Shown here one piece after another: positions 1 to 50,192 of a DNA stretch of 50,192 nt. Source of the stretch: an uncultured Bacteroidota bacterium (lineage in GTDB: Bacteria > Bacteroidota > Bacteroidia > UKL13-3). The notes beneath the pieces were generated by a model. It was given only the letters and a program-made list of their open reading frames with translations, was not told the origin of the DNA and searched no databases. The position numbers and the translations under genes are program-made. The DNA lies in the NCBI GenBank assembly GCA_903910445.1, contig CAIVZR010000092.1, positions 1 to 50,192 of the forward strand, read 5' to 3'. How positions within the stretch are numbered: the stretch's first letter is position 1; the number at the start of each line of letters is the position of its first letter.

Positions 1-1
1 T

Positions 2-1096
2 ATTAAGAATGTAGGAACTGTTGCTCAAAGTAATATACCTGTGAGTTATTCATTTGATGGAGGAACCCCGATATCAACTTTTTCGCCTCCGGGAATTTTA
101 TTACCTAACGATATCGACACCATTGTATTCACTACTCCAGTAACTAATGCGATTGGAGTGCATAAACTTAAAGTATTCTCTGCATTATCGGGTGATACTT
201 TGCTAATCAATGACACCTTCACTTATAACTATAAAATTGTAGAGAACAATCCTATTACACTTCCTTTCACCGAAGGCTTCGAAAATATGAGTGCTGACAG
301 CTCGAATAAATTCACCTTCTCAATTAATAATTCAGGTAAGTTTGATTATAACAGTAACGACTCTTTCAACTTATGCAGATTCCGTAATACACCGAATAGT
401 ATTGCAGCGCATTCAGGTATCCGTTTAATAACAATGGATAGAAATGTTCAAGGAAGTACTGATACAAATTTCAGTAATTATTTAACCCTCACGGTAAACC
501 TTACAAATTATCTAATTCAAAATAAGGTGTATCTCGAATTCTATTATAAGAATCAAGGAGATGAAAGACACTCGAATGATAAAGTATGGATTCGCGGATC
601 GATGAATGATACCTGGATTGAAGTTTACACTTTGATTCCTTACGATACCTTGCGTTCAGGTACCTTCTTCCAGATTACCGGAATTCGAATCGACTCAATA
701 CTTAATGCTAATGGACAATCGATGTCGAGCAATACACAAATACGCTGGGGACAACAGGATAATAATCGTGCTACCAGTGATGCTAATACAGCAACTGGAG
801 ATGGAATTAGTTTCGATGATATCCGAATTTACAATATCTCAACAGCAGGTATTCAATCAAACAAAATGTTAGATAATATTAATATTTATCCGAATCCTGC
901 TCATAATGAAATTTGTATTTCTGGTATTGGTGGAAAAGTCAATGTGAGTTTGATGGATGCTTCAGGGAGAACCATCCTTTCTAATATCATTAATGAAAAA
1001 GGAATGATTAATACTTCAACGCTAACTGCAGGAGTTTATCTAATCAATATTTCTAATGCCAATTTCAATATCACTAGAAAAATTATTATTGACTAA
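2..1096 (+). CDS. T9SS-secreted protein, 5'-truncated by window edge
   Basis: The frame is open from base 2, so the gene begins outside the window; the GTG at 41 is only an internal codon. The first ~70 visible residues (VGTVAQSNIPVSYSFDGG and following) look like an adhesion-type Ig-like (CARDB-like) repeat. The middle (about residues 75-265) looks like a jelly-roll/MAM-like beta domain with the FDDIRIY ending common in Bacteroidota surface proteins. The last ~70 residues (INIYPNPAHNE ... GVYLINIS ... KIIID) are a type A C-terminal sorting domain, so the product should leave the cell through the type IX secretion system. The function of the passenger is unknown. A strong hairpin terminator follows. 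Confidence 0.8.
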   Translation: MKNVGTVAQSNIPVSYSFDGGTPISTFSPPGILLPNDIDTIVFTTPVTNAIGVHKLKVFSALSGDTLLINDTFTYNYKIVENNPITLPFTEGFENMSADSSNKFTFSINNSGKFDYNSNDSFNLCRFRNTPNSIAAHSGIRLITMDRNVQGSTDTNFSNYLTLTVNLTNYLIQNKVYLEFYYKNQGDERHSNDKVWIRGSMNDTWIEVYTLIPYDTLRSGTFFQITGIRIDSILNANGQSMSSNTQIRWGQQDNNRATSDANTATGDGISFDDIRIYNISTAGIQSNKMLDNINIYPNPAHNEICISGIGGKVNVSLMDASGRTILSNIINEKGMINTSTLTAGVYLINISNANFNITRKIIID

Positions 1097-1112
1097 TTGA
1101 ATATCAGTTCAT

Positions 1113-1148
1113 AAAAAAAGGCACTGTATTAATACAGTGCCTTTTTTG
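1113..1148. terminator. bidirectional rho-independent terminator
   Basis: A perfect palindrome (AAGGCACTGTATT followed by AATACAGTGCCTT) is flanked by an A-run on the left and a T-run on the right. It lies between the convergent ends of the T9SS gene and the GCS2 gene, so it can stop transcription from both sides. Confidence 0.85.
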
Positions 1149-1167
1149 TTTGTAGTTATTTCGGAAA

Positions 1168-2271
1168 TTAGGTTCCTAAAATTGTTTGAGCTAAGATATA
1201 ATCAACCACATCATTTAAATTCTGTGTATGATTAAACACGGCCAACTGACGATCTGCGCCGGTACCGCGTTCCAGCATTTTCGAGATATAATTTATATCA
1301 TGGCGGCATCCCAATCCATCTACCACATCATCAATGAAATCGAGTAATTCACCAATTAAATAACGCGTATTCACTTCCGATTGTTTACCAAAATCGATAA
1401 GTAATCCATCAATTCCATAACGACTCGCTCTCCATTTATTTTCGTTTAGCAAGGCACGTTTATACACGATGAACGATTGATTGTTTTGACGTAACTGATA
1501 CAACTTAGCACACAAGCATTGAAACAATGCTGTGATGGCCATCGTTTCATCCAGGAGCATTGGAATATCGCAAATACGAAACTCGATGGTATCATAGAAT
1601 GGATGAACACGTAAGTCCCACCATATCTTCTTTGCATTATCAATACAGTTAGTTTTAATTAATAGCTTGATATAGTTATCATACTCTTCAATACTTTCGA
1701 AGTAATCGGGAATACCGGTTCGTGGAAACTTGTCGAATACCTTGGTGCGAAAAGATTTGAAACCTGTATTCCGTCCTTCCCAAAATGGGGAGTTGGTACT
1801 TAGTGCAAAAACGTGCGGCAAAAAATAGCGCACAGTATTGGCAATAAAATTGGCCAGTTCACGATCTTGCATACCCACATGAACATGCAAACCGAAAATT
1901 AAATTACTCCGCGCGGCGTCTTGCATCTCGTTCACAATCTCGTGGTAGCGCGGATTTTCGGTAATCATCTGCTTGTCCCAGCGACTGAAAGGATGCGTAC
2001 CGGAGGCCCCGATACGAAGTCCTAAATCGCCTGCCAAGTTGGATACTGTTCTGCGCAACATGCCCAGATCGGCCCTAGCTTCATCAGTATTCCTGCAAAT
2101 TTTTGTCCCTACTTCCACAACAGCCTGATGCATTTCGGCTTTCACTTGATCTTCCAACAAAATCTTTTGAGCACCTGTTACGATTTTCTGATCATGAGAG
2201 GCTAGCTCCCGTGTTACAGGATCTACAACCATGTATTCCTCTTCAACACCAATGGTAAATTCGTTTGACAT
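1168..2271 (-). CDS. carboxylate-amine ligase, GCS2 / YbdK family
   Basis: The 367-residue protein has the glutamate-cysteine ligase type 2 signature: GVEEEY at residues 8-13, MHQAVVEVGT at 47-56, GLHVHVG at 127-133 and IEFRICDIP near 229-237. The family uses ATP to join a carboxylate to an amine; YbdK-like members show weak glutamate-cysteine ligase activity, but their true substrates are mostly unknown. The gene starts only 3 bases after the ATP-grasp gene and ends a three-gene operon with an esterase. Two different amide-forming ligases side by side suggest a small-molecule or peptide conjugation pathway rather than glutathione synthesis. Family assignment is firm; the substrate is unknown. 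Confidence 0.85.
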   Translation of the reverse strand: MSNEFTIGVEEEYMVVDPVTRELASHDQKIVTGAQKILLEDQVKAEMHQAVVEVGTKICRNTDEARADLGMLRRTVSNLAGDLGLRIGASGTHPFSRWDKQMITENPRYHEIVNEMQDAARSNLIFGLHVHVGMQDRELANFIANTVRYFLPHVFALSTNSPFWEGRNTGFKSFRTKVFDKFPRTGIPDYFESIEEYDNYIKLLIKTNCIDNAKKIWWDLRVHPFYDTIEFRICDIPMLLDETMAITALFQCLCAKLYQLRQNNQSFIVYKRALLNENKWRASRYGIDGLLIDFGKQSEVNTRYLIGELLDFIDDVVDGLGCRHDINYISKMLERGTGADRQLAVFNHTQNLNDVVDYILAQTILGT

Positions 2272-2274
2272 AAA

Positions 2275-3312
2275 TTATTTAGCTTTTCTAACGGTGATTT
2301 TTTTAGGTGCATCGGTGGCTGCTTTTTTAGCAACAGTTTTCTTTTCAGAAACATTTTCGATTTTCTTACCCGAGATGGTTTGTTGCATGAAAGTTCCCCA
2401 GGTTAAATTCATAACACCTGGTTTGTATTGTTTCGCTTTTTCAATAGCAAAATCGGCAGCAGTTTCCACTACCCAATCAAAATTCTCTTGTCCAACACTT
2501 TTATAATCAGCATCTGGAGCTGGGTTGCAGAAATCAATCGCGTAAGGAATTCCATCTCGCACCGCGAACTCTACCGTATTGAAATCGTATCCCAACGCTA
2601 TGTTTAGTCGCAATACATAATCATGAATGGTATTTAGCAATTCCTTAGAAGCTTCTCCTTTGGCGCTTTCATAGCGCAAGTGATGTGGATTATCGGGCTC
2701 GTAACGCATGATTCGAACGTGCTTCCCTCCGATGCAGTAGCATCTAAAATAATCGGTAAACTCAATGGCTTCTTGCAAGAGCATCACCAATTGTCCTGTT
2801 TCATTATATTTCTCAAAAAAATCGTCCGATGAATCCAATTTATATACACTCTTCCAGCCACCGCCATCAAAGGGTTTCATAAACATGGATGGGCCTAAGT
2901 ACTTGAACATTCCATCCCAGTCCATCGGGAATTTTAAATTACGAAATGATTTATCGGTGGTATCATTTGGTTGATCTTTTGAAGGTAATAATACTGTTTT
3001 GGGAACAGGCACACCTACCTTAATCGCTAATGAATTATTGAAAAATTTCTCATCGGCACTCCACCAGAAGGGATTGTTTACCACTGCTGTTCCAGTAATG
3101 GCAGCATTTTTAAGCATCCCTCTATAGAACGGGATATCCTGACTAATTCGGTCGAAAATCACGGCATAGCCTTGTTCTTCACCTTGAATAACTTTATCAA
3201 TCATTACGGGTTCGGCAATGATACCGGATACATTTTTTTCGTTGATTCGAGCTACGAATGCCTCGGGGAAACTACTTTCCATCCCATGCAGAATACCTAT
3301 CTTCTTTGTCAT
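2275..3312 (-). CDS. ATP-grasp domain ligase with basic C-terminal tail
   Basis: A 345-residue protein with an ATP-grasp fold: the nucleotide-binding lysine and glycine loop at FMKPFDGGGWKSV (K146) and the metal-binding AIDFCNP (D260, N263). This superfamily makes carboxylate-amine or -thiol bonds through acyl-phosphates. It lies between an esterase gene (50 bases upstream) and a GCS2 ligase gene (3 bases downstream), so the three are probably co-transcribed. The last ~30 residues (from about 316) are an unusual Lys/Ala-rich tail with repeated KK pairs, after the catalytic domain ends. The amine and carboxylate substrates are not predictable from the sequence. Confidence 0.8.
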   Translation of the reverse strand: MTKKIGILHGMESSFPEAFVARINEKNVSGIIAEPVMIDKVIQGEEQGYAVIFDRISQDIPFYRGMLKNAAITGTAVVNNPFWWSADEKFFNNSLAIKVGVPVPKTVLLPSKDQPNDTTDKSFRNLKFPMDWDGMFKYLGPSMFMKPFDGGGWKSVYKLDSSDDFFEKYNETGQLVMLLQEAIEFTDYFRCYCIGGKHVRIMRYEPDNPHHLRYESAKGEASKELLNTIHDYVLRLNIALGYDFNTVEFAVRDGIPYAIDFCNPAPDADYKSVGQENFDWVVETAADFAIEKAKQYKPGVMNLTWGTFMQQTISGKKIENVSEKKTVAKKAATDAPKKITVRKAK

Positions 3313-3362
3313 ATGTGTTAAAAATTTAGTGCTTTTAATTTAATATTTATTAATGCGTGATT

Positions 3363-4073
3363 TTAATTTTCTATTTGTGCTAAGTAATCGGGGAACATGC
3401 GGCACCAGGCAGGCCAGTCATGGGCCAGCCCCGATCGAATATCCAACCAATGTGGTATGCTTTTTTGATGTAAGATATGCGATAATTGAATATTCGAGTC
3501 TTTGCAAAAATCTTCATTACTCGTTCCCAAGGCAATTTTAAGTTGCCATAAATTTGCATCATTGGCATTTAGTAAGAAGTCGAGCGGATTATTAAAGAAC
3601 ACCTCTTCATTATAAAATCCATCCAGGCGAGGCTTGATATCAAATGCTCCTCCCATAGAAAAGAGGTATTTGGTTTTATCAGGATGTTTCAAAGCATAGT
3701 TGGCTGCATGATAACCTCCAAAGCTGCATCCAGCAACACCCAATTTTTGGGTATTACATTCATTCAAAATTTGAGGCACCAGTTCTTCATTCAGAAATTT
3801 GTCATATAGCGCATAATTATGAATCCGTTGCGAAGGAAGCAGACTCTCATTATAGAAACTGAGGGAATCGATGGTATCGATACAAAAAATTTTAATTTTC
3901 CCTGATTCAATAAAGGGTGCGGCAGCGGCGATAAGATTGAAATCCTTATTCTGACTGTATCTCCCAAGGCTAGTAGGAAAGGCTAGTATGGGATATCCCC
4001 AATGACCGTATACTTCCATCTCCAACGATATACCTAGATTACCAGAGAATATTTTGGAGTAATTTTCTACCAT
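3363..4073 (-). CDS. putative esterase, alpha/beta hydrolase (first gene of ligase operon)
   Basis: A 236-residue alpha/beta hydrolase of the esterase D/Fes-like group. The nucleophile elbow is GCSFGG (S117) and the probable catalytic histidine is in GLAHDWPAW (H218); an acidic residue around 186-191 could complete the triad. No signal peptide is seen, so it is probably cytoplasmic. It is the first gene of the operon that continues with the ATP-grasp and GCS2 ligases. A textbook Bacteroidota promoter sits 21-51 bases upstream of the ATG. It may hydrolyse or transfer an ester of the ligase product. Substrate unknown. Confidence 0.8.
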   Translation of the reverse strand: MVENYSKIFSGNLGISLEMEVYGHWGYPILAFPTSLGRYSQNKDFNLIAAAAPFIESGKIKIFCIDTIDSLSFYNESLLPSQRIHNYALYDKFLNEELVPQILNECNTQKLGVAGCSFGGYHAANYALKHPDKTKYLFSMGGAFDIKPRLDGFYNEEVFFNNPLDFLLNANDANLWQLKIALGTSNEDFCKDSNIQLSHILHQKSIPHWLDIRSGLAHDWPAWCRMFPDYLAQIEN

Positions 4074-4093
4074 ATCAGTCTAATTGTTTTTTA

Positions 4094-4124
4094 CAAAGCT
4101 AAAAATCAAATGAAGAAATCCAAA
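4094..4124 (-). promoter_or_regulatory. Bacteroidota sigma-A promoter of the esterase/ligase operon
   Basis: Read on the minus strand: TTTG (4124-4121), exactly 19 bases, then TAGCTTTG (4101-4094). This is a full match to the Bacteroides-type consensus TTTG-N19-TAnnTTTG. Expected transcription start is near 4087, 14 bases before the ATG at 4073. Confidence 0.75.
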
Positions 4125-4167
4125 TTAATTTAAACCTAATTTAAAAAAATATAATTTCGCGCATTGC

Positions 4168-4950
4168 ATGTACGTATATAAAATATTATCTGAATTTCTA
4201 AAAAGAGAGGTCACCGTTGAACTCTTCATCCCTAATGATGCTGCCAAACAGGAGCATCGATTGGAGTTATTGATTTTGAATGATGGGCAGGATACCAAGC
4301 AATTGAACTTACTACCCACCTTACAAAATGTATATGCCGATGGTCAAATGAAACCTATGGTGATTGCCGCTGTATATGCTGATAAACATAGGCTCGACGA
4401 CTATGGCGTTGCTGCAGTTCTTGATTCAAAACGCAGAGGTAAAAGTGCTAAATCCTATCAATTATTTCTCACGCGTGAATTGATTCCTTATGTATTAGAG
4501 AAGATTCATATCAACGCTTTTCAACGAATTCATATCGCAGGCTTCTCAATGGGTGCCCTAAGCGCCTTTGATACTGCATGGAAGAACGATCATCTCTTCT
4601 ACTCAGCAGCCTGTTTCTCTGGATCTTTTTGGTGGCGCAGTCAGGATTTACATCAGGGATATAATGATGCATTTCATCGAATCATACATGAGCGGGTGAA
4701 ACAAACATTGCTCAAGCCTCGACTTAAATTTTGGTTTCAAACAGGAGGACAAGATGAGGTAACAGATCGTAATGCCAATGGATTGATTGATAGCATCGAT
4801 GACACCAACGACTTAATTGGGCTATTGCTAGATAAGGGTTATCGTATGTTTATCGATATCTATTATCGAGAGGTAGCCGAAGGAAAACACAACTATGAAA
4901 CCTGGGGATTGGTGTTTCCTGAATACTTGGTTTGGCTTAATTATATATAG
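4168..4950 (+). CDS. putative esterase with calcium-loop-like insert
   Basis: A 260-residue protein of the PF00756-type esterase group, divergently oriented from the esterase/ligase operon, 94 bases away. The nucleophile elbow is GFSMG (S127) and the likely catalytic histidine is in EGKHNYETW (H241). Between them, at residues 200-212, is DRNANGLIDSIDD, whose Asp/Asn/Gly spacing resembles an EF-hand or dockerin calcium loop. There is no signal peptide. No clear TAnnTTTG box was found upstream. The second hydrolase beside the ligases hints that both act on the same ester-containing metabolite. Confidence 0.75.
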   Translation: MYVYKILSEFLKREVTVELFIPNDAAKQEHRLELLILNDGQDTKQLNLLPTLQNVYADGQMKPMVIAAVYADKHRLDDYGVAAVLDSKRRGKSAKSYQLFLTRELIPYVLEKIHINAFQRIHIAGFSMGALSAFDTAWKNDHLFYSAACFSGSFWWRSQDLHQGYNDAFHRIIHERVKQTLLKPRLKFWFQTGGQDEVTDRNANGLIDSIDDTNDLIGLLLDKGYRMFIDIYYREVAEGKHNYETWGLVFPEYLVWLNYI

Positions 4951-4960
4951 TTAGAATAAA

Positions 4961-4991
4961 TTTGGTGATATGAGTTGACTTATTATTTTTG
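4961..4991 (+). promoter_or_regulatory. Bacteroidota sigma-A promoter of the cytochrome gene
   Basis: TTTG (4961-4964), a 19-base spacer and TATTTTTG (4984-4991) match the consensus exactly. The start codon follows at 5019. Confidence 0.75.
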
Positions 4992-5018
4992 TCTTCACAA
5001 ATCTAATCACCAAATCTA

Positions 5019-6002
5019 ATGAAGAAGTTTTTAAAAATCTCTGGAATTCTTATTCTTATTGTTTTTATTGGCGTACTGGGATTACTCAGTTACGTAAAAT
5101 TTGCATTGCCTAATGTGGGTCCAGCATCCGATATCAAGGTAGAAATGACCGAGGCAAATATTGCCCGGGGCAAGTATTTAGCCACCCATGTTACGGTATG
5201 TATGGATTGCCATAGCACCCGCAACTGGAGCGAGTTTTCAGGGCCACTAGTTGATGGTACCATTGGCAATGGTGGAGAAACCTTCGACAAGAGTGTGGGC
5301 ATGCCAGGCGCCTATTATTCGGCAAATATTACACCTTATGGTATCAGTAATTGGACAGATGGAGAAATATTCAGAGCCATCACTACTGGTGTGAGAAAGA
5401 ATGGCAAACCTATTTTTCCTGTAATGCCACATCCAGCATACGGGCAAGGCGATGCTGAGGATATCAAATGTATCATTGCTTATTTAAGAAACCTTACTCC
5501 AATTGAAAAGAAAGTACAGGAATCGCATTCCGATTTCCCTATGAATTTTATCATCAATACCATTCCGCAAAAGGCCAATCTGCAACCACATCCATCGGAA
5601 GAGAATACTCTTGAATATGGCAAATACCTCACCACCATTGCAGCTTGCAGAGATTGCCATACCCCTTTTGAAAAGGGTAATTACGATTTAACGATGGCCT
5701 ATTCGGGAGGTCGTGTTTTTGATTTGCCTTGGGGGAAAATCACAACACCCAATATCACACCTGATACTGAAACAGGTATTGGCAATTGGACAAAAGATGC
5801 ATTCATTGCTCGATTCAAATCTTATGTCGATAGCAATAACAATCCAATTCATACTCCTGTAAAACCTAATGACTTCAATACATTTATGCCATGGACGATG
5901 TATGGAGGTATGACACAAAAGGATTTAGGCGCTATTTATGAGTACTTGAGAACGTTGGCACCCATTAAGCACGTCACTGTGAAGTTCGTCCCTAAAAGCT
6001 AA
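5019..6002 (+). CDS. membrane-anchored dihaem c-type cytochrome
   Basis: A 327-residue protein with one N-terminal membrane segment (residues ~6-28) and two haem c domains. CxxCH motifs are at 61-65 (CMDCH) and 210-214 (CRDCH); possible sixth ligands are methionines in PVMPHPAYG (M136) and FNTFMPWTMYGG near the C-terminus. The arrangement suggests a periplasmic electron carrier anchored in the inner membrane, like the cytochrome subunits that pair with alcohol dehydrogenases or other quinone-linked dehydrogenases. No such partner is beside it; it is a single-gene unit with its own promoter and terminator. Confidence 0.85.
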   Translation: MKKFLKISGILILIVFIGVLGLLSYVKFALPNVGPASDIKVEMTEANIARGKYLATHVTVCMDCHSTRNWSEFSGPLVDGTIGNGGETFDKSVGMPGAYYSANITPYGISNWTDGEIFRAITTGVRKNGKPIFPVMPHPAYGQGDAEDIKCIIAYLRNLTPIEKKVQESHSDFPMNFIINTIPQKANLQPHPSEENTLEYGKYLTTIAACRDCHTPFEKGNYDLTMAYSGGRVFDLPWGKITTPNITPDTETGIGNWTKDAFIARFKSYVDSNNNPIHTPVKPNDFNTFMPWTMYGGMTQKDLGAIYEYLRTLAPIKHVTVKFVPKS

Positions 6003-6027
6003 GTTATTATCATAAATTAGCTAACAT

Positions 6028-6064
6028 AAAAAAACCGCCATTGAAATTCAGTGGCGGTTTTTAA
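6028..6064. terminator. bidirectional terminator between cytochrome and ppiD-like gene
   Basis: Stem AAAACCGCCA (6031-6040) pairs with TGGCGGTTTT (6052-6061). An inner TGAA/TTCA pairing lies between the arms, and A- and T-runs flank the hairpin. It lies between convergent genes. Confidence 0.85.
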
Positions 6065-6080
6065 TTTGATTAGTTAATAC

Positions 6081-8195
6081 TTAGAAGCGATAACGGAAGT
6101 CTTTAACTTTATATTTAGTTTTTAATGCCTCACTAACATACGTTTCAGTACGTTGTTTTGACTCGTTAATCTTGCTATCTTGTTGTGCTTTTATCATCAT
6201 TGGATCAGGAGCAGTACCGTCTAAAACCTCAGTAACATAAATAACATAAACCCCATTGGCACCTTGAATAGGCTTACTGAATTTTTGTTTTGGTAAAGTC
6301 ACCATATTTGCCAATACTTCTGGTTCGTTTCCAATATATTCTAAGTATGAATTAGCGAATACAGCACCTCTAATATCTTGAGCTACCGAACCAAAGCTTA
6401 TTGCCAATTGTTCAGGAGTTTGAGCATTCTTCAAATTCTCATTGAATTTTTCAATCAATACCTTTCCTTTTTTGTCTTTCAATGCCAAGGCTTGGAGGTC
6501 GCTGATTTCTTCTTGGCTCAAATAACCTTCAGGTAAAATTTCTTTTAAGCATGCCAATACATATTTATCATCAACAGTATAAAGTGAAGATACTTCATCC
6601 TTCTTTGCACGATAAGCCCATGAAAGTACTGATTTTGGGTTTTGCAATCCTGGCATATTACGATTGGTATTGCTTAAATCGGTAGTACGCATTGGGATAT
6701 TTCTTTCTTTACAAGCAGCAGCAAAAGTTTCGTAATCCTTGCTTCTGCTTGCTAATTCAGCTACTGAGTTATAAGCAGCATCTAATGTTTTTTGCGAAGA
6801 CATTACTTTCTTGCTAAGAGTAGCAATCACAATTTTCTTGCGAGTAGGTGCATACGTTACTTTGATTACGTGTGCTCCGAATTGTGTTTTAGCCACAGTC
6901 ATTTGTCCGGCAGGTGTGCGTTTTACAGCATCTTCAAATTCTTTAACCATATTACCTGGTTTGAACCATCCTAAGTCACCACCTTTGCTCGCAGTACCAT
7001 CGGTACCATATTGCATGGCCATTTCCGCGAATGTTTTCTTACCACTTTTAATATCGTTCATGTACTCAGTTGCTTTTGCTATAGCATCGGCAGTATCTTT
7101 AGCAGTAGATCCAACCACTTTAACTAAGATATGACTAGCTCTGTAATAAGTGATGGTATCTTCTTTGGTATTAACCAATTTAGCAATTTTAATTTCACCG
7201 TTCTCTTCGTATGGTCCAACCACTTTACCCACTGGAGCATTGAATAATGAATCTTCTAATTTCGGATCCATTTCGCCATGTCCCATAGCAGTAGGGTTGT
7301 AAACACCACCATTTTTAGATACAAACTCCGAATCATTTTTTGATGTTGAAAATCCTTCTGACATCATTTTAGCCCAAGCATTTACTTCAGCTGTATCTTC
7401 ACTTGAAGGGATAAAATCGAAATAAACATAATTCAATTTACGAACCTCTTCATCACGTTTGTATTTTTCTTTATTCTTTTTGTAGTATGCAGTAACTTCA
7501 TCAGGTGTTACTTTAAGAGTAGTATCGCTATAGTTAGCATATTGTTGAGAAACGTATTGGAATGAAACCTTTTTGTTAGCATCATTGAATTGGTTTTTCA
7601 CCTCAAGAGTTGTAACGTATACACCGCTTTTGGCCATCGCATTGTATTTGTTAATCATGCGAGAAGTGGTAAGATATTCTTCGAATGGAGCCCATTGGGT
7701 GTGTATTTCACCTGTTGCATCATCATCCAAACGCTTTAAGAAACTCTTGGCAGCATTCGGGTCGAATGTTCCACCTTGAGGAGTAAAAGCACCTTTAACC
7801 TCTTCAGTAACAAATTCAAGAGAAGTACAAACGGTGTAGATTTCTTGTCCGGTAACATCAATACCTAATTTATCGTATTGAGGCTTCATCACTTTATCCT
7901 GGATATAACGTTGCCAGATTTGTTCTCTGATGCCTTCCTTTCTTTGCTCATCAATTGTTTGATTTGGATTTGCTTTTGTCATTTTATCAACTTCAACAGC
8001 AACTTTATTTTCAAATTCTTTGTAGTCAATTTTATCTCCATCGATACTACCAATGCTACTGTCGTCGTTAGATTTGCCAAAAACCGAGTTTCTGCCCGAT
8101 AATGCATCCTGAACCAAAAACATGAATAATGCTAGCGAAATAACTACTACCGAGATTTTCCCTCCTTTATTGCGCAGTGTTTGAATAACTCCCAT
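6081..8195 (-). CDS. periplasmic peptidylprolyl isomerase (PpiD/SurA-like)
   Basis: A 704-residue protein with one N-terminal membrane helix (~residues 13-30), a SurA_N-like chaperone domain up to ~230, a parvulin domain at about 350-455 (YRASHILVK ... GGDLGWF ... FGAHVIKV) and a long C-terminal chaperone part. PpiD-like proteins sit in the inner membrane and help newly exported outer-membrane and periplasmic proteins fold, with cis/trans isomerisation of prolyl bonds. The length fits Bacteroidota PpiD homologues. It is a single-gene unit with its own promoter (8230-8260) and a shared terminator. Confidence 0.9.
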   Translation of the reverse strand: MGVIQTLRNKGGKISVVVISLALFMFLVQDALSGRNSVFGKSNDDSSIGSIDGDKIDYKEFENKVAVEVDKMTKANPNQTIDEQRKEGIREQIWQRYIQDKVMKPQYDKLGIDVTGQEIYTVCTSLEFVTEEVKGAFTPQGGTFDPNAAKSFLKRLDDDATGEIHTQWAPFEEYLTTSRMINKYNAMAKSGVYVTTLEVKNQFNDANKKVSFQYVSQQYANYSDTTLKVTPDEVTAYYKKNKEKYKRDEEVRKLNYVYFDFIPSSEDTAEVNAWAKMMSEGFSTSKNDSEFVSKNGGVYNPTAMGHGEMDPKLEDSLFNAPVGKVVGPYEENGEIKIAKLVNTKEDTITYYRASHILVKVVGSTAKDTADAIAKATEYMNDIKSGKKTFAEMAMQYGTDGTASKGGDLGWFKPGNMVKEFEDAVKRTPAGQMTVAKTQFGAHVIKVTYAPTRKKIVIATLSKKVMSSQKTLDAAYNSVAELASRSKDYETFAAACKERNIPMRTTDLSNTNRNMPGLQNPKSVLSWAYRAKKDEVSSLYTVDDKYVLACLKEILPEGYLSQEEISDLQALALKDKKGKVLIEKFNENLKNAQTPEQLAISFGSVAQDIRGAVFANSYLEYIGNEPEVLANMVTLPKQKFSKPIQGANGVYVIYVTEVLDGTAPDPMMIKAQQDSKINESKQRTETYVSEALKTKYKVKDFRYRF

Positions 8196-8229
8196 ATAAT
8201 TTTAGATATTTATTTTTTTTTGAAGCGTG

Positions 8230-8260
8230 CAAAAGTATGAAAAACTGCCGCAATACCCAA
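8230..8260 (-). promoter_or_regulatory. promoter of the PpiD-like gene
   Basis: Read on the minus strand: TTG (8260-8258), 20 bases, TACTTTTG (8237-8230). The spacing is within the 17-23 range described for Flavobacterium. The ATG is at 8195. Confidence 0.65.
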
Positions 8261-8638
8261 GATTTTTTAAGGGTATAAAAAATATGTCTGTATTATTACC
8301 TATAATTCTTTTGAAAGTCAGTAAAATTGGGGCGAGTAGCTTATAAAAATGAAATGCGGAAAGCGCCCTTTTGGGTTTCATTCCGAATTTTCAAATAGTT
8401 TTATAACAGGAAACTGGAATATTTTGGAATCGAGTTAATGATTGATTAAAGAAGGATAATCAACAAAATAATGATCAAAATAAGTGCAGTTCCTGAGATC
8501 TAAACAAAAGCGGTAAAGTTTCTTTGGCATATCATTCAATCGTGGTTTAGATGTATAAATTTATAATTTGAAGAAGTAAAATCAACATAGCTTATTTGCA
8601 GAACACTGATACAATAGATCAATTCATTCACATAAAAA
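8261..8638. other. gene-free stretch, nothing convincing
   Basis: Both flanking genes are on the minus strand. Apart from a weak AATGAAA ... TTTCATT pairing near 8349-8384, I see no open frame, repeat or promoter of note. A small RNA cannot be excluded. Confidence 0.3.
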
Positions 8639-8666
8639 AAAGGCTGCTCAAAAATGAACAGCCTCT
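8639..8666 (-). terminator. terminator of the Hsp20 gene
   Basis: AGGCTGCTCA (8641-8650) and TGAACAGCCT (8655-8664) form a 10-pair stem with one G-U pair and a 4-base loop. On the minus strand the hairpin is followed by a T-run. Confidence 0.8.
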
Positions 8667-8691
8667 CCTTCCAATCACTTTACTAACTCAC

Positions 8692-9126
8692 TTATTTTAT
8701 TTCTATGGCTTTAGGTTTTGCAACCTCCCCTTTAGGCACCACAACATTTAACACACCATTGGTGAATTCTGCTGTGATCGCATCGGTTTTAACGTTCTCT
8801 GGTAAAGTAATACTTCTGGTAAATGCACCATAATTACTTTCGACTGAATGAACTTTTTGTGCTTCATTTTTCACAAATTGACGTTCACCACTGATGGTTA
8901 AAACCTCATTTTTAAGGTCGATTTTGATATCTTCTTTCTTCATTCCGGCTAATGTGAAAGCAAAATTATAGCTTTGTTCATTTTCGGTGATATCCATTGC
9001 TGGACTAAAATTAATGCTTGGTTTGATGAATGCTTCTTCCATCATAGCGTCTAATGCTTTACTAAAGCTGCTTGGAATCATTGAATCCCTCAATGAGAAT
9101 CCGGGTCTGAATTTTACGAGTGTCAT
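8692..9126 (-). CDS. small heat-shock protein, Hsp20/alpha-crystallin family
   Basis: The 144-residue product, starting at the ATG that gives MTLVKFRPGF, has an alpha-crystallin domain: NFAFTLAGMKKEDIKIDL, then the VLTISGER strand, the NGVLNVVVPK motif, and the A-IEIK C-terminal anchor. An upstream in-frame start at 9174 would add 16 residues without homologous character, so the shorter form is preferred. Hsp20 proteins are ATP-independent holdases that bind unfolding proteins in the cytoplasm and form oligomers. The gene is monocistronic with its own terminator; no heat-shock operator was recognised. Confidence 0.9.
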   Translation of the reverse strand: MTLVKFRPGFSLRDSMIPSSFSKALDAMMEEAFIKPSINFSPAMDITENEQSYNFAFTLAGMKKEDIKIDLKNEVLTISGERQFVKNEAQKVHSVESNYGAFTRSITLPENVKTDAITAEFTNGVLNVVVPKGEVAKPKAIEIK

Positions 9127-9354
9127 AGGGTAATTAAATCTATTTTGATTCGTATTTATCAATGGATATACCAAATTAGAAATCGGTAATAATTTCCGAT
9201 ATACTTAAAACTCAATAGAGAATAATTGCATTAATAAGCCATAATGACGCATTGTAGGTAAATTTCAGCAAAATATAGTTTCAATACACCAGTGAAGATG
9301 AATTGCATCACATGAAATTCTAATTAAATTTTAGGGGAAATAATGTGAAGTAAA

Positions 9355-10335
9355 TTAACCTCTGTAAAGTACTTTTTTCACTTCGGCAACAACCTTCGGA
9401 ACATTAGGAAGGAAAGCTTCAACAAAGGTTGGTGCGTATCCTAGTGGCACGTCAGGGGTATTGATACGATGAATTGGGGCATCCAAATAATCAAATGCAT
9501 GTTTTTGAATTTGATAAGTAATTTCAGATGAGATGGAAGCCAATGGCCACGCTTCCTCAACAATAACCAAGCGATTGGTTTTCTTAACCGATTCAACAAT
9601 GGTTTCATGATCAAGCGGGCGAACGGTGCGTAGGTCGATTACTTCAGCACTGATACCTTCTTTTTCTAATTCCACAGCAGCTTGTAATGCTACCTTTAAT
9701 ATTTTACCAAACGATACGATAGTTACATCGGTACCTTCTCTTTTTACTTCTGCTTTACCAATTGGGATGAGGTATTCTTCTTCAGGCACTTCGCCTTTAT
9801 CGCCATACATTTGCTCACTCTCCATAAAAATCACTACATCGTTATCGCGAATGGCCGATTTCAATAATCCTTTGGCATCATAGGGATTAGAAGGTACAAC
9901 CACCTTTAATCCAGGGCAGTTGGCATACCAATTTTCAAATGCTTGTGAATGTTGCGCACCCAATTGTCCGGCACTACCAGTAGGTCCGCGAAACACCATT
10001 GGACAACTAAATTGTCCACCACTCATGCTAAGCATTTTGGCAGCAGCATTAATAATTTGATCGATGGCCACCAACGAAAAGTTGAAAGTCATGAATTCCA
10101 CCACGGGGCGCAATCCATTCATGGCGGCACCTACTGCGATGCCTGCAAAACCTAATTCAGCAATAGGGGTATCGATGACACGCTTCTCACCAAACTCTTC
10201 CAACATCCCTTGGCTTACCTTGTAGGCTCCGTTATATTCAGCAACCTCTTCCCCCATAAGGAAAATACGTTCATCACGACGCATTTCTTCGTTCATGGCT
10301 TCACGCAAGGCTTCTCTAAATTGTATCTGACGCAT
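9355..10335 (-). CDS. pdhB: pyruvate dehydrogenase E1 component, beta subunit
   Basis: A 326-residue protein collinear with two-subunit-type E1 beta chains: the N-terminal REALREAMNEEM block, GEEVAEYNGAYKVSQGM, the phosphate/cofactor-facing VEFMTFNF and RGPTGSAGQLGAQHSQ segments, and the C-terminal transketolase domain (VIDLRTVRPLD, VIVEEAWPLASISSEI). With the alpha subunit it decarboxylates pyruvate using thiamine diphosphate and acetylates the E2 lipoyl groups. pdhA and the E2/E3 genes are not in the window, so the complex is encoded at scattered loci. A branched-chain oxo-acid E1 beta is less likely given the overall similarity. TATCTTTG at 10392-10385 is a probable -7 box. Confidence 0.88.
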   Translation of the reverse strand: MRQIQFREALREAMNEEMRRDERIFLMGEEVAEYNGAYKVSQGMLEEFGEKRVIDTPIAELGFAGIAVGAAMNGLRPVVEFMTFNFSLVAIDQIINAAAKMLSMSGGQFSCPMVFRGPTGSAGQLGAQHSQAFENWYANCPGLKVVVPSNPYDAKGLLKSAIRDNDVVIFMESEQMYGDKGEVPEEEYLIPIGKAEVKREGTDVTIVSFGKILKVALQAAVELEKEGISAEVIDLRTVRPLDHETIVESVKKTNRLVIVEEAWPLASISSEITYQIQKHAFDYLDAPIHRINTPDVPLGYAPTFVEAFLPNVPKVVAEVKKVLYRG

Positions 10336-10384
10336 TATAAATTTAATTTACTCGTGTTAGTGTTTCTAAAACTTTAGGAAGGTT

Positions 10385-10392
10385 CAAAGATA
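10385..10392 (-). promoter_or_regulatory. -7 box upstream of pdhB
   Basis: The minus strand reads TATCTTTG, 49 bases before the pdhB ATG. No convincing -33 TTG at the right distance was found. Confidence 0.45.
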
Positions 10393-10417
10393 GAATAAAC
10401 CCTCGGAATCGTTACAT

Positions 10418-10453
10418 AAAAAAACCCGCTTCATCAGCAATGAAACGGGTTTG
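10418..10453 (-). terminator. terminator of the secE-nusG unit
   Basis: AAACCCGCTTCA (10422-10433) pairs with TGAAACGGGTTT (10441-10452) with one G-U pair. The T-run follows on the minus strand, 18 bases after the nusG stop. Confidence 0.8.
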
Positions 10454-10469
10454 TGTTATTAATTCATGC

Positions 10470-11021
10470 TTAAGCTTCTTTTTCAACCTGCATAAATCCT
10501 AGTTCGATAGGAGTTGGTCGGCCGAAAATTTTCACCATTACATTTAATTTCTTTTTATCTTCATGAACCTCTTTAATTTCACCAGTAAATCCGTTGAATG
10601 GTCCATCAATTACTTTCACTGTTTCACCAACCAAGAAAGGCTCCGACATTTGTTCGCCCATTTCGGCGGCCAAATCGGCAATTCCTAATAAGCGATTAAT
10701 CTCCGAAAGGCGCATCGGCACAGGGCCTTTAGCATCTTTCAAGAAATCGACAACACCATTAATCGCTTTGATTGTTGGCATTACCTCCCCTTTCAATTCA
10801 GCTTCAATAAGGATATATCCTGGAAAAAGATTTTTCTCTTTCGAAGTTTTTTTACCATTTCTTACCTGAAATACCTTTTCGGTAGGGATTAGAATTTTGG
10901 GTACGTAACTGCTGAGGTTGTTTTTCTCCAACTCATGTTCAATGCGTGCTTGAACTTTCTTTTCCTGCCCGCTTATTGCACGCACCACATACCATTTGTA
11001 AGGCGATTCCTCGTTGCTCAT
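10470..11021 (-). CDS. nusG: transcription termination/antitermination protein NusG
   Basis: A 183-residue protein with the NusG N-terminal domain (KWYVVRAISGQEKKV, then FPGYILIEAEL) and a C-terminal KOW domain (GETVKVIDGPFNGFTGEIKEV). NusG binds the RNA polymerase clamp, suppresses pausing, and links polymerase to Rho or the ribosome. It follows secE by 24 bases and a tRNA-Trp gene, the conserved bacterial arrangement, though the ribosomal genes that often come next (rplK, rplA) are absent: here pdhB follows after a terminator. Confidence 0.95.
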   Translation of the reverse strand: MSNEESPYKWYVVRAISGQEKKVQARIEHELEKNNLSSYVPKILIPTEKVFQVRNGKKTSKEKNLFPGYILIEAELKGEVMPTIKAINGVVDFLKDAKGPVPMRLSEINRLLGIADLAAEMGEQMSEPFLVGETVKVIDGPFNGFTGEIKEVHEDKKKLNVMVKIFGRPTPIELGFMQVEKEA

Positions 11022-11045
11022 TTTGTATCTTCTATAAAGTTAGAC

Positions 11046-11231
11046 TTATTTGTAGATAAAGTTTAAAACCAGATGTGTTGCCACATCGATTACGCTAATA
11101 CACAATGCCAATAACATGGCAGCTACTAGCACAATAACGGTACTTTCTTGTAATTCTTCAGCTGTAGGCCACGAAACTTTATTCATCATTTCGTCGTAAA
11201 CTTCACCGAACCAGGTACGTATTGTATTCAT
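11046..11231 (-). CDS. secE: preprotein translocase subunit SecE
   Basis: A 61-residue protein with an amphipathic N-terminal helix carrying the conserved EVYDEMMNKVSWPTAEEL segment and a single C-terminal membrane helix (~residues 32-57). Size and layout fit the short, one-helix SecE found outside enterobacteria. SecE clamps SecY in the inner-membrane translocon. It lies between tRNA-Trp and nusG on the same strand. Confidence 0.93.
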   Translation of the reverse strand: MNTIRTWFGEVYDEMMNKVSWPTAEELQESTVIVLVAAMLLALCISVIDVATHLVLNFIYK

Positions 11232-11254
11232 TTTATATATAATTTAAAAGTTTG

Positions 11255-11325
11255 CAGGAGCACTAGGATTCGAACCTAGATCAACGGTTTTGGAGACCGC
11301 TATTCTACCCTTGAACTATGCTCCT
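11255..11325 (-). tRNA. tRNA-Trp (anticodon CCA)
   Basis: The minus strand folds into a complete cloverleaf of 71 bases: acceptor AGGAGCA/TGCTCCT, D-arm with AGTTCAAGGGTAGA, anticodon loop CTCCAAA, T-arm with GGTTCGAATCC, and G as discriminator base. CCA is not encoded. The position before secE-nusG is the usual one for this gene. Confidence 0.95.
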
Positions 11326-11376
11326 GTATTAAAGTAAAATCAATACGATTTTACCCCCTACTTTTTTAAGGGTGTG

Positions 11377-11384
11377 CAAAGATA
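11377..11384 (-). promoter_or_regulatory. -7 box of the tRNA-Trp/secE/nusG unit
   Basis: The minus strand reads TATCTTTG, about 52 bases before the tRNA 5' end. No clear -33 element is visible. Confidence 0.5.
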
Positions 11385-11861
11385 TAATTATTTTGGAGAT
11401 TTTGTAATGTGTAGTGGAATTATTTGGGTGGAGCGGTGAATAGTAAATAGTAATTAGTAATTTAGTATTTAGTGAATACAATGTTAGTGAGGTTGGAGAA
11501 TGTGCGAATTGGATTAGTTTTTTTGGGGAATATCTATACAATAGCCTTCGTTCAGAGGCTCAGCGAAGTTTCCATGCTCTAAAAAAAATTCCAAAGTTCG
11601 TTTACGAATAATTGCAATCATCTCGAGGTTTCAAACTTTGGGAAAGTTGGGAGGAGTCAAAGTTATGCTAATAACAGTGTCATGCTCCGGGCCGCTCCGC
11701 GAAGTCTCTGACTTCGTGGAAGCGTAAGCAAATCTTTGATTTGCATTAACCACTTGATTACATGCTCATAATTTCTTCTTCGTAAATAAATACCCAACCT
11801 TTTACCTTTCACAATTCGTATATATGGGTATAATCCTCATCTTTACAACATATTTCATATC
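11385..11861. other. gene-free stretch with two adjacent hairpins
   Basis: No coding frame is convincing. It holds two near-adjacent perfect palindromes with 3-base loops: CGAAGTC-TCT-GACTTCG (11700-11716) and GCAAATC-TTT-GATTTGC (11728-11744), set in a relatively GC-rich patch (from ~11690). They look like a decayed or single copy of an intergenic palindromic repeat. Confidence 0.45.
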
Positions 11862-13802
11862 ATGAAAAATAGAATTTTACTTTCATTACTACTTTCACTT
11901 TGCTTCTTTGGTGCTCAATCGCAAACCACCATTCCTGCATTGATTACTACCAACCAAGTATGGACTATTAGTGGTAGCCCTTACCTGCTTAATCAAAACT
12001 CTTATATCGATTCGGGTGTAACAGTAATCGTAAAACCTGGGGTAGAAATCATCACTTCTTCTACTAACAAGATTGATGTGAATGGTGAATTTCAAGCCGT
12101 GGGTACCTGGGATTCGGTAATTAAAATTACCAAGGTTCGAATGAATTTCTCGGCGAAATGTCGCGATTATAATCCAACAACCAACAGAGGAACACTATTC
12201 ACCTATTGTAATATTGAAGGTAACGGATCGGGGTCGACAGCACTCGAGCTCACGAATACTGCAGTAAAGATGGATCATTGTATGATTAGCAATGCGCATT
12301 TCGGGGTTTCAATTATGGGTGCTTATCCATACGAACAATCGATTACCGAAATTACAAACAGTAAATTTTATGGCGTGACCAGCTTCAATTCGGGTAGCCC
12401 CATCTATTGTAATAATATGCAATCGAAACTGCGCGTGAGTAATTGCCTCTTCAGCAATGCATGGTATGTAAATACCTATGGTAATGTGGTTTTTACCAAT
12501 AACAGCTTCTACAAACTTCAAAGTGTAAGCTTTGGTTATATGTATGGAGATAATGAAATTAGTTGCAACAAATTTTATAATATGAGTCAGGGAGTTACAG
12601 TGGATGCAACTAACTATAATATTAGAGCAAATATCACCTTCAAGAATAATACCCTGGATTCGATTGGAACTGCGAATATGACTTTTTATAATATGTTCAC
12701 CCTGAACAAAAAGCCATCAAATACCACCCCGAAAGATAGTATCGTCATCTTAAATAATAATTTCTTGTGGTACCTTGGTAAAGGCGCCAAAGCGGCTATC
12801 ACCGCAACGAATTATACCCCAACCAAAACCGATACTGTTAATTTCCGCTCCAACTATTGGGGAACCAGCGACTCGGCAACCATTGAAGGGGTAATCAAAG
12901 ATTATAAAGACGATATTAATATTTACGGTAGAATTGATTTTGCTTCATTCTTAACCACCCCAATTGTTGGTTGTTCATACAATGGTGGATGTGCAATTGC
13001 TAATTTCAATTACTCCATTGCCGATTCTGTAGTTACCTTTAACGATAGTTCTTACAGTACTCGCACTTATAAAGTGAAATGGAAATTTGGAGATGGGGTT
13101 GTGAATGATTCAAACAAAAAAACAATTACACATACCTACGAGCCTGGAGTTTACCAGGTATGTATGTACACCTACGATTCGTTAAATAATTTATGCGATT
13201 CGATGTGCAAGAACATCACCATCACCAGCAATACAACCTGCCATGCCTCATATTATTTTGCAATCGATACCACCGATTTGAGTATTGTATATGTGGTGAA
13301 TACCAGCACAGGCATTAACTCAAAAACCAAATACTACTGGACATTTGGAGATGGTACAGGCTCGAGTGCTACCAACCCAACACATAGCTATCCAAACCAA
13401 GGCAAATACCAGCTTTGCCTAACCATATTTGATACAACCGCTAATTGTTACAGCACCTTTTGTGATAGCGTTGATATTAATTTCAATAATATGAACCTAC
13501 GAGTGATCGATGATATCAATGTTTTAAAAATTGACAAATCGAATATCGTGAGTTCGATGGCGGTATATCCAAATCCATCCAAAGGGCAATTATCGATTTT
13601 CTTAAATTCATTTGAAAGCGGTGATGTACAAATTGAAATCCTTGGGGTGAACGGTCAATTGATAAAATCGGGTAACTACCCTACCAATGCTGGAACAAAT
13701 GAGATTCATTTCAATTTGGCCGACTACGATAATGGATTGTATTGTTTGAATATTCGCTCAGGCAATTATTCAAAAACATTGAAAGTAATAATTCAAAAAT
13801 AA
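11862..13802 (+). CDS. T9SS-secreted protein with beta-helix-like region and two PKD domains
   Basis: A 646-residue protein with a Sec signal peptide (~20 residues, cleaved near AQSQT). Residues ~30-370 contain repetitive short beta-strand and Asn-rich turns typical of right-handed parallel beta-helix proteins. Two PKD domains follow, with the signatures WKFGDG (~residue 407) and WTFGDG (~495), each ending in a G-Y/K-Y-Q-C-L/M strand. The C-terminus (VYPNPSKGQLSIF ... GLYCLNIRSGNYSKTLKVIIQ) is a type A T9SS sorting domain. It is probably a cell-surface or released adhesin or polysaccharide-binding protein; no catalytic residues were recognised. The sigma-factor gene starts 56 bases downstream. 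Confidence 0.85.
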   Translation: MKNRILLSLLLSLCFFGAQSQTTIPALITTNQVWTISGSPYLLNQNSYIDSGVTVIVKPGVEIITSSTNKIDVNGEFQAVGTWDSVIKITKVRMNFSAKCRDYNPTTNRGTLFTYCNIEGNGSGSTALELTNTAVKMDHCMISNAHFGVSIMGAYPYEQSITEITNSKFYGVTSFNSGSPIYCNNMQSKLRVSNCLFSNAWYVNTYGNVVFTNNSFYKLQSVSFGYMYGDNEISCNKFYNMSQGVTVDATNYNIRANITFKNNTLDSIGTANMTFYNMFTLNKKPSNTTPKDSIVILNNNFLWYLGKGAKAAITATNYTPTKTDTVNFRSNYWGTSDSATIEGVIKDYKDDINIYGRIDFASFLTTPIVGCSYNGGCAIANFNYSIADSVVTFNDSSYSTRTYKVKWKFGDGVVNDSNKKTITHTYEPGVYQVCMYTYDSLNNLCDSMCKNITITSNTTCHASYYFAIDTTDLSIVYVVNTSTGINSKTKYYWTFGDGTGSSATNPTHSYPNQGKYQLCLTIFDTTANCYSTFCDSVDINFNNMNLRVIDDINVLKIDKSNIVSSMAVYPNPSKGQLSIFLNSFESGDVQIEILGVNGQLIKSGNYPTNAGTNEIHFNLADYDNGLYCLNIRSGNYSKTLKVIIQK

Positions 13803-13858
13803 GCGTTACAAATAGTAATAAAGGATATCCTGCCTGTGGGTGGGATTTCCTTTTTGTT

Positions 13859-14431
13859 ATGACAGATGTTGAATTGATAAAAGGTTGCCTAAAGGAGGAC
13901 AGAAGGTGCCAGAATGCGCTCTACAAAAGGTATTTCCCTTTGATGAGCAGCATTGCGGTACGTTATACTCCCAACCCCGACAATGTCATCTATCGACTGA
14001 ATGGAGGTTACTTGAAGATACTTCAGAACCTGCATAAGTATGATGCACAATTCGCCTTCGCCACCTTTGCAAGAAATATCTTAGTCAATCACTTCATCGA
14101 TGAATTTAGAAAAGAAAAAAAGCATTTAACGAATATAGAATATACCGATATCCAGGAGATGGAATCGGGCATGAGCTATAATGAAGGGGAAGCTAGTCTG
14201 GAGGCGGGCGAACTGTTGCTCATATTGAAACAACTCCCTGATGTCACTGGAAAGGTCTTTAATTTATTCGCCATCGATGGTTATAAACATCATGAAATTT
14301 CAGAAATGTTGGGCATGTCGGTAGGTACGAGCAAATGGCATGTAAATGAAGCCCGAAGAATTTTAAAAATGATTATTGAAAAAAACATTAGCAACAAAAG
14401 TAAAGAGGTTAAAACCATTTTAAAACAATGA
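13859..14431 (+). CDS. ECF-type RNA polymerase sigma factor
   Basis: A 190-residue protein starting at MTDVELIKGCL. Region 2 spans ~20-85 (ALYKRYFPLMSSIA ... FATFARNILVNHFIDEFRKEKK) and region 4 spans ~115-170 (LLLILKQLPDVTGKVFNLFAIDGYKHHEISEMLGMSVGTSKWHVNEARRIL), with a clear helix-turn-helix. Longer upstream frames would overlap the previous gene, so this start is preferred. The stop overlaps the ATG of the next gene by 4 bases, so the two are translationally coupled; the partner probably acts in its regulation. Confidence 0.88.
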   Translation: MTDVELIKGCLKEDRRCQNALYKRYFPLMSSIAVRYTPNPDNVIYRLNGGYLKILQNLHKYDAQFAFATFARNILVNHFIDEFRKEKKHLTNIEYTDIQEMESGMSYNEGEASLEAGELLLILKQLPDVTGKVFNLFAIDGYKHHEISEMLGMSVGTSKWHVNEARRILKMIIEKNISNKSKEVKTILKQ

Positions 14432-15786
14432 GCCCAATCGACGATTTATTCAGAAACAAATTATCCGACCATGGAATCCCTTACAACGATTCGTATTGGG
14501 AAGGTATGGAAGCTATGATTGATGATAAGAAAAAGAAGAAGCCCTTTTTCTTATTGCCTCGAACGGTACTCCTGGTAGCAGGTTTATTCGGATTGGGTAT
14601 CGCCATTACCGCAATATATTTCTATCGCGGAAATTCATCGGCTATTGTAATGCCGGCTCAGCCTGCAGTAACTGAAAATACTACCTCTTTAAATGAATCG
14701 AAAAACTTTTCTCAGCCTAAAATTGAAACCACGAAACCTACTGAAGACCATCTTAATAATACCAACTATACATCCACCCCGATAACCCCAAAGGCCGAAG
14801 AAACCCAACAGGAGCATTTTAATCATAATGCGATTACCAGAGATCAATCACCTGAAGTTTCTAAGCCCTCATACTTGATCATTCCACCAGCCCCTGCCCC
14901 CGGTTTTATAGTCCCGGAGCAGGTGGTTGTGGTGGAAGACAAACCGCTGATAAAAAACGAACTCAATATTATTAAAGCGAATTGGTCGCCTAGAAAACTA
15001 CAATCCTCTGCGATCATTTTACCATTGCCATATCCGGAAGTTTTAAAACCATTCGAATCGAATATCTATAAGAATTTATCCAATCAGTGGAAATATGAAA
15101 TCACGGCAGGATATAGCTTTAATAACTATAGCAGAAAAGCATTGAATGCAAATATTAAACAACAGGAAACCACGCAAAACCAGTCGGGAGCATTTGTGAA
15201 TTTTGGCGTTCATAATAATCACTGGGGATTAACCACTGGATTGGGTTATCTAACCTTGGCCGAACAAACGAATTACGTCTCTGAAAATATTCAATACGAA
15301 TTTTATACTTACTATCGTATGATTAATCCGGTTTACAAGCAAACACCCGCAGGCACAAAGATTGCGATTATTCGAAAAGAAGTTGATACCACCATTACAC
15401 GCACCTATTCAATCAACAATCCGAATCGTATGGTACAATTTAATTATCTAAACATTCCATTACATGTTACCTACCGAATGATGCTTCATCATTGGATATT
15501 GATGGCTGAAGCGGGCATTAATAATAATATACTTGCAAATGAAAAAGGAGAATATGCGATTCTAGAAAATGGAAAAATGAATATCGTTCATCCTAGCAAA
15601 CAACAACTAGCCCCAGTGCTTTTTCAAACCTATACTTCGCTTGGAATAGGTTATCAGTTTATGCAGCGCTATTCGATTCAAGGCAGCTATGGATATGCAT
15701 ATTCGTTAAATTCGATGGTGAAGAGCTATGAGCAGAGACCTACCATTCAATCGTTTAATATTGGACTGGGAATTCAGTTGAACTAG
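14428..15786 (+). CDS. membrane protein with C-terminal barrel-like domain, coupled to the ECF sigma factor
   Basis: A 452-residue protein. Residues 1-45 are cytoplasmic with the DDLFRNKLSDHGIPYNDSYWEGM pattern seen in Bacteroidota proteins encoded after ECF sigma factors. One membrane helix follows (~45-68), then a Pro/Thr-rich linker (~75-180). The last ~230 residues alternate like the outer-membrane beta-barrel (PorT-like) fold (WKYEITAGYSFNNYS ... GIGYQFMQRYSIQGSYGYAYS). The N-terminal part could act as an anti-sigma factor for the gene it overlaps, although no zinc-binding anti-sigma motif is present. The barrel-like C-terminus fused to an inner-membrane anchor is odd. Function not known. 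Confidence 0.7.
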   Translation: MSPIDDLFRNKLSDHGIPYNDSYWEGMEAMIDDKKKKKPFFLLPRTVLLVAGLFGLGIAITAIYFYRGNSSAIVMPAQPAVTENTTSLNESKNFSQPKIETTKPTEDHLNNTNYTSTPITPKAEETQQEHFNHNAITRDQSPEVSKPSYLIIPPAPAPGFIVPEQVVVVEDKPLIKNELNIIKANWSPRKLQSSAIILPLPYPEVLKPFESNIYKNLSNQWKYEITAGYSFNNYSRKALNANIKQQETTQNQSGAFVNFGVHNNHWGLTTGLGYLTLAEQTNYVSENIQYEFYTYYRMINPVYKQTPAGTKIAIIRKEVDTTITRTYSINNPNRMVQFNYLNIPLHVTYRMMLHHWILMAEAGINNNILANEKGEYAILENGKMNIVHPSKQQLAPVLFQTYTSLGIGYQFMQRYSIQGSYGYAYSLNSMVKSYEQRPTIQSFNIGLGIQLN

Positions 15787-15788
15787 CC

Positions 15789-18281
15789 CTAATAAGCATC
15801 AACATCCACATAAAATCGGATGCTCTTATTTTCTTTTTGGATACTAAAATCGTGCAACGTGTTTTTCAAGAATAGCTTGGCATTCTTTAGAGATACCGAT
15901 TGATGGGGAATTTTTAGAAGTATTTGTTGTATATATAAATTTTGAATTCTGGGAATGAAATTCGCCTCAGGGCCAAGTACGGTTTCGCCTAATTGATTGC
16001 GAAGCAACTGTGCAAATTCTACCGCTCCCCTCCTCGCCTCATGCTCCTCTTTATGCTTTACCGTGATTCGAATAATTTTCGAGAATGGAGGATACTTAAA
16101 TTTCTGACGCTCCTGCATTTCATATAAATACAATGCCTGATAATTATTATCCATCACCACCTGAAAAATATCCATTTTAGGTCGGCGTGTTTGAATAATC
16201 ACCTCCCCTGTTTTGTGCATCCTTCCTGCTCTTCCTGCCACCTGGGTAAGCAATTGAAAGGTTCGCTCATTCGCTCTGAAATCGGGGATATTCACAATTT
16301 GATCGGCATCCATGATACCCACAGTACTCACATTCTCGAAATCGAGCCCCTTGCTCACCATTTGTGTTCCTACCAGTACATCAATCTCACCATTTCTAAA
16401 TGAATTGATAATTTTTGTATGGCCTTCCTTGGTGCGGGTGGTATCGTAGTCGAGGCGGGCAATTCGAATATCAGGCAATAAATTTTTTAAATCGTCTTCA
16501 ATTTTTTCCGTACCAAATCCCTTCATGCGAATATCCGTAGCACCGCAGGCACCGCATACATTAGCGGGTTTGGCCTTATACCCACAATAATGGCATTTTA
16601 AAATATGCTGTGTTTTATAATAGGTGAGCGTAATATCACAGTTAATGCAATGGGGTGTCCAGCCACAGTTGGTACATTCGGTGATGGGCACATACCCTTT
16701 ACGATTTTGAAATAGAATTACTTGTTCTTTTCTTAAATAAGCTTGCTGTACTTTCTCCAGTAAGGTGGGCGTGAAATCGTAACTCAATGTTTTATCGCGT
16801 TGCCCCTGACTCACATCGGCCAAAATAATTTCAGGCATCTGCATTCCAGCATAGCGCTCCATTATTTCTACCAATCCATATTTTTGTTGATGGGTATTAT
16901 AATAGCTTTCAATACTTGGAGTGGCAGTCCCCAAAAGCACTTTGGCACCATGCAAGCCTGCCAAAACTATCGCGGCATCGCGTGCATGATAGCGTGGTGA
17001 AGGATCCATCTGCTTATAGCTTTGATCGTGTTCTTCATCAACAATGACCAAACCTAAATTTTGAAATGGCAAGAAGACCGAACTGCGGGTTCCGATGATA
17101 ATTCGGAATTTCTCCTGACGAATTTTATTCCAAATTTCCACCCTTTCGAAATCACTAAATTTATAATGCCAAACACAAACACTCGTTCCAAAAAACTTGG
17201 TGATGCGCTGTATTATTTGGGAAGTGAGTGCCACTTCCGGTAAAAGATAAAGGACTTGTTTGCCCGCTTCCATGGCGGCTTCTATGAGTTTGCTATACAC
17301 CACCGTTTTACCACTGCTCGTTACACCATGCAGCAGTACTACTTCCTTCGATTCGAATTGCTTATTTATTGAAGCATACGCAATCTCTTGTGTGGCGGTT
17401 AAGTTGATGGGCTCCGTCTCCTTTTGATCATAAGAAATTCGATCAATTTCAATTTCGTAAAGTTCGAGTACTTTCTTATTTATCAAAGTATTTAAGGAGC
17501 TCTCACTCGATTTGGATGCCAGCAATAATGCTTTCTTGGGAATATTCTCTTGCCCTCTAAAAGCGGACATCATCGTCATTACTACTTCGAGTTGCTTGGG
17601 CCATTTTTCAAGTTTATTGAAGAGATCATGCAAGGCAGGCTCGTTATTTCTATAGGCCTCCGCAAATCGAATACAGGATAGCCTTTTCGCTTTATAGGTT
17701 TCATTCAATTGTTCACGAATGAGTACAATCCCTTTCTCGTAAACCGATTTAATAATTGGTATTACACTTTTGATACGCAGCAATTCACTTACCTGTTGAA
17801 TGGTAATTTCCTTATGTATCTCCAGCGCTTCAATAATCAGATATTCCTTATCGTCGAGGTCACCATATTCGAAGGAGGCTTCCGGATTCAGATAAATTTT
17901 TGATTCACTCTCCAATTTTAAACCACCTGGTAAAGCAGCATCCATAATCTCACCCAAATTGCAGAGATAATATTCCTCCATCCATTTCCAATGACGAAGC
18001 TGTAACTCGGTGACTACAGGGGTTTCATCGATAATATCTTGAATGTATTTGGCAGTGTACTCTTTGGGTGGAATGGCATGAATGGCAACGATGAGTGCTG
18101 CATAAACCTTCCTGCTTCCAAACTGAACCACCACCCTCTTGCCAATTTCCACCTGGTCGTTTAGTGCATAAGGAACCCGATAGGTATAGGCTTTGGGCAA
18201 GTAGAGTGGCAAAATCACATCCACAAAAAACGTAGCACGTTCTCCTGATTCAAACTCTAATTGAGGATTGGGATGGGTCAC
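15789..18281 (-). CDS. priA: primosomal protein N' (replication restart helicase PriA)
   Basis: An 830-residue superfamily 2 helicase. The order is: an N-terminal DNA-binding domain (~1-110), Walker A GVTSSGKT (319-326), DEEH box (415-418), a zinc region with eight cysteines from CTNCG to CGACG (~536-590), and C-terminal helicase motifs (VGTQMVSKGLDF, AGRAGR). PriA recognises stalled forks and reloads the replisome. The start is a GTG; no ATG lies nearby in frame before the conserved domain. It is convergent with the preceding gene, with only two bases between the stop codons. Confidence 0.95.
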   Translation of the reverse strand: MTHPNPQLEFESGERATFFVDVILPLYLPKAYTYRVPYALNDQVEIGKRVVVQFGSRKVYAALIVAIHAIPPKEYTAKYIQDIIDETPVVTELQLRHWKWMEEYYLCNLGEIMDAALPGGLKLESESKIYLNPEASFEYGDLDDKEYLIIEALEIHKEITIQQVSELLRIKSVIPIIKSVYEKGIVLIREQLNETYKAKRLSCIRFAEAYRNNEPALHDLFNKLEKWPKQLEVVMTMMSAFRGQENIPKKALLLASKSSESSLNTLINKKVLELYEIEIDRISYDQKETEPINLTATQEIAYASINKQFESKEVVLLHGVTSSGKTVVYSKLIEAAMEAGKQVLYLLPEVALTSQIIQRITKFFGTSVCVWHYKFSDFERVEIWNKIRQEKFRIIIGTRSSVFLPFQNLGLVIVDEEHDQSYKQMDPSPRYHARDAAIVLAGLHGAKVLLGTATPSIESYYNTHQQKYGLVEIMERYAGMQMPEIILADVSQGQRDKTLSYDFTPTLLEKVQQAYLRKEQVILFQNRKGYVPITECTNCGWTPHCINCDITLTYYKTQHILKCHYCGYKAKPANVCGACGATDIRMKGFGTEKIEDDLKNLLPDIRIARLDYDTTRTKEGHTKIINSFRNGEIDVLVGTQMVSKGLDFENVSTVGIMDADQIVNIPDFRANERTFQLLTQVAGRAGRMHKTGEVIIQTRRPKMDIFQVVMDNNYQALYLYEMQERQKFKYPPFSKIIRITVKHKEEHEARRGAVEFAQLLRNQLGETVLGPEANFIPRIQNLYIQQILLKIPHQSVSLKNAKLFLKNTLHDFSIQKENKSIRFYVDVDAY

Positions 18282-18329
18282 CTGCGCTGCTATTTTGTGG
18301 GTTATAAATTCGTATTAAAAATATCCGAC

Positions 18330-18794
18330 CTATGGAATGAAGGTGCGGTGAGTACACATGCGAAGTAAATTAATAATTATTATAACGATAAAAATAATTC
18401 TCCAGGGGTTGATATCGTAATTGGAGCCTTTTGCACTTTCTCGTTGTGCATTTTGGAACTCACGTGCCCTTTGTTGCTGACGCATGTACTCTTCGTACTG
18501 TGCCTTTTGATACTGCTGATATTGCGTTTGTTGCTGATTTTTGAATTGCTGCTGACGCTGATAGTGCGGGTTTCGAAGTTTCTCATCATAGATGAGTTTA
18601 TTCTCTTCGTCACTCAAAATATCGTAGGCGCCATTGATTTCCTTGAATTTTTCTTCCGCACTTTTATTTCCCGGGTTCATATCGGGATGATATTTCTTCG
18701 CCAAATTGCGATATGCCGTTTTTATTTCTGATGCAGCCGAAAAACGTGGTATTTGAAGCACCGCATAATAATCTTTATTCCAATCGATAGCCAA
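18330..18794 (-). CDS. J-domain (DnaJ-like) membrane-anchored co-chaperone
   Basis: The 154-residue product, read from a TTG at 18794, has an N-terminal J domain ([12 protein letters not shown] ... [12 protein letters not shown], with the HPD triad that stimulates DnaK's ATPase), a Gln/Arg/Tyr-rich linker (~85-130) and a C-terminal hydrophobic helix ([14 protein letters not shown]). It probably recruits DnaK to the membrane. The frame is open to an ATG at 18875, but a full-consensus promoter (18822-18852) lies inside that extension, so transcription should begin near 18815. That excludes the longer start and leaves TTG as the best choice. Confidence 0.8.
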
Positions 18795-18821
18795 GTGTGA
18801 ATTATGTTTTTTTAAGGGCTG

Positions 18822-18852
18822 CAAAGTTAGGGCGAAGGAGTTGAAATACAAA
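18822..18852 (-). promoter_or_regulatory. promoter that decides the J-domain gene start
   Basis: Read on the minus strand: TTTG (18852-18849), exactly 19 bases, TAACTTTG (18829-18822). This is a full consensus match. Confidence 0.75.
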
Positions 18853-18996
18853 CCTTCTATGGTTAAATAAAACACAAATTGAAATATTGAAGCACCAACC
18901 TTATCTCAAAAATAGAAATCGAGCTACATGAATGGGGTAATTGTCATTTTTTCTTTATCATTAGAAAGGCAAATTAATAACTCATATAATTAAACG

Positions 18997-19004
18997 TATA
19001 TTTG
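18997..19004 (+). promoter_or_regulatory. -7 box upstream of the small T9SS protein gene
   Basis: TATATTTG lies 36 bases before the ATG at 19041. No TTG at 17-23 bases upstream was seen. Confidence 0.5.
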
Positions 19005-19040
19005 CGAGAAGTGGCTTAAACCACTGACTTACGATAGCAA

Positions 19041-19778
19041 ATGAAATACATTTTCAAAAAACTAAACGATACAATTAGCGCAAATTGGACCATTGGACTA
19101 TTTGCATCTTTGTTTCTAATAGTGCCAAACAAAGGTTATTCACAGATCAGTTTCCCTCAAGGAAATACCTTGAATTTGACAACTTCCAGCGACTATGTTT
19201 ATCTCGAAACCCGCATACTTTTTAATACGGGCAAATATAAATCGGAGGATTATTGCTGGAATAAAATATCCGATTCATTGGATACTCGGTGGACAGTGAG
19301 CTCATGTTTTAATGGTGATTGCAAAAATGATTTACTTCAAATGGGATGCTTTATCAAGGATTATGGATTGAATGATTCATCATGTTTCATCGCATTTCAT
19401 GTAGGTTCTAATTTATACGAAGGCAAATCGGTTATTAAATATAGCGTTTATAATAAAAATGTGCTAACTGATAATGCCGAATTGATTTTCAATATCACTT
19501 ATAGCAATGCGGCTGGGATCAAGGTGAATGAGGCATCTTCAGCGCTGCACGTATTTCCGAATCCTGCTTCAACAAAATTAGCGATAAGCACTTCTCAAAC
19601 ATTACACAATATTAATTTCACCATTTGTAACCAGATGGGGGAAATTATTTCCAATACGCAATTAAATAATTTTCAGGATGAGGTGCTTGATATTTCAAGT
19701 TATCCTACTGGAATTTATCAGATAATGATTGCGGATGCCAGCGGCAAAGAATACCGTTACCGCTTCGTTAAACTTTAA
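19041..19778 (+). CDS. small T9SS-secreted protein of unknown function
   Basis: A 245-residue protein with a long N-terminal signal region (hydrophobic ~17-30, cleavage near GYSQI), a central ~130-residue beta-rich domain containing five cysteines (two pairs could form disulfides), and a C-terminal T9SS type A sorting domain (HVFPNPASTKLAIS ... PTGIYQIMIADASGKEYRYRFVKL). The passenger domain is not recognised. The gene is alone, with the antiporter gene convergent only 4 bases downstream. Confidence 0.75.
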   Translation: MKYIFKKLNDTISANWTIGLFASLFLIVPNKGYSQISFPQGNTLNLTTSSDYVYLETRILFNTGKYKSEDYCWNKISDSLDTRWTVSSCFNGDCKNDLLQMGCFIKDYGLNDSSCFIAFHVGSNLYEGKSVIKYSVYNKNVLTDNAELIFNITYSNAAGIKVNEASSALHVFPNPASTKLAISTSQTLHNINFTICNQMGEIISNTQLNNFQDEVLDISSYPTGIYQIMIADASGKEYRYRFVKL

Positions 19779-19782
19779 TTTT

Positions 19783-21021
19783 TTATTCGGCGATATTGGC
19801 CACTTTTTCCACCGTCAATCCTTGCACAATGATGGAGAACAATACTATGCAATAGGTGATAAAAACCAACATTCCATTCATCTCTGGTGATGGAATAGAA
19901 AGGGCCATCGCTAAGGATAGTCCGCCACGCAGCCCACTCCATACCAAAACCCATTGCTCCCGCGAAGAAGCTTTGATTTGCTTCTTAAAAATATTGCTTA
20001 ATGCACCCACGGTGAGAGCCCGGGATAAGAGAACCAGGATAATCATCAACCCCGAAAGCACTAGCATCTCCCAACTAAAACTTAAAGTCGTTAAGCGCAA
20101 GCCTATCAACAAAAATAAAATTGAATTCAACCCGATATCAACCAATTCCCAAAATTTATCCATATAGATATGCGTAGTAGTACTCATCGCTTCCTTACGA
20201 ATGCGTTCGCCCCCTATTATTAATCCGGCGACCACCATAGCCAATGGTCCAGAGATATGTAAGAAATCAGCAATAAAATATCCACCCATCACCAATGCCA
20301 GTGTAATCATTATTTCGGTTTGGTAATCGTCAATCGATTTCAATACAACATAAGCTAAATAGCCTATAACAACACCCAAAGCTAAGCCACCAATTGCTTC
20401 CTGTAAGAAGAGCAGAAAGGTACTTCCAATAGTAACCGTCCCACTCCCCTGTTCAATCATCGTAGAGATGGTTATGAAAATCACAATTCCTATACCATCA
20501 TTAAACAAAGATTCACCAATGATATTTGTTTTGATTCGGTCCTGAATTTTAGCTTTAGAAATAATGCCTAAAACAGCAATCGGATCGGTTGGAGAAATGA
20601 GTGCGCCAAAGAGCATACAATAAATTAAAGAAATTTCTATTCCCAACAAACCCGATAGGAAAAACAGGAACCCACCAATCAACACGGTGGAAAGGATTGT
20701 CCCAAAAAATGCCAGAATAGTGATAGAACGAATTTCCTTTAGAATGCTCGCTGCATTGGTATGAAAGGCACCGGCAAATAACATAAAGCAAAGCATCACA
20801 TTCAATAGCACCTTGCTAAAATCAACCTGTTGTATATCGTCAAGAATGTGCTGAATGACGCCCCAGTGAAAAATGGTGGCTCCTATCCAAAATGCGATGG
20901 ATGTAAATAAGGATAAAACCAACAACCCAATGATATGGGGTAATTTTAGAAACTTTGAATTTATATAGCCCAGCAAAGCGCATAAACCAATGAGAAGGGC
21001 TATGATTTTAAAAATTTCCAT
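19783..21021 (-). CDS. Na+/H+ antiporter, CPA1 family
   Basis: A 412-residue, ~12-helix membrane protein of the NhaP/CPA1 type. The diagnostic SPTDPIAVLG (~143-152) and GESLFNDGIGIVIF (~169-182) segments hold the ion-binding aspartates. The first helices (HIIGLLVLSL) and the late RGGLSLAMALSIP arginine segment also fit the family. It exchanges Na+ (or K+/Li+) for protons across the inner membrane for pH and salt homeostasis. There is no C-terminal cyclic-nucleotide or TrkA domain. A palindrome just upstream (21035-21052) may be an operator. Confidence 0.9.
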   Translation of the reverse strand: MEIFKIIALLIGLCALLGYINSKFLKLPHIIGLLVLSLFTSIAFWIGATIFHWGVIQHILDDIQQVDFSKVLLNVMLCFMLFAGAFHTNAASILKEIRSITILAFFGTILSTVLIGGFLFFLSGLLGIEISLIYCMLFGALISPTDPIAVLGIISKAKIQDRIKTNIIGESLFNDGIGIVIFITISTMIEQGSGTVTIGSTFLLFLQEAIGGLALGVVIGYLAYVVLKSIDDYQTEIMITLALVMGGYFIADFLHISGPLAMVVAGLIIGGERIRKEAMSTTTHIYMDKFWELVDIGLNSILFLLIGLRLTTLSFSWEMLVLSGLMIILVLLSRALTVGALSNIFKKQIKASSREQWVLVWSGLRGGLSLAMALSIPSPEMNGMLVFITYCIVLFSIIVQGLTVEKVANIAE

Positions 21022-21034
21022 ATGTTGATTAAAA

Positions 21035-21052
21035 GACGTATCAAATTACGTC
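21035..21052. promoter_or_regulatory. palindrome upstream of the antiporter gene
   Basis: GACGTA-N6-TACGTC lies 14-31 bases before the antiporter ATG, where the core promoter should be. It is a candidate repressor site; no regulator is assigned. Confidence 0.35.
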
Positions 21053-21114
21053 AATTATTCGGAAAAGATGTTATTTTGCACCCGAAATTCAGTTATTAAA
21101 TAAAAACCAATCCT

Positions 21115-21855
21115 ATGAGTATTATCCTACCATTCAAAAACAAGCTTCGTCAGTTTTTAATTGACTACAAAATCGATTTAACTAAAAACTTAGAATACGA
21201 TCGATTGACCCATGTTATTCTCAAAACAGTATTAAAATCAGATACACAAACCATTGATGTGGGATGTCATAACGGAGAGATCCTCGATTTAATTTTGAAG
21301 TATGCGCCCCAAGGGCATCACTATGCTTTTGAACCTTTACCCGATTTCTACAAAAATTTGGTTGAGAAATATTCGAATCAAAAAAATGTCTCCATTTATA
21401 ATAATGCATTAAGCAATACTGCTGGAGAAACCGAATTTACTTTTGTAAAAAACAATCCTGCATATAGTGGTTTCATTGAACGCGACTATGATAATAAGGA
21501 AGTGCAGATTGAAAAAATCAAAGTACAGAAGGCAGTGCTTGATGAAATCATTCCGAAAGAAGCAAATATTGGATTAATGAAGATTGATGTGGAAGGCGCC
21601 GAATTACAGGTGCTTGAAGGATCGGTAGAAACATTGAAACGCTGCAAACCCGTTATTGTTTTCGAACATGGTATGGGAGCCAGCGATTTTTATGGCACCT
21701 TACCGAAAGATATTTTCAACTTATTACATGATAGCTGTGGTTATCAAATTTATACTTTGAAGAGTTTTACAGGCAAAAAAAATCCACTTACTTACGAAGA
21801 GTTCAACGCCAAATTCTTCTCTCGTAAAGATTATTATTTCGTAGCATCACACTAA
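21115..21855 (+). CDS. FkbM-family SAM-dependent methyltransferase
   Basis: A 246-residue class I methyltransferase of the FkbM group. Motif I is TIDVGCHNGEILDLI (~43-57), the acidic motif II region is HYAFEPLPDFYKNL, and the characteristic GLMKIDVEGAELQVLEGS segment is at ~158-175. FkbM proteins methylate hydroxyl groups of sugars or polyketide units, so modification of surface glycans is plausible. The neighbouring gene downstream is an unrelated RNA-type methyltransferase. Confidence 0.85.
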   Translation: MSIILPFKNKLRQFLIDYKIDLTKNLEYDRLTHVILKTVLKSDTQTIDVGCHNGEILDLILKYAPQGHHYAFEPLPDFYKNLVEKYSNQKNVSIYNNALSNTAGETEFTFVKNNPAYSGFIERDYDNKEVQIEKIKVQKAVLDEIIPKEANIGLMKIDVEGAELQVLEGSVETLKRCKPVIVFEHGMGASDFYGTLPKDIFNLLHDSCGYQIYTLKSFTGKKNPLTYEEFNAKFFSRKDYYFVASH

Positions 21856-21890
21856 TACGATTGAATTCAAAGCATCCGCTCGCAGCACTC

Positions 21891-23081
21891 ATGGCACTTA
21901 CAGAGGTGCAGGAATTTATGGTGTTGCATTCCCATGATTCACCATCAGAACTTACCCTTAAATTCAGTAAAAAATTTCCTTTTGATATTGGGGCTGTAGC
22001 GTTGCAGATTGGCCTTCGAAAGAAAGCGCTAAAAAAGATTCCCGCGTTCATCAATACAAAAACGGTATTACTGCCCAAGCTCTATGAGCAATCTACCCAG
22101 GAGGAGGTGGCGAAGTACAAAGCAACATTAATTAAAGGAACTTCATTACTCGATGCGACTGCTGGGTTGGGAGTCGACTCCTATTATATCGGACAATCGT
22201 TCAAGCAACGCACCTGCATTGAAGCCAATGAGGAACATGCACAAATTTTAAAACATAATTATGAGGCATTAAATTTTGAGGCCGAAATAATTCATACGAC
22301 CCTTGAAGAATTTTTAGCGAACGACCAGGCAGTATTCGATACCATATATATTGACCCCGACCGCCGGCCAGAGTTCAACAGGAAAGTATTTGAGATCATT
22401 GAATGTACTCCTAATGTGCTGGAGTTAAAAGATGTATTGTTATCGAGATGCCAATCGTGCTGGATCAAACTCTCACCCATGGTGGATATTCATCAGGTGG
22501 TTCAAAGTTTCTTCCCGCATTTATGCCAAGTGATATGCATTGCCTATGGTAATGAGATGAAGGAAATATTGATTCAACTCAAACCCGGAAATCAAGCCAT
22601 TCGATTTGAGGCAGTGAATATCACCAATGAAGGCATCGCCCATTTTCAATCGAACAAAAACGATGTAAAGCCTTTGTTGTCCTTACCTGGAAAATATTTT
22701 TTCGAACCCAATGTGGCCATGATCAAAAGCAAGCTATGCATGGAGTATTCGCATGAACATCAGTTGAAGGTATTGTATCCTAACGGTTATTTTTTCACCA
22801 CCGATGCCTACCATCCTGATTTGCAAGGGCGACTTTTCGAAATTATTGAACATGGTCAGTACAAGAAAGAGCTCTTGAATGCCTTCATCAAAAAACATCA
22901 AATTAAAAAGGCCAATATCGCTTGTAGGAATTTCTTTTGGAAACCCGAAGAGGTAAAGCAACAGTTTAAATTACATGACGGGGGCGAATGGTACCTGTTT
23001 TGTTATGCCGATGCGGAGAAAAAACCTCAGGCAATTTGGGCGAAGAAAATTCTTGAGGCTAGCTTGCAAAACCCTTACTAG
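21891..23081 (+). CDS. THUMP-like SAM-dependent methyltransferase, probably RNA-modifying
   Basis: A 396-residue protein. It has an N-terminal helical part (EVQEFMVLHSHDSPSEL ... LKKIPAF), a class I methyltransferase domain with motif I LLDATAGLGVDSYYIG and the IYIDPDRRPEFNRKVF segment, and a C-terminal THUMP-like domain ending CRNFFWKPEEVKQQFKLHDGGEWYLFCY. This architecture is a conserved Bacteroidota family related to rRNA/tRNA guanine methyltransferases, but its target is unproven. An in-frame TTG at 21861 would add ten residues; the ATG is preferred. Confidence 0.8.
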   Translation: MALTEVQEFMVLHSHDSPSELTLKFSKKFPFDIGAVALQIGLRKKALKKIPAFINTKTVLLPKLYEQSTQEEVAKYKATLIKGTSLLDATAGLGVDSYYIGQSFKQRTCIEANEEHAQILKHNYEALNFEAEIIHTTLEEFLANDQAVFDTIYIDPDRRPEFNRKVFEIIECTPNVLELKDVLLSRCQSCWIKLSPMVDIHQVVQSFFPHLCQVICIAYGNEMKEILIQLKPGNQAIRFEAVNITNEGIAHFQSNKNDVKPLLSLPGKYFFEPNVAMIKSKLCMEYSHEHQLKVLYPNGYFFTTDAYHPDLQGRLFEIIEHGQYKKELLNAFIKKHQIKKANIACRNFFWKPEEVKQQFKLHDGGEWYLFCYADAEKKPQAIWAKKILEASLQNPY

Positions 23082-23174
23082 TTCCCCTTCCTCCTACCCC
23101 AATACTTTTTCCCTTCCCTGTGGATTTAAGAACATTTTATTTTAAAGATTAATATCTTATTTTCACGCTTTCTA

Positions 23175-24092
23175 ATGGAGTCGGTTAAAGTTATAAATTT
23201 AAAAAAGATTTTTGGTGAGCAAATCGCTGTAAACTCTATCAACTTCGAGATTGGAGAAGGCGAGATTGTTGGCTTCCTGGGCCCTAATGGGGCAGGTAAA
23301 TCAACTACGATGAAAATGCTCACGGGATTCCTTCCTCCTTCTGCCGGAGAGAGCTGGGTGACCGGTTTCAATGTGGAGAAGAACCCACTGGAAGTAAAAA
23401 GAAATATTGGTTACCTGCCCGAACACAATCCGCTTTATCTGGATGTATATGTAAAAGAGTACTTGCTTTTCTGTGCAGGCATCTTCAAACTCGACAAAAA
23501 AGAGGAGCGAGTAAAAAATATCATCGACCGGGTAGGCCTGACTCCCGAATACAAGAAAAAAATCGGACAACTTTCAAAAGGGTACCGGCAGCGTGTGGGA
23601 TTGGCGCAAGCACTCATACACGACCCCAAGGTGCTGGTACTCGACGAACCTACCTCTGGACTCGATCCCAACCAAATTGTAGAAATAAGAAATGTGATAA
23701 AAGAGTTTGGGAAAGATAAAACGGTGATTCTTTCTACGCATATCATGCAAGAGGTGCAAGCGCTTTGTGATAAAGTGATCATCATTAATAAAGGAGTGAT
23801 TGTGGCAAATGATAATGTACAGAACTTGCAAAACACTTCAAAAACAAAGACCATCATTGTGGTGCAGTTGAGTAAAGAAATTGAACTAAATATCTTTAGA
23901 GCTGTGCAAGGGGTTTTGCAAGCGAAACGTATTGCAGCCAATAAATATGAACTGGAATGCACTTCGGATATTCGCGAACAGCTCTTCTTCGCTGTGGCAC
24001 CAACAGGTTCAGCCATCATCAATATGCAGCTCGAACAACAAAGCCTGGAAGAAATTTTCAAAATATTAACCAATCCTAATCTGAAAGTATGA
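23175..24092 (+). CDS. gldA: gliding-motility ABC transporter ATPase GldA
   Basis: A 305-residue ABC ATPase: Walker A GPNGAGKS (36-43), Q-loop region YLPEHNPLY, signature LSKGYRQRVG, Walker B VLVLDEPTSGLDP, and an H-loop STH. The sequence is GldA-like, and the genes that follow encode a permease (overlap ATGA) and a GldG-type protein, the gldA-gldF-gldG order. In Flavobacterium johnsoniae the trio is required for gliding, although its transported substrate is unknown. Confidence 0.92.
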   Translation: MESVKVINLKKIFGEQIAVNSINFEIGEGEIVGFLGPNGAGKSTTMKMLTGFLPPSAGESWVTGFNVEKNPLEVKRNIGYLPEHNPLYLDVYVKEYLLFCAGIFKLDKKEERVKNIIDRVGLTPEYKKKIGQLSKGYRQRVGLAQALIHDPKVLVLDEPTSGLDPNQIVEIRNVIKEFGKDKTVILSTHIMQEVQALCDKVIIINKGVIVANDNVQNLQNTSKTKTIIVVQLSKEIELNIFRAVQGVLQAKRIAANKYELECTSDIREQLFFAVAPTGSAIINMQLEQQSLEEIFKILTNPNLKV

Positions 24093-24814
24093 TAGCAGTT
24101 TTTCTAAAAGAGATACGCGGGTTTTTCAGTTCACTGATTGCTTATATCGTCATCATTGTTTTTTTAATCATCACCGGATTACTTACCTGGGTATTTAAGA
24201 ATAATACCTTCGAATCGGGTTATAGTAACTTAGATATTTTATTTTTCTGGTCACCCACGGTTTTAATTTTCCTGATTAGTGCCATTACCATGCGCAGCTT
24301 CAGTGAAGAAAAAAAATCGGGTACCCTCGAAATTTTAATCACCAAGCCACTCACCGATTTTCAAATTGTACTTGGAAAATATTTCGCAGGATTGGTGCTG
24401 GTGTTTTTGGCCTTACTTCCTACACTCATTTATTTTTTCACAGTCTACCAATTGGGCGACCCTGTTGGAAATATTGATACGGGTGCTACCTGGGGCTCAT
24501 ATATGGGATTGCTTTGGCTGGGAAGCATCTATGTAAGTATCGGCTTATTCTCATCGGCACTTACCGACAATACCATTGTGGCCTTTATTCTCAGCTTCTT
24601 CTTATGCCTAATCATGTATATCGCCTTCGATTTATTGAGTGGGGTAAGTTGGTTCAATGGAATCGACTACTATGTGCAATGGCTTGGAATCAATTCACAT
24701 TATCAGTCAATCAGCCGCGGTGTACTTGATACCCGCGATTTATTATACTTTATAAGTACTACCGTTTTATTTTTATGGCTCACCAAAACAAAATTAGAGA
24801 GTCGTAAATGGTAA
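24089..24814 (+). CDS. gldF: gliding-motility ABC transporter permease GldF
   Basis: A 241-residue ABC-2-type permease with about six membrane helices. The first is IAYIVIIVFLIITGLLTW. It contains the conserved segment MRSFSEEKKSGTLEILITKPLTDFQIVLGKY between helices 2 and 3, which contacts the ATPase. Its start codon overlaps the gldA stop, so the two are translationally coupled. It forms the membrane channel of the GldAFG transporter. Confidence 0.92.
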   Translation: MIAVFLKEIRGFFSSLIAYIVIIVFLIITGLLTWVFKNNTFESGYSNLDILFFWSPTVLIFLISAITMRSFSEEKKSGTLEILITKPLTDFQIVLGKYFAGLVLVFLALLPTLIYFFTVYQLGDPVGNIDTGATWGSYMGLLWLGSIYVSIGLFSSALTDNTIVAFILSFFLCLIMYIAFDLLSGVSWFNGIDYYVQWLGINSHYQSISRGVLDTRDLLYFISTTVLFLWLTKTKLESRKW

Positions 24815-24845
24815 TTAATAGCATCGAAAAATAGTCATCGTTATC

Positions 24846-26549
24846 TTGAAAAAGCGCAATCAAAAATATACTTCCGGAATCGAGCTACTGCTCTTGCTCG
24901 CCGTTTTGGTGGTGATCAACTGGCTGAGTACTTTTTTATATTATCGTTTAGACCTTACTCAGGAGAAGCGATTCACGCTATCAAAAACTACGGCACATAT
25001 GGCTGAGCGCCTCGACGATCAGCTCACAGTGAAAATTTATTTAGATGGAAACTTACCTGCGAATTATAAACGACTAAGGATTGCGATAGCCGATTATTTA
25101 AATGAACTTAATCAATATGCAAAGATACAGGTGAGCTATTCTTTCACCGACCCCATCGATGGATTAGATGAAAAAGCTAAACGCGATGTGGTAGATCAGT
25201 TTTTGAGTAAGGGGCTCTCTCCAAAAAACGTCAAGGTTCAAGGTGATAATCAATTGGCTTACCAAGTATTATTTCCATGTGCTTCGTTTTATTATAAAGG
25301 GAAAGAGATTCCAGTGAATTTCATGCGCAATACGCAATTCGATGATGAGAACGAAAACTCTACAGATATTAACGGTGCGGTAGAGAATATCGAATTTGAA
25401 TTGTGTAACGTACTTAGAAAATGTACCACGTCTCAAAAGAAAAAGCTTGCATTCCTAATAGGGCATGGCGAATTGGGGAAATATGAAACAGGTGATATTA
25501 TGAGTGAGCTATCCGATTTCTACGATGTAGAGCGATTGGATATGACAGCGCAAACATTACAGCGATTAAAAGAATATGCAGGAGTTGTGGTTGCGCGACC
25601 TACTCGTAAATTTAGTGAGTACGATAAGTACAAACTCGATCAGTATATTATGGGTGGCGGTAAAATATTATGGTTTATCGACCCAATGATAGCCGATATG
25701 GATAGTACCCGTAACGATAAATTATCGTTCACCTCCATTCCTTATGAACTGAATTTAGAAGATCAGCTCTTTAAATATGGTGTACGAATTAATAATGATC
25801 TAATTGAAGATTTAAGTTGTAACGTTACTCCGATACTAGCCAATACTGGAACCGGAAAAGGCAATAGAACCTTGGTAAATTGGGTATTCTATCCACTTAT
25901 AGGTACCAATGCCAATCATCCCATCGTAAAAAACTTGGATTTGGTTTGGGGTAAATTTGCGAGTAGCATTGACGTCACATCAAACACAAGAAATACAAAA
26001 ACGGTATTATTACAATCCTCGCCTCGTTCGAGAGTATTGCCCTCCCCTGCTTTCGTGGATTTGAAAATGCTCAATGAAAAAACGGTAGTGAGCTCATTCA
26101 ACCATCCTGATAATGCGGTGGCGGTACTTTTAGAAGGCGGATTTGAGTCGGTATTTGCCAATCGTAAAATAAAAGATACTGTGAGTAACGAATTGCAATT
26201 CATAGAACGCATCGATCAAAACAAAATGATTGTGGTAAGTGATGGAGATATCATCCGAAATCATTTCAGCAGAAGCAATGGACAGGTATATCCTTTGGGT
26301 TATGATGGGTATAGCGGACAAACTTTTGGGAATAAGAAATTCGTTTTGAATTGTGTTGACTATTTATGTGACGACAGCGGAATCTTAGAATTACGTAATA
26401 GAGAAATTGCATTGCGCCTCTTAAATAAAGACAAGGTAAAAGACGAGCGTATCCAATGGCAACTAATCAATATTGTTGTTCCAATTTTAATTGTTATCAT
26501 CTTCGGATTTATAAATAACACGGTACGCAGAAGAAAATATACCAGCTAA
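24846..26549 (+). CDS. gldG: gliding-motility-associated ABC transporter component GldG
   Basis: A 567-residue protein with an N-terminal membrane helix (~14-32), a large periplasmic region including an ABC-type uncharacterised transport (Gld) domain (LAFLIGHGELGKYETGDIM ... YAGVVVARPTRKFSEYDKYKLDQYIMGGGKILWFIDP) and a C-terminal membrane helix (~543-560). Start is TTG 31 bases after gldF; no ATG is closer. GldG works with GldA and GldF in gliding motility. No terminator was found before the Crp/Fnr gene. Confidence 0.92.
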   Translation: MKKRNQKYTSGIELLLLLAVLVVINWLSTFLYYRLDLTQEKRFTLSKTTAHMAERLDDQLTVKIYLDGNLPANYKRLRIAIADYLNELNQYAKIQVSYSFTDPIDGLDEKAKRDVVDQFLSKGLSPKNVKVQGDNQLAYQVLFPCASFYYKGKEIPVNFMRNTQFDDENENSTDINGAVENIEFELCNVLRKCTTSQKKKLAFLIGHGELGKYETGDIMSELSDFYDVERLDMTAQTLQRLKEYAGVVVARPTRKFSEYDKYKLDQYIMGGGKILWFIDPMIADMDSTRNDKLSFTSIPYELNLEDQLFKYGVRINNDLIEDLSCNVTPILANTGTGKGNRTLVNWVFYPLIGTNANHPIVKNLDLVWGKFASSIDVTSNTRNTKTVLLQSSPRSRVLPSPAFVDLKMLNEKTVVSSFNHPDNAVAVLLEGGFESVFANRKIKDTVSNELQFIERIDQNKMIVVSDGDIIRNHFSRSNGQVYPLGYDGYSGQTFGNKKFVLNCVDYLCDDSGILELRNREIALRLLNKDKVKDERIQWQLINIVVPILIVIIFGFINNTVRRRKYTS

Positions 26550-26597
26550 GAATTTCATAAATGATTAGATTCTAATCTATTTATTATGTTTATGATT

Positions 26598-26611
26598 ATG
26601 ATTAGAATCAA
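26598..26611 (+). promoter_or_regulatory. FNR-type palindrome at the Crp/Fnr gene promoter
   Basis: ATGAT-TAGA-ATCAA differs by one base from the FNR consensus TTGAT-N4-ATCAA. Its centre is 30.5 bases upstream of the -7 box, which puts it near -43 from the expected start, close to the class II activator position. A second, overlapping arrangement (GATTAGA-T-TCTAATC, 26563-26577) lies upstream. Confidence 0.5.
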
Positions 26612-26634
26612 ATCGCTCCTTCTAATTTTCAACT

Positions 26635-26642
26635 TATCTTTG
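26635..26642 (+). promoter_or_regulatory. -7 box of the Crp/Fnr gene
   Basis: TATCTTTG ends four bases before the ATG. If transcription starts about six bases after the box, the mRNA would be leaderless or nearly so. No -33 TTG is visible, as expected for an activator-dependent promoter. Confidence 0.5.
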
Positions 26643-26646
26643 CCCT

Positions 26647-27273
26647 ATGGAACTCGACAATATTGAAGAATTTAATGCTATCCCTCAGATTAAAGAAAAA
26701 CTGCATGAATATGGTATTGCCAAATCGTTTCCAGAAGGCTCGGTAATCCTGCAAGAAAACGCATACATCGGAGCGATACCGATTGTTACCCAAGGTAGTA
26801 TTCGGGTAATGCGTACCGATGATGATGGTCGTGAGCTCTTGCTCTATTATATAAAAGCGGGTGAAAGTTGTATCATGTCGTTTCTTGGAGGCATTCATAA
26901 TGATACCAGCAAAGTTAAAGCGATTGCCGAGGAGGATACTCAAATCCTATTTATTCCTATTGAAAAAGTAAGTCTACTAATTCGTGAGTACCCGCAATGG
27001 CTCGATTATATTTTCCGACTCTACCATAAACGATTTGAAGAATTATTAGAAGTAGTGAATGCGGTGGCCTTCAAAAAAATGGATGAACGCTTGTACGACT
27101 TCATCAAAAAGAAAAGCAGTCTTTCTCATAGCCCCATCTTACATGTAACCCACGAACAACTGGCCAACGAGCTGGGAACTGCACGTGTGGTTGTTTCCCG
27201 ATTACTCAAACAAATGGAAGATGAAGGTTTGGTTAAATTGGGAAGAAATAAGATTTCACTTATAGGCGCTTAG
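26647..27273 (+). CDS. Crp/Fnr-family transcriptional regulator
   Basis: A 208-residue protein with a cyclic-nucleotide-binding-like beta-roll (~20-115), a long dimerisation helix (~120-145) and a winged helix-turn-helix (THEQLANELGTARVVVSRLLKQMEDEGLV, ~162-190). It lacks the N-terminal cysteine cluster of FNR; its only cysteine is in GESCIMSF (~80), within the sensor domain. In the recognition helix, the Glu that precedes the Ser-Arg pair in FNR is a Val. It lies upstream of a CstB-like gene and a long run of O2-using enzymes, so a role in oxygen, nitrosative or reactive-sulfur sensing is plausible but unproven. Confidence 0.88.
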   Translation: MELDNIEEFNAIPQIKEKLHEYGIAKSFPEGSVILQENAYIGAIPIVTQGSIRVMRTDDDGRELLLYYIKAGESCIMSFLGGIHNDTSKVKAIAEEDTQILFIPIEKVSLLIREYPQWLDYIFRLYHKRFEELLEVVNAVAFKKMDERLYDFIKKKSSLSHSPILHVTHEQLANELGTARVVVSRLLKQMEDEGLVKLGRNKISLIGA

Positions 27274-27331
27274 TCCAATCCACTTATTTTTATTTAAGCA
27301 TTAAATAGGGCGTCGAAGTCCGGCACTTTTG

Positions 27332-27355
27332 AAAAACTGATATATATCAGTTTTT
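27332..27355. promoter_or_regulatory. 24-base perfect palindrome after the Crp/Fnr gene
   Basis: A perfect palindrome with core CTGAT-ATAT-ATCAG (TGAT-N4-ATCA, the same half-sites as the site at 26598) and A5/T5 flanks. It could be a Crp/Fnr-type operator about 100 bases upstream of the CstB-like gene's -7 box, or a weak AT-rich terminator of the regulator gene. Confidence 0.45.
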
Positions 27356-27443
27356 GTCTTCAAACCCTTAAAACTCTTGATTATCAACGCTTTTAACGTA
27401 AAAAAATAATTAAAGATATAAATGTCTTTTTATTCGATAACAC

Positions 27444-27451
27444 TATATTTG
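27444..27451 (+). promoter_or_regulatory. -7 box of the CstB-like gene
   Basis: TATATTTG lies 18 bases before the ATG at 27469. No -33 TTG is seen at normal spacing. Confidence 0.5.
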
Positions 27452-27468
27452 CATCAAACCGAATTAGA

Positions 27469-28881
27469 ATGAAACTCGAACAAATTTACACAGGATGTTT
27501 AGCACATGCTGCATATTATCTAGAAAGCAATGGAGAAGCGGCCATTTTTGACCCACTTCGTGAGGTGCAACCTTATTTGGATTTAGCAGCTAAAAACAAG
27601 TCGTCAATTAAATATGTTTTTGAAACTCATTTTCATGCCGATTTTGTGAGTGGACATTTGGATTTGGCAGCCAAAACGGGAGCCAAAATTGTATATGGTC
27701 CCACAGCCAAGCCAGCCTTCGATGCCATCGTGGCGGTTGATGGAGAACTTTTTAAAGTAGGTGATTGTTTTGTAAAGGCGATTCATACCCCTGGGCATAC
27801 CCTGGAGAGTACTACCTATTTACTCATCGACGAAAATGGAGGGGTGCACGGAATTATTTCGGGCGATACCTTATTTATTGGAGATGTAGGTCGCCCCGAT
27901 TTGGCCCAGCATGTGATTGCCGAACTCACCGAAGAGAAACTGGCTGGCATGCTATACGATTCGTTGCGTAATAAAATCATGCCTTTAAATGATGAACTCA
28001 TTGTATATCCAAACCATGGAGCAGGAAGTGCTTGTGGTAAAAAAATGAGCAAGGAAACCAGCGATACCTTAGGCCATCAAAAGAAAGTGAATTATGCGCT
28101 TGATCCAAGTTTGACAAAGGAAGCATTTATTAAGGTTTTACTCGATGGATTGATGCCCCCTCCAGGTTATTTTCCAAGCAATGTATTGATGAATATACGT
28201 GGTTATGAATCCATCGATGAAGTATATAATAAAGGATTGCAAGCGCTAAGTGTTGAGGCTTTTGAAGCAGCAACAAACGAAACCAAAGCATTAATTATTG
28301 ATACCCGCAAAGCCGAAGATTTTGCCCATGGATTTATTGAAGGAAGCATGAATATTGGATTAGAAGGCAGCTTTGCTCAATGGGTAGGCGAAATGGTAAG
28401 AGATATAAAACAAAATATCTTATTAATAACTGAACCTGGGAAAGAGAAAGAGGCCATCACCCGACTATCGCGTGTGGGATATGATGGCGCCATTGGATAC
28501 CTCGATGGAGGCTTTTACGCCTGGGTTGCAGCGGGCAAACCAATAGCAAAAATTCATCGCATCAATGCCGATGAGTTTGCCTTTGAATACACCTCCAATC
28601 CGTTAATCATTGATGTACGTAAGAAGAGTGAATACGATTCGGAGCATATCATCGATGCGGTAAATATTCCATTGAATACCCTCTCGAAAAATTTAGCACA
28701 AATACCAAAAGACAAACCTTTCATCATCCATTGTGCAGGAGGCTATCGCAGTATGGTTGCAGCATCCATCCTCTATGCTGGAGGCTGGCGCCAGTTCACC
28801 GAAGTGCGCGGAGGCTTCGCCGATATAGCCAAAACAGAAGTACCCAAAACAAATTTTGTAAGTCCAACAACATTATTATAA
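27469..28881 (+). CDS. CstB-like persulfide dioxygenase with two rhodanese domains
   Basis: A 470-residue protein in three parts. An N-terminal metallo-beta-lactamase domain of the ETHE1/persulfide dioxygenase type (THFHADFVSGH at 53-63, HTPGHT, GDTLFIGDVGRPDL) comes first. A middle rhodanese domain (~265-360) lacks the catalytic Cys (LITEPGKE at that loop). A C-terminal rhodanese has active-site CAGGYRS (C422). This is the layout of Staphylococcus aureus CstB, which oxidises persulfides with O2 and releases thiosulfate. A cytoplasmic role in sulfide/persulfide detoxification is likely. hmgA starts 13 bases downstream with no promoter between them. Confidence 0.88.
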   Translation: MKLEQIYTGCLAHAAYYLESNGEAAIFDPLREVQPYLDLAAKNKSSIKYVFETHFHADFVSGHLDLAAKTGAKIVYGPTAKPAFDAIVAVDGELFKVGDCFVKAIHTPGHTLESTTYLLIDENGGVHGIISGDTLFIGDVGRPDLAQHVIAELTEEKLAGMLYDSLRNKIMPLNDELIVYPNHGAGSACGKKMSKETSDTLGHQKKVNYALDPSLTKEAFIKVLLDGLMPPPGYFPSNVLMNIRGYESIDEVYNKGLQALSVEAFEAATNETKALIIDTRKAEDFAHGFIEGSMNIGLEGSFAQWVGEMVRDIKQNILLITEPGKEKEAITRLSRVGYDGAIGYLDGGFYAWVAAGKPIAKIHRINADEFAFEYTSNPLIIDVRKKSEYDSEHIIDAVNIPLNTLSKNLAQIPKDKPFIIHCAGGYRSMVAASILYAGGWRQFTEVRGGFADIAKTEVPKTNFVSPTTLL

Positions 28882-28894
28882 TTCTAAATATTTT

Positions 28895-30058
28895 ATGCCC
28901 ATTTATCGTCAGGTAGGAAAAATACCACATAAGCGCCATACCGTATTCCGTCAGGACAACGGTGCACTTTATCATGAAGAACTATTTGGTACCGAAGGAT
29001 TCGCTGGAATCTCTTCCTTGGTCTACCATTTATATCCACCCACTATTGTAAAAGAAATGGGTACTCCATTTAGTGTACGCCCAGAGGTGGCTATAGAAGA
29101 TAATCTACAAAACCGCAGCTACCTTGGCTTTGAAGCCACGCCAGAAGATGATTATATCAAAAGCAGAAAAGTGCTTTTTGTAAATGGTGATATGCATATT
29201 GGTATTGCAGCACCACGCCTAAGCACCACCGATTATTTCTTCAAGAATGCAGATGCGGATGAAATGCTTTTCATTCATAAAGGTTCGGGCGTATTCAAAT
29301 CGATGTACGGAAAAATTGATTTTGAATATGGAGATTATATCATCATACCAAGAGGTACTACCTACCAATTGGAATTTAAAACCACAGAGAATAAAATATT
29401 ATTTGTGGAGTCGTTCAGTCCTATTGAAACCCCTGCACGTTACCGCAATCAATACGGACAATTTTTAGAACATTCTCCTTTTTGTGAGCGCGATTTCAAA
29501 TTGCCATACGACCTTGAAACGCATGATGAACGTGGCGATTTCAAAATCATGATTAAGAAACGTGGCTTGATTTATCCATATATTTACGAAACCCATCCAT
29601 TCGATGTGGTAGGTTATGATGGATGCTCTTACCCGTATGCCATTTCTATACACGACTTCGAACCGATTACTGGAAGAGTGCATATGCCGCCTCCCATACA
29701 TCAACAATTTCAAGCAAGAAATTTTGTGATTTGTTCATTCGTTCCTCGCTTGTACGATTATCATCCGGATGCTATTCCTGCGCCATATCATCATAGCAAT
29801 ATCGATAGCGATGAGTTATTGTATTATGTAGATGGCGATTTCATGAGTCGTAATAATATAAAGCAAGGACAGATTACAATACATACTGCTGGTTTAGCAC
29901 ATGGTCCACATCCAGGAGCTATTGAACGCAGTATTGGCAAGAAAGAAACCAATGAGTTGGCAGTGATGATCGACCCATTCAATCCAGTTCAAATTACTAA
30001 AGAAGCCCTCAGTATTGAAATCAAAGAATACTATAAATCGTGGCAATACGACATATAA
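28895..30058 (+). CDS. hmgA: homogentisate 1,2-dioxygenase
   Basis: A 387-residue cupin-fold enzyme of the bacterial HGD family. The iron-binding region is visible in PAPYHHSNIDSDELLYYVDGDF, with the C-terminal HTAGLAHGPHPG histidines. It opens the aromatic ring of homogentisate with O2 to give maleylacetoacetate, the third step of tyrosine breakdown. The hpd gene for the preceding step follows 50 bases downstream. Maleylacetoacetate isomerase and fumarylacetoacetase genes are not in the window. Confidence 0.92.
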   Translation: MPIYRQVGKIPHKRHTVFRQDNGALYHEELFGTEGFAGISSLVYHLYPPTIVKEMGTPFSVRPEVAIEDNLQNRSYLGFEATPEDDYIKSRKVLFVNGDMHIGIAAPRLSTTDYFFKNADADEMLFIHKGSGVFKSMYGKIDFEYGDYIIIPRGTTYQLEFKTTENKILFVESFSPIETPARYRNQYGQFLEHSPFCERDFKLPYDLETHDERGDFKIMIKKRGLIYPYIYETHPFDVVGYDGCSYPYAISIHDFEPITGRVHMPPPIHQQFQARNFVICSFVPRLYDYHPDAIPAPYHHSNIDSDELLYYVDGDFMSRNNIKQGQITIHTAGLAHGPHPGAIERSIGKKETNELAVMIDPFNPVQITKEALSIEIKEYYKSWQYDI

Positions 30059-30108
30059 TCTACCAACAATCAAAATCAACTATTAAACTATAATAATTAA
30101 TATTTCCC

Positions 30109-31269
30109 ATGAGTACGAAGGATTTAACCGCAGTAACAAACTTTCAATATTCAGAAACTGAAAAGATTTTTTCAGAAGCGCAAGATTTCTTGCCTATCAA
30201 CGGAACCGACTATGTAGAGCTCTATGTTGGTAATGCAAAACAATCGGCACACTATTACAAAACCGCATTTGGATTTCAAGATTTGGCTTATGCCGGATTA
30301 GAAACAGGGGTACGTGATAAAACTTCCTATGTATTACAACAAGGAAAAATTCGTTTGGTGCTCACCACACCTTTCGATCCAGAGAGTGAAATCTCTAAAC
30401 ACTTAATCAAACATGGTGATGGAGTAAAAGTAATTGCACTTTGGGTGAATGATGCGTATGATGCCTTCGAACAAACTGTTTCAAGAGGTGCCAAGCCATA
30501 CTTACAACCAGAAACAATTGAAACAAAAGATGGAATTATTCGTCGCTCAGGGATTCATACCTATGGCGATACTGTTCATATTTTCATTGAAAGAAAAGAT
30601 TATCACGGATTATTTCTTCCCGGTTATGAGAAACACGAAACTGAGTATCATCCGATAGCAACAGGCTTAAAATACATCGACCATATGGTAGGAAATGTAG
30701 AGATGGGAAGCATGGATACCTGGGCTGCATTTTATGGCAACGTGATGGGTTTTGCCAATTTGGTAACCTTCGACGATAAAGATATTTCTACTGAGTACAC
30801 CGCATTGATGAGTAAGGTGATGACCAATGGTAATGGATATATCAAATTCCCTATTAACGAGCCTGCTATAGGAAAGAAAAAATCACAAGTGGAAGAATAC
30901 CTTGATTTCTATCGTGGTGCCGGCTGCCAGCATATTGCAGTAGCCACCGATGATATCGTATTTACCATTACCGAAATGCGTAAGCGTGGTGTAGAATTTT
31001 TATATGTACCCGGAACCTATTATGATAGTGTATTGGATCGTGTAGGAATTATTGAAGAAGACTTGAATGAGTTGAAGAAATGGGGCATCATGGTGGATCG
31101 TGATGAAGAAGGATATTTATTGCAAATTTTCACGAAGCCTGTTGAAGATCGTCCTACCTTATTCTTTGAAATCATTCAACGCAAAGGAGCACGTTCGTTT
31201 GGAAAAGGAAATTTTCAGGCCCTATTCGAATCCATTGAAGCAGAACAAGCACGTCGCGGAACCCTATAA
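30109..31269 (+). CDS. hpd: 4-hydroxyphenylpyruvate dioxygenase
   Basis: A 386-residue enzyme with two vicinal-oxygen-chelate halves (GTDYVELYVGNAKQSAHYY; KYIDHMVGNVEMGSMDTW). The iron ligands are the His of YIDHMVGN, the His of GCQHIAVAT and the Glu of FFEIIQRKG. The closing GKGNFQALFESIE helix is characteristic. It converts 4-hydroxyphenylpyruvate and O2 to homogentisate and CO2. The gene lies in a same-strand run after hmgA and 14 bases before a 3-hydroxyanthranilate dioxygenase gene. Confidence 0.95.
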   Translation: MSTKDLTAVTNFQYSETEKIFSEAQDFLPINGTDYVELYVGNAKQSAHYYKTAFGFQDLAYAGLETGVRDKTSYVLQQGKIRLVLTTPFDPESEISKHLIKHGDGVKVIALWVNDAYDAFEQTVSRGAKPYLQPETIETKDGIIRRSGIHTYGDTVHIFIERKDYHGLFLPGYEKHETEYHPIATGLKYIDHMVGNVEMGSMDTWAAFYGNVMGFANLVTFDDKDISTEYTALMSKVMTNGNGYIKFPINEPAIGKKKSQVEEYLDFYRGAGCQHIAVATDDIVFTITEMRKRGVEFLYVPGTYYDSVLDRVGIIEEDLNELKKWGIMVDRDEEGYLLQIFTKPVEDRPTLFFEIIQRKGARSFGKGNFQALFESIEAEQARRGTL

Positions 31270-31283
31270 TTTATACATCACAC

Positions 31284-31817
31284 ATGAAAGTAGCGAGCCC
31301 TTTAAATTTAAAAAAATGGATTGATGAACATCGTCATCTCTTAAAGCCACCAGTTGGAAATCAGGTGGTATATAAAGACACAGAGTTTATCATTATGGTA
31401 GTTGGGGGTCCCAATTGCCGTAAAGATTTTCACTATAACGAAGGAGAAGAATTCTTTTATCAATTGGAAGGTGATATGAACCTTCCAATAATAGAAGATG
31501 GCATCGTGAGAAATATTGAAATTAAGGAAGGTGAGATTTTTATTTTACCACCTCGTGTGCCACATTCTCCTCAGCGCAAAGCCAATACCATTGGGTTGGT
31601 TGTAGAGCGCGCACGTGAAGAGAAAGAGATGGATTCGTGTATGTGGTATTGTGAAAGTTGCAGTAACGAATTACATAAAGCTACCTTTCATTGCAGCGAT
31701 ATTGTAACGCAATTGCCAGTCTTAATGCAATCGTTTTATGATGATATCAATTTAAGAACCTGTAAAAAATGTGGCACTGTGATGGAGCCACCTGTTTTAA
31801 AAGAAGAAGAAAAATAA
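31284..31817 (+). CDS. 3-hydroxyanthranilate 3,4-dioxygenase (copy 1)
   Basis: A 177-residue cupin. The iron site is in FHYNEGEEFFYQLEGDM (His and Glu) with the later PPRVPHSPQR His. The C-terminal rubredoxin-like second metal site is CESC ... CKKC, as in bacterial homodimers. It cleaves 3-hydroxyanthranilate with O2 to aminocarboxymuconate semialdehyde, the precursor of quinolinate/NAD or of full degradation. It is followed one base later by kmo. A paralogue lies at 47311-47832 on the opposite strand. Known as NbaC/HAAO. Confidence 0.93.
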   Translation: MKVASPLNLKKWIDEHRHLLKPPVGNQVVYKDTEFIIMVVGGPNCRKDFHYNEGEEFFYQLEGDMNLPIIEDGIVRNIEIKEGEIFILPPRVPHSPQRKANTIGLVVERAREEKEMDSCMWYCESCSNELHKATFHCSDIVTQLPVLMQSFYDDINLRTCKKCGTVMEPPVLKEEEK

Positions 31818-31818
31818 T

Positions 31819-33171
31819 ATGAAGCAAGTAACGATTGTAGGATCAGGATTGGTAGGCTCGTTATGGGCTATTTATATGTCGAAGGCAGGCTACAAAGTGA
31901 ATATTTATGAGCGCCGACCGGATATGCGTAACGCAAATATTTCAGCAGGAAAATCGATAAACCTCGCCACCTCCTACCGCGGATGGAAAGCACTAGATAC
32001 CTTAGGAATTGGTGATGCAATACGTGATATTGCCATTCCTATGTATGGTCGTACCATTCATGAACTCGACGGAAGTAATTCTTATCAGCCTTATGGCATC
32101 GATACCCAGGCTATCTATTCAGTATCAAGAGGAGGTATCAATGCAAAGCTCATGGATATTGCTTCTGAGCAAGCTACAATTCATTTCAACGAAGAATGTA
32201 TTCATGCCGATTTAGAAGATGGCAATTGCCATTTCAAAAATACTTTAACAGGTGAGAAAACAGAAGTAAAATCCGATTTGGTATTTGCTACCGACGGCGC
32301 CTTCTCGGCAGTGCGTTATCACGCGATGCAAAAAACGGATCGTTTTAGTTATAGTCAGCAATACATTGAAGATGGTTACAAAGAAATACTCTTACCCGCC
32401 AACGTGGATGGGAGTTTTAAATTAGGAAAAAACACATTGCATATCTGGCCACGTGGACGTTTCATGCTCATTGCCTTGCCTAATTTTGATGGCTCATTTA
32501 CTTGTACCTTATTCATGCCTTTTGATAATGATGAATATTGTTTCAGCAATTTAACATCCAAAGAAAAGGTCACAGAGTTCTTCCAAAAAGTATTCCCTGA
32601 TTTTTATGATATGGTTCCTGATATTGCCGATATCTGGGAAGACCATCCATTATCATCCTTGGCCATTGTAAGATGTTTCCCATGGTATAAAGGCAAAACT
32701 GTATTGATGGGTGATGCAGCCCATGCTACCGTTCCATTCTTTGGGCAAGGAATGAATGCAGGCTTTGAAGATTGTACCGTGATGTGGGAGCTTTTGCAAA
32801 AGCATGGCGACAATTGGGAGGACATTTTCAAGGAATATCAAACCTTACGAAAACCTAATGGGGACGCGGTTCAAGACCTCTCCTTGCAAAATTATTTAGT
32901 GATGCGTAATTCTGTTTCGGATCCTGATTATCAATTACAACAAAAAATAGAGCGCCGTATCAATAAGCTGTATCCTCAAAAATATTTCCCCTTGTATTCG
33001 ATGGTTTCGTTCAGTGATATTGAATACCAAGTGGCATTCAAGAAAGGAAATGAACAGAGTAGCTTAATTGCTGACCTTATTAATCAACATGGCATCAACG
33101 CACGCACCCCGATGCATAAAATTGATTCCATGATTGACTTGGAATTTGGGGAAGCCATGCGAAAAAATTGA
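31819..33171 (+). CDS. kmo: kynurenine 3-monooxygenase
   Basis: A 450-residue FAD monooxygenase. The N-terminal Rossmann GxGxxG is GSGLVGSLWAIYMSKAGYKV with acidic E at the end of strand 2 (YERRPD). The second FAD motif is GDAAHATVPFFGQGMNAGFEDC. The NLATSYRGWKALDTLGIGD region is typical of KMO. It hydroxylates L-kynurenine using NADPH and O2. The gene sits between 3-hydroxyanthranilate dioxygenase and a desaturase; kynureninase, which links the two pathway steps, is absent from the window. Confidence 0.93.
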   Translation: MKQVTIVGSGLVGSLWAIYMSKAGYKVNIYERRPDMRNANISAGKSINLATSYRGWKALDTLGIGDAIRDIAIPMYGRTIHELDGSNSYQPYGIDTQAIYSVSRGGINAKLMDIASEQATIHFNEECIHADLEDGNCHFKNTLTGEKTEVKSDLVFATDGAFSAVRYHAMQKTDRFSYSQQYIEDGYKEILLPANVDGSFKLGKNTLHIWPRGRFMLIALPNFDGSFTCTLFMPFDNDEYCFSNLTSKEKVTEFFQKVFPDFYDMVPDIADIWEDHPLSSLAIVRCFPWYKGKTVLMGDAAHATVPFFGQGMNAGFEDCTVMWELLQKHGDNWEDIFKEYQTLRKPNGDAVQDLSLQNYLVMRNSVSDPDYQLQQKIERRINKLYPQKYFPLYSMVSFSDIEYQVAFKKGNEQSSLIADLINQHGINARTPMHKIDSMIDLEFGEAMRKN

Positions 33172-33242
33172 TTTTATACTTATGAAAAAAATATTTTCAA
33201 ACCCTTTAAATGAGATTCAGCTCAACACAACTGAAATGAATT

Positions 33243-34334
33243 ATGAATATTGTAAAGTTTACTGGCGATAAAAATCTTGACAAAGAATTTGTGGCATCAC
33301 TTCGCAAGAATGTGACCGATTATTTTAAAGCCAACGATATCTCTATCAAAGCCAATGCAGCGATGGTGATTAAAAGCATCATCTTGATTGCCGTTTATAT
33401 TGTTCCATATATTGTATTGCTTACCGCCCCAGTGCCTTTAATTTGGGCGTTTGTATTGGTTATCGTAATGGGAATTGGAATTGCTGGCGTGGGCATGGGC
33501 GTTATGCACGATGCTTGTCATGGAGCCTACTCTCGACACGAATGGGCAAACCAACTCCTTTCAGGTACGCTTTATCTTTTGGGGAGTAATGTGCTTAACT
33601 GGAAAATTCAGCACAATGTATTGCATCATACCTATACCAATATTTCGGGACTTGATGAAGATATCAATGAGAAAGGTCCAATACGTCTTTCAGAAAACTC
33701 GCCTTTGAGATGGTATCATCGCTATCAATTTATTTATGCATTTATTTTTTATGGATTGATGACCTTAACCATGCTGACCAACGACTTCTTTCGATTGATG
33801 AATTATAACAGAAATGGATTGGTTCGCCGCCAAGGAAAGAAGGTAACTGGTGAGTTTATTAAGATGTTTATACGTAAATCAATTTATCTTTTTATGATCA
33901 TCGGTTTACCCATTATGATAACAGAATACAGATGGTATCAGGTGGTGACTGGATTTATTATTATGCATTGGATTGCTAGTATTATTCTTAGTTTTGTGTT
34001 CCAGATGGCGCATGTTGTGGAAGGTGCTTCTCAGGAAAATTCAAATCATGATATTGAGAACAATTGGCATATACATCAACTTCAAACCACTTCTGATTTT
34101 GCTCGTAATAATAAGCTACTCGGATGGTATGTTGGAGGTTTGAATTTCCAAATTGAGCATCATTTATTCCCCAATATTTGCCATATACACTACGAAAAGA
34201 TTGCTCCTATCGTGGAAAAAACCGCGCATGAGTTCGGCATTATTTACAATTTAAAACCAAGTTTCAATAAGGCAATGGCATCGCATATACTCCGCTTAAA
34301 AGAATTGGGGCATATGCAGGCAGCCACGCTTTAA
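33243..34334 (+). CDS. membrane fatty-acid desaturase (diiron)
   Basis: A 363-residue membrane protein with four or more helices and three histidine boxes: HDACHG (~90), HNVLHHTY (~127) and QIEHHLFP (~302). The glutamine in the third box is typical of front-end acyl desaturases. It uses O2 and an electron donor to insert a double bond; no fused cytochrome b5 domain is present. It lies between kmo and tryptophan 2,3-dioxygenase on the same strand, 16 bases before the latter. It has no obvious role in tryptophan catabolism. Confidence 0.88.
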   Translation: MNIVKFTGDKNLDKEFVASLRKNVTDYFKANDISIKANAAMVIKSIILIAVYIVPYIVLLTAPVPLIWAFVLVIVMGIGIAGVGMGVMHDACHGAYSRHEWANQLLSGTLYLLGSNVLNWKIQHNVLHHTYTNISGLDEDINEKGPIRLSENSPLRWYHRYQFIYAFIFYGLMTLTMLTNDFFRLMNYNRNGLVRRQGKKVTGEFIKMFIRKSIYLFMIIGLPIMITEYRWYQVVTGFIIMHWIASIILSFVFQMAHVVEGASQENSNHDIENNWHIHQLQTTSDFARNNKLLGWYVGGLNFQIEHHLFPNICHIHYEKIAPIVEKTAHEFGIIYNLKPSFNKAMASHILRLKELGHMQAATL

Positions 34335-34349
34335 CAACAACCAACTACA

Positions 34350-35264
34350 ATGACTGAAAATCAAGAAAATCTTCATCAGAGAATTGAAGAAAAATTTAAA
34401 GCCATCGGGCAAAATCCAGATACCCATTTAGAAGGATTGATATGGGCCAAACCTATTACCTATTGGGATTATATCCATACCGATTCATTATTAAATTTAC
34501 AATTACAACGTACTACCTTACCTGATGAAATGGTATTTATCATGTACCATCAAATCAATGAACTTTTATTTAAAATGATTTTGTGGGAGATAGATCAAGT
34601 GAGTGATGCTGCCGAAATTGAAGCAGCATTCTTCACCGAGAAGCTCTCACGTGTAAGCCGCTACTTCGATATGCTCTCTTCATCCTTCATAATTATGGGC
34701 GATGGAATGGAGAAAGAGCAATACATGAAATTCCGTAATACCCTCACGCCTGCGAGTGGATTTCAAAGTGCACAATACCGCCTCATCGAATTCTCATCTA
34801 CCGAACTTATCAATTTAATTGATTATCGCTTTAGAGCCTCTATTGATCGAGATACACCTTACGAACATGCGTACGATCATTTGTATTGGCAAGCAGCCGG
34901 AAAGGATCATGCCACGGGTGCAAAAAGCACTTTGATTCAATTGTTTGAAGAACGCTACAAAGAGGAGTTCCTGCATAAGATGGAGAAATACAATACTACC
35001 AACTTATGGACGAAATACAAGCAATTGCCTAAAGCAGTGAAAACCGATGCCGCATTGATTCAAGCCATGCGTCATTACGATTATACGGTGAATGTAACCT
35101 GGGTGATGGCACATTATGATGCCGCTGCAAAATACTTAGGTAATGCAGAAGCAACAGGAGGAAGTGATTGGAGAAAATATATGCATCCAAAATATCAAAG
35201 AAGAATTTTCTTTCCAGAACTTTGGACAAGCGAAGAACTAACTAACTGGGGCCAAAATATTTAA
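34350..35264 (+). CDS. kynA: tryptophan 2,3-dioxygenase
   Basis: A 304-residue all-helical haem enzyme. The substrate-binding [20 protein letters not shown] (~60-80) and the haem-histidine segment [18 protein letters not shown] (~245-262) are conserved. It opens the indole ring of L-tryptophan with O2 to N-formylkynurenine, the entry to the kynurenine pathway. Formamidase (kynB) is not nearby. paaA begins 10 bases downstream on the same strand. Confidence 0.93.
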
Positions 35265-35274
35265 ATCAACTCAT

Positions 35275-36207
35275 ATGTCAACACAAGAAGAAAGTTTAAA
35301 AAAGTTTCAGCAACGTATTGATGCTGACGAAAAAATTGAACCACGCGACTGGATGCCGGAGAATTATCGCAAGACCTTGATCCGTCAGATATCGCAGCAT
35401 GCGCATTCGGAAGTGATTGGGATGCAACCCGAAGGAAACTGGGTATTGCGTGCCCCCTCCTTAAGAGCCAAGAAAATATTATTAGCCAAAATTCAGGATG
35501 AAGGCGGCCATGGATTGTACCTTTATTCTGCTGCCGAAACCTTTGGAGTGAGTCGTGCCGAAATGATTCAACAACTACAAGAAGGCAAAGCCAAGTATTC
35601 GAGTATCTTCAATTACCCAACACTCACCTGGGCCGATATGGGAGCCATTGGTTGGCTTGTTGATGGTGCAGCAATCGTTAATCAAACGATGCTTGCCAAA
35701 TGTTCTTATGGCCCATACGCACGAGCGATGTTAAGAATTTGCAAGGAAGAAGGATTTCATCAACGCCAAGGATATGAGATCATGGGCAAGATGATGAATG
35801 GCACTCCAGCACAAAGAGAGATGGCACAAGATGCAATGAATCGTTTTTGGTGGCCATCGTTAATGATGTTTGGTCCACCTGATACCGAATCGGCTCACAG
35901 TGCTGAATCGATGAACTGGAAAATAAAAGTAGAGAGCAATGATAAATTACGTCAGCGCTTTATTGATCGTACTGTGGAGCAAGCTCATCATATTGGATTG
36001 ACAGTGCCTGATAAAGATTTAAAATTTAATAAAGAAACCATGCATTGGGAATTTGGCCCTATCAATTGGGATGAATTCTGGACGGTAGTAAAAGGCAACG
36101 GGCCTTGCAATCATCAGCGCATGAATCATCATATTCATTATCATAACGAAGGTGCGTGGGTGCGTGAAGCAGCCTCTGCCTACGAACGTAAAATAAGTGC
36201 CAATTAA
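35275..36207 (+). CDS. paaA: phenylacetyl-CoA epoxidase catalytic subunit PaaA
   Basis: A 310-residue ferritin-like diiron protein matching PaaA ([28 protein letters not shown], then the metal-binding [20 protein letters not shown] and [13 protein letters not shown] helices). It is the oxygenase subunit that epoxidises phenylacetyl-CoA with O2. It starts the paaABCD run. Size and sequence are typical. Confidence 0.96.
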
Positions 36208-36236
36208 TTTCAATTATCAATTTTAAAATTATCGAC

Positions 36237-36527
36237 ATGGAAAATTTGAATCAACTCACCCAATGGGAAGTATTTATACAAAGTAAGAGTGGTAGCCCTT
36301 ACGAGCACGCAGGCAGCTTGCACGCAGCCGATAAAAGTATGGCCTTGCAAAATGCACGCGACGTGTATACTCGCCGTGGCGAAGGCCGCAGTTTGTGGGT
36401 AGTACCCAGCGATTGCATCGTAGCATCGAGCAATGAAGATGCTGAAGAATTTTTCGATCCATCGGAAGACAAAATTTATCGCACCCCTAATTTCTATAAA
36501 ATGCCTAAAGGCTCCACCAATATTTAA
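36237..36527 (+). CDS. paaB: phenylacetyl-CoA epoxidase subunit PaaB
   Basis: A 96-residue protein typical of PaaB (WEVFIQSKSGSPYEHAGSLHAADKSMALQNARDVYTRRGEG). PaaB is a small structural subunit bridging PaaAC heterodimers in the epoxidase. It is 29 bases after paaA and 20 before paaC. Confidence 0.95.
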   Translation: MENLNQLTQWEVFIQSKSGSPYEHAGSLHAADKSMALQNARDVYTRRGEGRSLWVVPSDCIVASSNEDAEEFFDPSEDKIYRTPNFYKMPKGSTNI

Positions 36528-36547
36528 AAATCAACGAAACCCTTGTT

Positions 36548-37306
36548 ATGAATACACAAGAAGCTTTATTAAATTTTTGTTTGCGACTGGCCGATAACAA
36601 TATGATTGCGGCGCAACGACTTGCCGAATGGTGCAGCCGTGGCCCTATCCTGGAAGAAGATTTGGCACTGACCAATATCTCGCTCGACCTTTTTGGACAA
36701 GCAGAGAATTTTTATGAATATGCTGCTACCCTTCAAAATAATGGGAAGACAGCCGACGACCTGGCCTTCCTTCGTTCGGAACGTGAATACTTTAATAACC
36801 TGCTGGTAGAACAACCCAATGGCGATTTTGCTTTCAGTACGATGAAGCAATTTTTATATGCTGCTTTTGCCAAACCACTATACGAAGCATTGCAAGCCAG
36901 TAAGGATGAAACGCTCAAAGGCATTACATCAAAAGCCGTAAAAGAAATTAAATATCATTTGCGTCATAGCAGCGAATGGCTGGTACGTTTTGGAAATGGT
37001 ACCGAAGAGAGTTTGAAAAGATCACAAACTGCATTGAATGAATTATGGCGTTATACAGATGATATGTTTTTGATGAATGATAACGATAAAGCCTTGATTG
37101 AAGCAGGCATCAGCATCGATCTAAACACGGTTAAAGCAAGCTTCATGGCTACTGTGAATGAAATATTCAAAGCAGCACATCTAAGCATACCAGAAACGAA
37201 TAATATAATTACAGGAGGATGCAATGCCATTCATTCCGAACATTTGGGAGTGATGCTTTGTGAAATGCAATATTTACAACGTGCTCATCCGGGCGCACAA
37301 TGGTAA
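36548..37306 (+). CDS. paaC: phenylacetyl-CoA epoxidase structural subunit PaaC
   Basis: A 252-residue ferritin-like subunit (LRLADNNMIAAQRLAEWCSRGPILEEDLALTNISLDLFGQA) that pairs with PaaA but is not thought to be catalytic. It keeps the YHLRHSSEWLVRFGNGTEES segment. Its stop codon overlaps the start of paaD. Confidence 0.95.
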   Translation: MNTQEALLNFCLRLADNNMIAAQRLAEWCSRGPILEEDLALTNISLDLFGQAENFYEYAATLQNNGKTADDLAFLRSEREYFNNLLVEQPNGDFAFSTMKQFLYAAFAKPLYEALQASKDETLKGITSKAVKEIKYHLRHSSEWLVRFGNGTEESLKRSQTALNELWRYTDDMFLMNDNDKALIEAGISIDLNTVKASFMATVNEIFKAAHLSIPETNNIITGGCNAIHSEHLGVMLCEMQYLQRAHPGAQW

Positions 37307-37809
37307 TGAATATAACTGCGATTACTACAGAAGAAATATGGAAGGTGTTGGGCACCATTCCCGATCCTGATATTCCAGTAATTAGTATTACCGAGTTGGG
37401 GATTGTAAGAAATGTGGAATTACTCCACGATGAACATGCCATCGTCACCATCACCCCGAGTTATTCGGGGTGCCCGGCGATGGGTGTTTTTAGAGAAGAT
37501 ATCATTTCGATGTTACAGGATTTGGGCATCAAGCAGGTGGATATAAATATATCGCATTCGCCTGCCTGGTCTACTGACTGGCTAAGCGAAGAAACGCGTG
37601 CCAAGCTCACCAAGTATGGTATTGCTCCACCCGAGAATTCGGATCATTTGCATACTGGCTTATTCACCGATACCTCTAGAACTATTACCTGCCCGCATTG
37701 CCAGCAAAAAGACACGAAGCGGGTGAGTCAGTTTGGATCAACACCATGCAAGGCGCTATGGTATTGCAATACCTGCGACCAACCCTTCGAGTATTTTAAA
37801 TGCTATTAG
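37306..37809 (+). CDS. paaD: phenylacetate pathway protein PaaD
   Basis: A 167-residue protein with an N-terminal MIP18/SufT-type domain (VLGTIPDPDIPVISITELGIVRNV ... SGCPAMGVFREDI) and a C-terminal zinc-ribbon-like CPHC ... CNTC motif. PaaD is thought to help iron-centre assembly in the epoxidase. An in-frame ATG at 37300 is also possible; the TAATG overlap with paaC favours 37306. The expected next gene, paaE (the reductase), is absent: a repeat-filled region follows. Confidence 0.93.
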   Translation: MNITAITTEEIWKVLGTIPDPDIPVISITELGIVRNVELLHDEHAIVTITPSYSGCPAMGVFREDIISMLQDLGIKQVDINISHSPAWSTDWLSEETRAKLTKYGIAPPENSDHLHTGLFTDTSRTITCPHCQQKDTKRVSQFGSTPCKALWYCNTCDQPFEYFKCY

Positions 37810-37921
37810 GGGAAGTGGTGGTTTAGTTTTTTCTTTCAAGTTATAAGTCCTATTTTAATATTCCCCTTCGGGATATATTACAGCATCCTTTTTTTTTCAA
37901 TTTTCAAATTATAATTTGCTC

Positions 37922-38125
37922 TTGTATTATGTTCCTTCGGAACATCTGGTGGGTAGAAATCATTTCCCCCCGATTGACGTTCCGTAGGAACGTTTGAAAG
38001 ACCGTAATTGATTAAGAATTATTTTATTCTTCAATTCAAATTCATATTCAAACGTTCCTCTGGAACGTCAGTGCAGGAATATTCATTATCTACCCACCAA
38101 ATGTCCCTATGGGGACATAATACAG
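37922..38125. repeat. nested inverted-repeat module, copy 1
   Basis: A ~204-base module whose outer arms (37922-37957 and 38089-38125; TTGTATTATG ... GGTGGGTAGA against TCTACCCACC ... CATAATACAG) are inverted copies. Each arm carries its own small hairpin (GTTCCTTCGGAAC on the left, GTCCCTATGGGGAC on the right). Inner arms (37975-37997 and 38048-38070; TGACGTTCC ... AACGTTTGA and its complement) are also inverted and each self-complementary. It is non-coding and resembles MITE/REP-type intergenic elements. Confidence 0.75.
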
Positions 38126-38208
38126 CAACCTCTATAGTTCGATTAATAAATTAGAATTAACTCTTGAATAATGCCCAACGAAAATACATGGATGAATGAA
38201 TATTATCT

Positions 38209-38250
38209 GCCCACCAGATTTCCTTATAGAAAAATAATATAGCATCCTCT
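38209..38250. repeat. degenerate single arm of the nested module
   Basis: CTGCCCACCAGATTTCC and the following ATAATATAGCATCCTCTATA resemble the right outer arm of the modules, with the hairpin destroyed by substitutions. It is a decayed partial copy between the two full modules. Confidence 0.5.
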
Positions 38251-38280
38251 ATATTTCAATTTTAATAATATATTTCGCTC

Positions 38281-38487
38281 TTGTATTATGCCCCTTCGGG
38301 GCATTTGGTGGGTAGAAACCAATGCTCCCCCGATTGACGTTCCGTAGGAACGTTTGAAAGACAGGAATTGAATAAAAATTGAATTGTTCATTGAATAGAT
38401 TTTCACATCAAACGTTCCTATGGAACGTCAGTTCAGGGCTATTCATTATCTACCCACCAGATGTCCCTATGGGGACATGAATACAAC
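38281..38487. repeat. nested inverted-repeat module, copy 2
   Basis: Same design as the module at 37922, offset by 359 bases. Outer arms are at 38281-38316 and 38449-38487, inner arms at 38335-38357 and 38408-38430. The left hairpin is GCCCCTTCGGGGC instead of GTTCCTTCGGAAC: paired substitutions keep the stem intact. Confidence 0.75.
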
Positions 38488-38557
38488 GGGAAATTATAAT
38501 TCAATCATCACTGTTGTATTCACTCCTCGCTCACACTTCGCTCTCACTCTGATTTTT

Positions 38558-38610
38558 CTACCCACCAAATGTCCCTATCGTGACATAATATAGCATCCTC
38601 TATAGTTCAA
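38558..38610. repeat. partial right arm of the nested module
   Basis: TCTACCCACCAAATGTCC followed by CTATCGTGACATAATATAGC is another right-arm copy without a left partner; its flank AGCATCCTCTATAGTTC is shared with the other copies. The remaining bases from 38611 to 38770 show no feature. Confidence 0.55.
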
Positions 38611-38770
38611 TTTTAATACTATTATTAGAAACTTTCATCTTGATTCAACGATTTTAATACTTTTTGAAATATGAATTTCTTACCAATGACCAAATTCAAT
38701 AAAACCGGGCCTTCCTTGTTTAAATGACCAAAAAACGACATTGCCATTTAATAATATGATGGCATGGGCT

Positions 38771-38778
38771 TATATTTG
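38771..38778 (+). promoter_or_regulatory. -7 box of the 43-residue membrane protein gene
   Basis: TATATTTG lies 23 bases before the TTG start at 38802, good spacing for a transcription start near 38784. Confidence 0.5.
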
Positions 38779-38801
38779 CGCCTCAAAATTTTCACATCCC
38801 T

Positions 38802-38933
38802 TTGGAAGATTCATCAAATACAAAAAAGAAAAATATCCCTGCCTGGCTGCGCAATTTGGGATTGGCGGGGTTCTTGTTTTTCCTTTTAAAAGGGCTATTT
38901 TGGTTATATATCGTGTACGTTATTGCTAAATAG
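38802..38933 (+). CDS. small single-pass membrane protein (43 residues)
   Basis: Starting at TTG 38802, the frame gives a polar N-terminus (EDSSNTKKKN), then IPAWLRNLGLAGFLFFLLKG and a second hydrophobic stretch LFWLYIVYVIAK, ending at TAG 38931. The charged-then-hydrophobic design and PAWLRNLG motif resemble short, conserved Bacteroidota membrane proteins I recall; no function is known to me. A -7 box is correctly placed. The overlapping 62-residue frame (38741-38929) has no such design and is rejected. Confidence 0.65.
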   Translation: MEDSSNTKKKNIPAWLRNLGLAGFLFFLLKGLFWLYIVYVIAK

Positions 38934-38974
38934 GCACCCCTTTCCTTAATTCTTATTGTAATTTTTTTTGTTGT

Positions 38975-38988
38975 GTAACAATTGTAAC
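38975..38988 (+). promoter_or_regulatory. Crp/Fnr-geometry site upstream of the DUF2892-like gene
   Basis: GTAAC-AATT-GTAAC is palindromic except for one base pair (GT.ACAATTGT.AC). Its centre is 29.5 bases before the near-consensus -7 box CATATTTG (39011-39018), i.e. about -43 from the expected start. Confidence 0.45.
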
Positions 38989-39053
38989 GTGTTGGTATCG
39001 AATAAAAGTCCATATTTGTGATACAATTAATTAACTCTTAAACTTTTACATCA

Positions 39054-39260
39054 ATGAAACCAAACATGGGTACCGTCGACAGAATTCTTAGAATTGTAGT
39101 CGCATTAGTTATTATCGGATTGTATTTCGCAAAACAAATTACCGGAACTGCAGCCATCATTTTATTAGTTCTTGCTGGGGTATTTATCCTCACCAGTTTC
39201 ATGAGCTTCTGTCCACTCTATCTTCCTTTTGGTTTATCTACCAAGAAGAAAGAAGACTAA
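39054..39260 (+). CDS. DUF2892-like inner-membrane protein (YgaP membrane-domain type)
   Basis: A 68-residue protein: KPNMGTVDRILRIVVALVIIGLYF is followed by a second helix and the CPLYLPFGLSTKKK end. The N-terminal NMGxxDRxxR motif and two helices define the DUF2892 family, whose domain is fused to a rhodanese in E. coli YgaP. Such genes are commonly found beside sulfide or persulfide-handling genes, as here. It is monocistronic with its own terminator. Confidence 0.85.
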   Translation: MKPNMGTVDRILRIVVALVIIGLYFAKQITGTAAIILLVLAGVFILTSFMSFCPLYLPFGLSTKKKED

Positions 39261-39288
39261 CTTCTGGTTTAAATTATCGACAAAGCAC

Positions 39289-39325
39289 TTGAGCCCTCCG
39301 AATTCGAAGGGCTCAATGTTTTTTT
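39289..39325 (+). terminator. terminator after the DUF2892-like gene
   Basis: TTGAGCCCT (39289-39297) pairs with AGGGCTCAA (39308-39316), with CGAATTCG in the loop, followed by a T-run. Confidence 0.85.
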
Positions 39326-39338
39326 ATGCATTAAAAAT

Positions 39339-39359
39339 CTGATTGAATTTGTCAATCAG
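39339..39359. promoter_or_regulatory. inverted repeat upstream of the methyltransferase gene
   Basis: CTGATTG-N7-CAATCAG lies 19-39 bases before the ATG at 39378. It is a candidate operator of unknown regulator. Confidence 0.3.
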
Positions 39360-39377
39360 TAATACTATTTCGTTTTC

Positions 39378-39974
39378 ATGAATCAATTTTGGAATCAGCG
39401 TTATAAGGAAGAAGCTTTTGCCTATGGAACGCAGCCCAATGCCTTTTTATATGCCCAGCTTCAGGATTTAAAGCCCGGAAAAATATTGTTTCCCTGTGAA
39501 GGAGAAGGTAGAAATTCGGTATACGCAGCCAGCTTAAACTGGGAAGTGGAAGCTTTTGATTTTAGTGAGGAAGGTCAGCGAAAGGCCTATCAACTCGCTG
39601 ATTCAAAGAAAGTGAAAATTTATTATCAGGTCGCTGATGCACTTAAAGTATCGTATCCAGTCGACCACTTCGATGCCATCGTACTTATTTATACATTTTT
39701 TCCCGAACCCATCAGAAAAAGCATTCACCGCCGAATGATATCCTGGCTTAAACCTGGTGGCCGATTGATTCTGGAATCTTTTCATCCCAATCAATTGAAC
39801 AATACCTCGGGAGGGCCAAAAGATATTAGCATGCTCTGTACCGCAGAAATATTAACCGACGACTTCGCCGATCTGGAAACAATAATTATGGAACAGAAAA
39901 TCATCACGTTAGATGAAGGTCCGTTCCACCAAGGGAAAGCGGAAGTGATGCGATATGTAGGCATCAAAAAATAA
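39378..39974 (+). CDS. class I SAM-dependent methyltransferase (TehB/thiol-type)
   Basis: A 198-residue methyltransferase: FWNQRYKEEAFAYGTQPNAFL at the N-terminus, motif I KILFPCEGEGRNSVYAA, then VEAFDFSEEGQRKA and ILESFHPNQ. The short form and N-terminal segment match the tellurite-resistance/thiopurine methyltransferase-like group, which can methylate thiols, H2S, selenium or tellurium compounds. Its place among DUF2892 and rhodanese genes suggests a sulfur substrate, but this is inferred from position only. Confidence 0.78.
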   Translation: MNQFWNQRYKEEAFAYGTQPNAFLYAQLQDLKPGKILFPCEGEGRNSVYAASLNWEVEAFDFSEEGQRKAYQLADSKKVKIYYQVADALKVSYPVDHFDAIVLIYTFFPEPIRKSIHRRMISWLKPGGRLILESFHPNQLNNTSGGPKDISMLCTAEILTDDFADLETIIMEQKIITLDEGPFHQGKAEVMRYVGIKK

Positions 39975-39980
39975 ATTGGG

Positions 39981-40000
39981 GTGCGTAACAAAAGTTGCAC
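39981..40000 (+). promoter_or_regulatory. Crp/Fnr-geometry site upstream of the rhodanese operon
   Basis: An imperfect palindrome GTGC.GTAAC-AAAA-GTT.GCAC. Its centre is 30.5 bases before the -7 box at 40021, the same distance as at two other promoters in this window. Confidence 0.45.
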
Positions 40001-40028
40001 TAATACGATTAAAACCGTTGTAAATTTG
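39995..40028 (+). promoter_or_regulatory. promoter of the rhodanese-thioredoxin operon
   Basis: TTG (39995-39997), 23 bases, then TAAATTTG (40021-40028). The box shows that the operon starts with the ATG at 40041 rather than at an earlier GTG in the same frame (39981), which would precede the promoter. Confidence 0.55.
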
Positions 40029-40040
40029 CACCATAAAAAA

Positions 40041-40226
40041 ATGAATTTTATACTCAAAAATAAGTTGTCCATTTTAGGAATTGTGGTTGGAGCCATTGGC
40101 GGGTTTCTTTACTATTATTATGTAGGCTGCGCGAGCGGTACCTGCCCTATCACTTCAAAACCATTGAATAGTACTGCTTACGGAGCATTAATGGGTGGCT
40201 TGTTATTCACTTCATTTAAAAAATAA
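40041..40226 (+). CDS. DUF6132-like small membrane protein
   Basis: A 61-residue protein: LSILGIVVGAIGGFLYYYYVGC, then ASGTCPITSKPLNSTAYGALMGGLLF. Two membrane helices flank a short loop with two cysteines (VGCASGTCPI), the pattern of the DUF6132 family. It is the first gene of the rhodanese operon; the next gene starts 12 bases later. Function unknown; the cysteines could take part in sulfur or metal relay. Confidence 0.78.
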   Translation: MNFILKNKLSILGIVVGAIGGFLYYYYVGCASGTCPITSKPLNSTAYGALMGGLLFTSFKK

Positions 40227-40238
40227 ACAAGACCCATC

Positions 40239-40517
40239 ATGACTACCGAAACTATCTTAGTTGCCAACGTTAAATGTAACGGATGTGCCACCACCATCAA
40301 AAATGAACTTCAAAAAATTGAAGGCGTAAGCGATGTGACAGTTGATAAAGACGCCGATTCAATAACCCTAAGTTACCCCGATAATGAACGTAAAATGATC
40401 ATCGACAGGTTACATGAACTGGGTTACCCTGAGGCCACAGAGAAAAATGGATTGCTATTGCAGCTCAAAAGTTATGCAAGCTGTATGGTTGGACGAATCC
40501 ATAATTTACAAGCATAA
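40239..40517 (+). CDS. heavy-metal-associated (HMA) domain protein
   Basis: A 92-residue protein whose first ~65 residues form a ferredoxin-like HMA domain with the metal motif KCNGCATT, followed by the VSDVTVDKDADSITLSY strand. The last ~25 residues (LKSYASCMVGRIHNLQA) add one cysteine. HMA proteins carry Cu(I) or similar metals; in a rhodanese/thioredoxin operon the CxxC could instead bind sulfur or be a redox site. Copper chaperone is the default reading. Confidence 0.82.
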   Translation: MTTETILVANVKCNGCATTIKNELQKIEGVSDVTVDKDADSITLSYPDNERKMIIDRLHELGYPEATEKNGLLLQLKSYASCMVGRIHNLQA

Positions 40518-40544
40518 AATATTTTACCCTTTTAATATATCAAT

Positions 40545-40832
40545 ATGAATCTCGAAGAAATTATCTCCGAAAACCTAGGCACGATTGTAGATGTGCGTAC
40601 CCCTCAAGAATTTATGGGTGGACATGTAGCAGGCTCCATCAATATCCCGTTGAATGAAATACCTGAACGAATGGATGACCTGAAAGCCATGAAAGCTCCG
40701 CTGGTACTATGTTGTGCATCGGGTGGAAGAAGCGGCTCAGCACAAAGTTTCCTATCCCGCTCAGGCATCGATTGCATCAATGGCGGATCGTGGTTAGAAG
40801 TAAATTATTATCAATCTCAATCATCAAATTAA
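40545..40832 (+). CDS. single-domain rhodanese (1)
   Basis: A 95-residue rhodanese-like sulfurtransferase: IVDVRTPQEFMGGHVAGSINIPL and the active-site loop CCASGGRS, with the catalytic Cys preceded by another Cys. There is no signal peptide, so it is cytoplasmic. Such proteins transfer sulfane sulfur from persulfides or thiosulfate to thiols. It lies 22 bases upstream of a second rhodanese in the same operon. Confidence 0.92.
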   Translation: MNLEEIISENLGTIVDVRTPQEFMGGHVAGSINIPLNEIPERMDDLKAMKAPLVLCCASGGRSGSAQSFLSRSGIDCINGGSWLEVNYYQSQSSN

Positions 40833-40854
40833 ATTTCAATCATAAAAATCAAAC

Positions 40855-41175
40855 ATGATTAACGCCCTAAAACAACTCTTGGGATTTGGCCCAAAAACAG
40901 ATTATGCTGCCTTGGTAAAGCAAGGAGCCGTGATACTCGATGTACGCAGCAAAGGTGAATATGCAGGAGGCCATATCAAAGGGTCGATCAATATATCGGT
41001 AGATACCCTTCATAATAATATTGGAAAACTGAAAGACAAAAACAAACCTGTCATCACTTGTTGTGCCTCTGGAATGCGCAGTGCATCGGCCAAGAGCATT
41101 CTTAAATCTCATGGCTTCACCAACGTATATAACGGTGGAGGATGGAGCGGTTTACAAGCAAAATTAAGATCATAA
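40855..41175 (+). CDS. single-domain rhodanese (2)
   Basis: A 106-residue rhodanese: VILDVRSKGEYAGGHIKGSINISVD and active loop CCASGMRS. The N-terminal ~20 residues (MINALKQLLGFGPKTDYAALVKQGA) add a short helix not present in rhodanese 1. It is also cytoplasmic. The different loop residue (M for G) suggests a different partner or substrate from copy 1. Confidence 0.92.
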   Translation: MINALKQLLGFGPKTDYAALVKQGAVILDVRSKGEYAGGHIKGSINISVDTLHNNIGKLKDKNKPVITCCASGMRSASAKSILKSHGFTNVYNGGGWSGLQAKLRS

Positions 41176-41176
41176 A

Positions 41177-41428
41177 ATGCAAACATTACTTTCTGGATGG
41201 AGCGCAATGCGCTGGTTCCGACTATTGCTCGCAGTGATCATCAGCATACAAGCTATTCAAATGCGCGACCCATTGGCGGGAATGATTGCAGCGTTCTTCT
41301 TATTTCAGGTAGCAACCAATACCGGTTGTTGCGGAGCAGGAGGATGTGCTGTACCTTATTCTCCTAAAAAAGAGTCGACACAGGATATTACCTTTGAAGA
41401 AATAAAATCGAACGAATCGAAATCATGA
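41177..41428 (+). CDS. small Cys-rich membrane protein of the rhodanese operon
   Basis: An 83-residue protein with two hydrophobic segments (~14-28 and ~32-48), then the cysteine cluster [12 protein letters not shown] (three Cys) and a polar acidic tail. I do not recognise a named family. It lies one base after a rhodanese and overlaps thioredoxin by 4 bases, so it is probably a membrane partner for sulfur or thiol transfer. Confidence 0.7.
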
Positions 41429-41721
41429 ATTTTTCCGAACAAATAAATCAGGATCAACTTACTTTGGTAGATTTCTCTGCCGAATGGTGTGGGCCTTGCA
41501 AGATGATGAAACCGATTTTAGAGCAACTCAAATCGAAGATTGGCGACAAAGCGAAAATCTTTAAAATAGATGTCGATAAAAACCCGCATGCCGCGCAAGC
41601 ATACCATGTGCAAGGAGTTCCTACCTTGATATTATTCAAGGAAGGAAAAATATTATGGCGCCAATCGGGCGTTGTTCCTGCTCACGAATTAGAAAAATTA
41701 ATCACACAATATCAATCCTAA
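41425..41721 (+). CDS. trxA: thioredoxin
   Basis: A 98-residue thioredoxin with the active site WCGPCK ([17 protein letters not shown]) and the cis-Pro strand [12 protein letters not shown]. No signal peptide, so cytoplasmic. It probably reduces persulfides formed on the rhodaneses of this operon. The start overlaps the preceding gene; the stop abuts the next start. Confidence 0.93.
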
Positions 41722-42444
41722 ATGAATCGTATTATTTTATCACTCCTGGCTGCTCTCGCATTGCTTTTCAATGCCTGCACCAATGCACAATCACAAAGCA
41801 AAACTGCACTCAATGCCACCGAGTTTGAGGCTAAAATAAAGGATACCCCAGCAGCCATCATACTTGATGTGCGCACTCCTGGGGAGTATCAAGGCGGACA
41901 TATTCAAAACGCCAAGAACTTCGACTGGAATGGAAATGATTTTGATGCACAAGTACAATCGTTAGATAAGAAAGCACCATTATTTGTGTATTGCCTCAGT
42001 GGAGGTAGAAGTGCATCAGCTGCCAAGCACCTTCGTGAAAGTGGATTTACCACCGTTTACGAATTATCTGGAGGGGTAATGAAATGGAATGCTTCCAATT
42101 TACCTTTAACAACCGATGCACCGAAGAACGATGTTCCTGCAAGTACCGGCATGACCAAGGAAGAATTTGAAGCTAAAATAGTTTCTGATAAACTGGTACT
42201 CGTTGATTTCTATGCCGACTGGTGTGCACCTTGCAAGCGCATGGCACCATCCATTGAAGAGATTTCTAAAGAGATGGCCGATAAGGTAGTGGTGATACGT
42301 ATCAATGCCGATGAGCATCCAGATCTTTGTAAGGCATTAAATATTGATGCTTTGCCAACGATTCAAATTTACAAGAATAAGGCCATCACCTTTACCAACC
42401 AGGGCTTTATGGAGAAAGCCGAATTGTTACAACAATTGAAATAA
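41722..42444 (+). CDS. exported rhodanese-thioredoxin fusion (probable lipoprotein)
   Basis: A 240-residue protein with a hydrophobic leader ending in FNAC (C19, possible lipobox), so it is probably periplasmic or lipid-anchored. A rhodanese domain (~30-128, IILDVRTPGEYQGGH, active loop CLSGGRS) is joined to a thioredoxin domain (~145-240, FYADWCAPCKRMAP, DALPTIQIY). One chain thus carries both a sulfur-transfer Cys and a CxxC reductant. It is the last gene of the operon. A hairpin (42429-42451, ACAACAATT/AATTGTTGT) overlaps its stop codon, without a T-run. Confidence 0.9.
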   Translation: MNRIILSLLAALALLFNACTNAQSQSKTALNATEFEAKIKDTPAAIILDVRTPGEYQGGHIQNAKNFDWNGNDFDAQVQSLDKKAPLFVYCLSGGRSASAAKHLRESGFTTVYELSGGVMKWNASNLPLTTDAPKNDVPASTGMTKEEFEAKIVSDKLVLVDFYADWCAPCKRMAPSIEEISKEMADKVVVIRINADEHPDLCKALNIDALPTIQIYKNKAITFTNQGFMEKAELLQQLK

Positions 42445-42534
42445 TTGTTGTGGAATCTGGGTCTTGATTATTTGCTGAATATTCCTTTCTTGAATTCGGA
42501 ATCTGAAATTTCAAACTGAATATATTCTAACATA

Positions 42535-42656
42535 TCAAAGTAGTTCAAGAATAATTGCCATAAGTAAAACCTATGGTTCAATGATGGTGTGTATTCACAA
42601 CCCTTCCGGCAATTAATGGTTGTATACCTAATTTTAAGAACCCTCCGAACATAAAA
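42535..42656. repeat. intergenic repeat family 2, copy 1 (degenerate)
   Basis: The copy begins AGTAGTTCAAGAATAATTGCC, contains a damaged CCATAAGT..AAACCTATGG palindrome, then CAACCCTTCCGGCAATTAAT and a shortened end. It is offset by 167 bases from copy 2. Non-coding. Confidence 0.6.
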
Positions 42657-42701
42657 AATTTATGTTTCATCGAAAATAATCAAATGAGAATTGAATTTAC
42701 T

Positions 42702-42832
42702 ACGAAGTAGTTCAACAATAATAGCCATAGGTGAAACCTATGGTTGAATGATTGTCTCTGTTCCCAACCCTTCCGGCAATTAATGGTTGTGTGCATAATT
42801 TTAAGAATTCTCCGGAAGGGTTGAACATAAAA
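42702..42832. repeat. intergenic repeat family 2, copy 2 (intact)
   Basis: Contains a perfect CCATAGGT-GAA-ACCTATGG hairpin (42725-42743) and a second stem CAACCCTTCCGG (42765-42776) pairing with CCGGAAGGGTTG (42812-42823). The first is an 8-pair hairpin, the second a 12-pair stem with a 35-base loop. Confidence 0.65.
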
Positions 42833-42879
42833 AAAATTCATCTTTCCAAAAATTCAGTATTCATTTAATAATACAATTA

Positions 42880-42985
42880 ATATGTTGAACCCTTTCAGGG
42901 TTCTTGCTGGGGGGAAATCGTCTACCATAGGTTTCACCTATGGCTATTGTTATTCAACTGCTTTGCAGTTGGGAAATTAATTCAG
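42880..42985. repeat. intergenic repeat family 2, copy 3 (inverted)
   Basis: ACCATAGGT-TTC-ACCTATGG and GAACCCTTTCAGGGTTC are the same elements in reverse orientation, ending with CAACTGCTTTGCAGTTG. The stretch 42986-43139 shows nothing further. Confidence 0.55.
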
Positions 42986-43139
42986 GATATTAGAACGAAA
43001 TCAACCATCTGTTCCAGTAAATGTTTGATAATAAACAAGCACAAAATACTGATGGATATTGATGTTCATCTACTCAGTAGTTGAGAAATTAATTCCGAAT
43101 ACCATATCAGATATTATCCATCATCATTATAATTTATTG

Positions 43140-43178
43140 AAAAACCTGAATAAATGTATCTTTATTCGGGTTTTTGCG
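43140..43178. terminator. terminator-like hairpin upstream of the second sigma factor
   Basis: AAAAACCTGAATAAA (43140-43154) pairs with TTTATTCGGGTTTTT (43161-43175) over 15 pairs with one G-U and a 6-base loop. No gene ends within 690 bases upstream, so it either insulates the sigma factor gene from repeat transcription or acts as an attenuator. Confidence 0.65.
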
Positions 43179-43237
43179 TTATAATTAAAAATGAAACAAT
43201 CGATGGTATAACTCTACTTCACCAAACCCCAGAACTC

Positions 43238-43810
43238 ATGATTGAATCTAAACATCACGTCAACGAGCAACAACTCGCAATGGAAGGCCAGCAAATACTG
43301 GCAGCACAACGCGACCCTCGCCTGTTTGGAGTATTGTATGAGAAATACTTCGAAAAGATTTTCTCTTGTGTTTACCATCGTATGGACGATATGGAAAACT
43401 CACGAGATATCACCCAACAGGTTTTTATTAAAGCACTGAAAAGCATTTCAAGCTTCAAACTTCAGGGCGTACCCTTCGCCTCCTGGCTCTATCGAATTGC
43501 AATTAATGAAGTGAATCAGTTTTATCGAGATAGCAAAAAGAACCTCACGGTGAACCTCGATAGCAACCGGCTCTACGATATCATAGATGAACTGGAAGAA
43601 GATAGTTTAGAACTATACCACGATCAGCTCATTAAAGAGATAGGCTATTTGCCTGAAGATGAAATTCAACTGCTTCAGTTACGATTCTTTGAGAAGCATT
43701 CGTTTAAAGAAATTGGAGACATCATCAATATCACTGAAAACAATGCGAAGGTGAGAACGTATCGGCTCCTCGATAAATTAAAAGCAAGCCTCATCAGAAT
43801 CAAAAATTAA
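43238..43810 (+). CDS. ECF-type RNA polymerase sigma factor (second)
   Basis: A 190-residue sigma factor. Region 2 is FGVLYEKYFEKIFSCVYHRMDDMENSRDITQQVFIKALKSI, with the VPFASWLYRIAINEVNQFYR segment. Region 4 is YLPEDEIQLLQLRFFEKHSFKEIGDIINITENNAKVRTYRLLDKLK. The longer frame from 43154 would begin inside a terminator-like hairpin, so MIESKHHVNEQ at 43238 is chosen. The next gene starts 33 bases downstream and probably encodes its membrane regulator or target. Confidence 0.9.
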   Translation: MIESKHHVNEQQLAMEGQQILAAQRDPRLFGVLYEKYFEKIFSCVYHRMDDMENSRDITQQVFIKALKSISSFKLQGVPFASWLYRIAINEVNQFYRDSKKNLTVNLDSNRLYDIIDELEEDSLELYHDQLIKEIGYLPEDEIQLLQLRFFEKHSFKEIGDIINITENNAKVRTYRLLDKLKASLIRIKN

Positions 43811-43843
43811 ACAAGAACAAAAATCAAATTAACAATCAGTCCC

Positions 43844-45613
43844 ATGAACAATTATAAAATAAATATCAATCGAACCCCGCCTACCCCAGAAGATATTGCA
43901 CGATTGCGCAATTTCGATGAAGTACTGGGAAGCATTAATGGAGCCATCAAGCCACTCTATCGCCGACTTTGGTTTGTGACTGCAGCAGCCGCTACTGTTA
44001 TCATTGGATTGGTAGGCAGTGTTATCTTATTAACCCATCGTGAGAATTCTAAACTTAGCGATCGTCCATTTATTAACCCTGCTCCTATCACCATTCAAAA
44101 CGAAACATATACTGTGAATTGCGATGATAGTACCGGAATCATCACGCCTTCAGGGAGCATCATTCAAATTCCCAAAGGAAGTTTGGTAGATCAAAATGGC
44201 AAAGTGGTAAGTGGAGTTGTAGATGTACAATACCGCGAATTCAGAGACCCTGTCGATTTTATGTGTAGTGGCATTCCCATGACTTATGATAGCGCGGGCA
44301 CAAACTATTTCTTCGAATCGGGTGGCATGTTTGAAATCAATGCCTATCAAAACAAAGCGTCATTGCAAGTTAATCCAGATAAGAATATGACCGTGATGAT
44401 GTCGACGCCCTATAACCCAGAGCAATACAATCAATACTATTTAGATACTGTTCAAAAGCAATGGATTTATAAAGGAAAAGATCATGGTAAGAAAGATGAT
44501 CAAAACCTCGCCAAGGCTGACACTTGTTCTCAAAATGCATCAACACCATCAATGGGCATTGCTGTACAAAATAATCCCATTGTAACATCAACAGTCCAAA
44601 AATATGAAGAGGAAGTAAAGAAAGCCGAGGCCAAGAAAGAAGCCATCACCAAGGAAGTTATTGCATTGAAGAGTTCAAAACCAGTGGCACCTGTGAAGGC
44701 CAATCCGAAAATTACCCATTTCAATTTTGGGTATGATAAAAGAGATTTTCCTGAGCTTGCTGTTTACAATAATATTTTATTTGATGTAGGTGCTGAGAAT
44801 AAAGATTTCAAGGAAAGTTATTATGAAACCACCTGGGAGAAGGTAACGATGGAAGATGGTCCGAAGAAAGGTGTGAATTATAAGATGACCTTATCGCGCA
44901 GAAATCAGAATGTGGTATTGATTGTATATCCAGTATTTGAAGGAAAGAATTATGATTCGGCGAGGGTGGCATATAGTAAGATGCTTAAAGATTATCAGGT
45001 AAAAGTTGGAGAGAAAGAGAAAGCCAAGGAGGCTGCCATTGCTGAGTCAAAGGCAACCATGGAGCGCTTAAAAATGGAGGCCGAGATAAATGAAAAAGCA
45101 AAGATGGAACAAATTGAGCGCAACAAAATTGCCTATGAAGCCCAACTAGAAGAAGCTCGTAAGAATGCCAAAAAATTTGAAGAAGAGCAATTAGCTAATA
45201 TGAATAATTCTCAGCAATTCTTGCATATTGTTAATGTGAGTCAGATGGGTATTTGGAATAGTGATTCTCCGCGTCGGTTTGCAAATCAAGCAACCATTTA
45301 TACCTCTTGTATCAGTGAAGAAGAAAAGGGATTTCAGCCTTTAGGTGATGTTTATTTGATAGATAAAAAATTAAATGCATGTATAGGTCATCATGGGAAT
45401 GTTGCCAATGGTAAAATCTTATATAATATTAGCTTTGATAAAGATGCAGAGAATGTTTTGGTAGCTTTTGAAGGTGGCAATCTTTATATCATAGGAGTTA
45501 CTGAATTCAAGGAACAATTTAAAGGCGGTGAAAGGAAGCCGGCGAAATTCAAGAAACAATTGAATGTATCCACGGTGGAAGAAATAAGGCAAATCTTAGC
45601 ACAAACAAATTAG
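43844..45613 (+). CDS. large membrane protein encoded after the ECF sigma factor
   Basis: A 589-residue protein. A short cytoplasmic N-terminus (~1-40) is followed by one membrane helix (~44-64) and a domain at ~80-215 (GIITPSGSIIQIPKGSLVDQNGKVVSGVVDVQYREF) that looks like beta-sandwich surface-protein repeats. Charged coiled-coil segments follow (EEVKKAEAKKEAITKEV; EKEKAKEAAIAESK ... EEARKNAKKFEEEQ), then a C-terminal beta domain (~460-589). The N-terminal layout suits an anti-sigma-like membrane regulator; the rest would be periplasmic. No known family is assigned. Confidence 0.65.
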   Translation: MNNYKININRTPPTPEDIARLRNFDEVLGSINGAIKPLYRRLWFVTAAAATVIIGLVGSVILLTHRENSKLSDRPFINPAPITIQNETYTVNCDDSTGIITPSGSIIQIPKGSLVDQNGKVVSGVVDVQYREFRDPVDFMCSGIPMTYDSAGTNYFFESGGMFEINAYQNKASLQVNPDKNMTVMMSTPYNPEQYNQYYLDTVQKQWIYKGKDHGKKDDQNLAKADTCSQNASTPSMGIAVQNNPIVTSTVQKYEEEVKKAEAKKEAITKEVIALKSSKPVAPVKANPKITHFNFGYDKRDFPELAVYNNILFDVGAENKDFKESYYETTWEKVTMEDGPKKGVNYKMTLSRRNQNVVLIVYPVFEGKNYDSARVAYSKMLKDYQVKVGEKEKAKEAAIAESKATMERLKMEAEINEKAKMEQIERNKIAYEAQLEEARKNAKKFEEEQLANMNNSQQFLHIVNVSQMGIWNSDSPRRFANQATIYTSCISEEEKGFQPLGDVYLIDKKLNACIGHHGNVANGKILYNISFDKDAENVLVAFEGGNLYIIGVTEFKEQFKGGERKPAKFKKQLNVSTVEEIRQILAQTN

Positions 45614-45628
45614 AAGAAAACAATATTG

Positions 45629-45661
45629 AAAAGGTGATTTGGAAACAAGTCATCTTTTTTT
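45629..45661 (+). terminator. terminator after the sigma-factor operon
   Basis: AAAAGGTGATTT (45629-45640) and AAGTCATCTTTT (45647-45658) form a stem with G-U pairs, followed by a T-run. Confidence 0.7.
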
Positions 45662-45670
45662 TGTGGTGAT

Positions 45671-46039
45671 TTATTTCAGGCTATCTTTTAGCTCTTGTAA
45701 TTGAGCGCGAACTTTTTTCAGTGATTCGATGAGTTCAAAATCACCTTTAGAGATTCGTTTCTGACTCTTCAAATAATCTTTGGCACCTTGAATGGTGAAC
45801 CCACGTTCTTTGAGTAAATGATAAATGAGCTTGATCGTTTCCAGATCCTGGGGACGAAAGAGTCGGTTTCCCTTTTTGTTTTTAAGTGGGCGGATATCAG
45901 GGAATTCGCTGTGCCAGTAACGGATGAGAGAAGGTGCCACGTCTAACATTTCACATACCTCCCCCATCGAGAAATAATATTTGCGAGGCGCATCATCATC
46001 TTCTTCTTCGGCGGTATTGGAGGGTAACAAATTATCCAT
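45671..46039 (-). CDS. MerR-type transcriptional regulator
   Basis: A 122-residue protein. An acidic N-terminus (EEEDDDA) is followed by a MerR-type winged helix (YYFSMGEVCEMLDVAPSLIRYWHSEFPDIRPLKNKKGNRLFRPQDLETIKLIYHLLKERGFTIQGAKDYL) and a short coiled coil. There is no C-terminal effector or metal-binding cysteine domain, so it is one of the short MerR proteins common in Bacteroidota whose ligand is unknown. Convergent with the sigma operon. Confidence 0.88.
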   Translation of the reverse strand: MDNLLPSNTAEEEDDDAPRKYYFSMGEVCEMLDVAPSLIRYWHSEFPDIRPLKNKKGNRLFRPQDLETIKLIYHLLKERGFTIQGAKDYLKSQKRISKGDFELIESLKKVRAQLQELKDSLK

Positions 46040-46116
46040 GACCTTACAAAAGTGTTTGAAAATTAATTACCGAAACACACAATTAATCAACAATAGCTTT
46101 GGAAACACGCTTATCG

Positions 46117-47307
46117 TCAATTTTTGTGTTGATTCAATTCACGCTGATAAACAGCTTCTCCAAGTGCCTGGAGGAAAGGGAAGGCGATGGTATTGTATTC
46201 GTATTTGTCGTCGTTCAAAATGCCGTCGGCATTGGTATAGAGGCTTACCGCTAAAAAAAATGAAATCCCTTTTTTAGTGTTTTCGAAATAGGCAATATCG
46301 GTAGTGAACCCATACGCCTGCCCAACGATATTATAGATGCGCAAATTAGAATCAATCACCGCCTTGGGGTCTTTGCCATAGTATAAATACTTTTTATACG
46401 CAGGGAAATAACTCGAATCGTATTTGGGATAATCGCTTTCATAAGGATACATGCCTAGCTGCGTTTTTAAAAATTGCAAATCGGAAGTATTCAAATGGAA
46501 TTGTTGCGCCGCATCGAAAGCCCTGGGATACATCAATCGCATGAGGCTTTGATTCAAGTCAGCAAGAGACAAATTATTATTATAGCGGAATTGTCGTGGT
46601 TGCTTCACGAGGCTATCACCAAAATAATACGCATTGCCAATAGCAACATTGGTTACAGGGTTGGTATAAATATTTTTAGTGGTGGCAGTACTCGAAAAAA
46701 GAAACGTGGAATCGGGTCGGTAAAATTCAAAACGGTTATGAATTCTATTGGCTTCTGGATTGCATGCTGGGTCGAATCGCTGAATGATGCGTGCACTGGG
46801 AAATCCCAATTGAGCAAGCCGGGCTTGCAATTGATCCTGCCCCACATAATCGAATACGCGATTGTAGGCACTGTTATCACTTACCAATAGCATCTTATGA
46901 ATATAATGTCCGAGGGTAGGCGTAGCGTTTTTCGCTGTGGTATCGAATTCATCGTTGGTCTGACAAGGCCCAATAGCAAAGGCTTTCAAAGGGGTATTAA
47001 ACGTTGCATTGGCCTGGGTTTCGGCTTCGATTTTCTCGAGCGCCATGGCCGATACCAATAATTTGGCCGTGCTGGCTGGATAGAAATACAAATTGGAATC
47101 GACATGAAACGTATGAGATACAAATTTTGTCGTACCATCTTTTTGTTTGTAGATGGTGGTATAAATAATTTGCAGTCGAAGCGAATCTTTATTGCTGGCT
47201 ACCTCTTTCAAAATAGGTTTCGATTTCAGAACCCGCTTCAATACACGATCGTTGCGGCATCCGAGCAAAGCCCAAAATAAAATGAAACACCCTGCAATGC
47301 GCATCAT
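46117..47307 (-). CDS. lipoprotein serine hydrolase (class A beta-lactamase-like fold)
   Basis: A 396-residue protein with a lipoprotein leader (FWALLGC, C17). It has the SxxK motif in PASTAKLLVSAMALEKIE (~79-82), an SDN loop (LLVSDNSAYNRV) and a VGQAYGFTTD strand where beta-lactamases carry KTG. The fold suggests a penicillin-binding, beta-lactamase or esterase-like enzyme in the periplasm or outer membrane; lack of KTG makes ordinary beta-lactamase activity doubtful. It lies 3 bases after the second 3-hydroxyanthranilate dioxygenase, an unexpected operon partner. Confidence 0.8.
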   Translation of the reverse strand: MMRIAGCFILFWALLGCRNDRVLKRVLKSKPILKEVASNKDSLRLQIIYTTIYKQKDGTTKFVSHTFHVDSNLYFYPASTAKLLVSAMALEKIEAETQANATFNTPLKAFAIGPCQTNDEFDTTAKNATPTLGHYIHKMLLVSDNSAYNRVFDYVGQDQLQARLAQLGFPSARIIQRFDPACNPEANRIHNRFEFYRPDSTFLFSSTATTKNIYTNPVTNVAIGNAYYFGDSLVKQPRQFRYNNNLSLADLNQSLMRLMYPRAFDAAQQFHLNTSDLQFLKTQLGMYPYESDYPKYDSSYFPAYKKYLYYGKDPKAVIDSNLRIYNIVGQAYGFTTDIAYFENTKKGISFFLAVSLYTNADGILNDDKYEYNTIAFPFLQALGEAVYQRELNQHKN

Positions 47308-47310
47308 GGT

Positions 47311-47832
47311 TTAGGCAATCTTCGCAGGGCGTGTGATTACGTGTCCGCAATTTTTGCAGGTACAGTTTTCTTTATTATCGTAGAAGCGTTCGAAGATGGG
47401 AGGCAATTGCGATACGATATCGGTCACGTATTCGTATTCTTCATATACCTTGCTTCCACATTGTTCGCAGTACCAAAGGAAACCATCGAGTTCTTTCGTT
47501 TCTCGTTTTCGCTCGAGCACCAATCCAACGGTATTGGCAGGGCGTTGAGGCGAGTGCGGGGTACGTGGAGGAAGTAAGAAGATATCGCCTTCTTTGATAT
47601 GAATATCCACGGGCTTTCCGTCTTCAATAATTTTCAATATCATATTTCCTTCGAGCTGATAGTAGAACTCCTCCCCTTCGTTGAAATGATAATCCTTGCG
47701 GCTATTCGGCCCGCCAACTACCATGACAATAAAATCGGTGTCTTCGTATACGCATTGATTTCCTACGGGTGGTTTTAATAAATGGCGGTGATCATCGATC
47801 CATTTTTTAAAATTGAAAGGGCGTTGTATCAT
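47311..47832 (-). CDS. 3-hydroxyanthranilate 3,4-dioxygenase (copy 2)
   Basis: A 173-residue paralogue of the enzyme at 31284. The iron site YHFNEGEEFYYQLEGNM and PPRTPHSPQR are kept, as is the rubredoxin-like pair CEQC ... CKNC. It is more divergent in the central region (KIIEDGKPVDIHIKEGD). A probable -7 box TACTTTTG lies at 47867-47860. It is the first gene of a pair with a lipoprotein hydrolase. Why two copies are kept is unknown: one could feed NAD synthesis and the other catabolism. Confidence 0.92.
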   Translation of the reverse strand: MIQRPFNFKKWIDDHRHLLKPPVGNQCVYEDTDFIVMVVGGPNSRKDYHFNEGEEFYYQLEGNMILKIIEDGKPVDIHIKEGDIFLLPPRTPHSPQRPANTVGLVLERKRETKELDGFLWYCEQCGSKVYEEYEYVTDIVSQLPPIFERFYDNKENCTCKNCGHVITRPAKIA

Positions 47833-47859
47833 ATGATATTTTTTTTGGTATTGTTTTTA

Positions 47860-47867
47860 CAAAAGTA
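47860..47867 (-). promoter_or_regulatory. -7 box of the second 3-hydroxyanthranilate dioxygenase gene
   Basis: The minus strand reads TACTTTTG, 28 bases before the ATG at 47832. No -33 TTG is visible. Confidence 0.5.
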
Positions 47868-47917
47868 AATTATTTTATGAAATAAGGGGAAATGGGGTTT
47901 GAGGGGATGGTGAGTGT

Positions 47918-48068
47918 GGCCGTTGGTGAGGCTAACTCGCATTCAAACGCACAACACCAACTGCGGCGGTGCTTCAGTGAATGATAAGGGGAAATGGGAA
48001 TTGAGGGGGAGTATGTGGCCGTTGGCGAGGCTAACTCGAATCCTTACGCACAACACCAACTGCGGCGG
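47918..48068. repeat. REP elements A and B (direct)
   Basis: Two 52-base copies (47918-47969 and 48017-48068), each starting GGCCGTTGG(T/C)GAGGCTAAC and ending GCACAACACCAACTGCGGCGG. GTTGGTG near the 5' end pairs with CACCAAC near the 3' end. The lead-in sequences (AAGGGGAAATGGG ...) are also duplicated, giving a ~99-base unit. Confidence 0.8.
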
Positions 48069-48130
48069 CGATAAATTGAAATATGATTGATGATTATATG
48101 ATGTATTTTGAGTTAAATTGAGAAGAAAAA

Positions 48131-48387
48131 CAATTCGAATAACTTACTATTCACAATCCCTGGAGACGCCGCAGTTGGTGTTGTGTAATGGCCAATGCGT
48201 AAGCCTCACCAACGGCCCTAATTAACAATTAAACATCTTAACCTACTTTTGATTTATCATTAATTATGACAATGATTTTAACTAACATTTCTATAATTAA
48301 CAATTCGAATATCTTACTATTCACAATCTCTGGAGACGCCGCAGTTGGTGTTGTGTAATGGCCAATGCGTAAGCCTCACCAACGGCC
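48131..48387. repeat. REP elements C and D (inverted orientation)
   Basis: Two 51-base copies in reverse orientation (48167-48217 and 48337-48387), each within an 87-base direct duplication that starts CAATTCGAATA(A/T)CTTACTATTC. They run CGCCGCAGTTGGTGTTGTG ... GCCTCACCAACGGCC. D ends 7 bases beyond the stop of the transposase gene. Confidence 0.8.
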
Positions 48388-48394
48388 AATTTAA

Positions 48395-48919
48395 TTAAAT
48401 CTTATCTTGATAGTGTACTAAAAATCCCCATTCATCTATCCCTGTTTCATAAAACCTTGCAGATGAAAATTTATACTCATTTGGTAATTCACAAAGTCCA
48501 GCTTTCACTGGATTATTATGAATATAATTAAATTTTTGCTTAAAAACTAAATCATTCCTTAATTCAATACTTAATGAATTTCGTTCCCAAATTTGATAAT
48601 TGCGATCAGACGAACCAACTCTAAAATTCCCTAAAATTGATTTATGATTTACTCTCAAATCTTTCAAAATCATTTGCGCAGTATATTTCATAAAGTTTCT
48701 TAGAAAATCCCCAACATTGGTGTCGTAATCTAATTGCCAAATAATATGAATATGATTACTCATAATTACAAATGCATATATCCTAACTTTATATTTTTTT
48801 GAAACATATTGAAGGCTATTAATAATTTGCAACTTATATTTCTCTGGCTTGAGGAGTCGCTTCCATTGCAATATGGTGGCGGTATAAAACTGAGGATATT
48901 CAGGGTTTATCTTTTTCAT
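48395..48919 (-). CDS. REP-associated tyrosine transposase (RAYT, IS200/IS605-like)
   Basis: A 174-residue Y1-type transposase: the HUH motif is in VIMSNHIHIIWQLD and the presumed catalytic tyrosine is in FNYIHNNPVKAGLCELP, the hallmark of RAYT proteins. RAYTs are domesticated IS200/IS605 relatives that cleave and move short palindromic REP elements. An in-frame TTG at 48937 overlaps a -7 box, so the ATG at 48919 is preferred. The gene is intact and flanked on both sides by repeats of one family. Confidence 0.9.
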   Translation of the reverse strand: MKKINPEYPQFYTATILQWKRLLKPEKYKLQIINSLQYVSKKYKVRIYAFVIMSNHIHIIWQLDYDTNVGDFLRNFMKYTAQMILKDLRVNHKSILGNFRVGSSDRNYQIWERNSLSIELRNDLVFKQKFNYIHNNPVKAGLCELPNEYKFSSARFYETGIDEWGFLVHYQDKI

Positions 48920-48934
48920 AAAAATTTTATTGAG

Positions 48935-48942
48935 CAAATATA
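48935..48942 (-). promoter_or_regulatory. -7 box of the RAYT gene
   Basis: The minus strand reads TATATTTG, 15 bases before the chosen ATG at 48919. Confidence 0.5.
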
Positions 48943-48967
48943 TTTAAAAAACCATTCCATTTTTTGG

Positions 48968-49399
48968 GGCCGTTGGTGAGGCTAACCCGCATACCAAACG
49001 CACAACACCAATTGCGGCGGCGGTTTAGTGAAAAATTATTCGTCGAGAGTCAATTTCAAAATTGGCCGTTGGTGAGGCTAACCCGCATACTAAACGCACA
49101 ACACCAACTGCGGCGGTGAGAGTGTGACATGGGATTCGTCGAGAGTAATGTGTGAAGTTGGCCGTTGGTGAGGCTAACCCGCATATCATACGCACAACAC
49201 CAACTGCGGCGGTGAGAGTGTGACATGGGATTCATAGAGAGTAATTTGTGAAGCTAGCCGTTGGTGAGGCTAACCCTCATACCAAACGCACAACACCAAC
49301 TGCGGCGGCGAGAATATGGGAAATAATGCATCGAAAGTAAAGTATGAAATTGGCCGTTGGTGTTGTGTAAAAGCCAAAGGGTAAGCCTCACCAACGGCC
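48968..49399. repeat. tandem REP array, five copies with a 96-base period
   Basis: Copies start at 48968, 49064, 49160, 49256 and 49352, each exactly 96 bases apart: four 53-base direct REPs (E-H) and one 48-base hybrid (I). The 43-base spacers are related too (TGAGAGTGTGACATGGGATT in two of them). Copy I has perfect 11-base inverted ends, GGCCGTTGGTG and CACCAACGGCC. The array begins 31 bases upstream of the RAYT open frame. Confidence 0.88.
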
Positions 49400-49534
49400 C
49401 TTATAAATTTTTGATTTAGATTTTATGTTAGAAAGTAAAATGCAATAATTATTATTTCCCGTTTATCCCCACATCCCCCGTTAATAACTAATTTATAAAT
49501 GCATTTTAAAATTCTATCTTCGCATCGCATTTGG

Positions 49535-49712
49535 TTGAAGCATGAATTCATTTTTATGTTTCATTAAAAGGGAATCAGGTGGAAATCCTGAACAGTTCCC
49601 GCTGCTGTAAGTCGTATTAAGAAACCTCATAGCACTCCTAGCCACTGTTCGTTTCGAATGGGAAGGCGCTAAAAGGATCACGACAAGTCAGAAGACCTGC
49701 CACACGCATTTT
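49535..49712 (+). ncRNA. cobalamin riboswitch (AdoCbl-type)
   Basis: Conserved pieces in order: AAAAGGGAATCAGGTGGAAA, TCCTGAACAGTTCCCGCTGC with TGTAA, a variable middle, and the B12 box AAGTCAGAAGACCTGCCA (49685-49702). It precedes a BtuB-like receptor gene, the classical target: when cobalamin binds, expression of the receptor falls. The 5' edge is approximate. Confidence 0.93.
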
Positions 49713-49831
49713 ATCATTATGCTTTCGGGAAGAAAGGTGCTAATGAACATCAGATCGGTATTCTTTTGTTCTACTTTGTTTTTTCGCAGGTGTAAGTATT
49801 GTTAAACATTTTTTTAATTTTATTTGCAACC

Positions 49832-50192
49832 ATGAACCGTATTTTTATCTCTGCCACGCTCCTGCTTTGCAGCTTGCAAGGCTTCAACCAAACCGTTACC
49901 CCCTCCGATTCAACACGTACTCGGGTACTCAACGAAGTGGTGATTAGCACCTCTCGTACCGAGAAGGAAGCATCCACCGAACCTCGCAGTGTGACGGTAA
50001 TTAATGCACAGCAAATTGCTGCGAGCAATGTTAAAACCTTACCCGAATTGTTATCTCAAATTGAAAGTATCTATATCGTTGGTAATGGCATGAACCCTGG
50101 TGGAAATCAGAGTGTGAGCATGCGCGGAACGAATACTAATCAGTCGGCTATCCTTATCGATGGTGTTTCGTTGAACGATCCTTCATCCCCAA
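49832..50192 (+). CDS. btuB: TonB-dependent vitamin B12 receptor BtuB (3'-truncated by window edge)
   Basis: The first ~120 residues of an outer-membrane receptor are visible: a signal peptide (MNRIFISATLLLCSLQGF, cleavage near NQT), a TonB-box-like segment (RVLNEVVISTSRTEKEAS), and the plug domain start (EPRSVTVINAQQIAASNVKTLPELLSQIESIYI ... SVSMRGTNTNQSAILIDGVSLND). It imports cobalamin or its precursors using TonB energy. The cobalamin riboswitch ends ~120 bases upstream of the ATG, which supports the substrate. Confidence 0.9.
   Translation, partial: MNRIFISATLLLCSLQGFNQTVTPSDSTRTRVLNEVVISTSRTEKEASTEPRSVTVINAQQIAASNVKTLPELLSQIESIYIVGNGMNPGGNQSVSMRGTNTNQSAILIDGVSLNDPSSP

Follow-up and report, generated by a model that had tools for sequence, protein, structure and literature searches.

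REP/RAYT partnerships are known mainly from Gammaproteobacteria. Near the right end of contig C92 of a Bacteroidota draft genome, a transposase gene lies among nine copies of one repeat, and the question is whether gene and repeats form a REPtron, i.e., a domesticated HUH/Y1 transposase that is present in one copy and is flanked on either side by its cognate repeat, which it probably moves. The evidence discussed below makes this reading highly probable. The window, i.e., the whole stretch of DNA that was analyzed, is the complete contig of 50,192 bp; the genome (G000) comprises 3.43 Mb in 107 contigs and is 99.96% complete.

The transposase gene and the repeats around it

The following features were annotated; the bit scores are from a covariance model that was built from the nine repeat copies.

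47918..47969, plus strand: REP copy R1, 81.4 bits, downstream side of the gene
48017..48068, plus strand: REP copy R2, 79.5 bits, 99 bp from R1, with an upstream segment common to R1 and R2
48166..48217, minus strand: REP copy R3, 74.8 bits, inverted relative to R1/R2, second loop subtype
48336..48387, minus strand: REP copy R4, 76 bits, nearest to the stop codon, 170 bp from R3
48395..48919, minus strand: RAYT / TnpA-REP gene, 174 aa, HUH (H56, H58) and Y132, intact; from NF047646, Pfam Y1_Tnp, alignment and AlphaFold2/Foldseek
48968..49020, plus strand: REP copy R5, 76.8 bits, array unit 1, upstream of the gene, TRF period 96
49064..49116, plus strand: REP copy R6, 81 bits, array unit 2, TRF period 96
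49160..49212, plus strand: REP copy R7, 81.6 bits, array unit 3, TRF period 96
49256..49308, plus strand: REP copy R8, 79 bits, array unit 4, TRF period 96
49353..49399, minus strand: REP copy R9, 58.7 bits, inverted, perfect 11-bp palindrome at the array end, fold z -4.7

An earlier note on this DNA had described an intact HUH/Y1 transposase of the RAYT type, and this was borne out. The protein reaches 91 bits with the NCBIfam model NF047646 (REP_Tyr_transpos, cut-off 80) and matches Pfam Y1_Tnp, and the residues N55, H56, H58, and Y132 are invariant in an alignment of 17 proteins. Only the start was moved, from the TTG at 48937 of the open reading frame list (180 aa) to the ATG at 48919 (174 aa), as in the relatives. 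The characteristic motifs are NHIH and YIHNNP, and the W motif is IWE, which is also found in most of the clade. The AlphaFold2 model (pLDDT 89, pTM 0.87) has as its best PDB match in Foldseek 4er8, the E. coli TnpA-REP with a REP hairpin (E 3.8e-10); the transposases of IS608 and ISDra2 rank next. The gene is the only one of its type in the genome.

The nine copies are restricted to positions 47918-49399, as had been noted before. The covariance model retrieved exactly these nine from the window, and R9 was matched a second time, as a mirror image on the opposite strand; the chance expectation for the window search was 0.65 for a 15-mer with three mismatches and 0.00 for a 20-mer. The change of orientation between the two sides of the gene was also confirmed: R4 and R3 run opposite to the array, and with R2 and R1 the array orientation returns. 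The downstream copies had been described as a direct pair and an inverted pair, but they form two direct pairs, 47918/48017 (99 bp apart) and 48166/48336 (170 bp apart), which are inverted relative to each other. The R3/R4 pair lies in a 113-bp repeat with 88% identity.

Upstream of the gene, five copies at exact 96-bp intervals had been proposed. This holds true for the four direct copies at 48968, 49064, 49160, and 49256, but not for the fifth, R9, which is inverted, starts 97 bp further on, and is devoid of the TGCGGCGG tail (GCGGCGG). The 43-base spacers were thought to be conserved as well, which is only partly the case, as their identity is 53-65%, with one pair at 91%, compared to 92-96% for the 53-bp REP cores. 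The better conservation of the cores means either that the REPs have been held constant within old units, or that they have been homogenized. The presence of both repeat orientations beside a transposase and the partly repeated spacers make a CRISPR improbable. The array is adjoined by a cobalamin riboswitch (49515-49718), and a TonB-receptor-like ORF starts at about 49832.

The assembly is a draft and the window is a whole contig, and thus the array might be an assembly artefact. We assign next to no probability to this explanation, because the array units differ from one another (76-93% identity over 96 bp), which is incompatible with the duplication of a single read, and because similar repeat clusters or arrays lie beside the RAYT genes of relatives in other assemblies (L088, L092, L067).

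Structure and dispersal of the repeat

The repeat, REP-A, read foot-first, consists of a 5'-CGCC foot and a stem GC-A-GTTGGTG that is paired with CACCAAC-G-GC and contains one A.G mismatch. A GT[AG]G at the foot of the stem is absent from the REP copies. The stem GTTGGTG/CACCAAC is short and the loop has 26-27 nt, which explains that most single copies, folded as single-stranded DNA, are no better than shuffled sequences (z about 0); folding above the shuffled level was found only for 49353-49399 (z -4.7) and 49256-49308 (z -2.9). Alignment of 33 copies from G000 and the sister genomes revealed two near-invariant arms, GCCGTTGGTGAGGC and CAACACCAACTGCGGCG, which flank about 18 variable bases. 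Covariation of the stem was sought within the species and none was found, the stem being nearly invariant.

Pattern searches together with the model identified 25 REP-A copies in the genome at E < 1e-6. Of these, 16 lie beyond the window, on 11 contigs (C7, C35, C46, C47, C50, C71, C75, C78, C90, C103, and C107), and weaker copies are present on C18 and elsewhere. Judged only by reading their flanks, the dispersed copies are intergenic. The earlier note had asked for a genome search, and since the repeat occurs both beyond the window and in a sister species, the objection that it is absent elsewhere fails. The name REPtron, which had been given to the locus, is also justified by a protein above the RAYT cut-off, a model that best matches the E. 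coli TnpA-REP with REP DNA, and a dispersed repeat.

A second, related repeat, REP-B (GCCGCCGTTGTTGCGTGTTGTG...CACCAACAACTGGGCG), was found at up to 19 places in the genome, and the window has none. REP-A and REP-B form REPIN-like inverted doublets, about 14-20 bp apart, at several loci (C7, C50, C71, C90). The inverted REP doublets elsewhere in the genome are the likeness to REPINs (Bertels and Rainey, 2011; PMC3116915); however, the two halves belong to different subfamilies here, and the copy number is in the tens.

Four other genomes of the genus were available for comparison (G001, G002, G003, and G004). REP-A is present in 18 copies in G003 and in one copy in G001, and none was found in G002 and G004. 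None of the four genomes contains a RAYT above the family cut-off, but for G003 this has to be read with the fact that the assembly is 89% complete and split into about 180 contigs. G003 is 94-96% identical to G000 on both flanks of the REPtron. Between these flanks it has 570 bp (L127, contig C10 of G003), in contrast to 1,564 bp in G000. Therefore, the REPtron has been either gained in the lineage of G000 or lost in G003. A clean empty site was sought in G003 at the REPtron position and was not found; the site is occupied by another element, namely two copies of an unrelated two-hairpin element within the 570 bp. The intergenic site looks as if it attracts such hairpin elements. At another orthologous site (C18 of G000, C58 of G003) the REP of G000 ends precisely where the 3' stem arm ends, and another element follows. 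This breakpoint at the edge of the hairpin is a single case, which is suggestive of REP mobility, but only that.

The absence of the gene from the G003 site would also fit an IS200/IS605-type insertion sequence that moves as a unit, with the repeats as remnants of its hairpin ends, and the catalytic fold is the same. Like IS608 and ISDra2, the window system has an HUH/Y1 catalytic core and a predicted hairpin substrate. However, a two-ended mobile unit and multiple gene copies are lacking: one gene copy stands against 25 strong repeats, and many repeats are found per side instead of two ends. In addition, the IS200 equivalog score of the protein is 21.9, far below the cut-off of 55, and the G003 site, with its 570 bp and two copies of another element, is not cleanly empty. 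We thus give the insertion sequence explanation little chance and favor the REPtron.

Related loci and known systems

The closest relatives of the RAYT are 50-56% identical and stem from Chitinophagaceae, Ilyomonas limi, and other Bacteroidota. Further relatives with 38-52% identity belong to other families of the class. The gene coordinates in all relatives were assigned automatically. Inspection by hand and by script revealed that in most relatives the gene stands between hairpin repeats of opposite orientation, so that relatives in many Bacteroidota genera are REPtrons as well, with a hairpin of their own. The same hairpin stem occurs on both sides in 21 of 31 loci of the RAYT clade, while permuted partners gave 4.5 on average and 11 at most. 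The stems differ, but several related genes in the RAYT tree have stems that are identical or almost so, namely TTGCAGGTG, TCGGTCTGTG, and TTGTTGGTG. The loops of the relatives mostly have 3-6 nt, with the exceptions of L099 (25 nt) and L061/L062 (12 nt).

The relatives have the foot of the hairpin in common. GCC was counted in the five bases before the stem and the first stem base, oriented as the upstream copies. Of the 23 loci that have repeated hairpins, 19 carry it (mirror position 5 of 23, background 4.4%); the hairpins had been picked for perfect stems of >= 8 bp, and loci of related genomes are not fully independent. As perfect complementarity was the criterion of this choice, differences in the stem from species to species do not count as independent evidence that it pairs. 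The window repeat, with CGCC followed by GC-A-GTTGGTG, fits the GCC pattern.

These comparisons bear on the view that the repeats have a regulatory or structural function, e.g., as terminators or protein-binding sites, and that the transposase is inactive or a coincidental neighbor. It is in agreement with the intergenic positions of the repeats, the weak evidence for mobility, and the location of R9, which borders the array on the side of the cobalamin riboswitch. However, matching hairpins flank the gene in the related loci at a frequency far above that of permuted partners, and the stems tend to follow the RAYT tree. A merely coincidental or inactive transposase is thus very improbable in our opinion.

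The following mechanism can be proposed for the REPtron. The enzyme most likely binds the REP hairpin in single-stranded DNA, like that of the E. coli REPtron, and it would read the GCC foot instead of GTAG, the guide in the REPs of Gammaproteobacteria. Y132 would cut near the hairpin, and the ends would be rejoined. In this way REPs would have spread in intergenic DNA, alone or as inverted doublets with REP-B, and the 96-bp array would have grown afterwards next to the gene, through duplication of units of REP plus spacer. The missing covariation within the species and the weak folding as single strand do not favor this model, and excision, insertion, or cleavage was not observed. A further point against it is that G003 retains 18 REPs without a detectable RAYT of the window type, albeit in an assembly that is 89% complete.

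The locus shares several features with the E. coli TnpA-REP system (subclass 2.2; PDB 4er8; PMC8266576), namely the predicted fold, the single gene, and REPs on both sides, and with the E. coli REP/BIME the mismatch within the stem and the occurrence of REP subfamilies in inverted doublets (PMC8266576). It differs in the foot, which is GCC instead of GTAG, in the much longer loop, and in the protein, which is only 21% identical in a structural alignment. More generally, the window REP is devoid of the 5' GT[AG]G foot of the canonical GTAG REP systems (subclasses 2.2, 2.4, and 2.5). Corneloup et al. (2021; PMC8266576) established the role of GTAG as guide and, by biochemical means, the choice of the repeat by the RAYT for GTAG systems that belong to groups 2 and 3.

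Such systems had been thought to be less described in Bacteroidota. This is only partly right, as a Bacteroidetes subclass, 2.6, has already been published, which equals RAYT group 5 and has atypical flanking hairpins that also occur at other places in the genome (Quentin et al., 2018; PMC6006769). Its members have about 179 aa, the motifs NH[LIV]H and YIH[QN]NP, hairpins without GT[AG]G, WQ as consensus W motif, a core length of 135, and an insertion, given as 21 in the table, that follows helix C and precedes strand 4. The window RAYT resembles them in its 174 aa, NHIH and YIHNNP motifs, Bacteroidota relatives, and a hairpin foot GCC instead of GT[AG]G. In contrast to the WQ of the published consensus, its W motif is WE; this is a position of the consensus which is not known to be strictly kept. 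In addition, its clade is well separated on the tree from a longer clade that holds a second RAYT of the genome, on contig C60; compared to this second RAYT, the window protein is shorter by 8 residues in the region from helix C to strand 4. Because of the WE motif and the separate clade, the gene was filed as near subclass 2.6. As judged from its sequence and predicted structure, it is a RAYT near this subclass (group 5), and the locus is a genuine REPtron. A common GCC foot and a loop of 26-27 nt are not stated for subclass 2.6 in the main-text passages of that study which were consulted (PMC6006769). The GCC foot in place of GTAG, the loop of 26-27 nt, and the sister species in which an unrelated hairpin element occupies the REPtron position are apparently new.

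Further hairpin systems in the genome

The second RAYT (L005, positions 1-1450) is accompanied by an unrelated REP family with CGAAGTC-GACTTCG and CAAATCT-AGATTTG hairpins, in repeats of about 120 bp beside the gene. In addition, G000 contains at least four subclass 1.2 genes (Y...Q..HH), each beside hairpin repeats (L007 on C6, L008 on C43, L010 on C25, and L011 on C11). Quentin et al. (2018; PMC6006769) give subclass 1.2 as being without REPs. Among 28 loci of this subclass, a 6-bp stem common to both sides was found in 7 (0.4 expected) and a 5-bp stem in 16 (2.9 expected). The pairing of a single hairpin family with a single subclass 1.2 gene is at present a candidate assignment.

One family of this kind, the CTACCCACCAAATG hairpin, occurs at 63 places in G000 with one mismatch allowed, compared to one place for the reversed control, and five of the places are in the window. 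A cluster of a two-hairpin element, AAACGTTCC-GGAACGTCA ... CTACCCACCAAATG-hairpin-AATACA, is located at 37900-38600 of the window, and its stems vary, but mostly stay complementary. On contig C34 (80476-80917) five copies of the CTACCCACCAAATG element have an exact spacing of 107 bp, which is another precise-period array.

The data lean somewhat towards the view that hairpin-repeat systems are more general than published. They would then include subclass 1.2, and as a hairpin family of this type is found by the dozen in G000, this genome would harbor two RAYTs and four or five RAYT-like partners with a repeat of their own each. In addition, a GCC guide would replace GTAG in a whole Bacteroidota RAYT clade. 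The conserved GCC foot together with the differing stems of the relatives represents a natural set with which foot or stem specificity and the position of the cut can be addressed. If cognate hairpins are indeed a feature of subclass 1.2, the line that separates insertion sequences from domesticated RAYTs would shift.
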